This document shows positions 1 to 64,000 of a stretch of DNA of 64,000 nucleotides, piece by piece. The notes under the pieces are model-generated. The model ran no database searches, was not told the DNA's origin, and saw nothing but the letters and a program-made list of their open reading frames with translations. Both the position numbers and the translations under genes were made by a program. Every line of letters starts with the position of its first letter. Within the stretch, counting starts at the first letter, position 1. Source of the stretch: Immundisolibacterales bacterium (GTDB taxonomy: Bacteria; Pseudomonadota; Gammaproteobacteria; HK1); the NCBI GenBank assembly GCA_026712715.1, contig JAPOPW010000027.1, forward strand, positions 1 to 64,000, written 5' to 3'.

Positions 1-1101
<1,101 letters not shown>

Positions 1102-1137
1102 CCGTATCCGGCATTTCGCCGCCCGGGGGTCGTTTTC

Positions 1138-1446
1138 ATGAATCAACGCATCCGCATTCGTCTCAAGGCGTTCGACTATCGACTGATCGATCAGTCGGCG
1201 CAGGAGATCGTGGAGACCGCCCGGCGCACCGGCGCCCAGATTCGGGGACCGATTCCCCTGCCCACCCGAAAGGAGCGTTTCACCGTGCTCATTTCGCCGC
1301 ATGTCAACAAGGATGCCCGGGACCAGTACGAGCTGCGCACCCACAAGCGCCTGGTCGACATTCTCGATCCCACGGAGAAGACGGTGGACGCCCTGATGAA
1401 GCTCGACCTCGCGGCCGGGGTCGACGTGCAGATCAAGCTCAACTGA
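1138..1446 (+). CDS. rpsJ: 30S ribosomal protein S10 (uS10, NusE)
   Basis: Head protein of the small subunit and, as NusE, partner of NusB in antitermination complexes. The 102 residues match the family's usual length. The N-terminus reads [20 protein letters not shown] and the TRKERFTVL strand is present. It is the first gene of the S10 cluster. The 36-base tuf-rpsJ gap shows no obvious promoter, so read-through from tuf is likely. Confidence 0.98.
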
Positions 1447-1478
1447 ATCGCGGCGGAACCAGGCAGGGCGGCACGATC

Positions 1479-2162
1479 ATGGCGCAATCAACCACGAACC
1501 CGGGGCTGGTGGGCCGCAAGGTGGGGATGACCCGGGTATTCACCGAGGACGGGGCGTCGATTCCGGTCACCGTGATCGAGGTTCTGCCCAATCGGGTCAC
1601 CCGGATCAAGCGGACGGAGACCGACGGATACGACGCGGTCCAGGTAACTACCGGCACCCGCTCCATGAAGCATGTCAACCGGCCCGAGGCGGGGCACTTC
1701 GCTCGCGCCGGCGTCGAGGCGGGCCGGGGCCTGTGGGAGTTTCGCGTCGACCCCTCCGCCCTCCCCGAAGGCGCCGGGACCGGTCACGAATTCACGGTTG
1801 CCGGCTTCGCGTCCGGCGAGCGGGTGGACGCCACCGGGACCTCCATCGGCAAGGGATACGCCGGGGTGATCAAGCGCCACCACTTCAGCAGCCAGGATGC
1901 GACGCACGGCAATTCCCTTGCCCACCGGGCGCCGGGGTCCATCGGTCAGAACCAGACGCCCGGGCGCGTGTTCAAGGGCAAGAAGATGGCCGGTCACCTC
2001 GGCAACGCGAGGCGCACCGTCCAGAACCTCGAGGTCGTGAGGGTCGACGAGGAGAGGGGCCTGCTCCTCGTCAAGGGCGCGGTACCGGGCCCGAAGGGAG
2101 GGAACGTCGTCGTCCGCCCCTCCGTCAAGTCCTCCTCCGTCGAGTCGAGGAACGGATCATGA
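1479..2162 (+). CDS. rplC: 50S ribosomal protein L3 (uL3)
   Basis: Large-subunit assembly initiator whose central extension approaches the peptidyl-transferase centre. It has 227 residues, slightly longer than the roughly 209 of E. coli. The hallmark loop [20 protein letters not shown] is present and includes the glutamine that PrmB methylates in relatives. The ATG at 1479 starts [17 protein letters not shown]. Its TGA overlaps the rplD start (ATGA), indicating translational coupling. Confidence 0.98.
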
Positions 2163-2761
2163 AGCTGAACGTGGCCGGCGGTACGGCGGTTGAAGTCGCG
2201 GATTCCGCGTTCGCGGCGCCCTACAACATGTCCCTGGTCCACCAGGCCGTGACCGCGTTCTTCGCCGGCGCGCGGGCGGGGACCAGGGCGCAGAAGTCGC
2301 GGTCCGACGTGCGCGGCGGCGGGCGCAAGCCCTGGCGCCAGAAGGGCACCGGCCGGGCCCGGGCCGGCACGATTCGAAGCCCCCTGTGGCGCGGCGGCGG
2401 CGTGACGTTCGCGGCACGGCCGCGCAGCTTCGACCAGAAGCTCAATCGCAAGATGTACCGTGCGGCGCTTCGCTCCATCCTCTCCGAGCTCGTGCGTCAG
2501 GAACGCCTGACGGTGGTCGCGTCCTTCCCGATGGATGCGCCGAAGACCCGCGATCTGGTCGCGAAGCTCAAGGAGCTCGCGCTCGACGACGTGCTGATCG
2601 TGACCGAGGAGGAGGACGAGAACCTCGCCCTCGCTTCGCGCAACCTCGGCCGGGTGGGCACCGTCCGGGCGAGTCGAATCGACCCGGTGAGCCTCCTTGC
2701 CTTTGCCGGGGTGCTCGTAACGGAGCCCGCCCTGCGGCAGATAGAGGCGCGCCTGCAATGA
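2159..2761 (+). CDS. rplD: 50S ribosomal protein L4 (uL4)
   Basis: Large-subunit protein whose extended basic loop lines the exit-tunnel constriction; in E. coli it also represses its own operon. It has 200 residues. The loop [19 protein letters not shown] is seen around residues 45-65. It overlaps rplC by 4 bases and rplW by 4 bases, so the three genes are translationally linked. No leader suitable for judging L4 autoregulation lies in the window, because the region upstream of rpsJ is tuf. Confidence 0.98.
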
Positions 2762-3060
2762 GCGAAGAACGTCTCATGCAGATCCTGCTCGCTCCGGTGG
2801 TCTCGGAGAAGAGCACCCGGGTTGCCGACGCAAACCGTCAGGCCGTCTTCAAGGTGGTGAAGGACGCGAGCAAGGCGGAAATCCGGCGGGCCGTGGAGCT
2901 CATGTTCGAAGTCGAGGTGGAGCGGGTGACCACGGCCACGGTGAACGGCAAGCGCAAGATGTTCCAGCGTCGGCCCGGCCGCCGTTCGGACTGGAAGAAG
3001 GCCTACGTGACCCTCAAGCCCGGACAGGACATCGACTTTCTCCACGGAGGAGCCGAGTAA
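2758..3060 (+). CDS. rplW: 50S ribosomal protein L23 (uL23)
   Basis: Sits at the exit of the peptide tunnel and docks trigger factor and SRP. It has 100 residues, with the typical opening [18 protein letters not shown]. The ATG at 2758 overlaps the rplD stop. A second ATG six codons in (2776) is possible but lacks the tight coupling. Its TAA overlaps the rplB ATG by one base. Confidence 0.97.
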
Positions 3061-3887
3061 TGCCGCTCGTCAAGGCCAAGCCGACTTCTCCCGGACGGAG
3101 GTTCGCGGTTCGGGTCGTGACCCCGGGGCTGCACAAGGGCAAGCCCTGGGGACCGCTCACCGAGAAGAAGAAACGCTCCGGCGGGCGCAACAACAAGGGG
3201 CGCATCACGGTGCGCCACCGCGGGGGAGGGCACAAGCGGACCCTGCGCAACGTCGACTTCCGCCGGGACAAGGACGGCGTACCGGCCCGGGTCGAGCGTC
3301 TCGAGTACGATCCCAACCGTTCCGCCCACCTGCTGTTGCTGCTTTACGCGGACGGCGAGCGTCGCTACGTGATCGCGCCGCGTGGCGTGGAGGCCGGCGC
3401 GCGCCTCCAGTCGGGTCCGGACGCCCCCATACGTCCCGGAAACTGCCTGCCGCTTCGCAACATTCCCGTCGGTTCCACCGTTCACTGCGTGGAGCTCAAG
3501 CCCGGCTCCGGGGCCCGGATTGCCCGTAGCGCCGGGGCCTCCGCCCAGGTGGTGGCCCGGGAGGGAGGGTTCGTGAGCCTGCGGCTTCGGTCCGGCGAAA
3601 TCCGACGCGTCCCGATCGGGTGCCGCGCGGTCATCGGCGAGGTCGGCAATTCCGAACACGGCCTTCGTTCGCTCGGGAAGGCGGGGGCGAAGCGCTGGCG
3701 CGGAATTCGCCCGACCGTGCGGGGGGTGGCGATGAATCCCGTCGATCACCCGCACGGGGGAGGCGAGGGCCGCACCTCCGGGGGACGCCATCCGGTCACC
3801 CCCTCCGGGCGGCCGACCAAGGGCCACAAGACGCGGCGCAACAAGCGATCGGACAAGATGATCGTTCGCCGTCGCGGGCGGCGCTGA
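3060..3887 (+). CDS. rplB: 50S ribosomal protein L2 (uL2)
   Basis: Core 23S-binding protein next to the peptidyl-transferase centre. It has 275 residues, as expected. Conserved blocks are [19 protein letters not shown] near residues 42-60 and [14 protein letters not shown] near 225-238, which includes the conserved loop histidine. The gene starts on the base that ends the rplW stop codon. Confidence 0.98.
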
Positions 3888-3910
3888 CCGAGGACGGAGG
3901 AGAGTTCGAC

Positions 3911-4186
3911 GTGCCACGATCGATTCGCAAGGGGCCGTTCGTCGACCACCACCTGGTCCGGAAGGTGGAGTCCGCGCGGGCTCAGAGCTCCCGGCGCCCG
4001 ATCCGGACCTGGTCGCGGCGATCGATGATCGTCCCGGACATGGTGGGTCTCACCATCGCGGTGCACAACGGGCGCCAGCACGTGCCGGTGCTCATCACCG
4101 AGAACATGGTCGGGCACAAGCTCGGCGAGTTCGCCCCGACGCGGACGTTCCGCGGACACGTGGCGAACCGGCGCACCAAGGGGTGA
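3911..4186 (+). CDS. rpsS: 30S ribosomal protein S19 (uS19)
   Basis: Small-subunit head protein that forms a complex with S13. It has 91 residues beginning [16 protein letters not shown]. The start is GTG at 3911, preceded by GGAGGAG about 8 bases upstream, and this codon gives the family's usual N-terminus. The C-terminal motif [12 protein letters not shown] is intact. Confidence 0.97.
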
Positions 4187-4201
4187 CGGGGGCTGACCGC
4201 T

Positions 4202-4537
4202 ATGGACGTCACGGCACGGTTGCGATATGCGAGGCTGTCCCCCCAGAAGGGGCGGCTGGTAGCGGACCAGATACGCGGCCTTCCGGTCGAGCGCGCGGTC
4301 GACCTCCTGCGCTTCAGCCCCCGGAAGGCGGCCCGCGTCCTCCACAAGGTGCTCGAATCGGCCATCGCGAATGCCGAGCACAACGAGGGAGCGGACATCG
4401 ACGAGCTGAACGTGAGGACCGTGCTGGTCGATCAGGGGCCGGTCCACAAGCGATGGAAGCCGCGGGCGCGGGGCCGGGTGAACCGGATCGCGAAGCCCAC
4501 GAGCCACGTCACGATCACGGTGTCCGACCGGCGATGA
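4202..4537 (+). CDS. rplV: 50S ribosomal protein L22 (uL22)
   Basis: Spans the large subunit, with a beta-hairpin at the tunnel constriction where macrolide-resistance changes occur in relatives. It has 111 residues. The opening [20 protein letters not shown] and the hairpin [18 protein letters not shown] are both recognisable. It is followed by a 60-base spacer, the longest in the first half of the cluster, before rpsC. Confidence 0.97.
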
Positions 4538-4597
4538 GCGGCAAGGCGCGAGTCCTGCCCTCCGGCGTGACGGGCTGAGAGACGGGAGAGGCCCGAG

Positions 4598-5287
4598 ATG
4601 GGACAAAAGGTACATCCGGTTGGCATGCGCCTCGGAATCGTCAAGGACTGGTCATCGACCTGGTACGCGGGACGGCGGGACTACGCGGACTACCTCAACA
4701 CGGATCTCGAGGTTCGGGATTACATCCGCCGCCGGCTCGCCCATGCCTCGGTCAGCCATATCCAGATTCGCCGCCCGGCGCGCAACGCCCGCATCGTCGT
4801 CCATACCGCCCGCCCCGGCATCGTCATCGGGAAGAAGGGAGAGGACATCGAGAGGCTTCGCCGCGAGGTCTCGCGGATGATGGACTGTCCGGTCAACATC
4901 GGGGTCGAGGAGATCCGCAAGCCGGAGCTCGATGCCCGTCTCGTGGCCGAGAGCGTCGCCAATCAGCTCGAGCGGCGGATCATGTTTCGCCGTGCGATGC
5001 GCCGGGCGGTCACCAACGCGATGCGCCTCGGCGCGGGCGGCATCAAGGTCATGGTGGCCGGCCGCCTGAACGGGGCCGAGATCGCGCGCTCCGAGTGGTA
5101 CCGCGAGGGCCGGGTCCCGCTGCACACCCTGCGCGCGGACATCGACTACGGGCTCGCCGAGGCACGGACCACCTACGGTGTCATCGGAGTGAAGGTCTGG
5201 ATCTTCAAGGGCGAGGTCCAGGACGAGGCGCCGGCGGCCGAGGCGCCTTCCCAGCCGGCGCGGGCCGAAGCCCCGGCCGCCGACTGA
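4598..5287 (+). CDS. rpsC: 30S ribosomal protein S3 (uS3)
   Basis: Guards the mRNA entry channel. It has 229 residues. The KH domain is seen at [15 protein letters not shown] (GxxG at about residues 78-81), and the C-terminal domain contains [20 protein letters not shown]. The last roughly 20 residues are an Ala/Pro/Glu-rich tail, a variable feature of the family. Confidence 0.98.
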
Positions 5288-5309
5288 CCGAGGCTGGAGG
5301 AAGCAGGCA

Positions 5310-5723
5310 ATGCTGCAACCGAAGCGCACGCGCTACCGCAAACAGCAAAAGGGCCGCAACCGGGGTCTCGCGCAGACCGGCAACCGGGTCAGCTTCGGCG
5401 AGTACGGCCTCAAGGCGACCGAGCGGGGGCGCATCACCGCGCGCCAGATCGAGGCCGCCCGGCGGGCCATCACCCGCCACGTGAAACGCGGCGCGCAGAT
5501 CTGGATCCGGATTTTTCCGGACAAGCCGATCACGAAGAAGCCGCTCGAGGTGCGACAGGGCAAGGGCAAGGGCAACGTCGAGTACTGGGTGTGTCAGATC
5601 CAGCCCGGGCGCATGCTCTACGAGATGGAAGGGGTCAGCGAGGACGTCGCACGCGAGGCGTTGCGCCGGGCCGCCGCAAAGCTGCCGGTCGGGACCTCCT
5701 TCGTGACGCGGACGGTGCTGTAG
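5310..5723 (+). CDS. rplP: 50S ribosomal protein L16 (uL16)
   Basis: Late-assembling large-subunit protein that contacts A-site tRNA. It has 137 residues opening [19 protein letters not shown] and contains the conserved [20 protein letters not shown] segment. It sits 22 bases after rpsC and 2 bases before rpmC. Confidence 0.98.
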
Positions 5724-5725
5724 GA

Positions 5726-5947
5726 ATGAATATCGGCGAGATACGCGGGCAGGATTCGGACGCCCTCGGTGACGAGATCCTGAAGCTGCGGCGCGAGGCC
5801 TTTCGGCTCCGCATGCAGCGTGCGACGGGGCAGGACGTGGCGAGCAGTCGGGTACGGGATATCCGGCACACCATCGCCCGCATCAAGACGGTGCTCGGCG
5901 AGCGGCGCAGGGCCGCGGCCGGGACAAACGGCGGAGCACGCGCATGA
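5726..5947 (+). CDS. rpmC: 50S ribosomal protein L29 (uL29)
   Basis: Small two-helix protein near the tunnel exit, next to L23. It has 73 residues, with the family pattern [18 protein letters not shown] followed by [15 protein letters not shown]. The ATG at 5726 is two bases after the rplP stop. Its TGA overlaps the rpsQ ATG by 4 bases. Confidence 0.96.
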
Positions 5948-6204
5948 GCATTACGCACGTCGTCGAGGGCCGGGTGCTGAGCGACCGGATGGACAAGACG
6001 ATCACCGTGCTCGTGGAGCGCTCGGTGAAGCATCCGCTCTACAAGAAGTTCATCCGGCGTTCCACGAAGCTCCACGCGCACGACGAAAACAACGAGAGCC
6101 GGATCGGCGATCGGGTTGCGATCGCCCAGATTCGGCCGCTCTCGAAGACGAAGTGCTGGCGGCTCGAGCGGATCGTCAGCCGGGCCGAGGGCGGCGACTC
6201 ATGA
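5944..6204 (+). CDS. rpsQ: 30S ribosomal protein S17 (uS17)
   Basis: Primary 16S-binding OB-fold protein. It has 86 residues. The motif [19 protein letters not shown] and the later [20 protein letters not shown] are typical. It overlaps both rpmC (ATGA) and rplN, and is the last gene of the S10 part by the E. coli division. Confidence 0.97.
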
Positions 6205-6569
6205 TTCAGATGCAGTCGGTACTCCGGGCGGCGGACAACAGCGGAGCGCGCCGCGTCATGTGCATCAAGCTCCTCGGTGGGTCGCACCGGCGCTACGCCG
6301 GTATCGGCGACATCATCAAGGTCACGGTGAAGGAGGCGATACCGCGCGGCAAGGTGCGCAAGGGTGAGATCTACAACGCGGTCGTGGTGCGGACCCGCAC
6401 GGGCGTGCGCCGGCCGGACGGCTCGCGCATCCGCTTCGATCGCAACGCGGTCGTGCTGCTCAACAACCAGCTCCAACCGATCGGCACGCGGGTGTTCGGT
6501 CCGGTGACTCGCGAGCTTCGGTCCGAGCGCTTCATGCGGATCATCTCGCTCGCGCCGGAGGTGCTCTGA
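6201..6569 (+). CDS. rplN: 50S ribosomal protein L14 (uL14)
   Basis: Forms an inter-subunit bridge and is the RsfS silencing target in relatives. It has 122 residues beginning [20 protein letters not shown], matching the family length. The start overlaps the rpsQ stop by 4 bases, so S10 and spc genes run together with no visible promoter between them. Confidence 0.98.
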
Positions 6570-6571
6570 CC

Positions 6572-6895
6572 ATGGGCATGCGGAAGATCCGGCGAGGTGA
6601 CGAGGTCATGGTGACGGCGGGGAAGTACAAGGGCACCCGGGGCACGGTCCAGCGCGTGTATACCGATTCGCGGGTGCTGGTGGACGGGGTGAACATCGTC
6701 AAGCGGCACATGAAGCCGAACCCGCAGCGCAACGTCTCGGGCGGCATCGTGGAAGAGGAGCGCCCGATACACCTGTCCAACGTGCTGCTCTACAACCCGC
6801 ACACCCAACAGGGTGACCGGGTTGGGTTCCGCAACCTCGCGGACGGTCGAAAGGTGCGTTATTTCAAGAGCAACGGCGAAGTGGTGGACGTCTGA
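6572..6895 (+). CDS. rplX: 50S ribosomal protein L24 (uL24)
   Basis: Assembly initiator near the 5' end of 23S rRNA. It has 107 residues. The KOW motif is clear at [20 protein letters not shown], followed by [13 protein letters not shown]. It begins 2 bases after rplN. Confidence 0.97.
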
Positions 6896-6896
6896 G

Positions 6897-7439
6897 ATGG
6901 CACGGCTGCGCGAGTTCTACCGTGGAACGGTGGTCGAGGAGCTGCGGGAGCGGTTCGCCTACGCCAGCGTGATGGAGGTCCCGAGACTGCGCAAGATCAC
7001 CCTCAACATGGGGGTGGGGGAAGGCGCGAGCGACCGCAAGGCGATCGAGAGCGCGGTGGCGGACCTCACCCTCATCGGCGGCCAGAAGCCCATCGTCACC
7101 CACGCGCGCAAGTCGGTGGCCGGGTTCAAGATCCGGGAGGGATGGCCAATCGGGTGCAAGGCGACCCTGCGCGGCGAGCGAATGTACGAGTTTCTCGACC
7201 GGCTGATCTCGGTCGTAATCCCGCGGGTGCGTGACTTCCGCGGGTACAGCCCCCGCTCCTTCGACGGGCGGGGCAACTACAGCCTGGGAATCCAGGAGCA
7301 GATCACCTTTCCGGAGATCGACTTCGATCGAGTCGACAAGATCCGGGGGCTGGACGTCACGTTGACCACGTCCGCCCGCACCGACGAGGAGGGCAGAGCG
7401 CTCCTCGATGCCTTCAAGTTTCCCTTTCGGGCAAATTGA
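6897..7439 (+). CDS. rplE: 50S ribosomal protein L5 (uL5)
   Basis: Binds 5S rRNA and contacts P-site tRNA. It has 180 residues with the conserved [10 protein letters not shown] and ITGQKP-type region (here [20 protein letters not shown]). The C-terminal [20 protein letters not shown] and FPFRAN end are typical. The ATG at 6897 is one base after the rplX stop. Confidence 0.97.
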
Positions 7440-7451
7440 CAGCGGCAGGAC

Positions 7452-7757
7452 ATGGCAAAGAAATCAGTCATCAATCGGGAAGCGAAGAGAGTCCGGCTCG
7501 TTCGCAGGTACGCGGATCGGCGGGGCGCGCTGCGAAAGATCGTTCGCGACCCGGAGTCGAGCTACGAGGAGCGGTTCGCCGCCCTGGAAGAGCTCAACCG
7601 GCTGCCGCGCAATGCGAGTCCGACCCGGCTGCGCAACCGGTGTCGGGCCACCGGGCGCCCGCGCGGCTTCGTGCGGAAGTTCGGGCTGTCCCGGACCAAG
7701 CTGCGGGAGGCCGCCATGCGCGGCGACATCCCGGGCCTGGTCAAGGCGAGTTGGTAG
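7452..7757 (+). CDS. rpsN: 30S ribosomal protein S14, zinc-free form (uS14)
   Basis: Small-subunit head protein. At 101 residues it is the long proteobacterial form. Only one cysteine is present in the [20 protein letters not shown] region, and the paired CxxC zinc motifs of the short form are absent. The C-terminus [18 protein letters not shown] is canonical. Confidence 0.97.
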
Positions 7758-7769
7758 GAGCGTTTGGCG

Positions 7770-8177
7770 ATGAGTCTTCAGGACCCCGTGGCGGACATGC
7801 TCACGCGCATACGAAACGGCCAGTCGGCCGGCCGGTTGCGCGTCACGATGCCGTCCTCGAAGCTGAAGGTGTCGATTGTCGCGGTGCTGCGCGACGAGGG
7901 CTATGTCCATGATTTCGAAGTCTCTGCGGGAGACGAGGGCGAAGGCGGACACCCGGTCCTTTCCGTTCGCCTCAAGTACCACGAAGGCCGGCCGGTGATC
8001 TCCACCCTCGACCGGGTGAGCCGGCCGGGTCTGCGGATCTACCGCGGCAAGGGAGAGCTTCCGGTCGTCATGGGAGGGCTCGGAATCGCCATCGTCTCGA
8101 CCTCGCGGGGAGTCATGGTGGACCGCACCGCCCGGACGGAGGGTCTCGGCGGCGAAGTGCTCTGTACGGTGACTTGA
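7770..8177 (+). CDS. rpsH: 30S ribosomal protein S8 (uS8)
   Basis: Central-domain 16S-binding protein; in E. coli it also represses spc translation at an rplE site. It has 135 residues. [20 protein letters not shown] opens the protein. The ATG at 7770 is preferred over an in-frame TTG at 7764 because AGGAG at 7756-7760 is then correctly spaced. The C-terminal [17 protein letters not shown] is intact. Confidence 0.97.
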
Positions 8178-8178
8178 G

Positions 8179-8724
8179 ATGTCGCGGATTGCGAAAGCGC
8201 CCATTCCGGTACCCGACGGCGTCGAGATTCGGGTCGACGGACGGAATGTCGAGATTGAAGGGACCCGGGGCACGATCCGCCATTGTCTGCATGCTTCGGT
8301 CGGAATCGAGCACGCTTCCGCGGACAACGGCACGGAGCTCATGATCCGCCCGATCAAGGAGACTCGGGAGGCGGTCGCCCAGGCCGGTACCGCCCGCTCG
8401 CTCCTCAACAACATGGTGATCGGGGTCACCCGGGGGTTCGAGCGGCGACTGCAGCTCGTCGGGGTGGGGTATCGCGCGCAGTCGAAGGACGGGCGTCTCA
8501 ACATGGCCCTCGGCTACTCGCACCCGATCGAGTTCAATCCGCCGGAAGGAGTCACGGTGGAGGCGACGAGCAACACCGAGATCGTCGTCCGCGGCGTGGA
8601 CAAGCAGAAGGTCGGACAGGCCGCCGCGGTCATTCGCGGCTTCCGGCCCCCGGAGCCCTACAAGGGCAAGGGCGTACGCTACGCAGACGAGGTCGTACGC
8701 CGCAAGGAAGCGAAGAAGAAGTAG
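8179..8724 (+). CDS. rplF: 50S ribosomal protein L6 (uL6)
   Basis: Two-domain protein near the sarcin-ricin loop. It has 181 residues. The first domain has the [17 protein letters not shown] strand pair, and the second carries [11 protein letters not shown] and the conserved [17 protein letters not shown] near the end. It begins one base after the rpsH stop. Confidence 0.97.
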
Positions 8725-8738
8725 GCGGTAGAGGCGCA

Positions 8739-9095
8739 ATGGACAAGAACGAGGCGAGGCTCCGGCGCGCGCGGCGAACCCGCGCGGCGATCCGCAGGTT
8801 GCGTGTGCATCGGTTGACCGTGAACCGCTCGCCGCGCCACATCTACGCTCAGTTGTTCGAGCCGGACGGCTCGCGGGTGCTCGCCGCGGCATCGACCCTC
8901 GACAAGGAGGTGCGGGAGCGGCTCGACGGCGGCAGCGGCAACATCGCGGCCGCGGCGGTGGTCGGACAGGCGATCGCGGAGCGCGCGCGCACCGCCGGGG
9001 TCTCCCGGGTCGCCTTCGACCGTTCGGGCTACCGGTTCCACGGTCGGGTGAAGGCCCTGGCGGACGCGGCACGCGAGCACGGGCTCGAATTCTAG
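8739..9095 (+). CDS. rplR: 50S ribosomal protein L18 (uL18)
   Basis: 5S rRNA-binding protein. It has 118 residues with the usual basic N-terminus ([15 protein letters not shown]) and the C-terminal signature [20 protein letters not shown]. The ATG at 8739 gives the standard [10 protein letters not shown] start. A 54-base gap to rpsE follows. Confidence 0.97.
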
Positions 9096-9149
9096 ATTTC
9101 TTTACGGTCGATCCGCCCGAAGGCGGGTGTCGACGGACGGGAAGGGACG

Positions 9150-9668
9150 ATGGCGCAGTATCAAAGGACAGGCCGCGGCGGCGAGCGTGACGACGAGCTC
9201 CTCGAGAAGCTCGTGAACGTGAACCGGGTGGCCAAGGTGGTCAAGGGCGGCCGGCAGTTCGGGTTCTCCGCGCTGACGGTGGTCGGCGACGGCAAGGGCC
9301 GGGTGGGGCTCGGGCGCGGCAAGGCGCGCGAGGTGCCGGTCGCGATCCAGAAGGCGATGGAGTCCGCCCGCAAGTCGATGGTCCGGGTTCCGCTCAAGGG
9401 GGGGACCCTGCAGTACGCGGTCACCGCCCGGCACGGGTCGGCGAAGATCTTCATGAAGCCCGCGTCGGAAGGGACCGGGATCATCGCCGGAGGCGCCATG
9501 CGAGCGGTGTTCGAAGTCGTGGGCGTGCGCGACGTGCTCGCCAAGTGCATCGGCTCCAACAATCCCATCAACGTCGTTCGCGCCACCGTCCGTGGCCTTG
9601 CCGAGATGGCGAACCCCGCTTCGATCGCCGCCAAGCGGGGCAAGTCGGTGGAAGAGATCGGCGGCTGA
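9150..9668 (+). CDS. rpsE: 30S ribosomal protein S5 (uS5)
   Basis: Decoding-fidelity protein and a known spectinomycin-resistance site. It has 172 residues. The double-stranded-RNA-binding-like N-terminal domain runs [20 protein letters not shown], and the following strand is [20 protein letters not shown]. The spectinomycin-contact loop appears unaltered by eye. Confidence 0.97.
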
Positions 9669-9684
9669 CGGGCAGGATCGGACG

Positions 9685-9885
9685 ATGGCGCAAGGCAAGG
9701 CACAGGGCAGGGTTCGGGTTACGCTCGTGCGCAGCATGCACGGCCGGCTGAAACGGCATCGGGCCTGCGTACGCGGGCTCGGTCTGAAGCGCATGCACCA
9801 GACGGTGGAGGTCGAGGACTCGCCGTGCACCCGCGGGATGATCAGGAAGATCTCGTACCTGCTCGAGGTCGAGGAAGTGCAATGA
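9685..9885 (+). CDS. rpmD: 50S ribosomal protein L30 (uL30)
   Basis: Small large-subunit protein. It has 66 residues with the pattern [20 protein letters not shown] and [17 protein letters not shown]. The ATG at 9685 (MAQGKAQG) gives a family-like length. Its TGA overlaps the rplO ATG by 4 bases. Confidence 0.95.
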
Positions 9886-10316
9886 GGCTGAATGATCTCA
9901 AGCCCTCGCCCGGCGCGCGCCGGGCCGGTCGCAGGGTCGGGCGCGGTCACGGGTCCGGATCCGGCAAGACCTGCGGACGCGGGCAGAAGGGGCAGAAGTC
10001 GCGCTCCGGTGGCGGCGTGCCGGCCGGGTTCGAAGGCGGCCAGATGCCCCTTCAGCGCCGTCTCCCGAAGCTCGGGTTCACGTCGCGCAAGGCGCCGTTC
10101 AACGACGAGGTCAAGGTCGGTTCGCTGGCCCGGCTCGACGGCGGCGAGGTCAACCCGGAGCGGCTCAGGGCGGCGGGGCTGGTCAAGCGGCGCGCGAAGC
10201 GCATCAAGGTCATCGCGGGCGGCGAGCCCGGGCGCGCGTTCACCCTGACGGGAGTGCGGGCGACGGCCGGGGCCCGGACCGCGATCGAAGCGGCCGGTGG
10301 GACGGTGAACGACTGA
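9882..10316 (+). CDS. rplO: 50S ribosomal protein L15 (uL15)
   Basis: Late assembly protein. It has 144 residues. The N-terminal glycine/arginine-rich stretch ([20 protein letters not shown]) is diagnostic. The globular domain ends [18 protein letters not shown]. It overlaps rpmD at its start, and its last base is the first base of the secY start. Confidence 0.97.
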
Positions 10317-11677
10317 TGGCGCGCCGCGCGATCGAACCGGCCCGCGGCCGGCCGTCCTTCGGCGGCGGCAAGATGTCCGAGCTGCGCCACCGGCTGCTGT
10401 TCGTTCTCGGCGCGATCCTCATTTTCCGGATCGGCTCCTTCATTCCGGTGCCCGGCATCGACCCGGTTGCGCTCGAAGCGCTGTTCGAGCAGCAGCGTGG
10501 AACGATCCTCGACATGTTCAACATGTTCTCGGGTGGGGCGCTCAGCCGCTTCTCGATCTTTGCGATCGGCATCATGCCGTACATCTCCGCCGCCATCATC
10601 ATGCAGCTCCTGTCGGTCGTGCACCCGAAGCTCGAGCAGCTCAAGAAGGAGGGCGAGCAGGGACGCCGGAAAATTACCCAGTACACGCGGTACGGAACCG
10701 TCATGCTGGCCACGTTCCAGGCCCTCGGGGTCGCGATCGCGCTCGAGAGCCAGAGCGCGGGCGGCGCCCCGGTGGTCATCGCGGCGGGGCTGGGGTTCCG
10801 CGTCACCACCGTGGTGACCCTGGTGACGGGAACCATCTTCCTCATGTGGCTCGGCGAGCAGGTGAGCGAGCGCGGGATCGGCAACGGCATCTCCATCATC
10901 ATCTTCGCGGGCATCGTGGCCGGACTTCCCTCGGCGGTCGGCGGCACCCTGGAGCTCGCCCGCATCGGGGAGCTGCACGTGCTCCTTGTCCTCCTCCTGC
11001 TGGCTCTCGCGCTCGCGGTGACCGGCTTCGTCGTGTTCGTGGAGCGCGGCCAGCGGCGAATCACCGTCAACTACGCTAAACGACAGGTGGGGCGGCGGAT
11101 GTACGCGGGCCAGACCAGCCACCTCCCGCTCAAGCTCAACATGGCGGGGGGGATTCCGCCGATCTTCGCGTCGAGCATCATCCTGTTCCCCGCGACCCTG
11201 GGCGGCTGGTTCGGGAGCACCGAAGGGCTCGAATGGCTGGGCGACATCTCCACCACCCTGTCGCCCGGACAGCCCCTCTACGTGCTCTGCTACGCGGTGG
11301 CGATCATCTTTTTCTGCTTCTTCTACACCGCCCTCGTTTTCAATCCGCGCGACACCGCCGACAATCTCAAGCGTTCGGGGGCGTTCATCCCGGGAGTGCG
11401 TCCGGGCGAGCAGACGGCGCGCCACATCGACGGGGTGATGACGAGGCTGACGGTTGCCGGGGCCACCTACATCACGGCGGTGTGCCTGCTCCCGGAGTTC
11501 CTGATCGTCCAGTGGTCGGTCCCGTTCTACTTCGGCGGCACCTCGCTGCTCATCATCGTCGTCGTGGTGATGGATTTCATGGGCCAGGTGCAGGCGCACA
11601 TGATGTCCCACCAGCATGAAGGGCTGCTCAAGAAGGCGAATCTCAAGGGTTACGGGCGCACCGGGGTGGTGCGCTGA
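10316..11677 (+). CDS. secY: Preprotein translocase subunit SecY
   Basis: Channel of the Sec translocon in the inner membrane. It has 453 residues with ten predicted membrane helices. Helix 1 contains [20 protein letters not shown] (about residues 23-45), and [15 protein letters not shown] (helix 2/plug region) and the cytosolic loop [20 protein letters not shown] are all recognisable. The start shares its A with the rplO stop (TGATG). Confidence 0.98.
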
Positions 11678-11689
11678 TCGGGTTGTGCC

Positions 11690-11807
11690 GGGCCGGAATC
11701 CGGTCCGGGAGCTCACGATGAAGGTCAGGGCTTCGGTCGCGAAGAGTCGGGCCGGCATCCCGGGCAGGAGAAGACAGTGAAGGTACGGGCTTCCGTGAAG
11801 AGGATGT
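11690..11807 (+). repeat. 59-bp tandem duplication over the rpmJ start
   Basis: Unit 1 runs 11690-11748 and unit 2 runs 11749-11807. Each begins GGGCCGG-ATCC and contains a GGAG-type ribosome-binding site, a start codon (ATG 11718 in unit 1, GTG 11777 in unit 2, exactly 59 bases apart) and near-identical first codons encoding MKVRASV. The copies have drifted by several substitutions and a 3-base indel. The second unit is the functional rpmJ start. Confidence 0.85.
11718..11780 (+). CDS. 20-codon leader ORF repeating the L36 N-terminus
   Basis: ATG at 11718 with GGGAG 8 bases upstream encodes a 20-residue peptide opening [13 protein letters not shown]. Its TGA (11778-11780) overlaps the GTG start of rpmJ (GTGA). 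The first seven residues equal those of L36, so this is a remnant of the duplicated rpmJ 5' end. Whether it is translated and now couples SecY and L36 synthesis, or is just debris, cannot be decided from sequence. It has no zinc ligands and cannot act as L36. Confidence 0.5.
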
Positions 11808-11890
11808 GTCGGAACTGCAAGATCGTGCGCCGCAAGCGGGTGGTGCGGGTGATCTGCACGGATCCGCGGCACAAGCAACGGCAGGGCTGA
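11777..11890 (+). CDS. rpmJ: 50S ribosomal protein L36 (bL36), zinc-binding form
   Basis: The smallest large-subunit protein, 37 residues. It starts at GTG 11777 ([15 protein letters not shown]). The zinc-ribbon ligands C11, C14, C27 and H32 are present, so this is the zinc-containing form, whereas S14 in this cluster is zinc-free. GCAGGAGAA lies just upstream as a ribosome-binding site. It sits between secY and rpsM, the usual gamma/betaproteobacterial position, and its start is duplicated upstream. Confidence 0.95.
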
Positions 11891-11897
11891 GCGAATC

Positions 11898-12254
11898 ATG
11901 GCGCGAATTGCAGGCATCAATGTCTCGGACCGCAAGCACGTCTGGGTGTCCCTCACCGAGATCTTCGGAATCGGCCGGACCCGGTCGCTCGCGATCTGCG
12001 AGGCCACCGGAATCAACCCCAACGTGCCGGTCAAGGACCTCGCCGAGCCCGAGCTCGAGAGGATTCGTTCCGAAGTCAGCCGGTACACCATCGAAGGCGA
12101 CTTGCGCAGAGAGGTGGGCATGAGCATCAAGCGGCTCATGGACCTCGGCTGCTATCGCGGGATACGCCATCGTCGCGGCCTTCCCGTACGCGGGCAGCGA
12201 ACGCACACGAACGGACGCACCCGCAAGGGTCCGCGCCGTCCCATACGGAAGTAA
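11898..12254 (+). CDS. rpsM: 30S ribosomal protein S13 (uS13)
   Basis: Head protein that contacts P-site tRNA. It has 118 residues beginning [19 protein letters not shown]. The helix-turn-helix-like region and the basic C-terminal tail [18 protein letters not shown] are canonical. It is the first gene of the alpha part, only 7 bases after rpmJ. Confidence 0.98.
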
Positions 12255-12259
12255 CCGAA

Positions 12260-12652
12260 ATGGCGACACGACCCAAGGCACGCACGAGGAGGCGCATCCG
12301 CCGCGACATCGCGGACGGAGTCGCGCACATCCATGCGTCGTTCAACAACACCATCATCACGATCACCGATCGGCAGGGCAATGCGCTGGCCTGGGCCACG
12401 GCTGGCGGGAGCGGTTTTCGCGGCTCGCGCAAGAGCACGCCGTTCGCGGCGCAGGTTGCGGCGACCCGGGTCGGCGACATGGTCAAGGAATTCGGGATGC
12501 AGAATCTCGACGTGCGGGTCAAGGGACCGGGTCCCGGCCGGGAATCGGCGGTTCGCGCCCTGCACGGCAAGGGATTCCGAATCATGAGCATCACCGACGC
12601 GACACCCATGCCGCACAACGGGTGTCGTCCGCCCAAGAAACGCCGCGTCTGA
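12260..12652 (+). CDS. rpsK: 30S ribosomal protein S11 (uS11)
   Basis: Platform protein near the E-site. It has 130 residues with the conserved [20 protein letters not shown] and the C-terminal [18 protein letters not shown], which carries the N-G site isomerised in some species. It lies 5 bases after rpsM. Confidence 0.98.
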
Positions 12653-12674
12653 CGGCTCGAGGAGCAAACACGCG

Positions 12675-13307
12675 ATGGCGAGATATCTTGGCCCCAAGTG
12701 CCGGCTGAGCCGCCGCGAGGGCACCGACCTCTTTCTCAAGCAGCGGGGACGCTCGATCGAGGCCAAATGCCGGTTCGAGAACCCCCCCGGGCAGCACGGC
12801 ACCGGCCGGCGCCGGCCCCGTGCCCGCCAGACCGACTACGCCCTTCAGCTTCGCGAGAAGCAGAAGTTGCGGCGGCTTTACGGGGTGCTGGAAAAGCCGT
12901 TCCGCAACTACTACCGCATCGCGGCGAGGCGCAAGGGGGCGACCGGCGAGAACCTGCTCCAGCTCCTCGAACGCCGGCTGGACAACGTGGTGTACCGCAT
13001 GGGTTTCGGCTCCACGCGGGCGGAATCGCGCCAGCTCGTGTCCCACAAGGCGATCTCGGTGAACGGACGCGTCGTCAACATCGCTTCCTACCTCCTGTCC
13101 CCCGGCGACGTGGTCGCGGTGCGCGAGAAGGCCCGGAAGCAGGCCCGGATTGCCGAGAGCGTCGAGGTCGCCGAACAGTACGGGATGTCCGGCTGGGTGG
13201 ATGTCGATACCAAGAAGCTCGAGGGCGTGTTCCTGCACGTCCCCGAGCGATCCGAGCTGCCTCCGGACATCCAGGAGCAGCTCGTCGTGGAGCTCTACTC
13301 CAAGTAG
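12675..13307 (+). CDS. rpsD: 30S ribosomal protein S4 (uS4)
   Basis: Primary 16S assembly protein and, in E. coli, repressor of the alpha operon. It has 210 residues. The S4 RNA-binding domain is at [20 protein letters not shown] and the following [16 protein letters not shown]. Only two N-terminal cysteines (C9, C32) are present, not the four of zinc-binding S4. The 67-base gap to rpoA could hold regulatory structure, but none is obvious by eye. Confidence 0.97.
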
Positions 13308-13376
13308 CCCGCGCTCGCGAGTCGCCACACACAGTTACGCTTCCGGGGCGCAAGCCGCCCTTGGACGGGAGAAGAA

Positions 13377-14387
13377 ATGCAGGCAAGTGCACCCGAATTG
13401 CTCCGGCCGAGGCTCGACGTTCGCCAGCTCGGCCCCAATGCGGCCCGCATCCCCCTCGAGCCGCTCGACCGCGGGTTCGGGCATACGCTCGGGAACGCGT
13501 TGCGACGCATGCTGCTGTCGTCGATGCCGGGCTGCGCGATCGTGGAAGTGCAGATAGACGGCGTGCTGCACGAATACTCCACCCTGGAGGGCGTGCAGGA
13601 GGACGTGACCGAAATCCTGCTCAACCTCAAGGAGATCGCGGTTCGCACGAATTCCCGCACCGAGACCACGCTGTCCGTGAAGGCGAAGGGGCCCGGGGTG
13701 GTGCGCGCGGGCGACATCGAGGTGGGTCACGACGTGGAGGTCGCCAACCCCGACCACGTGATCGCGCACCTCATGAAGGAGGCGGAGCTCTCGATGTCCA
13801 TGCGGGTAGCCGTCGGCAGGGGTTACGAGCCGGCTTCGGCGCGGGTGGACGCCGAGGAGTCGGAGCGCGTCATCGGCCAGCTTCCCCTCGATGCTTCCTA
13901 TTCGCCGGTGCGCCGGGTCAGCTACCAGGTCGAGAGCGCACGCGTGGAGCAACGCACCGACCTCGACAAGCTGGTGCTGGAGATCGAGACGAACGGCACG
14001 ATCGATCCCGAGTACGCGGTCCGCTACGCCTCCAGCCAGCTCCAGAACCTGCTGTCCGCCTTCTCGGCCCCGGACATGGCGGTGGATTCGGCGGCCGGCC
14101 GGAGCGCGTCGGAGATGGACCCGGGGTTGCTTCGAAAGGTCGACGAGCTCGAGCTGACCGTGCGCTCGGCCAACTGCCTCAAGGCGGAAGGCATCGAGCG
14201 GGTGGGAGACCTCATTCAGCGCACGGAGACCGACCTGCTGCGGACTCCCAACCTCGGCAAGAAGTCGCTTACCGAGATCAAGACCGTGCTGGCGGAGCAG
14301 GGGCTGTCGCTCGGAATGAAGGTCGAGAGCTGGCCGCCCGTGGAGTACCTGAAAGAGCATCACGGTCCGTTCCGGGCCGAGGTCTGA
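13377..14387 (+). CDS. rpoA: RNA polymerase alpha subunit
   Basis: Dimerising alpha subunit that scaffolds RNA polymerase. It has 336 residues. The N-terminal domain shows [20 protein letters not shown]. The C-terminal domain shows [18 protein letters not shown], with the arginine that binds UP elements, then the helix-hairpin-helix [20 protein letters not shown]. The start ATG is preceded by GGGAGAAGA. Confidence 0.98.
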
Positions 14388-14414
14388 GCGCGCCGGCCGA
14401 GGGGAGCCCCTGTC

Positions 14415-14798
14415 ATGCGACATCGAAAGAGCGGACGCCACCTGAACCGCACCTCCGCCCATCGAAAGGCGATGTTCCGCAACATGGCGGTGTCGCTCGT
14501 GTCTCACGAGATGATTCGGACCACGGTGCCGAAGGCGAAGGAGCTGCGCCGCGTCGTGGAGCCGCTGATCACCCTCGCCAAGCGGGATCATCATTCGCGC
14601 CGGCGGCTCGCCTTCGATCGGATCCGGAGCCGCCCGGCGGTGACCAAGCTCTTCAACGAGCTCGGTCCCCGCTACCGCGACCGGCCCGGCGGTTACCTGC
14701 GGATTCTTCGAAACGGCTATCGGGCCGGCGACGCGGCCCCGATGGCGGTCGTCGAGCTGGTCGACCGCCCGCTCCGGGAAGAGGAGGGCGAGGACTAG
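14415..14798 (+). CDS. rplQ: 50S ribosomal protein L17 (bL17)
   Basis: Large-subunit protein near the tunnel exit. It has 127 residues opening [20 protein letters not shown], with [20 protein letters not shown] in the second half. It is the last gene of the ribosomal block. The 208 bases that follow, up to a convergent gene, hold one weak hairpin (CAGCGG/CCGCTG at 14843-14863) and no T-run, so the terminator is not clear. Confidence 0.98.
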
Positions 14799-15006
14799 CG
14801 AGGCTGCGCCTTACGTGGGGCTTCCGAAAGTTCCGTGCGCAACAGCGGGGTGGCTCGCCGCTGCGGCAAGCTCGGACCGACGAGACCTGTTCGACGCCCC
14901 CCCGTCCTCGTTCGAAATCCGCCCGCTCCGCAGCGTTGGCAGCCTTGTACGGTTCGTTCCTGAAACCGCATTGCAATTTTGGCCAATCCGCATGGATCGG
15001 GGCCTT

Positions 15007-15663
15007 TCAGGGAGTCCGGCCCGGCACGCTTTCGCCGGCCGACGGTGGGGGGCGGAGGCCGAGGCGCTCCGCGACCCGGTCGAGTCGTTCCGCCCCCCAG
15101 AAGAGCTCGTCGCCGACCAGATAGCCCGGCACGCCGAACACCCCCCGGTCTTCCGCCTCCCGCTTGACCTCTTCCAGACGTCGGCGCCCTTCGCCATGAA
15201 GAAAGTCCCGGAAACCCCGGACCTCGATCCGGGACGCGCCGAGGGTCTTCTCGACCGCGTCGGGATCCTCGATATCGAGCTCGTGTCGCCAGAACTTCTC
15301 GTAGACCGTGTCGTGGAACGTCCGGAATTCGCCGCTCCTCTCCTTCGCCCAGAGAAAGCCGATGTGGGAGACGGTGCTGTCGTAGATCTTGCGGGGTCCC
15401 CGAATGGTGAGGCCGCGCCGGTTGGCTTCGCGCCGGCAGTCCATGTAGCTGTACCGGACCCGGCGCCACTGATGCTCGTTTCGACTCTGCGACAGCACCC
15501 GTCCCTCCGTGTCGACCTCGGCGGCGCCGAGGAAATCGGGGATGTGCAGGGAGTAGGGAAGGATGTCGAGCTCGACCCCGGCGCGCTCGGCGAGAGCGAA
15601 GGTCGCTTCCTGGGCGAGATAGGCGTAGGGACTCTTGTAGTCGAAGTAGTGAACGAGTTTCAT
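15007..15663 (-). CDS. DsbA-fold oxidoreductase / 2-hydroxychromene-2-carboxylate isomerase-like
   Basis: A 218-residue kappa-class thioredoxin-fold enzyme. The N-terminal DYKSPYAYLA places Ser11 where 2-hydroxychromene-2-carboxylate isomerases (NahD) have their glutathione-binding serine and DsbA has its first cysteine. The cis-proline turn is at FGVPGYLVGDE near the C-terminus, followed by FWGAERLDRVAERLG. NahD acts in naphthalene breakdown, but many family members have unknown roles. ATG at 15663 with GGAGG-like sequence just upstream. It converges on rplQ and has no operon partner. Family sure, substrate unknown. Confidence 0.85.
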   Translation of the reverse strand: MKLVHYFDYKSPYAYLAQEATFALAERAGVELDILPYSLHIPDFLGAAEVDTEGRVLSQSRNEHQWRRVRYSYMDCRREANRRGLTIRGPRKIYDSTVSHIGFLWAKERSGEFRTFHDTVYEKFWRHELDIEDPDAVEKTLGASRIEVRGFRDFLHGEGRRRLEEVKREAEDRGVFGVPGYLVGDELFWGAERLDRVAERLGLRPPPSAGESVPGRTP

Positions 15664-15841
15664 GGAGGAACATCTTGGGGAATTGCGTGCGATTATGGCA
15701 TGGCACTCAACGGGAAAGGCCCGCATGCGCGGCCGGAAGGGGATCGGTCCGAGGTCCGCTCCATGGTCCCGGCAACAGCATGAGCGGGGGGAAGGACTCC
15801 GGATACGACGCCGTGTCCGGCGCCGGTGAGGGGAGGCGAAC

Positions 15842-16531
15842 ATGACCGCGGACGTGGCGCCGGCGGAGAGGTTCACGGTCGTGTGCGATCTCGACGGGAC
15901 CCTCGTCGACAGCGCTCCCGATCTCTGGGCCGCGCTCGACACCGTGCTCGCCGAGCAGGGCATTCCCGCCGTCCCGTTCGAGGAGATCCGCCACCTGGTG
16001 GGTGCGGGGGCGCTCGCGCTCATCGAGCGGGCGCTCGCGCGGTCCGGCGCCTCCGGGAGATCGGACGTTCCGGAGCTCTTCGAGCGCTTCCTGGACGTAT
16101 ACCGCTCGCGGCTCACCCGCGAGTCCCGTCCCTTTCCGGACGTTGCCGGCACCCTCGGCGGTCTCGCCGGTCGCGGCCACCCGCTCGCCGTGTGCACCAA
16201 CAAGCCGGAATCCCTCGCGCGCCGGATGCTCGACGAGCTCGGCCTCCCTTGGTTCGGCGATGCGGTCGTCGGGGGGGACACGTTCCCCTGGTGCAAGCCC
16301 GATCGGCGTACGCTCGAAGCGGCGGTCGCGCGGGCGGGCGGGAACCTGGAGCGTTCGGTTCTCGTCGGCGACAGTCGCACCGACGTCGAGACCGCACGAA
16401 ATGCCGGCGTCCCCGCAATCCTCGTCAGCTACGGCTACCGGACCGATCCGATCGAGGCCCTTGCCCCCGACTACGTGGTGGACGAGTTCGGCGCCGTCGA
16501 GGGGATCGTCCGCCGTATCGACGGCATCTGA
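15842..16531 (+). CDS. gph: HAD-family phosphoglycolate phosphatase-like
   Basis: HAD hydrolase of 229 residues, the size of Gph, which removes 2-phosphoglycolate formed by DNA repair or oxygenation. Motif I is CDLDGTLVDSAPDLW (Asp16 nucleophile, Asp18 acid/base). Motif II is the threonine of VCTNKPE, motif III the lysine of WCKPD, and motif IV LVGDSRTDVETARNAG. A cap domain lies between motifs I and II. GAGGGGAGG lies 8 bases before the ATG. It is separated by 236 bases from the following XdhC gene. Other small phosphate esters are possible substrates. Confidence 0.85.
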   Translation: MTADVAPAERFTVVCDLDGTLVDSAPDLWAALDTVLAEQGIPAVPFEEIRHLVGAGALALIERALARSGASGRSDVPELFERFLDVYRSRLTRESRPFPDVAGTLGGLAGRGHPLAVCTNKPESLARRMLDELGLPWFGDAVVGGDTFPWCKPDRRTLEAAVARAGGNLERSVLVGDSRTDVETARNAGVPAILVSYGYRTDPIEALAPDYVVDEFGAVEGIVRRIDGI

Positions 16532-16767
16532 CGCGGGGTTGCGAGCGCTTTCGCGGCCGGCGCGGCCGGCGGTCGCACTCCCGGCGCCCGGGCCCTCGTC
16601 GCACGGTAGAATTCCACTCTCGGGGCCGGCCGCGCATCGCGGCCGGGACCGGCCGTCGCGGCGCTCGCAGTTCGTTCGGGGTCCGCGCCGGGAGCACGGG
16701 AGAGGAGCGGCGCGCGGTCCGGGACGTCTCGAGCCGCCGGCGGCGCGCCCGAGGGTTCGAGGAGCTC

Positions 16768-17094
16768 ATGCACGAAACGCTTGCCGACGACGTACTGGAA
16801 ACCGCCGCGCGCTGGCGCGACGCGGGCCGCCCCGCCGCGCTCGCGACGGTGGTCCGCACCTGGGGGTCTTCGCCGCGGCCGGTCGGCAGCCAGCTCGCGG
16901 TCGGGGGCGACGGTACTTTCGTCGGGTCCGTGTCAGGCGGCTGCATCGAAGGTGCGGTGGTGCGGGCCGCGCTCGAGGTGATCGAGAGCGGTTGCCCGCG
17001 CATGCTCGAGTTCGGAGTCACCGACGAGCGGGCGTGGGAGGTCGGACTCGCCTGCGGCGGCCGGGTGGAGGTGTTCGTGGAGCGCGTGGAGTAG
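16768..17094 (+). CDS. XdhC/CoxI-family protein, N-terminal-type domain only
   Basis: A 108-residue protein equal to the XdhC_CoxI domain. It has TVVRTWGSSPRPVGSQLAV, VSGGCIEGAVV with the conserved cysteine, and LACGGRVEVFVE at the end. XdhC proteins bind molybdenum cofactor, protect it during sulfuration and hand it to xanthine-dehydrogenase/CO-dehydrogenase-type enzymes. Here the domain stands alone and the Rossmann-like C-terminal domain is the next gene, 14 bases on. ATG 16768 follows GGAG closely (3 bases), so the exact start is slightly uncertain. Confidence 0.88.
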   Translation: MHETLADDVLETAARWRDAGRPAALATVVRTWGSSPRPVGSQLAVGGDGTFVGSVSGGCIEGAVVRAALEVIESGCPRMLEFGVTDERAWEVGLACGGRVEVFVERVE

Positions 17095-17108
17095 GCGGCG
17101 CGCGGTCG

Positions 17109-17819
17109 ATGCGGAACGATACGCTGAGGGCGGTGCTCGCCGCGCGAAGAGCCAAGCGGCCGGCGGTGCTCGTGAGCGTGCTGGACTCCGGTGCGCAGCG
17201 CCTCTTCTATCCCGATGCGCCGGACGAGTCGGGACTCGCGCCGCCGGTTCGGGCCGCCTGCGTCGCGGCGCTGCGGGCCGATCGCAGCCGCACGCTTCCC
17301 GACGAGGAGGGCGGCTCGCTCTTCCTCCAGGTGTTCAATCCCCCGCTTCGCATGATCATCGTGGGGGCAGTGCACATCACCCAGTCGCTCGCCCCCATGG
17401 CGGGACTGCTCGGATACGAAGTCACCGTGGTGGACCCGCGGCGGGCGTTCGCGAGCGACGAGCGGTTCCCCGGCCCGGGTGTGGACACGGACTGGCCGGA
17501 CGACGCCCTGCGTCGTCTCGCTCCCGACCGGCGCACTGCGGTCGTCACCCTGACCCACGATCCGAAGCTCGACGACCCGGCGCTCGAAGTGGCGCTCGCG
17601 AGCGAGGCGTTCTACATCGGGTCGCTCGGCAGCCGGCGCACCCACGCCGCCCGGCTCGAACGGCTGCGGGCACGGGGCGGCGACGATTCCGCCCTCGCCC
17701 GGATCCACGCGCCCGTCGGCCTGGCCATCGGCGCACGGTCTCCGGCCGAAATTGCGGCCGCGATTGCGGCGGAGGTGACCGCGAAGCTCCGGGAGCCCCC
17801 TCCCGGCGAGTCGCGGTAG
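17109..17819 (+). CDS. XdhC family protein, Rossmann C-terminal domain
   Basis: A 236-residue protein whose central part is the XdhC_C Rossmann domain: RMIIVGAVHITQSLAPMAGL, then VTVVDPRRAFASDERFP and AFYIGSLGSRRTHAARLERL. The C-terminus VGLAIGARSPAEIAAAIAAE is typical of XdhC. With the preceding 108-residue gene it forms a split XdhC for molybdenum-cofactor insertion. It is followed 14 bases on by the molybdopterin-binding/MocA fusion, so the four genes to 19976 read as one maturation operon. Confidence 0.9.
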   Translation: MRNDTLRAVLAARRAKRPAVLVSVLDSGAQRLFYPDAPDESGLAPPVRAACVAALRADRSRTLPDEEGGSLFLQVFNPPLRMIIVGAVHITQSLAPMAGLLGYEVTVVDPRRAFASDERFPGPGVDTDWPDDALRRLAPDRRTAVVTLTHDPKLDDPALEVALASEAFYIGSLGSRRTHAARLERLRARGGDDSALARIHAPVGLAIGARSPAEIAAAIAAEVTAKLREPPPGESR

Positions 17820-17833
17820 GGGCGGGGTTCGCG

Positions 17834-19552
17834 TTGCGTTTCGGTCCCACCCCACTCGATGAAGCGCGGGCCGCGATTCTCGCGCACGGATTTCGTCTTC
17901 CCGATCGCACGCTCAAGAAGGGCCGGCGCCTGTCCGCCGACGATCTTGCGGCGCTGCGTGAGGCCGGGTACGAATCGGTGGTGACGGCGCGCCTCGATGC
18001 GCAGGACGTTGCCGAGAACGACGCGGCACGGGAGCTCGCCGAGGCGCTGGCCGGGGCGGGGACCGGGGACGGGTCCGGCGGACGGAGCGCGGGCCTCCTC
18101 ACCGGCAATGCGTTCACGGGGCGCTGCAACCTGCTCGCCGCGGTTCGCGGCGTGCTTTGCGTGGACGAGGAAGGAGTCGCGGCGGTCAACGCGGTCGGGG
18201 AGGAGCTCACCCTCGCGACCTTGCCGGCGGAGACGGTGGTGGACCCGCGGCGTCTCGCCGCCACCGTCAAGGTGATTCCGTTCGCGGTCCGGCGTTCGCA
18301 TCTCGATACGTGCCTTCGCATCGTCGCGGAACGGGCCGGCATCGTCCGGGTCGCCCCGTTTCGGGCGCGCCGCGCCGGCATCGTGCTCACCGAGCTGCCC
18401 GGTTCCCGAGCTTCGGTGCTGGACAAGACGGCCGCGGTCCTCGGGGACAAGCTCTCCGGCATCGGCGCGACCTGCGAGCTCGAGCGGCGGTGCGCGCACG
18501 CGGCGGACGCGGTGGGGTCCGCGCTCCGGGAGCTCGTCGCGGCCGGATGCGACCTCGCGATCGTGCTCGGCGCCTCGGCTATCGTGGACCGGCGCGACGT
18601 GGTTCCGGCGGCGATCGATGCCGCCGGGGGCACCGTGCACCGACTCGGACTGCCCGTCGACCCGGGCAACCTTTGCCTCTACGCCGGCATTGGTGCCATG
18701 ACGGTGATCGGCCTTCCCGGCTCGTCCCGTTCGCCGGCCGCGAGCGGGGCGGATCTGCTCCTCCAGCGGGTCGGCGCGGATCTCCCGCTTGGCCAACGGG
18801 TGTTCGCCACCTGGGGGACGGGAGGGCTCCTCAAGGAGCAGCTCGGCCGCCCCTCGCCGCGCAGCGGCCCGGCGGACGCGGCCCGCAGCGCCTCTCCCGA
18901 CGAACGCAGGGTCGCGATCGTCGTCCTCGCCGCGGGCCAGTCGCGCCGCATGGGCCGGCGCAACAAGCTTCTCGAGACGGTGGACGGCGAGCCGATGGTA
19001 TGTCATGCGGCGCGCGCGGCGGTGGCCGCCGCCGCCGGCCGCCCGGTCGTGGTGGTGACCGGCCACGAGCGCGACCGGGTGGAGGCGGCGCTGCGCAGCT
19101 TCGACGTGGAATTCGCCCACAATCCCGATTACGACGCGGGTCTCAGCACCTCGCTCGCAATGGGGCTCGCCGCCCTTCCTTCCCGCGTCGACGGCGCGAT
19201 CATCTGTCTCGGCGACATGCCGGGGATCCGCGCCCGGCACCTCGAGCGCCTCCGAGAAGCGTTCGATCCGGAGACGGGCGCCGCAATCTGCGTCGCCACG
19301 CGACGTGGCAAGCGCGGCAACCCGGTCCTGTTCGCCGCCCGGTTCTTTCCCGAGATGCGCGACGTCGAGGGGGACGTGGGCGCGCGCCACCTCATCGGCG
19401 CGTACGCGGACCTCGTGCGCGAGGTGGAGATGCCCGACGACGCGGTGCTGCTCGACATCGATTCGCCGAGCGCGCTCGAAGCGTTTCGCGACGGCAGCCG
19501 GCAGCCGACCGGAGCACGGCCCGCCGGGGGGCGCGGCGAAGCCGGTGGCTGA
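17834..19552 (+). CDS. Molybdopterin-binding domain fused to MocA-type cytidylyltransferase
   Basis: A 572-residue two-domain protein. Residues 1 to about 340 resemble the stand-alone molybdopterin-binding (MoeA/MogA-like) proteins found beside cox/xdh genes. From about residue 357 it is a MocA/MobA-like nucleotidyltransferase: VVLAAGQSRRMGRRNKLLET (nucleotide-binding loop), ICLGDMPGIRARHLERL (metal-binding aspartate) and RRGKRGNPVLFAARFFPEM. MocA makes molybdopterin cytosine dinucleotide for xanthine-oxidase-family enzymes. The start is TTG 17834, the first usable codon after the XdhC stop. Function strongly suggested by family and neighbours. Confidence 0.85.
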   Translation: MRFGPTPLDEARAAILAHGFRLPDRTLKKGRRLSADDLAALREAGYESVVTARLDAQDVAENDAARELAEALAGAGTGDGSGGRSAGLLTGNAFTGRCNLLAAVRGVLCVDEEGVAAVNAVGEELTLATLPAETVVDPRRLAATVKVIPFAVRRSHLDTCLRIVAERAGIVRVAPFRARRAGIVLTELPGSRASVLDKTAAVLGDKLSGIGATCELERRCAHAADAVGSALRELVAAGCDLAIVLGASAIVDRRDVVPAAIDAAGGTVHRLGLPVDPGNLCLYAGIGAMTVIGLPGSSRSPAASGADLLLQRVGADLPLGQRVFATWGTGGLLKEQLGRPSPRSGPADAARSASPDERRVAIVVLAAGQSRRMGRRNKLLETVDGEPMVCHAARAAVAAAAGRPVVVVTGHERDRVEAALRSFDVEFAHNPDYDAGLSTSLAMGLAALPSRVDGAIICLGDMPGIRARHLERLREAFDPETGAAICVATRRGKRGNPVLFAARFFPEMRDVEGDVGARHLIGAYADLVREVEMPDDAVLLDIDSPSALEAFRDGSRQPTGARPAGGRGEAGG

Positions 19553-19976
19553 CCTTCCCTATCACGCCGCGATCTTGGGCGCGGCGCACCGGGCGAGCGG
19601 GAAGGGACGGCTCGAGGCCCCCGACTCCACCGCCACCGTCGACAACCCGCTGTGCGGCGATCGGGTCACCATCGACATCCGGTGGGACACCCCGGTCCGC
19701 GATGCCAACCTGCGCGAGATTGGCCAGGTCGTTCGCGGCTGCGTTCTCTGCGAGGCGGCGGCGGCGCTGATCGTCGAGGTCGGAACCGGCGCCGCGGCGA
19801 GCGACCTCCGGCACGCGTCGGACTGCATCCGCCGCATGCTCGAAGAGGGCGCGCCGCCGCCCCCCGGGGACTGGAAGCGGGCGGAGATGTTCGTACCGGT
19901 GCGCGCGCACCCGAGCCGGCACGACTGCGTCCTGCTCCCGTTCCAGGCCCTGCTCGAAGCGCTCGACGGCGGCTGA
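19545..19976 (+). CDS. NifU/IscU-like iron-sulfur scaffold
   Basis: A 143-residue NifU N-terminal-family protein. The ligand motif NPLCGDRVTI puts Cys37 where IscU has its first ligand. GCVLCEAAA supplies the second conserved position (Cys66/Cys69), and HDCVLLPF near the C-terminus supplies the third. It starts at GTG 19545, overlapping the preceding stop by 8 bases, so it is translated with the cofactor genes. A likely role is supplying the 2Fe-2S clusters of a molybdenum hydroxylase, but that enzyme is not in the window. Confidence 0.82.
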   Translation: MADLPYHAAILGAAHRASGKGRLEAPDSTATVDNPLCGDRVTIDIRWDTPVRDANLREIGQVVRGCVLCEAAAALIVEVGTGAAASDLRHASDCIRRMLEEGAPPPPGDWKRAEMFVPVRAHPSRHDCVLLPFQALLEALDGG

Positions 19977-20023
19977 CCGGCGCGTCGAGCCCGAAGCGGG
20001 GATTCAGCCGAACGGCGACAGGG

Positions 20024-21394
20024 TCATCGCCGGCCTTCCCGGCGCAGGGCCGCCGGCGTGAAGTCCCGGGAGGTCAGGCGCGAGTCCCAGGTGCACATCT
20101 CGAACTCGTTGTCGAGTCCGAAGGCGAAGTAGCGTCCCGCCTGGAGATCGGTGTGCACCTCGAGGGTCGGCCACACGAGCGGCTTCTCGTAGTAGTTGAT
20201 CACGTGCCCTTCCGACACGCGCCAGAGCTGGTCGCGAGTGTCGTAGATGTCCGCGACGAGGATTGACCAGGAGTCCTCGTCCACGTAGAAGGTGCGGCGC
20301 TTGTAGAGATGGGTCGCGCCTGCCTTCAGGGTCGCCTCCACCACCCACACCCGGTGCAGCTCGTAGCGCAGGTGCTCCGGGTTGACGTGGAGGGGAGCGA
20401 GAATGTCGGAGAAGCTGCGTTCGCCGCTGTGCGCCCGATAGGCGTTGTACGGCACGTACATCTCGCGCTTGCCGACGAGCTCCCAGTCGTAGCGGTCCAC
20501 CGCCCCATTGAACATGTCGAGCTGGTCGGCGGTGCGAAGTCCGTCCGACGTAGTCCCCGGGTTGTCGTAGGCGATGTTCGGCGCCCGTCGCACGCGGCGC
20601 TGGCCGGGGTTGTAGGCCCACGCGTTGCGGGGCTCGCGCACCTGGTTCATGGTCTCGTGCACCAGGATGATGTCGCCCGCGAGACGCGCCGGAGCCAGCA
20701 CCTTCTGCTTGTAGAGGATCATCGTGTTGCCGAGCTCCTCCACGGTCATGCCGGGCAGGGAGTAGCGAAGCTCGGCCTCGAGGCTGGCCTTGACCAGGGT
20801 GTAGGCGCCGCCCCGGGTCACCGCCGCCTGTCCCATGATGCAGCCCACCGTCTCGCCGCGATAGCGCAGCAGGTGGTTCCAGACCACCTCGAGCCCGTTC
20901 TTCGGGATCGGGAAGGGGATTCCGATGACCGCGCCGCCGACCCCGTTGCCGCTGTCCACGAGCTCCGCGGTGGCCGCGATGGCGCGGGTCGCGTCGTAGA
21001 TCCGCTGGGGGACGGAGGCGCTTCGCCGGGTCGGATACACCGGGATCCGGAACGACGGGTAGGTCTCCAGCATGCGCTGGTGCCCGATCGAGAGCCGGTC
21101 GCGGTGCTCGTCCAGGTTGGTCGCATCGATGATGAAGAGCGGCTCGTCGGCAGCGTACGGGTCCGGATGGTGATCGCCGACCGAATAGCCCTCCGGGGGC
21201 TCCGTGATCCCGCCGGTCCATTCCGGGATGGTGCCCGCCGCGTTGCCGGCCCGCTCGGCGCCGAGGGGGGTGAGGTCGCGCCCGAGGCGCGCAGTCTCCG
21301 CGGCCGTGATCGCGGCCACGGCAGGGAGGGCGAAGGCGCACCCGAGCATGAGGGCGGCGCCGAATCGAAGCGTGTTCGCAGGGATGGCGTTCAT
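20024..21394 (-). CDS. DUF1329 family periplasmic/outer-membrane lipoprotein-like factor, copy 1
   Basis: A 456-residue secreted protein. The first about 28 residues form a signal peptide (LRFGAALMLGCAFALPAVAA). The rest is one DUF1329 domain, a LolA/LolB-like fold that pairs with DUF1302 barrels. The pattern GRDLTPLGAERAGNAAGTIP opens the mature part, and ITEPPEGY follows. It lies 11 bases downstream of the DUF1302 gene. It has the same length as its paralogue at 27325-28695 and aligns with it end to end. Substrate unknown; relatives are tied to steroids, esters and other hydrophobic compounds. Confidence 0.88.
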   Translation of the reverse strand: MNAIPANTLRFGAALMLGCAFALPAVAAITAAETARLGRDLTPLGAERAGNAAGTIPEWTGGITEPPEGYSVGDHHPDPYAADEPLFIIDATNLDEHRDRLSIGHQRMLETYPSFRIPVYPTRRSASVPQRIYDATRAIAATAELVDSGNGVGGAVIGIPFPIPKNGLEVVWNHLLRYRGETVGCIMGQAAVTRGGAYTLVKASLEAELRYSLPGMTVEELGNTMILYKQKVLAPARLAGDIILVHETMNQVREPRNAWAYNPGQRRVRRAPNIAYDNPGTTSDGLRTADQLDMFNGAVDRYDWELVGKREMYVPYNAYRAHSGERSFSDILAPLHVNPEHLRYELHRVWVVEATLKAGATHLYKRRTFYVDEDSWSILVADIYDTRDQLWRVSEGHVINYYEKPLVWPTLEVHTDLQAGRYFAFGLDNEFEMCTWDSRLTSRDFTPAALRREGRR

Positions 21395-21405
21395 TGCTCG
21401 CAACC

Positions 21406-23439
21406 TCAGAACGAGTACTTGACGGAGACGGCGACGAAGTCGCGGTCGCTCAGATCGCTGCCTTCGCCGGCGTATCGGGTGTAGCCGACGTCGGCCTCCC
21501 AGCGGCTGAGATAGTCGGCGCGAAGTCCGAGGGTGAGCGCCGTGCGTCCCTCCACGAACGAGCCGCTGGGCGTGGGACTGTTGCCGCCGACGTCGTGCTG
21601 GAGCTGCACGTAGGGAAACAGGTTCACTGCCCCGACCGCGTTGTTGAAGTCGAGCCGCGCGGCCATCCGGTAGCCCCAGGAGGTGGCGTCGGCGAGCGCT
21701 TCCTCGGTCTCGAGCTTGCCGCCGGCCGGGCTCTCCAGGGGCTTCACGCTCTTGTCCGGCATGCCGTGGACATGCATCAGGGCCACTTCGGTGAGGAACA
21801 CCAGGCCATCGGCACCGAGGGTGGGGCCGAGCACCCGGGTGGCGGTGGCCTGGACCTGGCTGACGTTGCGCCGGATGAAGCCGACGGTGTCCGCATCGTA
21901 GAGCCTCGCCGCGGCGTTCCTCCCCACGCACACCGGAGCGGCGGCCCCGGCGGCGAGGCAGTCGGTGAAGGGGGAGAGGGCGTCCGCGAACACGTCCTCC
22001 TCGGCACGCTGGAATGGCGCGCCGCGGCGGTAGGAGTACTCGCCCTGCAGCGCCCAGCCCGTCGTCCCGATCTCGGTGTTGAAGCTGACGCCGAAGAGCT
22101 GGATGTCCTCCGGGTACTCGACGAAGTAGTGCCCGGTCCTGGCGTAGGCGTCGATGCCCGCGGCCGGAGCGACGCCACCGGCGGCGGCCGACACCTGCGC
22201 CCGCGCCTGCGCCTCGGCGCCCATGGCGAGGGCAACGCATTGCGGGGAGGCGTCGGGAGACGGGCACCCCGCCTGTTGCAGGGCATCGGTCACGATTCCA
22301 CGAACGATCGCCGGGACGGCGGCGGCCACCTCTCCGGCGCGGGCCAGTCCAGTCCGTACCCCCTGGAGCGTTCCCGTACGCGCGGCGACGAGCGGCAGGC
22401 GGCTGTGGTAGTTCACGTAGTAGAAGCCGAAGTCGGTATTGCCCAGCTCCTCGGCGAGATAGCGAAGCGCGATGCCCCACTGGCCCGAGTCACCGGCCTC
22501 GTGGTCCTCCCCACGCGCCGCGTGCAGGAAATCGGGGTCCGGCCCGTAACCGAAGAGCGCGAAACCTGGGAAGAGCTCGCTGTCCGTGGTGAGGCCGGTG
22601 TCGCCGAGGTCCTCCGTGCCGGGGAGGGGAATCGCCGCGCTACTCGCCCCCGGTCCCACGTAGTCGGTGACGGAGAAGAAGCTTCCGACGGGATCGATCC
22701 GGGTCTGCTCCCAGTCGAGCTGGTAGAAGCCCTCCACCGAGAGAACGTCGGTGGGCGCCACCGAGGCCGAGACCATCGTCACCGGCAGCAGCGCCTCGCG
22801 CAGCTCCGCGCCCGGAAGCCGGATCTTGCTCACGTCGAAGGGGTTGACGACGCTGATTCCGTTCTGGATGAAGGTGCTCTCGCCCCAGTTGAGCACGTGC
22901 CGGCCGAAGCGGAGATCGAGGGCGGTATCGCCGAGGTCGAATGCGCCGGTGACGTAGAGGTCGAGCACTTCCACGTCCTTGCCCACCCGCTCCTTCGCGG
23001 CGGCGCTCAGGGGAGTGTTGTCCCGCCGGCCGTTCTCGTTCTCGAAGTCGAGGAACCCGGTGACCCGGGCGAAGGCGCCGAAGCCGCCGGTCCCGACATC
23101 GAGCTCGGTGGTGAACTTGGAGGTGTTGCTGACGAGCCCGCGGTCGTAGTTGCGGTTTCCGTCGTTGTCGTTGACCCCGGCGGCCAGCTCGAGGTCACGC
23201 TTGCCGACCCGGAACGTCAACCCGTGCGAAAGGGTGGTATCCAGGCTCCCCCGCAGGTCTCCCTCGGCGAACAGCTCGACGGCCGGCGCGGGCACCGCGA
23301 ACAGGATGCAGCCGAGCATGGCGGCACCCGTCGAAACGTGTAGAAGGGTGGATCGATCTTCCCGGCGCCGTCCGTTTCGGCGCCACGGCCTGCACGTCTG
23401 GAGCTCGCACGCGCGGCCCCGATTCTCGAGGTCTCTCAT
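21406..23439 (-). CDS. DUF1302 family outer-membrane beta-barrel, copy 1
   Basis: A 677-residue porin-like protein. The signal hydrophobic core (AAMLGCILFAVPAPAVE) begins only after about 35 residues. The mature part is rich in alternating aromatic strands and ends DRDFVAVSVKYSF, with the terminal Phe typical of outer-membrane barrels. Conserved DUF1302 blocks are LSHGLTFRVGKRDLEL, LRFGRHVLNWGEST and FYQLDWEQTRIDPVGSFF. A good ribosome-binding site (GGGAG) precedes the ATG at 23439. Likely a channel or lipid-transport barrel working with the DUF1329 partner. Confidence 0.88.
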   Translation of the reverse strand: MRDLENRGRACELQTCRPWRRNGRRREDRSTLLHVSTGAAMLGCILFAVPAPAVELFAEGDLRGSLDTTLSHGLTFRVGKRDLELAAGVNDNDGNRNYDRGLVSNTSKFTTELDVGTGGFGAFARVTGFLDFENENGRRDNTPLSAAAKERVGKDVEVLDLYVTGAFDLGDTALDLRFGRHVLNWGESTFIQNGISVVNPFDVSKIRLPGAELREALLPVTMVSASVAPTDVLSVEGFYQLDWEQTRIDPVGSFFSVTDYVGPGASSAAIPLPGTEDLGDTGLTTDSELFPGFALFGYGPDPDFLHAARGEDHEAGDSGQWGIALRYLAEELGNTDFGFYYVNYHSRLPLVAARTGTLQGVRTGLARAGEVAAAVPAIVRGIVTDALQQAGCPSPDASPQCVALAMGAEAQARAQVSAAAGGVAPAAGIDAYARTGHYFVEYPEDIQLFGVSFNTEIGTTGWALQGEYSYRRGAPFQRAEEDVFADALSPFTDCLAAGAAAPVCVGRNAAARLYDADTVGFIRRNVSQVQATATRVLGPTLGADGLVFLTEVALMHVHGMPDKSVKPLESPAGGKLETEEALADATSWGYRMAARLDFNNAVGAVNLFPYVQLQHDVGGNSPTPSGSFVEGRTALTLGLRADYLSRWEADVGYTRYAGEGSDLSDRDFVAVSVKYSF

Positions 23440-23772
23440 GAATGTCTCCCATCGAGCAAAGGGCGTGCCGCGTCGCCCCGTCTCCGACCCGGTGCCGGTG
23501 TTGCCCGCCCCGAATCACGTATTCCGGGCGATCCTGCCAGAAAACTCACTATTTTTCATATTTCGATCGGAAGCGGTCGAAGGGTGCGGGCGCGGCAAGG
23601 ACTTCTGCATGGGGTGGGGTGCCCGCGAAACGGTCTGCCCTTGACGGTCCCGCTCGAAGCGCCCGCCCGGAAGAATCGCCGACTCTCGTGCCTCCACGAG
23701 CGGATCGGCGTTCGCCGGCCAGGAACTCGGCGGTGTTCCCGGGGGGATGGTCACCGCGCCCGGCCGGCGGAA
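23440..23772 (-). promoter_or_regulatory. Leader/promoter region of DUF1302 copy 1 with conserved blocks
   Basis: No gene is seen in these 333 bases. Two blocks are shared with the region before the second DUF1302 gene. A 33-base block at 23449-23481 begins 10 bases before the start codon and has one mismatch between copies. A perfect 19-base block (CGGGCGATCCTGCCAGAAA, 23525-23543) begins 86 bases before the start. An AT-rich stretch with TTTCAT-TTTCG follows at 23554-23565. This is the likely promoter/operator. Sigma-54 spacing was tested and does not fit. Confidence 0.6.
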
Positions 23773-26121
23773 TCAGCGCCCGCGCCTCGTCAGCCAGGCA
23801 CCGAGCGCGGGGAGGAGGAGCACCGCACCGACCATGTTCACCAGGAACATGAAGGTCAGCACGGTGCCCATGTCGGCCTGGAACTTGAGGGGGGCGACGA
23901 TCCAGGTCGCGACCCCCGCGGCCAGGGTCAGCCCCGTCAGCACCACGCCGGCGCCGGTGGTGGCGAGGGTGCGCTCGTAGGCCGCCGCGAAGTCGAGTCC
24001 GTCGGCGAGGTGGCTGCGCAACCGCCCGTAGATGTAGATCCCGTAGTCCACCCCGATCCCGACCCCGAGGGCGACCACCGGAAGGGTCGAGACCTTGAGT
24101 CCGATCTCGAGCCGCGACATGAGCGCGTAGGCGAGCAGGGAGACGGCGGCGAGGGGCACGATGATGCACACCGTCGCCGCGACCGAGCGGAACGAGACGA
24201 GGCACAGCACGATGACCGCGGCATAGACGTAGCCGAGGATCGGGAACTGAGCGGCCTCGACCTCCTCGTTGGTCGCCGCCATGACCCCCACGTTGCCGGC
24301 GGCAAGGCGAAAGGTGATGCGTTCGTTCGGGTTGGCCGCGTTGAACGCCTTCACCGCGTCCACCGCCCGCTCGATCGTCTCCGCCCGGTGGTCGGCGGTG
24401 TAGATGGAGACCGGCATCACGCTGCAGTCGAGGTTCAGCAGTCCGCTCGAGGTCGGCACCGGCGAGACGGATTGCACGAGCGAGTATTGGTTTCGCGGCA
24501 GGGTCCGCCACTTGAGATTGCCTTCGTTCCAGTTCGAGTTGATGTTCCGGGCGATTCGCGCGAGCGAGAGCACGGACTGGACCCCGTCCACGTTGCGCAT
24601 GTGCCACTCGAAGTCGCCGAGCGTGCTCATCACCTCGTAGTCGATGCATCCTTCGGCCACCGTCTCCGCGATCACCGTCAGCACGTCCACCCCGATCTCG
24701 AATCGCTCGGTGATGACGGCGGTATCGCGGTTGTACACGGAGTCCGCGCGCAGCTCCGGAACCCCCCGTTGCTCGTCGCCGATCCGGACCTCGGTGGCGG
24801 GTCCGGCGGCGACCGCGACGAGGACCGCCGCCACCGCGACGACCACCGCCGCGGGACCCCGGCGCGCGACCCGCGCGACGCGAGACCAGAGTGGAAGCAG
24901 CCGCGCGTCGCGGGCCCGCGCCGCGCGCCGCTCCGCGTCGCCCGCCTCGTGGTAGGAGAGCAGCACGGGCAGCAGGGCGAGGTTGGTGAGGATGATCGCG
25001 GCCACCCCGAGGCTCGCCGCCACCGCGATCTCGCGAATGACCTGCACCTCGATGAAGGAGACGGTGATGAACCCGACCGAGTCCGAAGCGAGGGCCACCG
25101 TCCCGGGCAGCAGCAGCCGGCGAAAGCTCGTGCGTGCGGCGTCGAGGCCGCGCGCGCCGTCAATCGTCTCCGCCCGGACCGCGCTCACCATCTGGACGCC
25201 GTGGCTGACCCCGATCGCGAACACCAGGAACGGCACCAGGATGGACATCGGGTCGATCCCGAAGCCGAGGGCGGTGAGCCCGCCGAGCTGCCACACGACG
25301 GCGACGAGGGAGCAGGCGAGCGGCGGCACGGTGAGGCGGACCGAACGCGTGTAGAGGTACACGAACAGGGCCGTGACGAGGAACGCGACCCCGAAGAACG
25401 CAATGACCCGGATCGCGCCCGCCGCGATGTCCCCGACGACCTTGGCGAACCCGATGACATGCACGTTCGCCACCGGTTCGGAGCCGGCCATCGCCCGGCT
25501 GCGGATGCGCTCGAGCTCGTGCGCGACCTCGATGTAGTCGAGCCGCTCGCCGGTGTTCGGATGGAACTCCTGAAGCTTCGCGCTGACGATCGCCCCGGAG
25601 AAGTCGTTCGCCACCAGGCGCCCGACGATGCCGGCCTTGATGATGTTCTCGCGCACCCGGGCAAGGCCGGCCTCGGTCGGCTCGAAATCCGCCGGCACGA
25701 CGTTGCCGGCCGCGATGCCGTCCTCGACCACCTCGATGAAGCGCACGTTCGGCGTCACGAGGGAGTAGACCTGGGTCCGATCCACCCCGGGCAGGAAGAA
25801 CACCGCGTCGGTCACTTCGCGCAGCTTCGCGAAGAACTCGGGGGTGAACATGTCGCCCTCGCGTGCGACGAGCGCGATCAGCACCCGGTCCGCGCCGCCG
25901 AACTCGTCGCGGTGCTCGAGGAAGGTCTGCATGTACTCGTGCCCGAGCGGTACGAGCTTGGTGAAGCCGGCATCCACCCGGATGCCCGACGCGAGCCACC
26001 CCATCGCCAGGGTGACGAGGAGGAAGGCCGCGAGCACGAGACGCCGGCGCGCGAAGAGCAGGGCTTCGAGGCGGGCGGTCAAGGCGCGGCTCGGTGCGTT
26101 CCGGGCGAGGTGGCCGTGCAC
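23773..26121 (-). CDS. RND/MMPL-superfamily transporter (HAE3-like)
   Basis: A 782-residue inner-membrane protein with two halves of one plus five membrane helices. TM1 is RLVLAAFLLVTLAMGWLAS, and the first large periplasmic loop follows. SSD-like helix blocks contain VFAIGVSHGVQM (first half) and VALGVGIGVDYGIYIYGRL (second half), the latter with the charged residue used for proton coupling in RND pumps. The length is near that of HAE3/MmpL-like exporters. It is downstream of the Ycf48-like gene (92 bases) and between the two DUF1302/DUF1329 pairs. Probably moves a lipid or hydrophobic compound. Confidence 0.88.
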   Translation of the reverse strand: MHGHLARNAPSRALTARLEALLFARRRLVLAAFLLVTLAMGWLASGIRVDAGFTKLVPLGHEYMQTFLEHRDEFGGADRVLIALVAREGDMFTPEFFAKLREVTDAVFFLPGVDRTQVYSLVTPNVRFIEVVEDGIAAGNVVPADFEPTEAGLARVRENIIKAGIVGRLVANDFSGAIVSAKLQEFHPNTGERLDYIEVAHELERIRSRAMAGSEPVANVHVIGFAKVVGDIAAGAIRVIAFFGVAFLVTALFVYLYTRSVRLTVPPLACSLVAVVWQLGGLTALGFGIDPMSILVPFLVFAIGVSHGVQMVSAVRAETIDGARGLDAARTSFRRLLLPGTVALASDSVGFITVSFIEVQVIREIAVAASLGVAAIILTNLALLPVLLSYHEAGDAERRAARARDARLLPLWSRVARVARRGPAAVVVAVAAVLVAVAAGPATEVRIGDEQRGVPELRADSVYNRDTAVITERFEIGVDVLTVIAETVAEGCIDYEVMSTLGDFEWHMRNVDGVQSVLSLARIARNINSNWNEGNLKWRTLPRNQYSLVQSVSPVPTSSGLLNLDCSVMPVSIYTADHRAETIERAVDAVKAFNAANPNERITFRLAAGNVGVMAATNEEVEAAQFPILGYVYAAVIVLCLVSFRSVAATVCIIVPLAAVSLLAYALMSRLEIGLKVSTLPVVALGVGIGVDYGIYIYGRLRSHLADGLDFAAAYERTLATTGAGVVLTGLTLAAGVATWIVAPLKFQADMGTVLTFMFLVNMVGAVLLLPALGAWLTRRGR

Positions 26122-26213
26122 CGGCTCATGTCACGTCGCCGCCGCGCCGCTGCGCTCGGAGGCGACCGACCCGACTCGTCCCGGGCGATCGGAATGCGCC
26201 CGACTGTCGGCAC

Positions 26214-27278
26214 CTACTCGACCGGAGGCAGGCGACGGACGCCGAATTCGCCGACGATGAGCGACCCGCCACCGGCGAGCGGTACCGCCGCGGAAACCCC
26301 CTGGCGCGAGGGCAGTCGGGTCAGCGCGACGCTGCGGCCATCATCGCGGCTCGTCAGCAGGGTTCCATCGAGGCCGGTCATCAGCACGATTCCGGACGGC
26401 AGCCTGATCGCACCCGTCAAGGTCGCATTCGAGCCGGACGCGACCCGCGTCCAGGTCTCGCCCGCGTCGGGCGAACGAAAGAGGTGTCCGCGAAGACCGG
26501 TCAGCAGCACCGCGTCCGCATCGAGCGCAAGGGCCCCGAACCACGAGCCGAGGTAGGGAGGGGACAGCTCCACCCACGTCTCGCCGTCATCGTCGGATCG
26601 GTATGCGACTCCCGCTTCGGCCGCGAGATACAACCGCTTCGCGCCGGCCGGGGCCAGCGCGTTCAGGTGGTAGTCGTCCTGGCTGATCGCCCTCGCGCTC
26701 CACGTGTCGCCGCCATCGTCCGTCGCGAGGAAGAAGCCGTAGGCTCCGACCGCAAACCCGCGGTGCTCGTCGCGGAACCACACGTCGAGCAGGGGGCGCT
26801 CCTCCTCGGGCGCCTGGTGGACGAGCTGCCAGGTCTCGCCGCCGTCGCGGGTGCGAAGGATCACCGCGTCGTGCCCGACCGCCCACCCCGAGCGCTCGTC
26901 GTGCAGGTGCACGGCGGTGAGGAGGGCGCGGGTCGGGGTTCGGGCCAGCTTCCAGCTTTCCCCGCCGTCGGCGGAGACGATGACCCGTCCGCGCTCCCCG
27001 ACCGCCACCACTCTCGGTCCGGCGACCGCCGCATCGAGGAGCAGCGACTCGACGGCAAGCGGATCGTCGGGCGGGGTCGGATCGTCCGCTCCGGCCGGCG
27101 TGAGGCTCGGCGTTCCGAGGAGGGCCGCGAGCAGCCCGGCGAGCGCAATGCGCCGCACGGGGCGGGCATCGGACCTCGTCCGCCCGGCTTCCGTTGCGGA
27201 CACCTCCGACGAAGCGGGTCCCGGCCCGCCCGGGCGCCGTCGCCGCCGAGGGATCCCGAAGGAGCGGTGGCGATTCAT
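26214..27278 (-). CDS. Ycf48/BNR-repeat beta-propeller, exported
   Basis: A 354-residue protein with a signal-like segment at about residues 42-65 (RRIALAGLLAALLGTPSLTP). It then has repeated blades with the BNR/Asp-box pattern S.D.G.TW: SADGGESWKLAR, TRDGGETWQLV, TDDGGDTWSA, SDDDGETWVEL and SPDAGETWTRV. Ycf48-like propellers in photosynthetic organisms help assemble photosystem II; in heterotrophs they recur beside RND and DUF1302/DUF1329 genes with unknown role. The ATG at 27278 gives a long basic N-terminus; an in-frame GTG at 27158 would start right at the signal peptide and may be the true start. Confidence 0.82.
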   Translation of the reverse strand: MNRHRSFGIPRRRRRPGGPGPASSEVSATEAGRTRSDARPVRRIALAGLLAALLGTPSLTPAGADDPTPPDDPLAVESLLLDAAVAGPRVVAVGERGRVIVSADGGESWKLARTPTRALLTAVHLHDERSGWAVGHDAVILRTRDGGETWQLVHQAPEEERPLLDVWFRDEHRGFAVGAYGFFLATDDGGDTWSARAISQDDYHLNALAPAGAKRLYLAAEAGVAYRSDDDGETWVELSPPYLGSWFGALALDADAVLLTGLRGHLFRSPDAGETWTRVASGSNATLTGAIRLPSGIVLMTGLDGTLLTSRDDGRSVALTRLPSRQGVSAAVPLAGGGSLIVGEFGVRRLPPVE

Positions 27279-27324
27279 CCTCGGAGAATGGCCATCCGGA
27301 CGCCCGGGCCGGTCCGCGGTCCGC

Positions 27325-28695
27325 TCACCGCCGGCCTTCGCGGCGCAGGGCGCCCGGCGTGAAGTCCCGGGAGGTGAAGTCGAGATCCCACGCGCACATC
27401 GGAAATTCGTTGTCTAGCCCGGAGGCGAAGTAGCGCCCCGCCTGGAGGTCGGTGTGCACCGTGAGGGTCGGCCACACGAGCGGCTTCTCGTAGTAGTTGA
27501 TCACGTGGCCCTCCGACACGCGCCAGAGCTGGTCGCGATTGTCGTAGATGTCGGCGACGAGAATCGACCAGGAGTCCTCGTCCACGTAGAACGTGCGCCG
27601 CTTGTAGAGATGCGTCGTGCCGTCCTTGAGGGTCGCCTCGACCACCCACACCCGATGGAGCTCGTAGCGAAGGTGCTCCGGGTCTACGTGCAGCGGCTTC
27701 AGAACGTCGGTGAACGCGAGGTCGTCACCGTGGAGCCGGTACGCGTTGTACGGAACGTACATCTCGCGCTTTCCGGCGAGGGTCCAGTGGTAGCGGTCCA
27801 CCACTCCGTTGAACATGTCGACCTGATCGGCGGTACGCAGCCCGTCGGAAATGGAGCCGGGGTTGTCGTAGGCGACGTTCGGCGCCCGGCGTACCCGCCG
27901 CTGGCCGGGGTTGTACACCCATGCCCGGCGCGTCTCGCGGACCTGGTTGATGGTCTCGTGCACGAGGAGAAGGTCGCCGGCGAGCCGGGGCGGGGCCAAG
28001 ACCCTCTGCTTGTACAGGATCATCGTGTTGCCGAGCGCCGCGCGGGTCATGCCCGGCAGCGAGTAGCGAAGCTCGACCTCGACCCGGCTCTTGACGAGGG
28101 TGTAGGCCCCGCCGCGGGTCACCGCGGCCTGGCCGACGATGCACGACACCGATTCGCCCCGGTAGCGCAGCAGGTGGTTCCAGATCACCTCGAGGCCGCT
28201 CTCCGGGATCGGGAACGGAATGCCGATGACGGCCCCGCCGACGCCGTTGCCGTCGTCCACGAGCTCCGCGGCGGCCGCCGCGGCGCGGGTGGCGTCGTAG
28301 ATCCGCGGCGGGGCGGACGCGCTCCGTCGGGTCGGATAGACCGGCATGCGGAACGTCGGATAGGTCTCGAGCATGCGCTGGTGACCGACCGAGAGCCGAT
28401 CGCGGTGCTCGTCGAGGTTCCCGGCGTCGATGACGAAGAGCGGCTCGTCGCCGGCGTACGGGTCGCGGTGGTGCTGGCCGACGGTGTAGCCCTCCGGCGG
28501 CCGCGTGATGCCGCCGGTCCATTCGGGGATGGTGCCCTCCGCGTTGCCGGCCCGCTCCGCCCCGAGCGGCGTCAGATCGCGGCCGAGCCGCGCGATCTCC
28601 TCGGTGGAGACCCCGGCGGCGGCGGGGTGAGCGGCGACCCACCCGAGCGCGAGGGCGGCGGCGGTTCGAACAAGGCTCCGGCTCCCGGCATGCAT
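27325..28695 (-). CDS. DUF1329 family exported protein, copy 2
   Basis: A 456-residue paralogue of the protein at 20024-21394, with identical length and the same block order (GRDLTPLGAERAGNAEGTIP, VTRGGAYTLVK, YNPGQRRVRRAPN, YKRRTFYVDEDSWSILVADI). Signal peptide about residues 1-28 (LVRTAAALALGWVAAHPAAA). Divergence is spread over the whole length, so the duplication is not very recent. It lies 11 bases after the second DUF1302 gene, exactly the spacing of the first pair, and 46 bases before the Ycf48-like gene. Confidence 0.88.
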   Translation of the reverse strand: MHAGSRSLVRTAAALALGWVAAHPAAAGVSTEEIARLGRDLTPLGAERAGNAEGTIPEWTGGITRPPEGYTVGQHHRDPYAGDEPLFVIDAGNLDEHRDRLSVGHQRMLETYPTFRMPVYPTRRSASAPPRIYDATRAAAAAAELVDDGNGVGGAVIGIPFPIPESGLEVIWNHLLRYRGESVSCIVGQAAVTRGGAYTLVKSRVEVELRYSLPGMTRAALGNTMILYKQRVLAPPRLAGDLLLVHETINQVRETRRAWVYNPGQRRVRRAPNVAYDNPGSISDGLRTADQVDMFNGVVDRYHWTLAGKREMYVPYNAYRLHGDDLAFTDVLKPLHVDPEHLRYELHRVWVVEATLKDGTTHLYKRRTFYVDEDSWSILVADIYDNRDQLWRVSEGHVINYYEKPLVWPTLTVHTDLQAGRYFASGLDNEFPMCAWDLDFTSRDFTPGALRREGRR

Positions 28696-28706
28696 TGCAC
28701 GCGCCC

Positions 28707-30911
28707 TCAGAAGGAGAACTTGACTGACGCGGAGAGGAAGTCGCGGTCGTACCGCGTGTCGCTCCGGCCGCCATACATCGTGAGGCCGACATTGGCCTGC
28801 CAGCGCTTGAGGTAGTCGGCGCCGACGCCGACGGTGAGCGCGGTCCGGCCTTCGGCGAACTGACCGATGGGGGTCGGGCCGTTGCCGTCCACGTCGTGTC
28901 CCCATTGCACGAAGGGAAACAGCCCGACCGCCCCGATCGCGTTGCTGTACCGCAGACGGGCCGAGATCCGGTATCCCCAGGACAGCGAGTCGGCGTCGGC
29001 GCTCTCTTCGGAGTCGGACAGACGGCGCGGCCGGGCGGGACTCTCGATGCGATGCCCCTGCGTCAGTCCGTGCACCCGCATGATCGCGACCTCGGACGCC
29101 ACGGTCAGGCCGTCGGCTCCGAGTCGGGGCCCGAACGCCTTCGTCGCGGTGACCTGGACCTGGCTCACGTCGTGCCGGGCGTACCCGACGACATCGTCGG
29201 GCCGGTGCTGCTCGATGTGCTCGCTCAGGGATCGCGCGAAATAGGCCGACGGGAGGACCTCTCCCGTCCTCGGATTCCGGTCACAGGTCTCTTCTGCGGG
29301 GGCTCTCACGCATCCGGCCAGCTCGAGCGCTTCGGAAATCGGGAGAATGCCCTCGCCGACCAGAACGTCCTGGGCGCGCTGCAGCGGGGTGTCGATGTGC
29401 AGGGTGTACTCGCCCTGCAAGGTCCACCCGGACGCTCCGAGCTCCGTGTTGAAGCTCAGGCCGAAAAATCGAATGCCCTCGGGGTACTCGAGAAAGTAGT
29501 GCCCGGTTGCACCCCGGCGGTCCACGGTCTCGGCGTACCGATCGATTGCGAGCGCGGTCGCGATGCCCGAAACCCGCGGTCCGACCTGCCTTTCCACTTC
29601 CGCTGTCACCCTTCTTTCGATGAGCGCCGGGGCGGCGGCGCGTTCGAGCGTTCCGGCCGCGACCGCGGCCATGCCCCTCGCGGTGACCTCCCTCGTCACC
29701 TCCGGGGCGACCGAGCCGGCAAGAGCGGTCGAAGTCGCAGAGCCCGGCGCGCCGACCGCCCCCGCGGCCGCGAGCCCGGCCTGGATTGCTGCCGTGCCGG
29801 CGGTGCGCGCGGAGATGAGCGGGAGGCGGCTGTGGTAGCGGCCGAAGTACAGGCCGAGCTCGGTTTGGTTCAAGTCTTCGGCGAGATGGCGCAGCGCGAC
29901 CCCCCACTGGCCCGAGTCGCCCGAAAGACGGTCCGGGCCGCGCGCCACGCTCATGAAATCGGGCTCGTGTGCGCGATAGGGCGGCAGCCGGGAACGGGCG
30001 AGGTCCGCGTTGATGGCCGGGGTGAGCCGCCCGAAGCCGAACTCGCGGTCGACTTCGCTGCCGTACGCACCCAGGAGCGGCCGGAACCGTTCGCTGTTGA
30101 CCACCACCTCGGTCGCCCCCGGGCCGGCCACGTCGTTCGTCGAGAAGAAGCTGCCGACCGGGTCGAGCACCGTCTCCTCCCACTCGAGCTGGTAGAAGCC
30201 CTCCACCGTCAGGGTGTCGCTCGGGGCCGCCGACACCGAGACCATCGAAACCGGTGCGAGGGCCTCGCGCAGCTCCGAGCCCGGCAGCCGGAGCTTGCCG
30301 ACGTCGTAGCGATTGAACGCATTGATGCCGCCGCCGATGAAGGTGCTCTCGCCCCAGTTCAGCACGTGTCTCCCGAGGCGCAGATCGACCGGCGCGCCGC
30401 CCGGCTCGAAGGCGCCGGTGACGTAGGCGTCGAGGACTTCGAAGTCCTTTCCGACGATGTCCTTCGCTTCTCCGCTCAACGGGGTGCGGGCGCGCGCGCC
30501 GTTCTCGTTCTCGAAGTCGACGAATCCGGTGGCGCGCAGGAATGCGCCGAAGCGCCGGTTGCCGAGGTCGAGGTCGGTGGTGACCTTGGAGGTGTTGCTC
30601 ACCACACCCCGGCCGTAGTTGAGATTCCCGTCGTTGGAGTTGGCGGACCGGAAGTCATTGACCCTTGCCTCGCGCCCCTCGATGCGAAACGTCAGGCCAT
30701 GCGACAAGGTGGTGTCGAGGGTTCCCTCGAGCGCGCCCTCGCCGAATTCGATGGCGGGCGCGGACAGCGCGAACAGCAGGCAACCGAGCGCGGCGGTGCC
30801 CGCCGGAATGCCGAAGAACACGGAACGATCCGCCGGCCGCCGGCCGCTTCGACGCCACGGTCGACCCGTGCGGAGCCCGCCCGCGGAGCCCCGACCCTCA
30901 AGGTCGTGCAT
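28707..30911 (-). CDS. DUF1302 family outer-membrane beta-barrel, copy 2
   Basis: A 734-residue paralogue of the protein at 21406-23439, ending YDRDFLSASVKFSF. The same barrel blocks are present (LRLGRHVLNWGEST, FYQLEWEETVLDPVGSFF). It is longer because of an alanine-rich, probably helical insertion at about residues 385-460. The unusual charged N-terminal extension before the signal core (GRPWRRSGRRPADRS) is shared with copy 1 (CRPWRRNGRRREDRS), supporting the long start. Likely an outer-membrane channel; substrate unknown. Confidence 0.88.
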   Translation of the reverse strand: MHDLEGRGSAGGLRTGRPWRRSGRRPADRSVFFGIPAGTAALGCLLFALSAPAIEFGEGALEGTLDTTLSHGLTFRIEGREARVNDFRSANSNDGNLNYGRGVVSNTSKVTTDLDLGNRRFGAFLRATGFVDFENENGARARTPLSGEAKDIVGKDFEVLDAYVTGAFEPGGAPVDLRLGRHVLNWGESTFIGGGINAFNRYDVGKLRLPGSELREALAPVSMVSVSAAPSDTLTVEGFYQLEWEETVLDPVGSFFSTNDVAGPGATEVVVNSERFRPLLGAYGSEVDREFGFGRLTPAINADLARSRLPPYRAHEPDFMSVARGPDRLSGDSGQWGVALRHLAEDLNQTELGLYFGRYHSRLPLISARTAGTAAIQAGLAAAGAVGAPGSATSTALAGSVAPEVTREVTARGMAAVAAGTLERAAAPALIERRVTAEVERQVGPRVSGIATALAIDRYAETVDRRGATGHYFLEYPEGIRFFGLSFNTELGASGWTLQGEYTLHIDTPLQRAQDVLVGEGILPISEALELAGCVRAPAEETCDRNPRTGEVLPSAYFARSLSEHIEQHRPDDVVGYARHDVSQVQVTATKAFGPRLGADGLTVASEVAIMRVHGLTQGHRIESPARPRRLSDSEESADADSLSWGYRISARLRYSNAIGAVGLFPFVQWGHDVDGNGPTPIGQFAEGRTALTVGVGADYLKRWQANVGLTMYGGRSDTRYDRDFLSASVKFSF

Positions 30912-31418
30912 GCGCTCCCTCCATCGAGCAATGGGCGTGCCGCGTCGCCCCGTGATTGACCCGGAGTCGAGGACGTCCGCCCCAGGTCACGTCGTGCGGG
31001 CGATCCTGCCAGAAACTTCGACTTCTTTCATGTTTCGCGCGAACGTGGGCGCAGCGCGAAGGCACGGCGATGAATCTCCGCCTTTTCCGCTTCCGGTGGT
31101 TCGGTTCCCCCCCCGCGAGCGCGAGCCGTGCGCTCGGGAACGACTTGCCACGCTGCACGGCCGGCTCCGGTGGCATGCGCGGGGAGTCGGCATGACGGCG
31201 TTCCGGATTGGTCTCGTTCCGGAGAACGATCGGACGAACGGGTGGCCGGCGCGCCGTTCCGGCGCACGCCGCGAGCTTCCCCCTTCCGGAGCCGTCACGG
31301 CCGCCGGCCGCTCGGTGAGGAAAACACCGTGGATCGATGCGAAACTACGCGCGCGCGGCGGGTCCTCGCCGCCCCCGACACACAGCACCCGCGCGTACGG
31401 GTGCGGGAGGAGGAGGAG
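30912..31418. promoter_or_regulatory. Divergent intergenic region, DUF1302 copy 2 / VOC gene
   Basis: These 507 bases hold no convincing gene. On the minus side they repeat the leader of DUF1302 copy 1: the 33-base block at 30921-30953 and the perfect 19-base block at 30997-31015, followed by TTTCATGTTTCG around 31026-31037. The blocks sit at the same distances from the start codon as in copy 1. The plus side leads to the VOC gene with a strong purine-rich ribosome-binding site. No clear promoter hexamers were seen for the VOC gene. Confidence 0.55.
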
Positions 31419-31865
31419 ATGTCCCTGGTCTGGCTCGATCACGTGAACCTGCGCACCGCCCGGCTCGAGGAGATGCGAAGGTTCTATTCCGATGTCCTCG
31501 GGCTCGAGGACGGCCAGCGTCCCGACTTCGGTTTCGACGGGGCCTGGCTCTACCTCGGCGACAAGGCGTGCGTCCACCTCGTCCCCGCGAAGAAGACCCC
31601 GGCCGCGAAAGACCCCGGCATCGAGCACTTCGCTTTCCGCTCGCTCGGGGCGGCGGACATGGTCCGCAAGCTCCAGCGCAACGGCATCGGGTTCTGGGTC
31701 CTCGCGCGCAGGAAGCTCGGCGTGCTCCAGATCAACCTCCACGATCCGGACGGCAACCACATCGAGCTCGCGTACCCGGGGCGCGAGATCACGACCCTTC
31801 CCAAGAAGTACCAGGCGGACGGAAAGCCCGTCGCGTACGAGCCGCCCCGGCAACGGGCGGCATAG
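31419..31865 (+). CDS. Single-domain VOC (glyoxalase/dioxygenase-fold) protein
   Basis: A 148-residue vicinal-oxygen-chelate protein. Likely metal ligands are His7 in LVWLDHVNLRTA, His in GIEHFAFRSL and Glu in GNHIELAYPG, the usual H-H-E set; FYSDVLGLEDG is the classic first-strand motif. Such proteins include glyoxalases, fosfomycin-resistance enzymes and small extradiol-type enzymes. AGGAGGAGGAG lies directly before the ATG at 31419. It is followed 73 bases on by a MaoC dehydratase, probably in one transcript. Substrate unknown. Confidence 0.85.
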   Translation: MSLVWLDHVNLRTARLEEMRRFYSDVLGLEDGQRPDFGFDGAWLYLGDKACVHLVPAKKTPAAKDPGIEHFAFRSLGAADMVRKLQRNGIGFWVLARRKLGVLQINLHDPDGNHIELAYPGREITTLPKKYQADGKPVAYEPPRQRAA

Positions 31866-31938
31866 CATTCGGCCGGGGAATCCGCCCTTCGTCCGGAACC
31901 GGGCGCCGCGCCGGCAACCGCGGCAGGAGGATCCTTGC

Positions 31939-32820
31939 ATGCCCATCGACTCGGCCCTCGTCGGCGCCAGCACGAATTCCCACCGGCACGAGGTGGACGC
32001 GCGCTGGACCATGGCCTTCAGCGCGGCCCTTGGTGACACCGGGCCGCACTACCTCGACACGACCGGCGACGTCGTCGCCCATCCCCTTTTCCCCATCGCG
32101 CCGGAGTGGGCGGTACACCTCGAAGGGCGCGACCGGTTCGCCGCCAATGGGCTCACCCCCGACGAGCGGCTGAAGAGCGTGCACGCCACCCACGACTGTC
32201 ACGTCCACCGGCTCGTGCGCCCCGGAGACCGTCTCGACACGCGGGCCACCACGGTGCTCGCGGAAGAGCGGCGGCCCGGCGCCTACGTGGTGACCCGTCT
32301 CGACACCACCGACGCGAACGGCGAACCGGTGTGCACGACCTGGCAGGCGAGCGTTTATCGGGGGGTCGCGGTCGCCGGCGGGGACCGGGTGCACGCGCAG
32401 CCCCCGCCACTGCCCGCCGCCGTCGGCGCGAATGGCGGGTCGGCGCCGCTCGTCGAAATACCGGTGCCGGTGGCCGCCAACCTCGCGCACGTGTACAGCG
32501 AGTGCGCCCGCATCTGGAACCCCATCCACACCGACGTGGACGTGGCCCGGCGCATGGGGTTGCCGGACATCATCCTGCATGGGAGCGCGACCCTCGCGCT
32601 CGCCGTCTCGCGCGTTGTCGACCACGCGGCGGGCGGCGATCCGAACCGGGTCCGTCGCCTCGGTGGCATGTTCCGGGGGATGGTCCTCATGCCGAGCGAG
32701 ATCCGCCTGCGGGTGTTTGCGGACGAGGTGGGCGACGACGGGCGGGTCGTCGCCTGGGACCTCCTGAACGCCGAGGGCCGGGCCGCGATCACGAAGGGCT
32801 TCGTCGTCCTCGCCCCATAG
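31939..32820 (+). CDS. MaoC-family hot-dog dehydratase (two-domain)
   Basis: A 293-residue acyl-CoA hydratase-like protein. The N-terminal half is an FAS1-like hot-dog domain. The C-terminal half carries the catalytic MaoC signature IWNPIHTDVDVARRMGLPDI, with the conserved D/N-x-x-H dyad followed by ILHGSATL. Length and layout resemble 3-methylfumaryl-CoA/mesaconyl-type hydratases, but the substrate cannot be read from sequence. AGGAGG lies 8 bases before the ATG. The 105-base gap to the convergent ThDP gene holds a small GACCGG/CCGGTC hairpin at 32825-32841. Confidence 0.85.
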   Translation: MPIDSALVGASTNSHRHEVDARWTMAFSAALGDTGPHYLDTTGDVVAHPLFPIAPEWAVHLEGRDRFAANGLTPDERLKSVHATHDCHVHRLVRPGDRLDTRATTVLAEERRPGAYVVTRLDTTDANGEPVCTTWQASVYRGVAVAGGDRVHAQPPPLPAAVGANGGSAPLVEIPVPVAANLAHVYSECARIWNPIHTDVDVARRMGLPDIILHGSATLALAVSRVVDHAAGGDPNRVRRLGGMFRGMVLMPSEIRLRVFADEVGDDGRVVAWDLLNAEGRAAITKGFVVLAP

Positions 32821-32925
32821 TCGCGACCGGTGCGGCCGGTCCCGGCGGACACCGATTCGCCGGGGTTCTTCCTGGCGCGGGCGAGACTGGATGGCTCGTT
32901 CCGGGCGCGGCGACGGGCATCGGCG

Positions 32926-34575
32926 CTACCGTCGGCCTCCCGCGGGGCCCGCGAACGGCACCTTCATCGGACCGATGGCGGTCATGTCGATCTCGATGAG
33001 GACCGGCCCCGGGCGGGCGAACGCCTCGTCGACCCCGGACTCGAAGCCCGCGGAAGCGGCGATGCGCCGGTAGTCCAGTCCGCAGGCGGCCGCAAGGGCG
33101 GCGAAGTCGGGGGTGGCGAGGTCGACGAAGCGACGGCGTCCCCCGTACTCGGCGTCCTGGATGTTGCGGATGACCCCGTAGCCGCGGTCGTTCATGACCA
33201 CGAGGGCGAGGTCGACCCCCGTCTCCACCGCGGTCATCAGCTCGCCCGGGTTGAGCATGAGACCGCCGTCGCCGGTGAGGCACACGACCTTGCGTTCCGG
33301 CGCCCCCACCGCCGCCCCGATCGCGAGGGCGAGTCCCTGGCCGATGCCGCCCCCGGCCGGATGGAGGGCGTTGCGTGGCGTGTGGACCTTCACGAGGCGG
33401 TTGCCCCACGTGCTGTTCGCAACGGTGATGTCGCGCACCCAGAGCGCGTCGCGGCCCATGGCGGCGGCAAGCGCGTCGGCGAGTCCGTCGTAGGGGGCGA
33501 CTGCGCTTCGCAATCGGGCTTGCGCCGCGTCCCGCGCCCGGCGCAAGTCGTTCGCGAATGCGGGATCCGGTTCGAATGCGCCGGCCAGACGATCGGCCAG
33601 GCCGTCGAGGACGGCGGCGGCATCGCCCGGCACGAAGCCGTCGACCGGGTAGGCGAGCCGGCCACGGGCGGCCGGGTCGACGTCGACCCGAAGGAGCGGA
33701 GCCGGCAGCTTCAACCGATACGTTCGGGTGTCGTTGCTTCGAAGCCGCGACCCGACCACGAGCATGAGGTCCGAAGTCGAGTAGAACGCCTCCACGTCGG
33801 GGGACTGGTTGAAGGCGCCGAGCGAGAGGGGATGGTCCTCGGGCACGACGCCTCGCCCCCGCACGCTCGTGACGATGCCGACGCCGAGGTCGGCGAGGCG
33901 CCGAGCGCCGGGTCCGGCATGCCGAGCCCCGCCACCCAGCCACAGAAGCGGCCGGCGGGCCGCGGCGAGGCGTTCGGCGAGCCGGTCGAGCTCATCCGCG
34001 TCCGGACGGGGGGTGCGCACGCGCGGGGCCGAGAAGTCGTCGGGGAGGCGGGCCGGGCCCGCCTGGACATCGGCCGGGATCTCGACGCTCACCGGGCCGC
34101 GCGGCGGGGTGAGCGCGACCGTCACCGCCTTGCGCAGAACATCCGCGCACGTTCCGGGTTCGGTCACGCGGTACGCCGCCTTCGAGATTGCGGCCAGCAA
34201 CTCGAGCTGCCCCTCGGTCTCGTGGATGAATCCGTGGCCGCGGTCGAGGTGGGGGGTATCGACCTGGCCGGTCAGGTGGAGGAGGGGAGTCTCGGCGGAC
34301 CGCGCTTCGACGAGCGCTCCCGCCGCGTTGCCGCAGCCGGTGCCGGTGCTCGTCACCGCAACCCCGAGGGAGTCGCGGACCCGGGCGTGGCCGTCCGCCA
34401 TGTTCACCGCCCCCGCTTCGCCGCGCGAGGGAACGAAGCGGAGCCGGCCGCGCCGGCCGATCGCATCGAGAATGGCCATGTTGTGAACGCTGATGACGCC
34501 GAACGCGGCGGTGACGCCGCATGCCTCGAGAAAGGCGGCGACCACGTCTCCGGTGGTGGGGCGCGGCTCAGCCAA
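32926..34575 (-). CDS. ThDP-dependent enzyme of the acetolactate synthase / benzoylformate decarboxylase family
   Basis: A 549-residue thiamine-diphosphate enzyme. The catalytic glutamate lies in SRGEAGAVNMADGHA (about residue 50). The central FAD/PYR-linker-like domain follows, and the ThDP-Mg site is LTGDGGLMLNPGELMTA ending at the N-D-R-G-Y-G. The start is TTG 34575, overlapping the IclR stop by 8 bases; no ATG fits a full-length protein. It ends the nine-gene minus-strand run. In an aromatic route it could decarboxylate or carboligate a 2-oxo acid; acetolactate synthase itself is less likely outside an ilv operon. Confidence 0.85.
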   Translation of the reverse strand: MAEPRPTTGDVVAAFLEACGVTAAFGVISVHNMAILDAIGRRGRLRFVPSRGEAGAVNMADGHARVRDSLGVAVTSTGTGCGNAAGALVEARSAETPLLHLTGQVDTPHLDRGHGFIHETEGQLELLAAISKAAYRVTEPGTCADVLRKAVTVALTPPRGPVSVEIPADVQAGPARLPDDFSAPRVRTPRPDADELDRLAERLAAARRPLLWLGGGARHAGPGARRLADLGVGIVTSVRGRGVVPEDHPLSLGAFNQSPDVEAFYSTSDLMLVVGSRLRSNDTRTYRLKLPAPLLRVDVDPAARGRLAYPVDGFVPGDAAAVLDGLADRLAGAFEPDPAFANDLRRARDAAQARLRSAVAPYDGLADALAAAMGRDALWVRDITVANSTWGNRLVKVHTPRNALHPAGGGIGQGLALAIGAAVGAPERKVVCLTGDGGLMLNPGELMTAVETGVDLALVVMNDRGYGVIRNIQDAEYGGRRRFVDLATPDFAALAAACGLDYRRIAASAGFESGVDEAFARPGPVLIEIDMTAIGPMKVPFAGPAGGRR

Positions 34576-35389
34576 GGCGCCGCGATCGCTCCGGGAGGTG
34601 TTCGGCCGGTTCCCGCCAGCCAAGGCGTCTCGAAATCTCGCCCGCCGTTTCGCATACCGCGCCGACGACTTCGGTCTCGAGGCGCTCGCGGTCGAACTGG
34701 GCGTCGGGGCCGGTGAAGTTGATGGCGGCGGCGACGTCGCCCGCGGCGTTTCGCACCGGGGCGCCGACGCTCGCGATCCCGGCTTCGAAACCGGCCACGC
34801 TGAGCGCGTAGCCGCGCCGCCGGACCTCGCTGACCTGGCGTTCGAGCGCCTCGACCGTGGTCGCGGTCGCCGCGGTGGCGCGCGTGAGCGGTGATTCGCC
34901 GAAGCGGTCGCGCAGCGAAGCGGCGTCCTCATCGCCAAGGAGCACCCGGCCCATCACGGTCGCGTGGGCGGGGAGGCGCGTGCCCGCCCGAACGTTGCTC
35001 ACGAGGCGGTTCGATCCCGCAACCCGCAGCAGGTAGACCGCGTCGGTGCCGTCGAGGATCGCGAGGTGGGTGGAGCCGCCGGTGCGCGCGCTCAACCGCT
35101 GGAGCGGCGCGTGGGCGATGTCGACGAGCTCCTGCGAGTCGAGGAACTCGAACCCGAGGTGGAGGACTCGGGCGCCCAACCGAAAGGTCTTGTGGGGATG
35201 GGCGCGGTCGAGGTAGCCGAGCTGCTCGAGAGTGACGACGAGCCGGTACGTGGTGGAACGCGGGAGGCCGGCCTCGGCCGCCAGCTCGGCGAGGCTCCAT
35301 TCCGGCCGGACGCGGTCGAACAGCTCGAGCAGCCGCAGGCCCCGGGCGAGCCCCGGCACGATGTACCGACCGGCGTCCGTCCCGGTCAT
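34568..35389 (-). CDS. IclR-family transcriptional regulator
   Basis: A 273-residue regulator. The N-terminal winged helix contains WSLAELAAEAGLPRSTTYRL (recognition helix near residues 35-50). The C-terminal effector domain contains YLLRVAGSNRLVSNVRAGT and VAGFEAGIASVGAPVRNAAG, the usual small-aromatic/organic-acid-binding fold. It is embedded in the run between the hydrolase and the ThDP enzyme, with a 4-base overlap to the hydrolase. It is the natural candidate to bind the TTTGTTTC/GAAACAAA repeat before the Rieske gene. Confidence 0.92.
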   Translation of the reverse strand: MTGTDAGRYIVPGLARGLRLLELFDRVRPEWSLAELAAEAGLPRSTTYRLVVTLEQLGYLDRAHPHKTFRLGARVLHLGFEFLDSQELVDIAHAPLQRLSARTGGSTHLAILDGTDAVYLLRVAGSNRLVSNVRAGTRLPAHATVMGRVLLGDEDAASLRDRFGESPLTRATAATATTVEALERQVSEVRRRGYALSVAGFEAGIASVGAPVRNAAGDVAAAINFTGPDAQFDRERLETEVVGAVCETAGEISRRLGWREPAEHLPERSRRLG

Positions 35390-36207
35390 TGTTCGTTCAG
35401 GAAACCGCGCACGGCGGCGTTGAACGCGGCCGGTTTCTCGATGTAGCTCAGGTGACCGGCGCCCGGGATCTCCCGATAGCGCCCCCCGGCCGTGGCGGCC
35501 GCGAGCGCGCGGCTCCCGGCGGGCGGGGTGACGGTATCCTCGGCGCCCGCAAGCACGAGGGCGGGTGCCGCGATGTTGCCCGCATCGGTGCGGAGGTCTC
35601 CCTGGGCGAGCACCGCGACCGCTTGCCGGTACCCGTCCGGGTCGATCTCGGCCATTGCCGCGCGCGCGCGTTCGAGCTGCCCCGGTGTAGCCGCCGGGGA
35701 CATCAGGCGCGGAGCGCGCCGGGCGGCGAACCCGTCCGGGCCGAGGGCGGCGAGATCGTCAAGCCGGGACTGCGCGGCCGGGGGAAGCGGTGCGCCCGGA
35801 TCCGTGCGGTGTCCGAGCGCGGGGGCGGCGAGGATGAGGCGCTCCACCCGGTGCGGCCACGCGGCGGTGAAGGCGCCGGCAATGAGCGCCCCGAGCGAGT
35901 GTCCGAGGAGGGCGATGCGGTCGAGGCCAAGGCCGTCGAGGAACCGGGCGAGCCGCCCGGCGTAGTCCGCCGCCGCAGGACGCGGCGCCGCGACCGGCGT
36001 CGAATCTCCGTAGCCCGGCGCATCCCAGGCCACCACCTCGCGAACGTCGCCGAGCTCGGCGAGCTGGTCGCGCCAGGAGCGGGCGTTCGAGCCGATGCCG
36101 TGCAGGAGCACGAGCGGTGGGATGGCGCCGGACCCGGCGGCGCAATAGCTGAAGCGCACCCCGTCCACCTCGAGGTGCCGGCGCACCGGGGCCGTGTCGA
36201 CCTCCAC
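35386..36207 (-). CDS. Alpha/beta hydrolase (lactonase or ring-cleavage-product hydrolase type)
   Basis: A 273-residue alpha/beta hydrolase. The oxyanion region is PLVLLHGIGSNARSW, the nucleophile elbow LLGHSLGALIAG (GHSLG), the acid LVLAGAEDTVTPP and the base GAGHLSYIEKP. The layout matches 3-oxoadipate enol-lactonases and meta-cleavage-product hydrolases. The start is taken as GTG 36207; a TTG at 36219 overlapping the SDR stop (TTGA) is also possible. Its ATGA junction overlaps the IclR start. In context it would hydrolyse a ring-cleavage product. Confidence 0.85.
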   Translation of the reverse strand: MEVDTAPVRRHLEVDGVRFSYCAAGSGAIPPLVLLHGIGSNARSWRDQLAELGDVREVVAWDAPGYGDSTPVAAPRPAAADYAGRLARFLDGLGLDRIALLGHSLGALIAGAFTAAWPHRVERLILAAPALGHRTDPGAPLPPAAQSRLDDLAALGPDGFAARRAPRLMSPAATPGQLERARAAMAEIDPDGYRQAVAVLAQGDLRTDAGNIAAPALVLAGAEDTVTPPAGSRALAAATAGGRYREIPGAGHLSYIEKPAAFNAAVRGFLNEQ

Positions 36208-36215
36208 CCTCGCGC

Positions 36216-36974
36216 TCAAGTGAGGACGAAGCCGCCGTTGACGGGCAGCACCTGGCCGGTGATGAAGCCCGCGCCGTCGCTCAGCAGGAAGACCACCGCG
36301 CCGACCACGTCCGCCGGATACTGGGCGCGAGGGATCGCCCGGCCGGTCTCGTAGAGCTCGTGACGCTCGCGCGGCACGTACTCGGTCGCTTCCACCCGCA
36401 CCAGGCCGGGCGCGAGCGCGTTGACGGTGACCCCGTCCGTGCCAAGCTCGCGCGCGAGCGAGCGGGTCATCGCGATGACCGCGCCCTTGCTCGCGACGTA
36501 GTGGAGCAGGCGCGGGGCGCCCCAGAGCGCGGTATCGGAGGCGAGGTTGACGATGCGCCCCCCCGCCTCCGATCGGCGAAGCAGCCCGGCAAGCGCGCGC
36601 ACCACGAGCCACGTGCCGCGGACGTTGACGGTCATCACTCGATCCCAGGTCGCTACGTCGATCTCCTCGAAGGTCTTTCCTCCGATGCCGGTCGCCACCG
36701 CCGCGTTGTTGACGAGCCCGTCCACCCGGCCGAAGTCGCCGGCGATCCGGTCGGAGAGCGCGGTGACCGATGCGGGGGAGGCGATGTCCACCGGCGCGAA
36801 CGATGCGTGGTGTCCGGCGCGGGCGAGCGCGGCCGCGGCCGCGCCGCCCGCTTCCGCATCGACGTCGGCAAGGACGACCGCCGCCCCGGCCTCGCAGCAC
36901 GCGGTGGCGAACGCCAGCCCGAGCCCCCGGCCTGCGCCGGTCACGACGACGATGCGACCGTCGAGCACTCCCAT
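36216..36974 (-). CDS. Short-chain dehydrogenase/reductase
   Basis: A 252-residue classical SDR. The cofactor loop is VVVTGAGRGLGLAFA (TGxxxGxG), then LVNNAAV, the serine of IVNLASDTALWG, the catalytic YVASKGAV (YxxxK) and the C-terminal PADVVGAVVFLLSDGAGFIT. Acidic D-V-D after beta-2 (LADVDAEAGG) suggests NAD over NADP. Adjacent to a Rieske oxygenase it could act as a cis-dihydrodiol dehydrogenase, which is inference. 25 bases follow the cupin gene. Confidence 0.9.
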   Translation of the reverse strand: MGVLDGRIVVVTGAGRGLGLAFATACCEAGAAVVLADVDAEAGGAAAAALARAGHHASFAPVDIASPASVTALSDRIAGDFGRVDGLVNNAAVATGIGGKTFEEIDVATWDRVMTVNVRGTWLVVRALAGLLRRSEAGGRIVNLASDTALWGAPRLLHYVASKGAVIAMTRSLARELGTDGVTVNALAPGLVRVEATEYVPRERHELYETGRAIPRAQYPADVVGAVVFLLSDGAGFITGQVLPVNGGFVLT

Positions 36975-36999
36975 GGGTGCCGGCCGATCCGGACCGAGG

Positions 37000-37545
37000 T
37001 CAGGTCTGCGGGCGCCGGACGCCAGCGAGCGGATGGTCGGGCGGGTAGGTGGGGCGCTCCGGGCGGGCCGTCCCGAGCATCACGCACATTAGCGCCTCCT
37101 CGAGCCCCTCGTTGATGAGCCCGCGGTAGACCCCGGGGGGCACGGAGACGAGATCGCGCTCGCCGAGCACCGACTCCCAGCGCTCGCCCTCGGCCTCGAA
37201 CATCATCCGGATGCGGTGACCGCGCACGATGAAGAAGACCTCCTCGACGTCCCGGTGGACGTGCATCGGCCCTTCGCAACCGGCCGGAAGCACCATCGTC
37301 GAGAACGTGAAGTGCTCCGCCGGCACGGCATTGGCGTCCTTCGCGACGCCCGTGCCGCCGGTCCCGACGTAGCGCATCTGCGCGCGCCGGTACTTCGGAT
37401 CGAAGTCCGCCTGGAACTTCAGCGCGTCCCAGTCCAGGGTGCGGGTCTCGTAGCGTGCGATCCGCGTCGCGAGCCAGTCGGCGAGCGACTGGCCATCCGG
37501 CACGACCCCGGCCGCGGCCACGGCCTCGACTGCTCCGGTGCTCAT
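37000..37545 (-). CDS. Cupin-domain protein
   Basis: A 181-residue single-cupin protein. The metal site follows HVHRDVEEVFFIVRGHRIRM (H-x-H and E) with a second-motif partner region LVSVPPGVYRGLINEG, where the usual final histidine is not evident. Members range from dioxygenases and isomerases to sensors. It sits between the ABC permease gene (17 bases) and the SDR gene, so it belongs to the same transcript. Function unassigned. Confidence 0.8.
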   Translation of the reverse strand: MSTGAVEAVAAAGVVPDGQSLADWLATRIARYETRTLDWDALKFQADFDPKYRRAQMRYVGTGGTGVAKDANAVPAEHFTFSTMVLPAGCEGPMHVHRDVEEVFFIVRGHRIRMMFEAEGERWESVLGERDLVSVPPGVYRGLINEGLEEALMCVMLGTARPERPTYPPDHPLAGVRRPQT

Positions 37546-37562
37546 TTCGGTCTACTCCTCTC

Positions 37563-38339
37563 TCAGAACTGTTGATAGGTGCGACGTGGCAGGTAGTGCA
37601 GGACCTGCCGCTCGGCGAAGACGACGGCGACGTAGGCGACGATGCCGATGAGGGTGAGCGCGATAATCGAGACGAAAACCATTGCCGTGTTGCCCGCCCC
37701 CTCGCCGAACACCAGAAGGTAGCCGAGTCCCATGTTGCCGCCGACGAGCTCGCCGACCACGACACCGATGACCGCGAGGGTCGCGCCGATGCGAAGCCCC
37801 GAGAAGAGCGCCGGCATCGAGGCCCGGAACTCGATCTTCCAGAAGATCTGCGCGCGGCTCGCCTTGAACGATCGGGCGAGGTTGACGAGGTCCGGGTCGA
37901 CGGCGCGCAACGCCCCGAGGACGTTGACCATGATCGGAAAGAACACGATGAGGATCGCGACCAGGATCTTCGGGGTCACCGTGAACCCGAACCAGAGGAC
38001 GAAGAGCGGCGCGAACGCGACCTTCGGCGCGATCTGGAGAGCTAGGATGTACGGGGACAGCACGAACTCCGTCGACGGCGACATCCCGAGGACGTAGCCG
38101 ACGCTCATGCCGAGCACCGCCCCCAGGACGAACCCGGCCGCCACCTCGCCGGCGGTCACCGCGGTGTGGAAGAACACCCGGTCCGTGCCCGTCATGCGAA
38201 GGAACTCCTCGAGAACGGACGAGACCGGCGGCAGGATGTAGGGCGGAATCCCCACCGCAGCCGGTCCCCACTCCCAGAGGGCGAGAAACACGGCGAGGAG
38301 CGCCGCGCTCGCCGCTCCGAGCCTTCGCTGGCGCTGCAC
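37563..38339 (-). CDS. ABC transporter permease, SsuC/TauC type
   Basis: A 258-residue inner-membrane permease with about six helices. TM1 is LLAVFLALWEWGPAAVGIPP. The cytoplasmic coupling loop EFRASMPALFSGLRIGATLA is the EAA-type motif. The start GTG 38339 was chosen because it precedes TM1 closely; an ATG at 38477 would overlap the substrate-binding gene by about 100 bases. It works with the ATPase at 39479 and the binding protein at 38374. Confidence 0.88.
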   Translation of the reverse strand: MQRQRRLGAASAALLAVFLALWEWGPAAVGIPPYILPPVSSVLEEFLRMTGTDRVFFHTAVTAGEVAAGFVLGAVLGMSVGYVLGMSPSTEFVLSPYILALQIAPKVAFAPLFVLWFGFTVTPKILVAILIVFFPIMVNVLGALRAVDPDLVNLARSFKASRAQIFWKIEFRASMPALFSGLRIGATLAVIGVVVGELVGGNMGLGYLLVFGEGAGNTAMVFVSIIALTLIGIVAYVAVVFAERQVLHYLPRRTYQQF

Positions 38340-38373
38340 CGCCGCCTCGCCGGGGGACCGGCCGTTCCCCCAC

Positions 38374-39372
38374 TTATTGCACGAACCGGTTCGTGTACAG
38401 GTCTTCGACGGGAACCGCCTCGCGCACGATGCCCTCGCCCACGTAGAAGTCCTGGAGCGCCGCGAGCCGGTCCGCATCCATGGCGCCGAGGGTTTCCTGG
38501 CCCGGATAGACGTGCTGGTTGTAGAGCCGGAACACCGCCTCCATCGCCTTCTCCTGGCCTTCGTGCTGCGGAACGGCCTTGACGTAGTCCCGCGCCGCCT
38601 GCTCCGGATCGGCCATGATGTCCCGCATGCCCTTGAGGGTCGCGCGCACGAGCTTCCCGATGAGCTCGGGCTGCTCGGCGATCACGTCGTCGGCGGCGAG
38701 GATCGCCTGCGCCATCGATCGAAAGTGGGCGTCGGCGGGAAAGAGGTTCATCTTCTTTCCCTGCGCCGCGGCGATGGCGATCCAGTCCGGGACGGCCGCC
38801 ATCGCGTCGGCTTCCCCGGCGATGAAGAGCTTCCAGGTGTTCGAGGGGCCGGCCGCCTGGGCGTCGATGTCGTTGCGGGTGAGGCCGACGCTCGCGAGCA
38901 TGCCGAGCAGCGCGTAGAACGTCGTGTCCTGGTAGGACATCGTCGTCACCGTGCGGCCCTTCAGGTCCTCCACCCGGTCGATTCCCGCCTCCTGGTCGGT
39001 GGCGAGGATCATGAGCGAGCCGCCGCCGAGGACGGCCACCGCCTTCACCGGGATGCCGTTGGCGCGAACGATGAGGGGGGTGTCGCCGATACCGCCCCCG
39101 ATGACCGCGTTGCCGGCCCCCACCTGCTTCGCGACGTCCACCCCGCCCCGGGCGGCCACGAACTCGACTTCGAGGCCTTCCTCGGCGTAGTAGCCCTTGC
39201 CCTTGGCGAGCATCCACGGACCGAAGGCGGGCAGGAAGGCGGGCGCGGGGAGGAGGTAGGTGACCTTCTGCGCGGCCTCGGCGATCGCCGCGGGCGCGAT
39301 GGCGAGAAGGGCGGCGAGGGCGCCCCCGACAATGGTGCGCGCGAGGCGCGCGATTGCGTCGATGCTGAACAT
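38374..39372 (-). CDS. ABC transporter substrate-binding protein, NMT1/SsuA-like
   Basis: A 332-residue periplasmic binding protein. The signal peptide (about residues 1-34) contains LARTIVGGALAALLAIAPAA. The mature part has the NMT1-like fold pattern KVTYLLPAPAFLPAFGPWML and AKGKGYYAEEGLEVEFV typical of nitrate/sulfonate/aromatic-acid binding proteins. GGAGG lies 10 bases before the ATG at 39372. It lies between the ATPase and permease genes. The likely cargo is the compound attacked by the Rieske oxygenase. Confidence 0.88.
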   Translation of the reverse strand: MFSIDAIARLARTIVGGALAALLAIAPAAIAEAAQKVTYLLPAPAFLPAFGPWMLAKGKGYYAEEGLEVEFVAARGGVDVAKQVGAGNAVIGGGIGDTPLIVRANGIPVKAVAVLGGGSLMILATDQEAGIDRVEDLKGRTVTTMSYQDTTFYALLGMLASVGLTRNDIDAQAAGPSNTWKLFIAGEADAMAAVPDWIAIAAAQGKKMNLFPADAHFRSMAQAILAADDVIAEQPELIGKLVRATLKGMRDIMADPEQAARDYVKAVPQHEGQEKAMEAVFRLYNQHVYPGQETLGAMDADRLAALQDFYVGEGIVREAVPVEDLYTNRFVQ

Positions 39373-39478
39373 GAGGGAGGTCCTCCAGTGGGTCGGATGA
39401 AGAGCGGTCGCGCCAATTGCGCGCCGCGCAAGGCGACGCCACGCTCCCGCGCGGCGGGCCGGCGGCGACGAGCTCACG

Positions 39479-40266
<788 letters not shown>

Positions 40267-40270
<4 letters not shown>

Positions 40271-41709
40271 GGCGATGCAAGCTCGCGCAGGGCGGACCCG
40301 AAGGCGTCCTCCGTCCAGGGGCCGCCCCCCGGGTTGGCGACGTCGGATTCGTTCAGGCGCGCGACGATGCCCGGCCGGTCATGGACCTCGGCGGCGAACG
40401 TCGCCGTCAGCGCGTCGGCGAGACTCGTCTCGAAGTCGTTCGGGGCGCGCGCGCGATGCTGCCAGCGATACAGGAGGGGTTCGGCGAAGTCCTCGACGGT
40501 GCCGGCGTCTCCCTTGCTCCCGCGCGGCTCGGCGAGCCACGGATTGAACTCGAGCTCGCCGTTCGGGCGGGGATGGAACCGTTCCTTGCGCGGGGCGAGC
40601 TGCGGGCCATCGGCCGTGCGCGCCTCGCTGTCCGGTCGGCGGCCTCGATCCGTGGCCGTGGCGGTCCCCGTCGCCGCGGGTGCGGCGTCTCCGGCGAGGG
40701 CGGTCGCCTGACGCTCCGCCTCCTTCGCGAGGAAGCGCCGTACCCGCGCGAGCCCGGTGTCGTGCTGGTAGAGGAACTCGCTCTCTCGCGCGTCGCCGGC
40801 CATCGCCTCGAGCACCAGCCGATCCTGCTCGAGCACGTCCCAGTGCAGGGACTCGAGCCGCATGCGGTACAGGAACCGCCAAAGGTCCCGCTGCCAGCCC
40901 GCGACCGCGCGCACCCGCCAGAAGAAGACCTGGCACGTCTCCCGGTCTACCGGGGTCACGAAGCCGACGATGCCGAAGGGGCCACCCGGACCCGCCTCCT
41001 TGCCGTAGGGGATCTCGAGGCGCATCCAATGGCCGCCGGAGGCGCCGAACTCCACCCAGTCGAAGTTGACGTTGCGCTGGTCCTCCTTCTCGCAGAGGAA
41101 ACCGGTGTCGGTCGGGACGACCCGCAGGCGCGCCCGCCGGTTCCCGCTGGCCATCGAGTGCGAGCGCGCGTGCAGATAGGCGCCGTGCATCGGATCCATC
41201 ACGTTGTCGATGGCGTAGCGGTAGTTGCACCGCCACACGGCAACGCAGAGCATGGTTGCGAAACGCTCGTCGGTCAGTTGCTCGGGGAGGTCGAGCGCGG
41301 CCGGCTCGGCGTGCAGGGCATCGCCGAACCACGCGAAGATTGCCCCGCGCACCTCGCGGCAGGGATAGCGGCGGACCGCGGCCTTCCCCGTCAGCGGGCA
41401 CGATTCGACGGCCGGCACGTCGAGGACGGTGCCGCTCGGGTCGATCTCCACCCCGTGATACCAGCACGCGAGCCGGTCCCCGAGGTTCCAGCCGAGGGAC
41501 AGGCGCGCCCCCCGGTGGGGGCAGCGGTCCTCGAGGGCGTGGACGGCCCCGTCCCGGTCGCGCCACACGACGATGCGTTCGCCGAGGCGGGTGACTCCGA
41601 GGGGGTTCTCGCCGACCTGCCAGCTCGGGGCGATCGGATACCACAGGTTGCGCAGCCCCTCTTCGAGGAGGGCGCCGGCGTCGGCCGCGATCGACGCTTC
41701 TTCTGACAT
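40267..41709 (-). CDS. Rieske non-heme iron oxygenase with unusual C-terminal extension
   Basis: A 480-residue ring-hydroxylating oxygenase alpha subunit of the phthalate-dioxygenase-like class. The Rieske 2Fe-2S site is CPHRGARLS and CWYHGVEI (C-x-H-x17-C-x2-H), around residues 63-86. The catalytic iron triad lies in NVMDPMHGAYLHARSH. It is the first gene of the nine-gene run. No reductase/ferredoxin gene is adjacent, so electrons must come from elsewhere. Residues about 412-480 form an extra domain reading WQHRARAP, then GIVARLNES, then GGPWTEDAFGSALREL, resembling the HTH of serine recombinases. The ATG at 41709 is preceded by GGAGGACGACG. Confidence 0.9.
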
Positions 41710-41739
41710 CGTCGTCCTCCGCGGGCCGAGACCGTCAGT

Positions 41740-41761
41740 TTTGTTTCAGATACGAAACAAA
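41740..41761. promoter_or_regulatory. Perfect inverted repeat, probable repressor operator
   Basis: Arms TTTGTTTC and GAAACAAA are perfectly complementary across a 6-base centre (AGATAC). The site lies 31 bases upstream of the Rieske start codon, in a 242-base divergent gap that separates it from the extradiol-dioxygenase-like gene. It overlaps the predicted -10 and spacer of the minus-strand promoter. GAAAC-type palindromes are common IclR-family targets, and an IclR gene lies in the same run. Confidence 0.7.
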
Positions 41762-41775
41762 TTTTCAAGTATCAA
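41747..41775 (-). promoter_or_regulatory. Predicted sigma-70-like promoter of the Rieske run
   Basis: On the minus strand TTGATA (plus coordinates 41770-41775) matches five of six -35 bases. It stands 17 bases from TATCTG (41747-41752), a weak -10. The inverted repeat at 41740-41761 covers the -10 and most of the spacer, the classic position for repression by steric block. On the plus strand TAGAAT at 41782-41787 could be a -10 for the divergent gene, without a good -35. Confidence 0.5.
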
Positions 41776-41951
41776 CCAGTCTAGAATCGCTCCAGGGCGA
41801 GCGTCAAGAGTCCCGGCCGGTTCCGTGCACGCCGGGATGCCGCGCGATTGACTCGCCGGAAGGCAATGGGAAGACTACCGGCGAAGGGCCGGGACGCTCG
41901 GCGGCCACCGTCCATGCCGGCGCCGGGTGCGTTCATGGGGGAGGGGACGGA

Positions 41952-42881
41952 ATGATCACCGGAATCGACAAGGTCGTGTACGGCGTCGAGGACATGGGGG
42001 AGTGCGCCCGCTTCTTCGCTGACTGGGGACTCGCTCCGGCCGGCGAGAGCGACGGCGCCGCCCGTTTCGAGACCCTGGACGGCGGCGAGGTCGAGATTCG
42101 TCCGGCCGCCGACCCCTCGCTTCCGCCCGCCTTCGAGGCAGGCTCGACCCTGCGCCGGATCGTGTGGGGAGTCGAGAACGAGGCGGAGCTCGAGGCCCTG
42201 CGCGAACGGCTCGCCGCCCACGGTCCCGTCGACTCCGACGAGGAGGGGCCGAGCTGCACCGACCCCAACGGGCTCCGGCTGGGTTTCCGGGTTACCCGGC
42301 GGCGCGAACCGGGCGTCGCCGCGACGCCGGTGAACGCCCCCGGTCGGATCGGGCGGATCGATCGGCGTTCCCCCCTCTACGAGCGCGCGAAGCCGATCGA
42401 GATCGGCCACGTCGTGCTGTTCACCGCGGCCCTCGATCCGTCCCTCGAGCTCTACCGGGACGTGCTCGGCTTCGTCGTCTCGGACTGGTACCCGGAAGCG
42501 GGCTATTTCCTGAGGACCGCGCCGGAAGGCGGGCACCACGACCTGTTCCTCATCACCACTCCGGATGGCCGTCGCGGCCTCAACCACATCGCGTTCACCG
42601 TGCGGGACATCCACGAGGTGTTCGGGGGCGGGCTGCACGTCGCGCGCTGCGGCTGGCGCACGGAGATCGGTCCCGGCCGCCACCCCCTCTCGTCCGCCTA
42701 TTTCTGGTACGTGCACAACCCGGCAGGCGGGCTCGCCGAGTACTACGCCGACGAGGACTGGTGCACCGACGCATGGGAGGCGAGGGCCTGGCAGCGCACC
42801 CCCGAGAACTTCGCCGAGTGGGCCATCGCGGGCGGCCTCGACGGCACCACCCGCCGCCAGGCCTCACCCCCCGCCGAGTAG
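41952..42881 (+). CDS. Two-domain VOC protein, extradiol ring-cleavage dioxygenase type
   Basis: A 309-residue two-module VOC enzyme with the size and layout of type I extradiol dioxygenases. The C-terminal module has candidate iron ligands His in IEIGHVVLFTAAL, His in GRRGLNHIAFTVRDIHEVF and Glu in GLAEYYADEDW, plus HHDLFLI, a usual active-site region. The N-terminal module (ITGIDKVVYGVEDMGE) is degenerate, as in that family. It is transcribed divergently from the Rieske run across the shared operator gap, suggesting co-control and a ring-opening role. Confidence 0.85.
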   Translation: MITGIDKVVYGVEDMGECARFFADWGLAPAGESDGAARFETLDGGEVEIRPAADPSLPPAFEAGSTLRRIVWGVENEAELEALRERLAAHGPVDSDEEGPSCTDPNGLRLGFRVTRRREPGVAATPVNAPGRIGRIDRRSPLYERAKPIEIGHVVLFTAALDPSLELYRDVLGFVVSDWYPEAGYFLRTAPEGGHHDLFLITTPDGRRGLNHIAFTVRDIHEVFGGGLHVARCGWRTEIGPGRHPLSSAYFWYVHNPAGGLAEYYADEDWCTDAWEARAWQRTPENFAEWAIAGGLDGTTRRQASPPAE

Positions 42882-43408
42882 ACGCTCCGGACCTGCCCTT
42901 ACCGAACAGGTGTCGAAGAGAAAACACGCCCGCCCGGTCGGCGTACCAGGGCCTTCGCGGGGTACCCAGCGCGCGAGTGGGCTTCCCGTACCTCACTGAC
43001 GTTTGCCCTGCCCGCAGATGCCCGCGTCGGGTTCTGGTCCGCAGCCGGGGCGGCGCAGTGGTCCGCGAAGCGTTCAGGGGATATTTCGCCTCTCCACGCA
43101 ATAGGAATTTTCTTGGCAACAAATTTGTTGCCAAGATTTCCATTGTGAAATCGGTCGATTCGACATGGTCACCGTCGGCGAAGGCGTTGCCCGCCGGGAG
43201 AAGAGCCTGGATGCGGCTGAAGAAGCGGGTGCGCAATGAGGGTCCTGGCCACGGGTGGCGGAGACGAAGATCTCGGCAAGGATTTCAATGCGAGACCGGT
43301 GCACGCCCCGCCTTCTGAACGGGACGCGCCGTCGCGCGTTCCACGATGCGGCGCGCGGCGGTCGGTCGGAAGGGCGGCGGGGCGGCCGCCGGCGGTGGAG
43401 GGGGGCGG
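42882..43408. other. 527-base gene-free gap between convergent genes
   Basis: No credible gene was seen on either strand. The codon pattern of long frames here is the GC-rich noise typical of this genome. The middle (about 43080-43165) is conspicuously AT-rich for this genome and contains the 26-base perfect palindrome at 43111-43136. It could be a decayed regulatory region or the remains of a lost gene. Confidence 0.55.
43111..43136. repeat. 26-base perfect palindrome
   Basis: One half reads TCTTGGCAACAAA and the other is its exact reverse complement, with no unpaired centre. It sits in an AT-rich island in the gap between the convergent VOC and oxidoreductase genes. It has operator-like symmetry (MarR- or similar dimer-type), but no start codon of a credible gene follows on either side. 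As RNA it would fold into an 11-base-pair stem followed only by AUUUCC, a poor terminator. Confidence 0.7.
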
Positions 43409-44452
43409 TCAGGCGCGGGTGGGGTCGGGGGCGACCCTCACCAGCAGCTTGCCGAAGTTCCGGCCCTCGAGGAGGCCCATGAACGCCCTGGGCGCGTTCT
43501 CGATGCCCTCGACCACGTCCTCGCGGTAGCGGACCCGGCCGGTTCGCACCCATTCGCCCATGTCGGAATGGAACGCTTCGGCGTGCTCCGCGAAGTCGTA
43601 GACGATGAAGCCGCGGATGAGGAGGCGCTTGGTGAGCGATGCGCGCATGAGGTCGGTGACCGCGGCGGGACCGGAGGGGGGATCCCCGGGCTTCGCGTTG
43701 TACTGGGCGATGAGCCCGCACACCGGGACCCGGGCGAAGGGGTTGAGAAGCGGCAGCACCGCCTGGAACACGGGGCCGCCCACGTTCTCGAAATAGACGT
43801 CGATGCCGTCCGGACAGGCGCCCGCGAGCGACCCGGCAAGGTCCGGGTCGCGGTGGCTCACGCAGGCGTCGAAGCCGAGCTCGTCGACCACGTAGTCGCA
43901 CTTTTCCTTCGCGCCCGCGATCCCGACCACCCGGCATCCCTTGATCCGCGCGATCTGGCCGACCACCGCCCCCACCGCGCCCGAGGCGGCGGAGACCACC
44001 ACCGTCTCGCCTTCCTTCGGCTGGCCGATCCGGAGCAGTCCCATGTAGGCGGTCATCCCCGGCATGCCGAGGACGCCGACCGCGGTCGAAACGGGCGCGT
44101 TCGCGGGGTCGATGCGGCGCATGCTGCCGCCCGCCCGCGCCGTCGAGTGGGTCTGCCACCCGGTGAACGAGTTGACGAAGTCGCCCGGCGCGACCCCTGC
44201 CGCGCGCGACTCGACGACCTCGCTCACCCCGCCCGCCGGCATCACCGCGCCCAACTCCACTCCCGGCGCGTAGCCCGCGCCGGCCTCGTTCATGCGGCTT
44301 CGCATGTACGGGTCGAGCGAGAAATAGATCGTGCGAAGGAGCACTTCGCCGTCTCCCGGGCTCGGGAGCGGCCCTTCCTCGAGACGGAAGTCGGTCTCTT
44401 TCGGAGCGCCGTCGGGGTGGGCGGCGAGGACGATGCGTCGGTTCAGGGTCAT
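43409..44452 (-). CDS. NADP-dependent medium-chain reductase (CurA / leukotriene-B4 dehydrogenase-like)
   Basis: A 347-residue zinc-free MDR-family reductase. The opening NRRIVLAAHPDGAPKETDFR is typical of curcumin reductase/PTGR-type proteins. The nucleotide fold is VVVSAASGAVGAVVGQIARI, followed by GIAGAKEKCDYVVDELGFDA. Family members reduce alpha,beta-unsaturated ketones or aldehydes. Its start overlaps the sirtuin stop (ATGA), so the two are co-translated. Confidence 0.9.
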   Translation of the reverse strand: MTLNRRIVLAAHPDGAPKETDFRLEEGPLPSPGDGEVLLRTIYFSLDPYMRSRMNEAGAGYAPGVELGAVMPAGGVSEVVESRAAGVAPGDFVNSFTGWQTHSTARAGGSMRRIDPANAPVSTAVGVLGMPGMTAYMGLLRIGQPKEGETVVVSAASGAVGAVVGQIARIKGCRVVGIAGAKEKCDYVVDELGFDACVSHRDPDLAGSLAGACPDGIDVYFENVGGPVFQAVLPLLNPFARVPVCGLIAQYNAKPGDPPSGPAAVTDLMRASLTKRLLIRGFIVYDFAEHAEAFHSDMGEWVRTGRVRYREDVVEGIENAPRAFMGLLEGRNFGKLLVRVAPDPTRA

Positions 44453-45210
44453 GCGTTGGCTCCGGTCGCCTGGGCGAGGGTGGGACCGATCTCCCGGTGG
44501 AGCACGAGATCGGCGATTTCGTCGAAGTCCGTCGGGTCGCGGTTGAGGATCACGAGGCGCGCGCCGCGGCGCTTCGCGAGGGCGGGGAAGCCGGCCGCGG
44601 GGTAGACCACGAGCGACGAGCCGATCGACACGAAGAGATCGCAGGCGTTCGTCTCCTCCTCCGCGCGGGCCATCTCCGCTTCCGGCATGGCCTGGCCGAA
44701 GGAGATGGTCGCGCTCTTGACGTAGCCGCCGCAGTCGCAGACCGGCGCCGCCCCGTCACGCTCGAACCGCTCGCGAATGGCATCGATCTCGTAGCGTTTC
44801 GCGCACGCGAGGCAGCGGGCGTAGGTGGTGTTCCCGTGGAGCTCCACCACCCGCTCGTCCGGCACCCCCGACGCCTGGTGCAGGCCGTCGATGTTCTGGG
44901 TGATGACGCACGCGGCCTTCCCTCGGCGCACGAGCCGCGCGATCGCGGTGTGCCCCGCGTTGGGCCGCGCGACGCGGAGCGTCTTGTCGGTCTCGAACTT
45001 GCGCCGCCACGTCTCGCGGCGCGCCTCGTCCGAGGCCATGAACTCGCGGAAGTCGATCGGCCGGAACCGGGCCCAGATCCCCCCCGGGCTCCGGAAATCG
45101 GGAATTCCGGACTCGGTGCTGATCCCCGCCCCGGTGAAGAAGACGATGCGGCGGGCCTCCTCGATCAGCTCACGGAAGCGGGCGACGTCGGGGTGGACCG
45201 CGCTGGTCAT
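44449..45210 (-). CDS. Sir2-family NAD-dependent protein deacylase
   Basis: A 253-residue sirtuin. It has the NAD-binding GAGISTESGIPDFR, the active-site pocket ITQNIDGLHQASG and the catalytic histidine in VELHGNTTYARC. The four zinc cysteines are in CLACAKRY and CDCGGYVKS. FVSIGSSLVVYPAAGF and ILNRDPTDFD complete the Rossmann domain. The start ATG 45210 gives a standard sirtuin N-terminus; an in-frame ATG at 45279 is less likely. It is coupled to the downstream MDR reductase. Confidence 0.92.
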   Translation of the reverse strand: MTSAVHPDVARFRELIEEARRIVFFTGAGISTESGIPDFRSPGGIWARFRPIDFREFMASDEARRETWRRKFETDKTLRVARPNAGHTAIARLVRRGKAACVITQNIDGLHQASGVPDERVVELHGNTTYARCLACAKRYEIDAIRERFERDGAAPVCDCGGYVKSATISFGQAMPEAEMARAEEETNACDLFVSIGSSLVVYPAAGFPALAKRRGARLVILNRDPTDFDEIADLVLHREIGPTLAQATGANA

Positions 45211-45376
45211 CGAAAGTTCCACGGGGCTTTCGCCGGGGTCCGGCGCACCTGCCCCCGCAACGTCTCGTCGCGCGGACACGACCCGGCGCGGCGGTCGCGG
45301 GGGCGGCCGCCCGGACGGTCCTCGCCGGACGGGGCGCGCATCCGCCCGCCATGCCCCGAGAGCGGCAACCGGCCGG

Positions 45377-45985
45377 TCACGCGGCCGCGCCCGCGCTCGC
45401 CGGGGGCGGAGGCTGCGTCGCGTTCAGCAGCAGCCGGAAGGGAATGAGCAGGGCGAGGACGAATCCCGCCTTGACCGCGAGGTCTCCGAGCGCCCAGGTG
45501 ACCCAGATCGGGACCTCCCAGGACAGCAGGGCGGTCGCCGGAAGCTCGGTGCCGGCGAACGCGAGCGAGAAGAACAGGGCGGTGTCGAGCACCGAGCCGA
45601 GCGCCGACGAGACGAGCGGAGCCTGCCACCACCGCGCGTTTCGGAGGCGATCGAAGACCTGCACGTCGGCAAGCTGGGCGACGAGGAACGCGCTTCCGGA
45701 AGCGGCCGCGATGCGCGGGGTCGCGAGCCAGAACGAGAGCACCACCGCGCACGCGAAGCCGGCGAGCACCACCCGCCGCGCCCCCCCCGGCCCGAAGCGC
45801 CGGTTCACGAGATCGGTCACCAGGAACGCGAACGGATAGGAGAGGGCGCCCCAGGTGAGCCATTCGCCGAGGGGATGCTGGACGAGCACGTTCGACGCGG
45901 TGACCACCACCGCCATCGCCGCGATGCCGAACGCGATGCCGCGAATGCCGAGCGTCCGCCCGCGAATCGAGTCCCCCTCGGGCAT
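45377..45985 (-). CDS. yhhQ: Queuosine-precursor transporter YhhQ (VUT family)
   Basis: A 202-residue inner-membrane protein with about six helices. It aligns well with E. coli YhhQ, which imports queuine precursors (preQ0/preQ1) for tRNA queuosine: VVVTASNVLVQHPLGEWLTW, GALSYPFAFLVTDLVNRRFG, LADVQVFDRLRNARWWQAPL. GAGGGGC directly precedes the ATG at 45985. It follows the LLM gene by 8 bases and is likely co-transcribed with it. The N- and C-terminal regions are variable. Confidence 0.88.
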   Translation of the reverse strand: MPEGDSIRGRTLGIRGIAFGIAAMAVVVTASNVLVQHPLGEWLTWGALSYPFAFLVTDLVNRRFGPGGARRVVLAGFACAVVLSFWLATPRIAAASGSAFLVAQLADVQVFDRLRNARWWQAPLVSSALGSVLDTALFFSLAFAGTELPATALLSWEVPIWVTWALGDLAVKAGFVLALLIPFRLLLNATQPPPPASAGAAA

Positions 45986-45993
45986 GCCCCTCG

Positions 45994-47001
45994 TCACCGG
46001 CGGCGCTGCATGGCCGGGATGACGGTCATTCCGTACGCGTTCAGGGTCTCGTCTTGCCTGTCGTGCATCAGGTAGATCGCGAACTGGTCCACCCCGAGCG
46101 CGCGCAGCTCGTCCAGGCGGCGCACGTGGTTGGCCGGCGGACCGAGGATGCAGAAACGGTCCACGATCTCGTCCGGCACGAACTCGGTGTGCACGTTTCC
46201 GGCGCGGCCGTGGTCCGAGTAGTCGTAGTCCTGCCGGTCCCGGATGTAGTCGGTGAGCGCGGCCGGAACCCCGGAGCCGTCCTGGCCGTAGCGAGCCACG
46301 AGGTCGGCGACGTGGTTCCCGACCATGCCGCCGAACCAGCGCACCTGGTCGCGCTGGTGGGGGAGGTCGTCGCCGACGTAGGCCGGCGCCGCGACGCAGA
46401 ACCTGAGAGAGTCGGGGTCGCGCCCCGCCGCCTCGGCCGCCTCGCGGACGCTGCCGATGGTCCACGCCGCGATGTCCGGATCGGCGAGCTGCAGGATGAA
46501 GCCGTCGCTCCGGCTGCCGCAAAGCGCGAGCGCCTTCGGACCGTAGGCGGCCATCCAGACGTCGAGACTGCCCTCGCTTCGCCACGGGATCTTCTGCGGC
46601 TGGCCGCGGTAGGTGACTTCCCGCCCCTCCGCAAGTCCCTTGATGACCCCCATGGCCTCTGAAAGGGTGGCGAGCGAGCAGGGCGGGCGCCCGATGACTC
46701 GAAGCGCGGAGTCACCGCGCCCGATTCCGCATACCGTGCGTTCTCCGAACATCTGGTTGAGGGTCGCGAAGAGTGACCCGGTCACCGTCCAGTCCCGGGT
46801 CCCCGGATTCGTCACCATCGGTCCCACCTTCATCCGGCGGGTGGAGGAGAGGATCTGGGAGAAGATGACGAATGGCTCCTGCCACAGGATGTGGGAGTCG
46901 AATGCCCAGGTGTGCGTGAAGCCGAGGGTCTCGGCCCGCTGGGCAAGGTCGACCGTTCGCGATGCGGGAGGGTCGGTCTGGAGGACGATGCCGAATTCCA
47001 T
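45994..47001 (-). CDS. Luciferase-like (LLM) flavin/F420-type oxidoreductase
   Basis: A 335-residue luciferase-like monooxygenase-family TIM barrel. It opens MEFGIVLQTDPPASRTVDLA, then FTHTWAFDSHILWQEPFVIF and VGPMVTNPGTRDWTVTGSLF. In actinobacteria many such proteins use F420; in proteobacteria they may use FMN, and no F420-biosynthesis gene is seen here. The ATG at 47001 is preferred over 47010 because GGGA lies at usable spacing and the family begins MEFG. Substrate unknown. Confidence 0.85.
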   Translation of the reverse strand: MEFGIVLQTDPPASRTVDLAQRAETLGFTHTWAFDSHILWQEPFVIFSQILSSTRRMKVGPMVTNPGTRDWTVTGSLFATLNQMFGERTVCGIGRGDSALRVIGRPPCSLATLSEAMGVIKGLAEGREVTYRGQPQKIPWRSEGSLDVWMAAYGPKALALCGSRSDGFILQLADPDIAAWTIGSVREAAEAAGRDPDSLRFCVAAPAYVGDDLPHQRDQVRWFGGMVGNHVADLVARYGQDGSGVPAALTDYIRDRQDYDYSDHGRAGNVHTEFVPDEIVDRFCILGPPANHVRRLDELRALGVDQFAIYLMHDRQDETLNAYGMTVIPAMQRRR

Positions 47002-47188
47002 GATTCCCATCCGTCTCTGGCTGGGGCAATGGTACCCGCTACGCGTACCGGCCCGGTGAGATGTCGCAATCCTCCCTATGGCCGATCGCCCGTGCGCGCA
47101 CCGTGCAGCCGTTGGCGGCGCCTGCGCCGCGCGCGCAAGCCGGTCCCGTGTGCGCACGTGACGTGCCCCGCCCGCGAGCCGGTTGCTC

Positions 47189-47614
47189 TCACGGTTCGTC
47201 TCGCCCCGCGCCGGGCGGCCGATTCGGACCGTTCTTCCCCTCCGGCTCGTCCTTCGCTCCGGTGGGCGGCCAGCGCTCCAGGAAGCGATCGATTGCGTCG
47301 ACCGCGCCGGCCGCGCCCAGCTCCTCGGCCTTGAGGCGGATGATCGCGAGGGTGAGCTCGCTCAGGTCCCGGTCGCGGCGCCGGCGCCGGGCCTCGCGGT
47401 GATGGCCGCGGAGCTCGGCGAGCACGTTCGCGTGGGTCATTCGAGGCTGTTCCAGCCGCTGCGCGGTCTCCTCGATCCGTCCGCGGAGCGCGCCGGCCAG
47501 CGCGCGCACCTGGTCCACGGGGAAGCGCCGCTCCGCATCGTCGCAGATGTGGATTGCGTCCCGCTCGAGCTTCGCCACTTCGTAGGCTCGGGTGAACGGC
47601 CAGAGAATCGCCAT
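47189..47614 (-). CDS. Hypothetical helical protein
   Basis: A 141-residue protein not assignable by eye. It is strongly helical and charged, with heptad-like leucines in ELTLAIIRLKAEELGAAGAV, an Arg-rich centre (REARRRRRDRD) and a Pro/Gly-rich tail. There is no signal peptide or membrane helix. The ATG at 47614 gives MAILWPFTRAYEVAKLERDA. It lies 32 bases downstream of the L,D-transpeptidase gene and may share its transcript. Coding quality is supported by the absence of stops and by the clean start. Confidence 0.6.
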   Translation of the reverse strand: MAILWPFTRAYEVAKLERDAIHICDDAERRFPVDQVRALAGALRGRIEETAQRLEQPRMTHANVLAELRGHHREARRRRRDRDLSELTLAIIRLKAEELGAAGAVDAIDRFLERWPPTGAKDEPEGKNGPNRPPGAGRDEP

Positions 47615-47646
47615 GGTCGGGGTGCGGACGTGGTCGGCGCGCGGGA

Positions 47647-48696
47647 TCAGGGGACGTAGCGGTCCAGTCCGCCCGGCGGCATGCGGGGCGGCAGTCCCTT
47701 GCGATGGATCTCGCGGAACGAGGCGGGCCCTTCGTGCGCGATGCGCCACACTCCGTCGCCGTTCTCGCGCCAGTACTGCCACCAGCGCCGGCCCCCCGCC
47801 CGCTCGGCGGCGAATTCCACGAGGGCCATGGTCGAATCGTCTCCGGCCGCGACCGGGTAGCCGTAGATCCCGACTCCACGGTCCGCGCCATTGACGTCGC
47901 CGAGGTGCGCGACCCGGGCCAGCCAGTCCTCGCGAACCCGGTCGTGCTCGTCCGACGCGAGCCAGCGCAGCCGTTCGCCGATGATGACGGGGATGCTCTG
48001 CGCCTCGATGGACTCCGCGAGGGCCTCCAGGGCCGGGTTCGAGATCGTGAGGCAGCCCCGGCTCCACCGGGGGGCGCGGCTCTTGAGGCCGCGGGGCTCT
48101 CCGTGGATCCAGATCCCGTGACCGTTTCGGCGGCGTCTCTCGTCCCATTCGTTGGGGTAGTTGAGCCCCAGGGCTCCGGCTCCGTAGAGCTCGGGCAGGT
48201 ATCGATCCCCGATCCACATGGTGATGAAGTAGACCCCGAGCGGGGTCTTGCCGTCACCCTCGCGCCGTTTGGCCGTCCCTCCGCGCCCGATCGAGGCGTA
48301 CCAGTCTCCCCACATCGTCCACTCTCCCTCCGACCGGTCGAAGAGGTAAAGACGCGAGCGTGCGGCATCCGCGACAACCACCTTGTTGCGATCGGGGGCG
48401 GCTTCGATCAGAACGTTCGGAAGGTGTCCGGAAACCGGGCGGTCGAACCAGTATGAGAGCCGGGCGAAGGCTTCGTCGCGCGGCTCCCGGACCGGGCTCG
48501 AATCGTCGCCGGGAGAGAGCTCGACCAGGGTCTCGGCGATGTCCTCGGTCTGGAGCAGTGACGCCTCGATGATGCGCGCGGCGAGGAAGTCAGGGTAGCT
48601 CGCGGTGACCTGGTAGAGCGACTCGAGCCCGCCCGGCCGGTCCCCGGCGTCGAATCGGTCGAGCGCCGCGAACAGCTCCGCCTCGCGGATGTCCAT
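47647..48696 (-). CDS. L,D-transpeptidase family protein (YkuD domain)
   Basis: A roughly 349-residue (from ATG 48696) envelope enzyme that cross-links peptidoglycan or attaches lipoproteins. The YkuD catalytic block is GHGIWIHGEP, then RWSRGCLTISN with the nucleophilic cysteine. Downstream is a C-terminal domain with a TMALVEFAAERAGGRRWWQY stretch that resembles nuclear-transport-factor-like modules. A hydrophobic signal-like segment (LAGIAIGAALWVLGTATAAG) is read in frame immediately before ATG 48696, so the true start must be upstream (only ATG 48966 or GTG 48723 are available). The exported location is therefore inferred. Confidence 0.8.
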   Translation of the reverse strand: MDIREAELFAALDRFDAGDRPGGLESLYQVTASYPDFLAARIIEASLLQTEDIAETLVELSPGDDSSPVREPRDEAFARLSYWFDRPVSGHLPNVLIEAAPDRNKVVVADAARSRLYLFDRSEGEWTMWGDWYASIGRGGTAKRREGDGKTPLGVYFITMWIGDRYLPELYGAGALGLNYPNEWDERRRRNGHGIWIHGEPRGLKSRAPRWSRGCLTISNPALEALAESIEAQSIPVIIGERLRWLASDEHDRVREDWLARVAHLGDVNGADRGVGIYGYPVAAGDDSTMALVEFAAERAGGRRWWQYWRENGDGVWRIAHEGPASFREIHRKGLPPRMPPGGLDRYVP

Positions 48697-49499
48697 GCCC
48701 GCCGCCGTCGCGGTGCCCAGCACCCACAGCGCCGCCCCGATCGCGATCCCGGCGAGACGCGTCGAACCCCCTGTCCGGGCGCGAGCAAGTCTCAGCGCCG
48801 CATCCTCCGCCGTCGTGCTGCACGCCCTTGCATGTATCTTCCTCCACCGCCGCCGATGCCGGTGCCGTCGCCCCGCTCCGCCCCGATCCGGGGCGAACGT
48901 CCTGCGGTCGCTTCGCCGCCGGCTGCTTTCTCCCCACCGGGCACGCGGGGTCCGTCGCGACCGCATTGACCTCCCGAAATCCGCGCGGCGGAGACATTCG
49001 CGGGGTTGTCCGGACCGCCCCGCGCCTCCCCGAGCCGAGCGAAGCCGGCTACATTCTAGCCGAGGCCCGGTCGTGCGGACGGGGCTGGGGAAACTTGCGA
49101 ACAAGGGTTGAACGGAAACCTGAAAACCACGTTCAGACAATGGAATTCGATCTATTTTTTAGGTTTCGATTCAATTTCGAATCAGGGGTTCGGGCGTGCC
49201 TCCGACTTTGTTTCGGGCCGCACCTCCGGCCCTCGCGGCATGCACCGGGACTCCCGTACTCCCTGACCTGCTCCACCCTTCGTGACGATAGAAAAAGATC
49301 GAAACTCGAAGCCTCCCGGGGTCCGTCCTCCGGCTCGACCAGGGAGTCCCGGAGGCGCGCAGCGCGATGTTCCTCGGCCGGCTCGATGTTGTGGGCGAAG
49401 CCCGCGAGCGGTGCCGGCGCCGGCGCATCCCGGTTGCGCTGCGCCTTCGGTTCGGCGAGTCTTGCGGCCCGGAACCGATCGGAAGGGAGTGGCGGCGGC
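48697..49499. other. 803-base divergent gap with an AT-rich, operator-like island
   Basis: About 48697-48966 probably encodes the missing signal region of the L,D-transpeptidase. The rest holds no credible gene. Bases 49130-49185 are strikingly AT-rich for this genome. They contain two direct repeats TTTCGA at 49164-49169 and 49175-49180 (one helical turn apart) inside the inverted repeat GATTC/GAATC (49168-49183). This is a plausible regulator site for the downstream oxidoreductase gene, but the distance (about 320 bases) is long. Confidence 0.45.
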
Positions 49500-50828
49500 G
49501 TGTATCTCCATGCGGATCTTCTCCGGCGGGCGGACGCATCGCAGCCGGTGCGAGTCGGGCTCGTCGGCGCCGGCAAGTTCGGCTCGATGTTCCTCGCCCA
49601 GGCTCCCGCCACCCCCGGACTGCGGGTTGCCGCGATCGCCGACCTCGAACCGGATCGCGCCCGGGCCGCGTGCCGCACCGTCGGCTGGAGCGAAGCCCTC
49701 GTGGCGGACACCGCCTTCACCGACGATGGGGCGTCGCTCGCGGCGCGGACCGACGTCGACGTGGTCGTGGAGGCCACCGGCCGCCCGGAAGCCGGCGTCC
49801 GTCATGCCCGCGCCGCGTTCGCGGCGGGGAAGCACATCGTCATGGTGAACGTCGAGGCGGACGTGCTGGCCGGTCCCCTGCTCGCGCGCGAAGCGGAACG
49901 GGCCGGGGTGGTCTACACGATGGCGTACGGGGACCAGCCGGCCCTCACCTGCGAGCTCGTCGAATGGGCGCGCTGCTCCGGCTTCGACGTCGTCGCGGCC
50001 GGCAAGGGCACCAAGTACCTGCCGAGCTACCACGCCTCCACCCCCGACACCGTCTGGGAGCACTACGGACTCACGCCGGAGCAGGCGCGGGCGGCGGGGA
50101 TGAACTTCCGGATGTTCAACTCCTTCCTCGACGGCACCAAGTCCGCGCTGGAGATGGCCGCAATCGCGAACGCGGCCGGTCTTGTCCCGCCCCCCGACGG
50201 GCTCGGCTTCCCGCCCTGCGGGATGGACGATCTCGCGCACGTGCTGCGCCCCCGCGAGGATGGCGGGCTCCTGCACCACAAGGGGCAGGTGGAGGTGGTG
50301 TCGTCGCTCGAGCGTGACGGCCGGCCGGTCGCCCGCGACCTTCGCTGGGGGGTGTACGTCGTGATCGAGGCCCCCAACGAGTACACGGCGGCCTGTTTCC
50401 GGCAGTACGGAATGAACACCGATGCGAGCGGTCGCTACTCGGCGATGTACAAGCCCTTCCATCTCATCGGGCTGGAGCTGAACGTCTCGATCCTGTCCGC
50501 CGCCCTGCTCGGTCGCCCGACCGGCGCCACCCGGGGGTTCGAAGGCGACGTCGCCGCGACCGCAAAGCGCGATCTCGCACCCGGAGAGCGCCTCGACGGA
50601 GAGGGCGGGTACACGGTGTACGGCCGGCTGCTCCCGGCGCGGACCTCGCTCGAACGCGGGGCGCTTCCGATCGGGCTTGCCCACGGGGTGGAGCTGGTGA
50701 ATCCCGTTCGCGCCGGGGAGTGCATCGGCTGGTCGGACGTGCGCGTGGACGAATCGGCCGAGGTGGTGCGCGTGCGGCGCGAGATGGAGGCCCATTTCGG
50801 CGATCGCCTCGCGAGCGCCGCCGCGTAG
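49500..50828 (+). CDS. NAD(P)-dependent oxidoreductase with C-terminal SAF domain (homoserine-dehydrogenase-like)
   Basis: A 442-residue protein. The N-terminal Rossmann domain has RVGLVGAGKFGSMFLAQ and VVVEATGRPEAGVRHARAAF. The central domain is of Gfo/homoserine-dehydrogenase type, with KGTKYLPSYHASTPDTVW and NEYTAACFRQYGMNTDASGR. The C-terminal SAF-like segment includes DLAPGERLDGEGGYTVYG and AHGVELVNPVRAGECIGWSD. COG4091-type proteins of this layout are often catabolic. GTG 49500 with GGGAG upstream is the best start. It is followed 26 bases on by an amidase gene. Confidence 0.8.
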   Translation: MYLHADLLRRADASQPVRVGLVGAGKFGSMFLAQAPATPGLRVAAIADLEPDRARAACRTVGWSEALVADTAFTDDGASLAARTDVDVVVEATGRPEAGVRHARAAFAAGKHIVMVNVEADVLAGPLLAREAERAGVVYTMAYGDQPALTCELVEWARCSGFDVVAAGKGTKYLPSYHASTPDTVWEHYGLTPEQARAAGMNFRMFNSFLDGTKSALEMAAIANAAGLVPPPDGLGFPPCGMDDLAHVLRPREDGGLLHHKGQVEVVSSLERDGRPVARDLRWGVYVVIEAPNEYTAACFRQYGMNTDASGRYSAMYKPFHLIGLELNVSILSAALLGRPTGATRGFEGDVAATAKRDLAPGERLDGEGGYTVYGRLLPARTSLERGALPIGLAHGVELVNPVRAGECIGWSDVRVDESAEVVRVRREMEAHFGDRLASAAA

Positions 50829-50854
50829 GCGGGTCAGGTCGTACCGTCGAGCAG

Positions 50855-52069
50855 ATGATGCGCCGCGATGGACAAGCGACGGGCGCCCCGGATTCCGCCG
50901 GCGCCTTCGTGCCGGGGACCGACGTCCGGGTGCCCGGAGTCCCCGGCTGCCCGCTCTCCGACCTGGCCTTTGCGGTAAAGGACCTCTTCGATATCGCTGG
51001 CGAGCCGACCGGGGGCGGGAACCCCGACTGGTGCCGGGCCAACCCGGTTCCGGAGCGGCACGCCGCAATCGTCTCCCGGTTGCTCGCGGCCGGGGCAAGC
51101 GTCGCCGGCAAGACGATCACCGACGAAGTCTCGCTCGGGATCCTCGGGGAGAACGCGTTCCACGGCACCCCCCGCAACGCGGAGGCGCCGGGGTTCGTGC
51201 CCGGTGGATCGTCGTCCGGGTCCGCGGCCGCGGTGGCGGCCGGGCTGGTCGACTTCGCGCTCGGCTCCGACACCGGGGGCTCGGTACGGGTCCCGGCAAG
51301 CTTCTGCGGTCTCTACGGCCTGCGGCCGACCCACGGGCGGATCGACCTTGAGGGCCTGATGCCCCAGGCTCCGAGCTTCGACACCGCGGGCTGGTTCGCG
51401 CGTGGCGCGGCCACCTTCGGGCGGGTGTCCGAAGTGGTCCTCGACGAAGCCGGCGCGGCGGGCGCGCCGGCCTTTCCGGACCGGCTGCTCGTCGCCCGTG
51501 ACGCCTTCGCCTTCGCGGAGCCCGGGGTCGCCGGGGCCCTCGAGGCCATTCGCGAACGGGTCGCCGCGCTCGCGGGCGCGACCGTCGAAACGACCGTTGC
51601 GCCCCAGGGCCTCTCGGTGTGGGCACGCGCGCAGCGCACGCTCCAGATCCCGGAGGCCCTCGCGACCTTCCGGGAGTGGATCGAGCGCACCAATCCGCGG
51701 CTCAGCATGCGGGTGGCGCAGATGCTCGTCGCCGCCGGGGCGGTGACGCCGGCGGAACGCCAGTGGGCGGAGCTCATGCGCCACGAGGTCCGTGGCCGTC
51801 TCCGAGACCTGCTGGGAACCGGCTCGGTGCTCTGTCTTCCCACCACTCCCTTCCCGGCGCCGCCGCTCGGGCTTGCGCTCTCGCGCCAGAACGAGATCGG
51901 CCTCCGGATCGCCTCCCTCACCGCGATCGCGGGGCTATCCGGGCTGCCCCAGCTCTCCGTGCCGGGCCCCCGCGCGGACGGGCGGCCGGTGGGGCTCTCG
52001 CTGATCGGCCCACCCGGATCGGATCTTCGCCTCGCCGCGCTCGCCAGGGAACTCGAGGACTCCGGATGA
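50855..52069 (+). CDS. Amidase-signature family hydrolase
   Basis: A 404-residue amidase. The catalytic triad is lysine in DLAFAVKDLFDIAG, cis-serine in PGGSSSGSAAAVAAG and nucleophilic serine in GSDTGGSVRVPASFCG. The C-terminal GLPQLSVPGP and GLSLIGPPGSDLRLAALARE are typical. Together with the overlapping AtzH-like partner it resembles AtzE/HpxY systems acting on ureido compounds, which is inference. The ATG at 50855 is followed by a second ATG at 50858. Its stop overlaps the next gene's start by 4 bases. Confidence 0.88.
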   Translation: MMRRDGQATGAPDSAGAFVPGTDVRVPGVPGCPLSDLAFAVKDLFDIAGEPTGGGNPDWCRANPVPERHAAIVSRLLAAGASVAGKTITDEVSLGILGENAFHGTPRNAEAPGFVPGGSSSGSAAAVAAGLVDFALGSDTGGSVRVPASFCGLYGLRPTHGRIDLEGLMPQAPSFDTAGWFARGAATFGRVSEVVLDEAGAAGAPAFPDRLLVARDAFAFAEPGVAGALEAIRERVAALAGATVETTVAPQGLSVWARAQRTLQIPEALATFREWIERTNPRLSMRVAQMLVAAGAVTPAERQWAELMRHEVRGRLRDLLGTGSVLCLPTTPFPAPPLGLALSRQNEIGLRIASLTAIAGLSGLPQLSVPGPRADGRPVGLSLIGPPGSDLRLAALARELEDSG

Positions 52070-52470
52070 ATGACTTCACCCCTAACCGGCCGGAGATCGT
52101 CGAGGAGGTGCGCGCCCGGTTCGAACGCTATGAGCGCGCGCTCGAGGAGAAGGATGTCGAGGTGCTCGACGAGACCTTCTGGCGGAGCCCGCACACCATC
52201 CGCTACGCCATGCACGAGAACGGCTACGGCTTCGACGAGATCCATGCCCACCGCGTGCGCCGCCCCCCCGGCCCCGGTATCAAGGAACGGCGCATCCGGC
52301 TCGAGATCCTGACCCTTGGCCGCGACTTCGCCACCGTCAATCTGGAGTTCAAGGTGCGCGGCCGCGAGCTCGTCGGCCGCCAGAGTCAGACCTGGATTCG
52401 TTTCCCGGACCTCGGCTGGAAGGTGGTGAGCGCCCACGTGTCGACCGTGGACGAGCAGCCTCTCTGGTAG
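52066..52470 (+). CDS. AtzH-like (DUF3225) cystatin-fold protein
   Basis: A 134-residue protein of the AtzH/HpxZ family: VRARFERYERALEEKDVEVL, then the SPHTIRYAMHENGYGFDEIH block, and the SQTWIRFPDLGWKVVSAHVS end. In Pseudomonas cyanuric-acid and Klebsiella hypoxanthine/oxalurate pathways this family partners an AtzE-like amidase. The ATGA overlap with the amidase gene supports a joint function. Catalysis by this small protein is uncertain even in studied relatives. Confidence 0.82.
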   Translation: MNDFTPNRPEIVEEVRARFERYERALEEKDVEVLDETFWRSPHTIRYAMHENGYGFDEIHAHRVRRPPGPGIKERRIRLEILTLGRDFATVNLEFKVRGRELVGRQSQTWIRFPDLGWKVVSAHVSTVDEQPLW

Positions 52471-52753
52471 CCTTCGCCCGCGCGCTTGCCGCCATGGCGA
52501 CCGGACGATGTTTCGTTCGAGGCTCCGCGCCCGCACGATCCTTGTCGGAGCCGGCGGGGGGCAGGGGCTTCGACGGCAGGATCGAACCGGTGACACCGGT
52601 TGCTCGGCGGGCCGGGCGCCGGCGCCCGACCGCCGTTAGCCCGCGGTTGCCGCCCCCGGCGGTGGCAGGGAGTTCGCATGGACGCCCCGGGGCGCGCGGG
52701 CGGTGGACGGCTCCGACCGCAGTCGAAATGAACTCGAACGGAGGAAGGCAGGC
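52471..52753. other. 283-base gap with two hairpins
   Basis: No gene was seen. AACCGGT-GAC-ACCGGTT at 52585-52601 is a perfect 7-base-pair stem-loop, and GGGCGCC/GGCGCCC at 52614-52627 is a GC-rich palindrome. Neither is followed by a T-run, but together they could stop or stabilise the AtzH-like transcript. The GGTTCGATCC resemblance to a tRNA T-arm on the minus strand was checked and not supported by other tRNA arms. Confidence 0.35.
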
Positions 52754-53542
52754 ATGAAGGATGCATCCACGGGCGCGCGGTTCGCCCGCCGGCTGTGGGA
52801 GGCGCGGCGCGACGGGAACCTGATCCGGGTCGGGGAAGGCGAACGTCCTGCGGACGAAGCCGAGGCCTACGCCGTGCAGCGCGGCATCACGGAGGCGTCC
52901 GGGTGCGCGGTCGCGGGCTTCAAGATCGGCGCCACCGCGCAGTTCGCGATGGATGTCCTGGGAGTCGACGGTCCGTTCTTCGGTCCGCTATACCGCGAGA
53001 GCTTCCGTCCCACCGGCTCGACGGTTCGCCTGCCGGTGGCCCACTCTCCAGGTATCGAGGCGGAGTTCGTGGTCGGGCTCGCCTCCAACCTCCCTCCCCG
53101 CGATCCTCCCTGGACCGTCGAGGAGGTACGCGAGGCGGTGTCCTGGGTGGCCCCGGGTCTCGAGATCGTGGGCTCCCGGCTCGAGGGAGGGCTCACCGGA
53201 GCCGGGATGCTCGCCATCGCGGACGGCGGCGCCAACATCGACTTCGTCCTCGGACCGACGGACGGGGACTGGCAATCCGCGGACCTCGGGTCGCATCCGG
53301 TCGTGCTGGACATCAACGGGGTCGAATCGGGCTCCGGACACAGCGGCATGCTCGTGTTCGGGGATCCGATCGCGGGGGTCGCCTGGCTCGCCAACCGCGC
53401 AGAGGTCGCGCCGCGGGGCCTGCGCGCGGGGGACGCGGTGACCACCGGCACGTGCACCGGGATCCGGCCGATCGCGCCGGGGGACGAAGTGTCGGCGGAC
53501 TACGGCTCTCTCGGCGTGGTGAGGGCGCGCTTCGCCGATTGA
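52754..53542 (+). CDS. 2-keto-4-pentenoate hydratase / FAH-like protein
   Basis: A 262-residue fumarylacetoacetate-hydrolase-fold enzyme. The metal/substrate block is HSPGIEAEFVVGLASNLP (E-x-E) with downstream FGPLYRESF, and SWVAPGLEIVGSRLEGG. RAGDAVTTGTCTGIRPIAPG is the C-terminal signature. Family members hydrate 2-hydroxypenta-2,4-dienoate after extradiol ring cleavage, or decarboxylate oxo acids. It is separate from the amidase pair (283 bases). It could act with the aldolase that converges on it, or with the Rieske/extradiol set; neither link is shown. Confidence 0.82.
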   Translation: MKDASTGARFARRLWEARRDGNLIRVGEGERPADEAEAYAVQRGITEASGCAVAGFKIGATAQFAMDVLGVDGPFFGPLYRESFRPTGSTVRLPVAHSPGIEAEFVVGLASNLPPRDPPWTVEEVREAVSWVAPGLEIVGSRLEGGLTGAGMLAIADGGANIDFVLGPTDGDWQSADLGSHPVVLDINGVESGSGHSGMLVFGDPIAGVAWLANRAEVAPRGLRAGDAVTTGTCTGIRPIAPGDEVSADYGSLGVVRARFAD

Positions 53543-53557
53543 CGCCGCGAAACGGCG
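53543..53557. terminator. Weak stem-loop after the hydratase gene
   Basis: CGCCG and CGGCG pair across the 5-base loop CGAAA immediately after the TGA. There is no T-run. The 108-base gap then leads to the convergent HpcH-type aldolase gene. It is a candidate for stopping transcription or protecting the 3' end only. Confidence 0.3.
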
Positions 53558-53650
53558 CGGGACTTCGCGCGGACCCCCACCGGGTGCGGTGGCCGGCCTC
53601 CGCCCGGCACGAAGGTCGAGCAGCGCACTCGCCCCACCCGGCCGGCCGGG

Positions 53651-54433
53651 CTACATGCTGATGGCCCGCATGCGGGCGCTTCGCTCCTGCGCGGCCGCCA
53701 TCATCAGGGTGAGGTCGTTCCCGCACAGGATGAGCCGCATCCCCATCCGGATGTAGCGTTCCATGAGCGGGGGCTCGTAGACCCCTCCGAGCCCCGGATG
53801 CTTGCCGTGCGTCCGGCACGCGGCGACGACCCGCTCCATGATCTCCTGGATGCGGGGGTCTCCCACCGCTCCCGGGATGCCCATCTCGGTGCAAAGGTCG
53901 TTGGTGCCGACCAGAATGGAGTCGACTCCCGGCACCGCCGCAATCGCCTCCACGTTCTCGACCGCCGTCGGGGTCTCCACCATGACCACGACCAGGGTGG
54001 CGTGGTTGACCGAGCGGGTCACCTCGTCCTGGGGGTGGGCCTCGAAGCCCACCTGGGGAAGCCGCCCGGTCACCGAGCGGTGTCCGGCCGGCGGATACCG
54101 GCAGTTGCTGACCATCTCGGCCGCGATCTCGGGCGTGTCGACGTGCGGCACGACCACTCCCTGTGCGCCCCCGTCGAGAGCCCGGCTCGCGTGGAAATGC
54201 TGGAACCCCGGCACCCGGACAATCGGGGCGATTCCCGCGTCCTGGGCGGCGACGCTGATCTGCGCGGCGGTGTCGATGGACATGGAGTTGTGCTCCATGT
54301 CGATGAAGAGCCAGTCGTAGCCGCACGTCTTCATGATCTTGCCGATGTCGGCGGTCCGCGCCTGGCGGATCCCGACTCCGAGAGCGAGCTCTCCCAGATC
54401 CAGGCGGTTCTTGGCGGTGTTGGTGATCTTCAT
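53651..54433 (-). CDS. HpcH/HpaI-family aldolase/citrate lyase
   Basis: A 260-residue TIM-barrel aldolase. It shows IRQARTADIGKIMKTCGYDW, IDMEHNSMSIDTAAQISVAA with the metal-binding glutamate, IVRVPGFQHFHASRALDGGA with the catalytic arginine, VVPHVDTPEIAAEMV and VVVMVETPTAVENVEAI. Relatives cleave 4-hydroxy-2-oxo acids to pyruvate or tartronate-type products. It lies downstream (45 bases) of the two-subunit ThDP decarboxylase and is probably co-transcribed with it. Confidence 0.9.
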   Translation of the reverse strand: MKITNTAKNRLDLGELALGVGIRQARTADIGKIMKTCGYDWLFIDMEHNSMSIDTAAQISVAAQDAGIAPIVRVPGFQHFHASRALDGGAQGVVVPHVDTPEIAAEMVSNCRYPPAGHRSVTGRLPQVGFEAHPQDEVTRSVNHATLVVVMVETPTAVENVEAIAAVPGVDSILVGTNDLCTEMGIPGAVGDPRIQEIMERVVAACRTHGKHPGLGGVYEPPLMERYIRMGMRLILCGNDLTLMMAAAQERSARMRAISM

Positions 54434-54478
54434 GTGGGGCAGGTCTCGTTGATGCCGTCAGGGCCAGGGGTGGTGGGG

Positions 54479-55078
54479 TCAGCCTTCCTGGCCGTCGATG
54501 AGGGCGCTCCGGAACCGGAGCTTCTCCGTCGTGGGGTCGAGGTCGCGCTTGTGCGGTGCCGACTCGTTCGGCTGCACCCGCATCAGCACGAACGAGGTTC
54601 CGTTTCCCTCGCGAATGAGCCGCGAGGCCTCCGGAATCTGGTCGGTCCGGTTGATTGAGCGGGTGGTGCGGATGCCGGCGCCGATCGCCATCTGCTCGAG
54701 GTCCACCCCGAGGCTCGTGTGGCTCTTCTGGAAGCCGGTTTCCCCGTAGTGCCCGTTGTCGACGCACACGATGGCGAGGTTCGGGGGGTTGACGACGGCC
54801 GCGGTGGCGAGCGTCCCCACGTTCATCAGGAGCTCGCCGTCCCCGGTCACCACCAGCACCCGCCGGTCCGGGCGGGCGAGCGCGAGACCGAGGCCCATCG
54901 CGGTTGCGGCGCCCATCGCGCCCGCGAGGGCGAAGACGTGTGGCGCATCGTCGCTCAGCCAGGTGAGATCGCGAGCGGCCCCCGCGAGCCCCGCCACGAC
55001 GAGGAAGTCTTCGTGACGTCCGACGAGCCGGGGCACCGCGTCATTGCGGTCGAGGGCGAAATCGGGGGGGGCGTCCAA
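54479..55078 (-). CDS. ThDP-binding subunit, sulfopyruvate/phosphonopyruvate decarboxylase beta-like
   Basis: A 199-residue C-terminal ThDP module. The metal/ThDP motif is VVTGDGELLMNVGTLATAAV with the downstream VDNGHYG (GDG...N). The HVFALAGAMGAATAMGLGLA block is typical of ComE-like and phosphonopyruvate decarboxylase beta parts. The matching alpha-like subunit is encoded upstream at 55109-55663, so the pair makes one decarboxylase. Substrate (sulfopyruvate, phosphonopyruvate or another 2-oxo acid) cannot be decided from sequence. Confidence 0.84.
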   Translation of the reverse strand: MDAPPDFALDRNDAVPRLVGRHEDFLVVAGLAGAARDLTWLSDDAPHVFALAGAMGAATAMGLGLALARPDRRVLVVTGDGELLMNVGTLATAAVVNPPNLAIVCVDNGHYGETGFQKSHTSLGVDLEQMAIGAGIRTTRSINRTDQIPEASRLIREGNGTSFVLMRVQPNESAPHKRDLDPTTEKLRFRSALIDGQEG

Positions 55079-55108
55079 GGTCGGGTCGATTCCTCTTGCG
55101 ATCGTTCG

Positions 55109-55663
55109 TCAGAACGGCTTGGCGCCGATCAGCCTCTGGGTGAGCAGGACTGCGACGGCCTGCCCCGACTGGAACACCATCGTGGCGGCGGCACGGACGG
55201 TCGCGGCCGCGGCGTGCGACTCCTCGGCGCGGATGCAGATGACTCCCATGGCTTCGAGGACGGGCGAGACCGCCTGTCCCATGGGGATCTGCCAGGGGTT
55301 CCCCTCGCCGAAATCGCCGCGCATGCTGACCAGCATCAGGAACGGGAACTGCCCCCCCTTTGCAAGGGAGAGGAAGTTGATGCAGTTGCCGACGCCGCTC
55401 GACTGCATGAGCAGCACCCCGCGCCCGCCGCCGAGATGGGCGCCCGCAAGCAGTCCGACGCCTTCCTCCTCGGTGGTGAGAGGAACGCTGTGCACCGCCG
55501 GGTCGGCGAGGGAGAGGTCGATGAGGACCTTGTGGCCCGCGTCCGGCACGTAGGCGAACTGGGTCACCTCGAATTCCCGGAGCACCCGGTAGATCTCCTC
55601 CGGCCACGCCGCGCCGGCGCGGGGCTCGCCCCGCTCCACGCCGGTGATCGTCCGGTCGCTCAA
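55109..55663 (-). CDS. ThDP-enzyme PYR-type subunit, ComD-like
   Basis: A 184-residue protein equal to the N-terminal half of phosphonopyruvate/sulfopyruvate decarboxylases. It shows EIYRVLREFEVTQFAYVPDA, PLTTEEEGVGLLAGAHLGGG with the catalytic glutamate, and VGNCINFLSLAKGGQFPFLM. The start is TTG 55663 because the strong GGGGAGG site lies 5 bases before it and no ATG is in place. The downstream partner begins 30 bases on. The alpha/beta split recalls ComDE of methanogens. Confidence 0.84.
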   Translation of the reverse strand: MSDRTITGVERGEPRAGAAWPEEIYRVLREFEVTQFAYVPDAGHKVLIDLSLADPAVHSVPLTTEEEGVGLLAGAHLGGGRGVLLMQSSGVGNCINFLSLAKGGQFPFLMLVSMRGDFGEGNPWQIPMGQAVSPVLEAMGVICIRAEESHAAAATVRAAATMVFQSGQAVAVLLTQRLIGAKPF

Positions 55664-55829
55664 TGTTCCTCCCCGGGCATCCGTCCGTCCCTCTCGGGCG
55701 TTTGCTCCCGCGAGGCGCGAGGATAACGAAACGGGGGGCAACTTGCGCGCCCGCGCGGCCGGTTTTTTCGATATCCCGCAAGCGGCGGCGCAAGCGCGGC
55801 GACCGCGAGAACCGGCGGCAAGCCGAGGA

Positions 55830-56459
55830 TCAGGGGACTTCGTTCGCCGCCACCGCCCTTGCGTGGGCGGGGCGGGCGGTGGCCCGCGCGAGGTAGGCGA
55901 GCCACGGTTCCGGCACGCGGATACCGTACGACACGGCCCAGTCGAGGCAGGTCGTCATCAGGATGTCCGCGCCCGAGAACTCCGGTCCGAGCAGATACTC
56001 CCGGCCGTCCTCGATGTCGCGGGCGGCGGCGGTGATCATGCGGTCGAAGTAGCCGCGCGCGGCGGCGTTCGCGGCGGGCGCATCGCCGTAGATGTGGGCC
56101 AGGGCTTCGTGGCGGCGAAGGACGTAGAGCGCCGTCGCGTCGATTTCCATCGAAATGAACGAGATCCATTCGAAGTACCTGGCCCTGGCCGCTCCGCCGG
56201 CCGGGATCAGGTGCCCGTTGCCGTAGGTCTCGGCGAGATAGGTCACGATGGCGGCGCTCTCGGACAGCACGAGGGGGCCGTCTTCCAGGACCGGGATCTT
56301 CCCGCGCGGATTGAGCCGGCGGTAGGCCGGGGTCTCGGTCTCCCCGCTTCGCGACTGGATGCGTTCGCTCCGGTACTCGAGCCCGAGCTCGATGAGCGCC
56401 CAGTGTCCCCGGAGCGCGCGCGAGCTGCCGACGCCCCACAGGGTCCGCTTGTTCGCCAT
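55830..56459 (-). CDS. Glutathione S-transferase family protein
   Basis: A 209-residue two-domain GST. The thioredoxin-like N-terminal domain reads KRTLWGVGSSRALRGHWALI, with the SxxR serine as the candidate active-site residue. The GSH-binding loop is RGKIPVLEDGPLVLSESAAI. The helical domain has FSGADILMTTCLDWAVSYG. The ATG at 56459 is favoured; 56480 (MDGDGTAM) is possible. It stands alone, divergent from a LivH-type gene. Role unknown, possibly conjugation or isomerisation of a catabolic intermediate. Confidence 0.86.
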   Translation of the reverse strand: MANKRTLWGVGSSRALRGHWALIELGLEYRSERIQSRSGETETPAYRRLNPRGKIPVLEDGPLVLSESAAIVTYLAETYGNGHLIPAGGAARARYFEWISFISMEIDATALYVLRRHEALAHIYGDAPAANAAARGYFDRMITAAARDIEDGREYLLGPEFSGADILMTTCLDWAVSYGIRVPEPWLAYLARATARPAHARAVAANEVP

Positions 56460-56664
56460 GGCCGTGCCGTCTCCATCCATCCGCCGGTCCCGGCGGGAGC
56501 ATACTCCACGACGGGCACGGGCACGGGCACGGGGATGTGGACGGACCGTCACTCGAACCCGTTTCGATCGGTCCGGAGCGCGGGGACAAGGCGGCCGGGC
56601 CGCACCTTGTCCGGGACGGGCCGCCCCCGGTATCGTCGCGCTCGGTCCCCGATGGCAGCCCCGG

Positions 56665-57549
56665 ATGAGGTATTTCCTCGAGCTCAGCGTGAACGGCGCG
56701 GTCGCGGGCGCGCTCTACGCGCTCGCCGCGCTTTCCTTCGTGGTGGTCTACAAGGCGACCCGCATCATGAACTTCGCGCTCGGGGAGTTCATCATGTTCG
56801 CCACCGCCACGGTCGCCGCCGGGGTCAACGCGATGGGCCTCGCGCTCGTCCCCGCTCTCGCGTTCGCCGGGGCGGGGATGTTCGCGGTGGCGGCGGGGTT
56901 CAACCGCTTCGTGCTCCGCCACCTCATCGGACGGCCGGTCATCGCGATGATCATGATCACGATCGGGTTCGGAGCGTTCCTGCGGGCGGTCGCGGCGTTC
57001 CTGTTCAGCGGCGTGCCGCGCGACATCGACCTTCCCCTCCCGCGCGGCACGCTGGACGTGGGCGGCGTGCTCGTCTCTCCCCACGAGCTCGCCGCGGCCG
57101 CGATCGCCCTCGCGCTCATCGGCGCGGTGAGCTGGTTCTTCGCGCGTACCCGCTCCGGCGTCGCGCTTCGATGCGTGGCGGACGACAACCAGGCGGCGCT
57201 TGCCATGGGCATCGACGTGCGCGCCGCATTCACCCTCGTGTGGGGGCTCGCCGGCCTGGTCGCGGTCGCCGCCGGGGTGCTCTGGACGTACATTACGGGC
57301 GGCGGCTTCAACATGGTCCTGGTCGGTCTCAAGGTCTTCCCCATCGTGATCATCGGCGGGCTGGACAGCATCGCGGGCGTCATCGTCGGCGCGATGCTCA
57401 TCGGTTGGATCGAAGCCGTCGCGGCGGGATACCTGGACCCGATCATCGGCGGGGGGGTCAGTCACGTGACCTCGTACCTCCTCCTCATCGCGATGCTGCT
57501 GGTCCGTCCGTGGGGGCTGTTCGGGCGCGAGGCCATCGACCGGCCCTGA
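56665..57549 (+). CDS. LivH-type branched-chain amino-acid/organic-acid ABC permease, orphan
   Basis: A 294-residue permease with about eight helices. It has VNGAVAGALYALAALSFVVV, NFALGEFIMFATATVAAG and the coupling region ADDNQAALAMGIDVRAAFTL, then KVFPIVIIGGLDSIAGVIVG, all LivH/HAAT hallmarks. No LivM, LivG, LivF or binding protein lies nearby, so it must work with components elsewhere or be a remnant. The next gene, an SLT lipoprotein, starts 107 bases later and is unrelated. Confidence 0.87.
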   Translation: MRYFLELSVNGAVAGALYALAALSFVVVYKATRIMNFALGEFIMFATATVAAGVNAMGLALVPALAFAGAGMFAVAAGFNRFVLRHLIGRPVIAMIMITIGFGAFLRAVAAFLFSGVPRDIDLPLPRGTLDVGGVLVSPHELAAAAIALALIGAVSWFFARTRSGVALRCVADDNQAALAMGIDVRAAFTLVWGLAGLVAVAAGVLWTYITGGGFNMVLVGLKVFPIVIIGGLDSIAGVIVGAMLIGWIEAVAAGYLDPIIGGGVSHVTSYLLLIAMLLVRPWGLFGREAIDRP

Positions 57550-57656
57550 CCGCGAGTCGCCTCGCGGCTGCGGGAAGAAGAGCGCGACGGCGCGCGGTCG
57601 GGAAGCGGACGAGAAGCCGCCGCGGTAGCGGATTTCAAGAAGCAGGGGAGAGGGAG

Positions 57657-58352
57657 ATGGAAGGAACGACAGGTCCGGGTTCGGCCCGAACGGTAGCGCG
57701 TGGAGCGCCTGGTGGGTGGCGGCCGGCGGCGCGGCGCCGGTCCGCCGTCCTGCTCGCGGGGGCGCTCGTCGTGATCGCGGCCGGCTGCGCCAGCTCCCCG
57801 CCGGCGAGCCAGCACGACATCTGCGAGGTGTTCGAGCAGGAGCCGGACTGGTACGACGATGCGCGCAAGTCCGCCAAGCGATGGGGCACGCCGGTGCACG
57901 TCCTCATGGCCTTCGTGCGGCACGAGTCGAGCTATCGGGCCCGCGCGAAGCCGCCGCGCAAGAAGTTCCTGTTCATTCCTCTGTGGCGGGCGTCTTCGGC
58001 CAAGGGATATGCGCAGGCGAAGAACCCGGTATGGGACGAGTACGAGGACGAGCGCGGACGGTTCTTCCGGAGCCGCTCGGACATGGAGGACGCCCTCGAC
58101 TTCATCGGCTGGTACAACCACAAGACCTGGAAGGAGCTCGGCATCTCGCGGAGCGACGCGCGCAATCTCTACCTTGCCTATCACGAGGGGCGGGGCGGAT
58201 ACCGGCGCGGCACCTGGAAGAACAAGCAGGGTGTCCGCAACACCGCCGAGAAGGTGACGCAGACCGCCTCGCGCTACGAGTCGCAGCTTGGCCGCTGCGA
58301 GTCGCGTTTCCGCTGCGACGCCTGGTACCAGGTATGGCCGCTTTGCCGTTGA
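57657..58352 (+). CDS. Exported SLT-type lytic transglycosylase lipoprotein
   Basis: A 231-residue lipoprotein. A signal segment (SAVLLAGALVVIAAGC) ends in a lipobox with Cys44. The SLT-like fold follows: WGTPVHVLMAFVRHESSYRA with the catalytic-type glutamate Glu90, then RASSAKGYAQAKNPVWDEYE and DFIGWYNHKTWKELGISRSD. The family is common in gammaproteobacteria and probably trims peptidoglycan in the outer-membrane/periplasm space. A good GGGGAGAGGGAG site precedes the ATG. Cysteines in RCESRFRCDAWYQVWPLCR may form a C-terminal disulfide. Confidence 0.87.
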   Translation: MEGTTGPGSARTVARGAPGGWRPAARRRSAVLLAGALVVIAAGCASSPPASQHDICEVFEQEPDWYDDARKSAKRWGTPVHVLMAFVRHESSYRARAKPPRKKFLFIPLWRASSAKGYAQAKNPVWDEYEDERGRFFRSRSDMEDALDFIGWYNHKTWKELGISRSDARNLYLAYHEGRGGYRRGTWKNKQGVRNTAEKVTQTASRYESQLGRCESRFRCDAWYQVWPLCR

Positions 58353-58411
58353 TCGCGCCCGGGGCGCGGCACCCGCTCGGGAGCAACGCGAAGGCGGAGG
58401 CGTATCCGGGG

Positions 58412-58426
58412 GGAGGCCGGGCCTCC
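58412..58426. terminator. GC-rich hairpin between convergent genes
   Basis: GGAGGC and GCCTCC pair across the 3-base loop CGG in the 103-base gap between the lipoprotein gene and the convergent acyl-CoA dehydrogenase. There is no T-run, so it is a weak bidirectional terminator candidate. Confidence 0.3.
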
Positions 58427-58455
58427 GGCGCCGGGACAGGGGCCGGACGGGCTGC

Positions 58456-59651
58456 TCAGGGATTCGTTCCGGCCATCTCCCGGAGGTGGTGATCGGCGCT
58501 GCCGAACTGGCTGTCGATGAGGATGAGGCGTTTGAAGTAGTGGCTGACGGGCATTTCGTCGGTCATGCCCATGCCGCCGTGGAGCTGGATCGCGTTCTCC
58601 CCGACGAAGCGTCCCGCCCGACCGATCTGCACCTTGGCGGCGGCGATCGCCCGTCGCAGCTCCTCCTCTTCGGTCCGCGGGTCCGCAAGACGCACGGCGG
58701 CCATGTAGGCCATCGAGCGGGAGAGCTCGCAGGCCATGTACATGTCGACGAGACGGTGCTGGAGCGCCTGGAAGCGCGAGAGCGCGGTGCCGAACTGCTC
58801 GCGGTGCTTCAGGTACTCGATGGTGTCGCGGTGCATGCGGGTCATGATCCCGGCCGCTTCCGCGCAAGCCCCGACGATGCCGGCGTTCACCGCGCCCTCC
58901 ACGACCGCGATGCCCTCGCCCGGCCGGCCGAGCACGTCGCCGGGACCGGCCCGCACCCCGTCGAGGGCGACCTCGCCCGCGCGGCCGCCGTCCATGGTGG
59001 GGTATCCGCGCACGTCGATGCCCGGGGCGTTCGCGTCGACCGCGAACACGGTGAGCCCGGCGCGGTCCCGTGATTCACCCGCGGTCCGGGCGCTCACCGC
59101 GATGACGTCCGCCGCGGGGGCGTTGAACACGACGCTCTTGGTCCCGGTCAGCCGGTAGCCCTCGCCGCCGTCCGGTTCGGCGCGGGTCTCGACGTCGGCG
59201 AGATCGAAGCGCGACTGGCGCTCCGCGAAGGCGAACGCGAGCTGCAGCTCGCCCGCCGCGAGCCGCGCGAGCCGGCCGTGCCGCGCCGCGCCGCCGCGTT
59301 TCAGGAGTTCCCCGCCCATCACCACCGTCGCGAGGGACGGCTCCGCCGCGGGGGCCGCGGCGGGGCCCCCCCACCCCCCCGCGCGGGGGGGGGCGCCCGG
59401 GGGGGGGGGCCCGGCCCGAGCCCCTCCATCACCACCGCCGTCTCGACCGGGCCGCCGCCGACTCCGCCCGCGTCTTCCGGGATACCGAGCCCGAGCCATC
59501 CGAGCTCCGCGAACTTGCGCCAGAGCTCGTGCCCGAACCCGGCCTCGCTCGCCGCACGTTCGCGCCGGACCTCGAACGGATACTCCGCTTCGACCAGCTT
59601 CTCGACGCTCTCGCGCAGGAGCTGCTGCTCGTCGGTGAACGAGAAGTTCAT
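58456..59651 (-). pseudogene. Acyl-CoA dehydrogenase, frameshifted in a G/C homopolymer tract
   Basis: The N-terminal part (59651 down to about 59410, MNFSFTDEQQLLRESVEKLV) and the main part (about 59350 to 58456) are in different frames of one gene. The main part has the FAD/CoA regions YRLTGTKSVVFNAPAADVI, YLKHREQFGTALSRFQALQH and AIQLHGGMGMTDEMPVSHYF. The join falls in a tract of 7-11-base runs of G or C at 59366-59409, which also inserts roughly 20 proline/glycine-rich codons not seen in the family. It is either a sequencing/assembly error or a real inactivation. It lies 4 bases after its partner ACAD gene. Confidence 0.8.
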
Positions 59652-59655
59652 CGGG

Positions 59656-60849
59656 TCAGAGTCCCAGCACCATCTTCGCGATGATGTTGCGCTGGATCTC
59701 GTTGCTGCCCCCGTAGATCGAGGACTTGCGCCAGTTGAAGTAGCGGGCGGCGAGCCCGGCCGCGTGCTCGGGTCCGATCGGCGCCTCGTTGGCGCCCGGC
59801 TCGAGCGCGGGGTGCTCGGGGTGCGCGTAGTACCCGACGGTCTGCATGAGCACGTCGGTCAGCGCCTGCTGGATCTCGGTGCCCTTGATCTTGAGGATCG
59901 AGGCTTCCGGTCCGGGGGCTTCCCCCGCGTTCATCGCCGAGACGATTCGCAGGATCGTGTACTCGAGCGCCATCAGCTCGACCTCGATCTCCGCGAGGCG
60001 CTCCCGGAATCGGGGGTCCTCCGCGAGCGGCCGGCCGTGGCTGATCTCGTTCCCCGCTATCTCGCGAATGCGCCGGATCTGGGCCTTCGAGCGGGATACC
60101 CCCGCGATCCCCGTGCGTTCGTGCCCGAGCAGGAACTTGGCGTAGGTCCAGCCCTTGCCTTCCTCCCCGATCAGGTTTTCCACCGGGACGCGGACGTCCT
60201 CGAAGAACGTGTCGTTGACCTCCTGCCCGCCGTCCATCGTCCGGATCGGCCGCACGGTGATCCCGGGGGAGTGCATGTCGATGAGGAGGAAGGAGATCCC
60301 TTCCTGGCGCTTCGCTTCCCGGCTCGTTCGGACCAGACAGAAAATCCAGTCGGCGTGCTGCGCGGCGGTGGTCCAGGTCTTCTGCCCGTTGACGACGTAG
60401 TGATCGCCGTCGCGCACCGCGCGGGTCTTGAGGGCCGCGAGGTCCGAGCCGGCGCCGGGCTCCGAGTAGCCCTGGCACCACCAGTCGTCGCCGGAGAGGA
60501 TCCCCGGCAGGAAGCGGCGCTTCTGGGCCTGCGTGCCGAACGCGATGATGACGGGCCCCACCATGTTGACCCCGAACGGCATCGGCGGTGGCGCGAACGC
60601 GGCCTCCATCTCCTCCTCGAAGAGGTAGCGCTGGAGCGGACTCCAGCCGGTCCCGCCGTACTCGACCGGCCAGTTCGGGGCCAGCCAGCCCCGTTCGCTC
60701 AGGATCTTCTCCCATCGGACCTGGTCTTCCTTGCCCATGCGTGCGCCGGTCCAGGTGCGCTCGCGCACGTCGTCGGGCAGGCGGTCGCGGATGAAGGTCC
60801 GCACTTCTTCCTGAAACGCGCTCTCCTCGGGAGTCAGGACGAGATCCAT
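59656..60849 (-). CDS. Acyl-CoA dehydrogenase
   Basis: A 397-residue acyl-CoA dehydrogenase. It has the N-terminal helical domain (SAFQEEVRTFIRDRLPDDVR), beta-domain WWCQGYSEPGAGSDLAALKT and GQKTWTTAAQHADWIFCLV, and C-terminal FAD block RKSSIYGGSNEIQRNIIAK. The paired ACAD gene (58456-59651) lies directly downstream. Adjacent unlike ACAD genes of this kind make alpha2-beta2 enzymes in steroid and side-chain breakdown in other bacteria. ATG at 60849. Substrate not predictable. Confidence 0.9.
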   Translation of the reverse strand: MDLVLTPEESAFQEEVRTFIRDRLPDDVRERTWTGARMGKEDQVRWEKILSERGWLAPNWPVEYGGTGWSPLQRYLFEEEMEAAFAPPPMPFGVNMVGPVIIAFGTQAQKRRFLPGILSGDDWWCQGYSEPGAGSDLAALKTRAVRDGDHYVVNGQKTWTTAAQHADWIFCLVRTSREAKRQEGISFLLIDMHSPGITVRPIRTMDGGQEVNDTFFEDVRVPVENLIGEEGKGWTYAKFLLGHERTGIAGVSRSKAQIRRIREIAGNEISHGRPLAEDPRFRERLAEIEVELMALEYTILRIVSAMNAGEAPGPEASILKIKGTEIQQALTDVLMQTVGYYAHPEHPALEPGANEAPIGPEHAAGLAARYFNWRKSSIYGGSNEIQRNIIAKMVLGL

Positions 60850-61246
60850 GGCTCGAATCCCCGTTGCTCGGATCGAAGAAGGCGGCCGCGGAGTCCGCTC
60901 CGCCGCGTCGATTCATGCTACCACGCGCCCGCGCCGGACTCCGTCCCCGGGCTCCGGCGAAGCGCCGGCGCGGGCGCCCGATCGCGGCGCCCCGGCGCCC
61001 GTTCCCGGGCCGGCTTGCGGCAGCGGGCGGGCGGATGCGCCCGGCGGCGGCGAGCGCCGGAAAATGCCGCGTTCTCGCCGGGGCGAAGTCCCACGACGAT
61101 CGGGCGGCTCGCAGTACGGGAGAGCCCCCTCCATGGGCCATGCTTTCGCCCCGCTTGGCGACTTGGGGCGCGAACAGGGGCGTGGTATCGTCGCCGGGTG
61201 CCGGGGTCGGCCCCCGTTTCGTCAAGCCATGTCGAGGAACCTTCCG
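60850..61246. other. 397-base divergent gap
   Basis: No gene, repeat or clear promoter was seen between the ACAD pair and the Uma2 gene. The region is highly GC-rich. Its last 40 bases include GGTATCGTCGCCGGG, but the -35/-10 elements are unconvincing. Confidence 0.4.
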
Positions 61247-61960
61247 ATGAGCCGGAATTTTCCGTCTCCTCCCGCGGTTGAGTATCCGAGCTCGGACGGG
61301 AAGCCGATGGCCGAGAACGACGCGCAGCTCGAGGCGATCATGTACGCGATCGGGGCGCTGCGGAACCGGTTCGCGCACCGTCCGGACGTGTACGTGTCGG
61401 GAGACCTGCTGATCTACTACGAAGAGGGCAATCCGCGGGCATCGGTGGCGCCCGACGCGTTCGTGGTGTTCGGGGTGGAAGACCGCCGGCGTCCGTCGTA
61501 CAAGCTCTGGGAGGAGGGACGGGTGCCCGCCTTCGCGCTGGAGGTGGCCTCGCCGAACACCTGGCGCGAGGACGAAGGTCCGAAGGCGGCGCTCTACGAG
61601 CGGCTCGGGGTGCGCGAGTACTGGCAGTACGATCCGACGGGGGAGCATCTCGGAACGCGCCTGAAGGGAAGCCGGCTGGTGGATGGCGCGTACGAGCCGC
61701 AGTCCGCGGTCGCGTCGCTGGACGGGACCCGGTTCCTTCGAAGCGAGACGCTGGGTCTCGAGCTGCGGGCACGCGGAGAGGAGATGTACTTCGTCGACCC
61801 GGAGACGGGTCATCGCCTTCTCAGCCATGCCGAGGAGCACGCCGCTCGCATGGCCGCGGAGGAGCAAGTCGCCTCCGCCGAGGCGCGGATCGCGGAGCTG
61901 GAGGCGCTGCTTCGCGGGCGCTCCGGCGCGAACCCTCCGCGGGGAAGCGAGCGTTCGTAG
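61247..61960 (+). CDS. Uma2-family (PD-(D/E)XK nuclease-fold) protein
   Basis: A 237-residue protein with the Uma2 nuclease fold: VYVSGDLLIYYEEGNP, then SVAPDAFVVFGVEDRRRPSY with the aspartate, FALEVASPNTWREDEGPKAA with the E-x-A variant, and YERLGVREYWQYDPTGEHLG. A charged helical tail (HAARMAAEEQVASAEARIAE) may be a coiled coil. Function of Uma2 proteins is unproven; nuclease or defence roles are proposed. An in-frame ATG at 61229 would add MSRNLP, making the repeat MSRNLP-MSRNFP. The 61247 start has GAGGA at good spacing. Confidence 0.85.
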   Translation: MSRNFPSPPAVEYPSSDGKPMAENDAQLEAIMYAIGALRNRFAHRPDVYVSGDLLIYYEEGNPRASVAPDAFVVFGVEDRRRPSYKLWEEGRVPAFALEVASPNTWREDEGPKAALYERLGVREYWQYDPTGEHLGTRLKGSRLVDGAYEPQSAVASLDGTRFLRSETLGLELRARGEEMYFVDPETGHRLLSHAEEHAARMAAEEQVASAEARIAELEALLRGRSGANPPRGSERS

Positions 61961-62017
61961 TCCGCCCCGCCCCGCCTCGCGATCCTCCGTTCGAATCCCC
62001 GCCGTTCCGCCGCGCCC

Positions 62018-62758
62018 ATGATCGCCCCCCGCCCGCGCCCGGACTGGGCGATCTTTCTCGATTTCGACGGGACGATCGTCGACTTCGCGCCCCGGCCCGA
62101 CGAGGTCCGACCCGCGCCGGGGCTGGTCTGCGTGCTCGCAAGTGCGGCGCAGGCGCTCGGCCGGGCCCTCGCCGTGGTCACCGGACGGCCCATCGCCGAG
62201 ATCGACCATTGGCTCGATTCGAGCGTCACCGCCGTCGCCGGACTCCACGGCGCGGAGCGCCGGAGCGCCGCCGGGCGGATCGTCCCGTCCCCGAGGGCAG
62301 CGCCCCCCGCCGGGGAGGCGGCGCGCGCGCGGGCGCGCCTCGCGGCGGTCGCGGGCGCGAACGATGGCGTGTTCTTCGAGGACAAGCGCTCCGCCTTCGC
62401 GCTCCACTACCGGGGGTTTCCCGCCGGCCGGAGTGCATGCGAGGACGCCGTGAACGAGCTCGAGAGCCCCGCGTTCGAGGTCCTGCTCGGATCCTCGGTG
62501 GCCGAGCTCCGCCCCCGGGGCATCCACAAGGGCGGCGCAATCGCCGCGTTCATGGCGGAGCCCCCCTTCGCCGGCCGCACCCCGGTCTTCGTGGGCGACG
62601 ACGTGACCGACGAGGACGGGTTTCGGACCGTGAACGCGATGGGCGGGGTGAGCGTGCTCGCCGGCCGCGAGCGCCCGACCCGCGCCCGCTACCGCCTGGC
62701 CGACGTCGGCAGCGTCGTCGAGTGGCTCGGCACCGTTCCGGGAGCCGTCGCGGCATGA
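62018..62758 (+). CDS. otsB: Trehalose-6-phosphate phosphatase
   Basis: A 246-residue HAD phosphatase that dephosphorylates trehalose-6-phosphate. Motif I is FLDFDGTIVDFAPRPDEVRP (Asp nucleophile), then VVTGRPIAEIDHWL, and motif IV PVFVGDDVTDEDGFRTVNAM. The cap domain has AGLHGAERR and RPRGIHKGGAI. No OtsA (synthase) gene is visible, though it may lie beyond the window. Its stop overlaps the start of the GH15 gene (ATGA), tying trehalose synthesis or turnover to that enzyme. Confidence 0.92.
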   Translation: MIAPRPRPDWAIFLDFDGTIVDFAPRPDEVRPAPGLVCVLASAAQALGRALAVVTGRPIAEIDHWLDSSVTAVAGLHGAERRSAAGRIVPSPRAAPPAGEAARARARLAAVAGANDGVFFEDKRSAFALHYRGFPAGRSACEDAVNELESPAFEVLLGSSVAELRPRGIHKGGAIAAFMAEPPFAGRTPVFVGDDVTDEDGFRTVNAMGGVSVLAGRERPTRARYRLADVGSVVEWLGTVPGAVAA

Positions 62759-64000
62759 TTCGCGAGCCCGAAGCCGATCTCGACCTCGGGGCGATTGGAA
62801 ACTGCTCGTTCGCCGCCCTCATCGACCGGCGCGGCGGGGGCGCCTGGGCGTGCATGCCGCGCTTCGACGGCGACCCGTTGTTCGCCGGACTGCTGGAGGG
62901 CGGGTGTCCCGACGGCGAGCGCAGCCGCTTCGACGTGGAGATGGAGGGATTCGATCGCAGCCGGCAGGAATACCTGGAGAACACCCCGGTGCTCGTCACC
63001 ACGCTCCGCGACCGCGAGGGGCGGGCGCTCGAGATCACCGACTTCGCTCCGCGCTTCAGCCAGTTCGGCCGCCGCTACCGCCCGATGGCCCTCGTCCGGA
63101 TCCTGAGGCCCGTCGAAGGGCAGCCGCGCATCCGTATCCGCATCCGCCCCCGCTTCGGCGGCTCGCGCCGGCCCGCGGAGGTCACCCACGGCTCCAACCA
63201 CATCCGCTACGTCGGCCCGGACCTCACGGTGCGGCTCACCACCGACGCGCCGCTCGCCTACGTCCTCGACGAGTCCTGGTTCTATCTCGAGGAGCCGATC
63301 ACCCTGTTCCTGGGACCGGACGAGAGCCTGACCCGCCCGGTGTCGGAGACGGGGCAGGACTTCTTGAGCTCGACCACCTCCTACTGGCGCGAATGGGTCC
63401 GGCACCTGCACGTTCCGCTGGAGTGGCAGGAGCCGGTGATCCGGGCCGCGATCACCCTCAAGCTCTGCTGGTTCGAGGAGACCGGCGCGATCATCGCGGC
63501 GATGACCACGTCGGTTCCCGAGGCGCCCCACTCGGGCCGCAACTGGGACTATCGCTTCTGCTGGGTGCGCGACGCCTACTACGTCATTCGCGCGCTGAAC
63601 GAGCTCGGCGCCGTCGACATCCTGGAGAGCTACCTTCGCTACGTGCGCAACCTGGTCGGCGCGGCGGACGGCGGCCACATCCAGCCGGTCTCCGGAATCG
63701 ATCTCCGCCGGTCGCTGCCCGAACGGATCGCGGACGCGCTGCCGGGGTACCGGGGCATGGGGCCGGTCCGCCTCGGCAACGACGCGTATCGCCACGTCCA
63801 GCACGACGTGTACGGCCAGGTGGTGCTGTCCAACGCCCAGGCGTTCTTCGACCGACGCCTGTTGCGGCCGATGGACGAACGCGACTTCGCCCGGCTCGAG
63901 CAGGTCGGCGAACGCGCCTTCCGGGTCCATCGGGAGCCGGATGCGGGGTTGTGGGAGCTGCGCACCAAGGCGAAGGTCCACACCTACTCGAGCCTGATGT
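62755..64000 (+). CDS. Glycoside hydrolase family 15 protein (glucoamylase/trehalase), 3' end outside window
   Basis: At least 415 residues from ATG 62755; the frame stays open to the end of the window. GNCSFAALIDRRGGGAWACM opens the beta-sandwich domain. The (alpha/alpha)6 catalytic domain shows SGRNWDYRFCWVRDAYYVIR with the substrate-binding region and, near the end, EPDAGLWELR with the expected catalytic glutamate. Family members include glucoamylases and trehalases; the overlap with otsB favours a trehalose or trehalose-linked glucan substrate. The C-terminal part is missing. Confidence 0.9.
   Translation, partial: MIREPEADLDLGAIGNCSFAALIDRRGGGAWACMPRFDGDPLFAGLLEGGCPDGERSRFDVEMEGFDRSRQEYLENTPVLVTTLRDREGRALEITDFAPRFSQFGRRYRPMALVRILRPVEGQPRIRIRIRPRFGGSRRPAEVTHGSNHIRYVGPDLTVRLTTDAPLAYVLDESWFYLEEPITLFLGPDESLTRPVSETGQDFLSSTTSYWREWVRHLHVPLEWQEPVIRAAITLKLCWFEETGAIIAAMTTSVPEAPHSGRNWDYRFCWVRDAYYVIRALNELGAVDILESYLRYVRNLVGAADGGHIQPVSGIDLRRSLPERIADALPGYRGMGPVRLGNDAYRHVQHDVYGQVVLSNAQAFFDRRLLRPMDERDFARLEQVGERAFRVHREPDAGLWELRTKAKVHTYSSLM

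Follow-up and report, generated by a model that had tools for sequence, protein, structure and literature searches.

Two DUF1302 genes on the minus strand of contig JAPOPW010000027.1, from an Immundisolibacterales bacterium, are preceded by nearly identical short blocks of sequence at the same distances from their start codons, which raised the question of what these blocks do and how two genes came to carry them. The window analysed was the whole stretch of 64,000 nucleotides (positions 1 to 64,000 of the forward strand). As judged from sequence, the best single reading is that the blocks belong to a structured 5' leader RNA that acts in cis within an AmeABCD-type gene cluster, to which we would assign a probability of a little under one half (about 0.47).

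The gene cluster and its two leaders

The AmeABCD gene set (DUF1302, DUF1329, YCF48/BNR and RND/MMPL) was found adjacent on one strand. Read along the minus strand, the order is DUF1302 gene 2, DUF1329, YCF48/BNR, the MMPL/RND pump and DUF1302 gene 1.

21406-23439, minus strand: DUF1302 gene 1, AmeA-like outer-membrane protein, 677 aa (PF06980, 537.9 bits; ATG at 23439)
23773-26121, minus strand: MMPL/RND transporter, AmeD-like
26214-27278, minus strand: YCF48/BNR protein, AmeC-like
27325-28905 (ORF limits), minus strand: DUF1329, AmeB-like periplasmic LolA-like protein
28707-30911, minus strand: DUF1302 gene 2, AmeA-like outer-membrane protein, 734 aa (PF06980, 477.2 bits; ATG at 30911)
23437-23545, minus strand: leader element copy 1, from the 19-base block to the ATG, before the ameA-like gene 1
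30909-31017, minus strand: leader element copy 2, from the 19-base block to the ATG, before the ameA-like gene 2

As listed, the DUF1329 reading frame shares approximately 200 bases (28707-28905) with the end of DUF1302 gene 2; its true start is probably farther downstream, near 28700. The proteins of this DUF1302 group (starts at 23437-23439 and the homologous starts of L018-L024 and L045-L047) have an unusually long N-terminal region, with approximately 40 residues before the hydrophobic signal core and often an MRN-x-x-E start.

Clusters of DUF1302, DUF1329 and RND genes are common systems for the transport of hydrophobic compounds, and little is known of their control. In Castellaniella defragrans, AmeABCD is an apolar monoterpene efflux cassette made up of the DUF1302 protein AmeA, the DUF1329 protein AmeB, AmeC and the HAE3-type RND pump AmeD (PMC6394551). 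The present locus is similar in that DUF1302, DUF1329, YCF48/BNR and HAE3-type RND pump genes are clustered; it differs in the presence of an extra, non-sister DUF1302 gene after the pump gene, with the same leader. The DUF1302 family had two matches over the cut-off in the whole genome.

Alignment of both leaders confirmed the preliminary description of a 33-base block with one mismatch, whose end lies 10 bases from the A of each ATG, and of a perfect 19-base block farther upstream, at distances that are equal in the two genes. The 19-base block, TTTCTGGCAGGATCGCCCG, was identical at 19/19 positions between 23525-23543 and 30997-31015, and the 33-base block, ACGGGGCGACGCGGCACGCCC[T/A]TTGCTCGATGG, at 32/33 between 23449-23481 and 30921-30953 (both on the minus strand). 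The distance of 86 bases originally given for the 19-base block is correct for its downstream end; the far end lies 104 bases from the start codon. When up to three mismatches were allowed, this block had two matches in the window, both of them the known copies, compared to an expectation of 0.01.

Without gaps, the two leaders were 74% identical from approximately -127 to the ATG; farther upstream the identity was at the background level (approximately 26-42%). The 32 differences over 120 leader columns left identical runs of 21 and 19, and runs of this length would arise under random placement of the differences with P = 1.3e-4; their clustering is not due to chance. The much greater divergence of the coding regions shows that the blocks have been conserved far more strongly than neutrality would predict, and a regulatory element common to both leaders is likely.

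Ancestry of the two genes and their shared 5' region

The proteins encoded by genes 1 and 2 were 56% identical, and at identical residues of the four-fold type 52% of third codon positions were identical, which for DNA of 70% GC is near saturation. A maximum-likelihood tree of the mature domains placed gene 1 with L018, L021 (from the same genus) and L044 (support 100/100); gene 2 fell with L024 (100/99) and, at the next level, with L045-L047 (92/95). The two are thus not sisters: each clusters with homologues of other genomes. A recent whole-gene duplication was ruled out by the protein identity, the near-saturated third positions and these non-sister positions. The preliminary description had allowed that the similarity might run uniformly through the genes after a very recent duplication; this was excluded by the third positions, the tree and the limitation of the identity to the leader. 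Because the genes are not sisters, the shared blocks cannot be a mere leftover of recent duplication.

The similarity does continue into the beginning of the coding regions. The first 55 residues of the two proteins were 58% identical, and either protein was at most 35% identical to any other homologue over this segment. The segments concerned are as follows.

23275-23439, minus strand: codons 1-55 of gene 1 (5' module; long signal-peptide region)
30747-30911, minus strand: codons 1-55 of gene 2 (5' module; long signal-peptide region)

Only the leader and the first 55 or so codons are shared in this way, which looks like an exchanged 5' module. Because of the tree and the identities, we infer that, in this lineage, one old paralogue probably received the leader and signal-peptide region of the other, after which the two copies diverged. 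The simplest account of the two blocks would be that they were held by selection after this copying.

Predicted leader RNA and alternative explanations

Mutual pairing of the two blocks is possible. The strands of the predicted stems are distributed over the leaders as follows, with the same stem strands in both copies of the 33-base block.

23525-23543, minus strand: 19-base block copy 1, 5' strands of P0 (23541-23533) and P1 (23531-23526)
30997-31015, minus strand: 19-base block copy 2, 5' strands of P0 (31013-31005) and P1 (31003-30998)
23485-23517, minus strand: spacer of copy 1, variable arm P2, 12 pairs
30957-30989, minus strand: spacer of copy 2, variable arm P2, 12 pairs
23449-23481, minus strand: 33-base block copy 1, 3' strand of P1 (23478-23473), P3 hairpin (23471-23463) and 3' strand of P0 (23462-23452)
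30921-30953, minus strand: 33-base block copy 2, same stem strands as copy 1

On the sense strand the predicted overall shape is a three-way junction. It is closed by P0, in which UC-GGCAGG of the 19-base block pairs with CC-UGCU-GA of the 33-base block; P1 (UCGCCC with GGGCGA) joins the two blocks, the spacer makes the variable arm P2, and a small GCG-GCA-CGC hairpin forms P3. In both copies, each of the 29 consensus pairs was a standard one. The element contained 18 differences, 13 of them at unpaired positions, including the single mismatch of the 33-base block; the remaining five were in pairs and were all one-sided and G-U compatible. There was no double-sided compensatory change, and P0, P1 and P3 are invariant and so, with two sequences, provide no test of covariation. 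The 12 pairs of P2 were kept in both copies through G-U compatible changes; they survived random spacer substitutions of the same number and kind with P of approximately 0.0006-0.0008, and with P of approximately 0.008 when five changes were forced into paired positions.

RNAalifold gave -29.4 for a 61-nt core, compared to -13.8 ± 3.2 for column shuffles. The z-score of this core was -5.06 (the minimum among 138 coding control windows from both strands of the same two genes was -2.22), for a window picked as the best after inspection of the fold; wider windows gave p = 0.007 to 0.042. The reverse complement of the core reached only -15.2, which is expected because the G-U pairs belong to the sense RNA. 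Folding energies of the single sequences were ordinary (z between -0.9 and +0.1), and the minimum-energy folds of copies 1 and 2 disagreed. A conserved secondary structure on the sense strand was found, on two sequences only. The preliminary description had proposed a shared regulatory element in DNA or in the leader RNA; the shared element is well supported, and RNA fits better than DNA because the blocks pair mutually and the spacer pairing was kept despite its changed sequence.

A purine-rich Shine-Dalgarno sequence (GGGAG / GGAGGGAG) is kept directly after the element in both copies, and the message should therefore include the leader. Whereas the conservation pattern, the consensus pairing and the 5' module on non-sister genes are observed, it is inferred that the leader is transcribed, that it regulates and that it works as a switch. 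The two blocks would be the two sides of one cis-acting leader RNA of approximately 90 nt that ends beside the ribosome-binding site of each ameA-like gene and would act at the start of translation. Formation of P0 would hold a GCUC just upstream of the Shine-Dalgarno sequence; when freed, this GCUC could pair with the GAG(C) of the Shine-Dalgarno sequence (a weak alternative of only 3-4 bp, spotted by eye), and folding in response to a ligand, a protein or temperature would alter ribosome access. Both outer-membrane components of one AmeABCD-type exporter would in this manner be tied to one signal, the leader and signal-peptide region having presumably moved between the genes in this lineage. 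Consensus scans upstream of the leader and in the intergenic regions found no sigma-70 promoter and no intrinsic terminator.

The main rival to a leader RNA treats the 33-base block as a sigma-54 (RpoN) promoter and takes the 19-base block for the upstream site of its activator, which would give enhancer-dependent co-induction of the two genes. We regard this as possible but doubtful. Each 33-base block contains a perfect -24/-12-like motif:

23455-23470, minus strand: sigma-54 motif CGGCACGCCCTTTGCT, within the 33-base block copy 1
30927-30942, minus strand: sigma-54 motif CGGCACGCCCATTGCT, within the 33-base block copy 2

Like known sigma-54 promoters, both sites match YGGCACG-N4-TTGCW at 12/12 specified positions with the correct spacing; they are the sole two in the window, and the only mismatch between the 33-base blocks falls in the N4. 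The 5.05-Mb genome retains rpoN and has four such motifs, two of them in these leaders. The third (L012:1501-1516) is located approximately 100 bases upstream of a gene for a PII protein (glnB/glnK type). Such genes are classical sigma-54 targets, and for this reason the motif carries meaning here; the fourth lies within a coding region. AphR belongs to the sigma-54 activators. For Burkholderia sp. 383, control by AphR has been predicted for a similar cassette (DUF1302-DUF1329-RND-COG4447; PMC6449761). However, the genome-wide count was not above that of a control pattern (4 vs 5), and the motif is missing upstream of the homologues. Transcription normally starts approximately 12 nt after the GC element, which would put +1 just 3-5 nt upstream of the AUG, leaving the Shine-Dalgarno sequence out of the message. 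Since leaderless messages do occur in bacteria, with 171 in Sinorhizobium meliloti (PMC3616915), this geometry merely lowers the probability of a sigma-54 promoter. No dedicated activator was found, the only canonical one in the assembly (97.9% complete) being NtrC (L006), and no NtrC-like site was seen by eye. Nor does a sigma-54 promoter account for the inter-block pairing or for the spacer changes that keep pairs through G-U. If the leader RNA is the correct reading, the sigma-54 motif would be present by chance only; both could also be partly true, for example if sigma-54 holoenzyme acted as a bound roadblock. NtrC is apparently the sole canonical sigma-54 activator in this 5-Mb genome, and an NtrX-like response regulator (L007, own genome, contig C82) was without the GAFTGA motif.

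It is less probable that the shared region is a passive relic, in which a promoter and signal-peptide region were recombined between the genes; the blocks would then be ordinary promoter or leader positions that chance or recency has preserved, and no dedicated regulator would be involved. A 5' module on two non-sister genes does need recombination, and by eye third-position identity in the first 30 codons was slightly above that of the rest; against a relic, the differences are strongly clustered outside the blocks (P = 1.3e-4) and the spacer pairing has been preserved. Attenuation by a leader peptide appears highly improbable. The 19-base block would then encode SGRIAR within an upstream reading frame of 14 codons (MKNSEFSGRIARNT / MKEVEVSGRIARTT; 23515-23559 and 30987-31031) that is in frame with the gene and does not differ between the copies in start, stop or length. 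This small frame has no recognisable Shine-Dalgarno sequence before it and was present in no relative, its differences show neither third-position bias nor any codon-like pattern, and the conservation extends beyond it into the 33-base block. An upstream extension of the protein N-terminus was rejected because the stretch from the in-frame stop to the ATG offers no usable start codon.

Distribution of the leader and leaders of related genes

The element is private to this lineage, with one genome so far. The blocks were absent before the DUF1302 homologues of the other genomes examined, so that other species do, literally, keep the genes without the blocks. The preliminary description had named this as evidence against a shared element; it reads here as a sign of a lineage-private element and not of a meaningless one. 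The genome-wide and relative-wide search it proposed found two copies only in the own genome, which ruled out a genome-wide repeat, and no copy in the leaders of homologues; a family-wide DNA search gave no third copy of the leader. A covariance model run against 369 genomes of the class found the two known copies alone and, run against the DUF1302 relatives (also unfiltered), no credible match. Neither leader matched any of 4227 Rfam families at E values up to 10.

The leaders of L021 and L024 were considered as divergent versions of the element and rejected as marginal (p = 0.007 and 0.02 among 18 comparisons). An ancestral leader pushed upstream by an insertion, suggested by a GATTCATCGCCG-like stretch near -165 of copy 2, was not significant.

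Compared to riboswitches and to ribosomal-protein and thermosensor leaders, the predicted element is similar in having conserved islands that pair around a variable arm and in ending at a Shine-Dalgarno sequence, and it is carried, as structured cis-regulatory leaders are, by more than one gene of one function. It is unlike them in that it has no Rfam match and two known copies. We consider it unlikely, if somewhat less so than a passive relic, that the full form of the proposal holds: a new, lineage-private leader RNA, copied with a signal-peptide segment onto a distant second outer-membrane gene and uniting their control, possibly as a riboswitch for the exported hydrophobic compound or as a protein-bound leader. 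If true, it would be a natural case of a regulatory RNA and signal-peptide module spreading between two old paralogues, and a compact element testable with reporters, in which the two copies with different P2 arms provide a built-in comparison.

The leaders of the homologues resembled each other, for example those of L018-L022 over approximately 190 bases and those of L020, L046 and L047 over 75-110; their resemblance to the leaders of genes 1 and 2 was absent or marginal. When these leaders were tested for a consensus structure of their own, nothing significant was found. The DUF1302 gene of L021, from the same genus, has an in-frame TAG at codon 458 and is either a pseudogene or the product of an assembly error. 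L018, L020, L021, L022, L046 and L047 have in common a conserved leader of another kind in the approximately 200 bases before the DUF1302 start; it includes a GGATTCATYGCCGC-like stretch approximately 40 bases upstream of the ATG and, after this stretch, the ribosome site GACRGGGGA.
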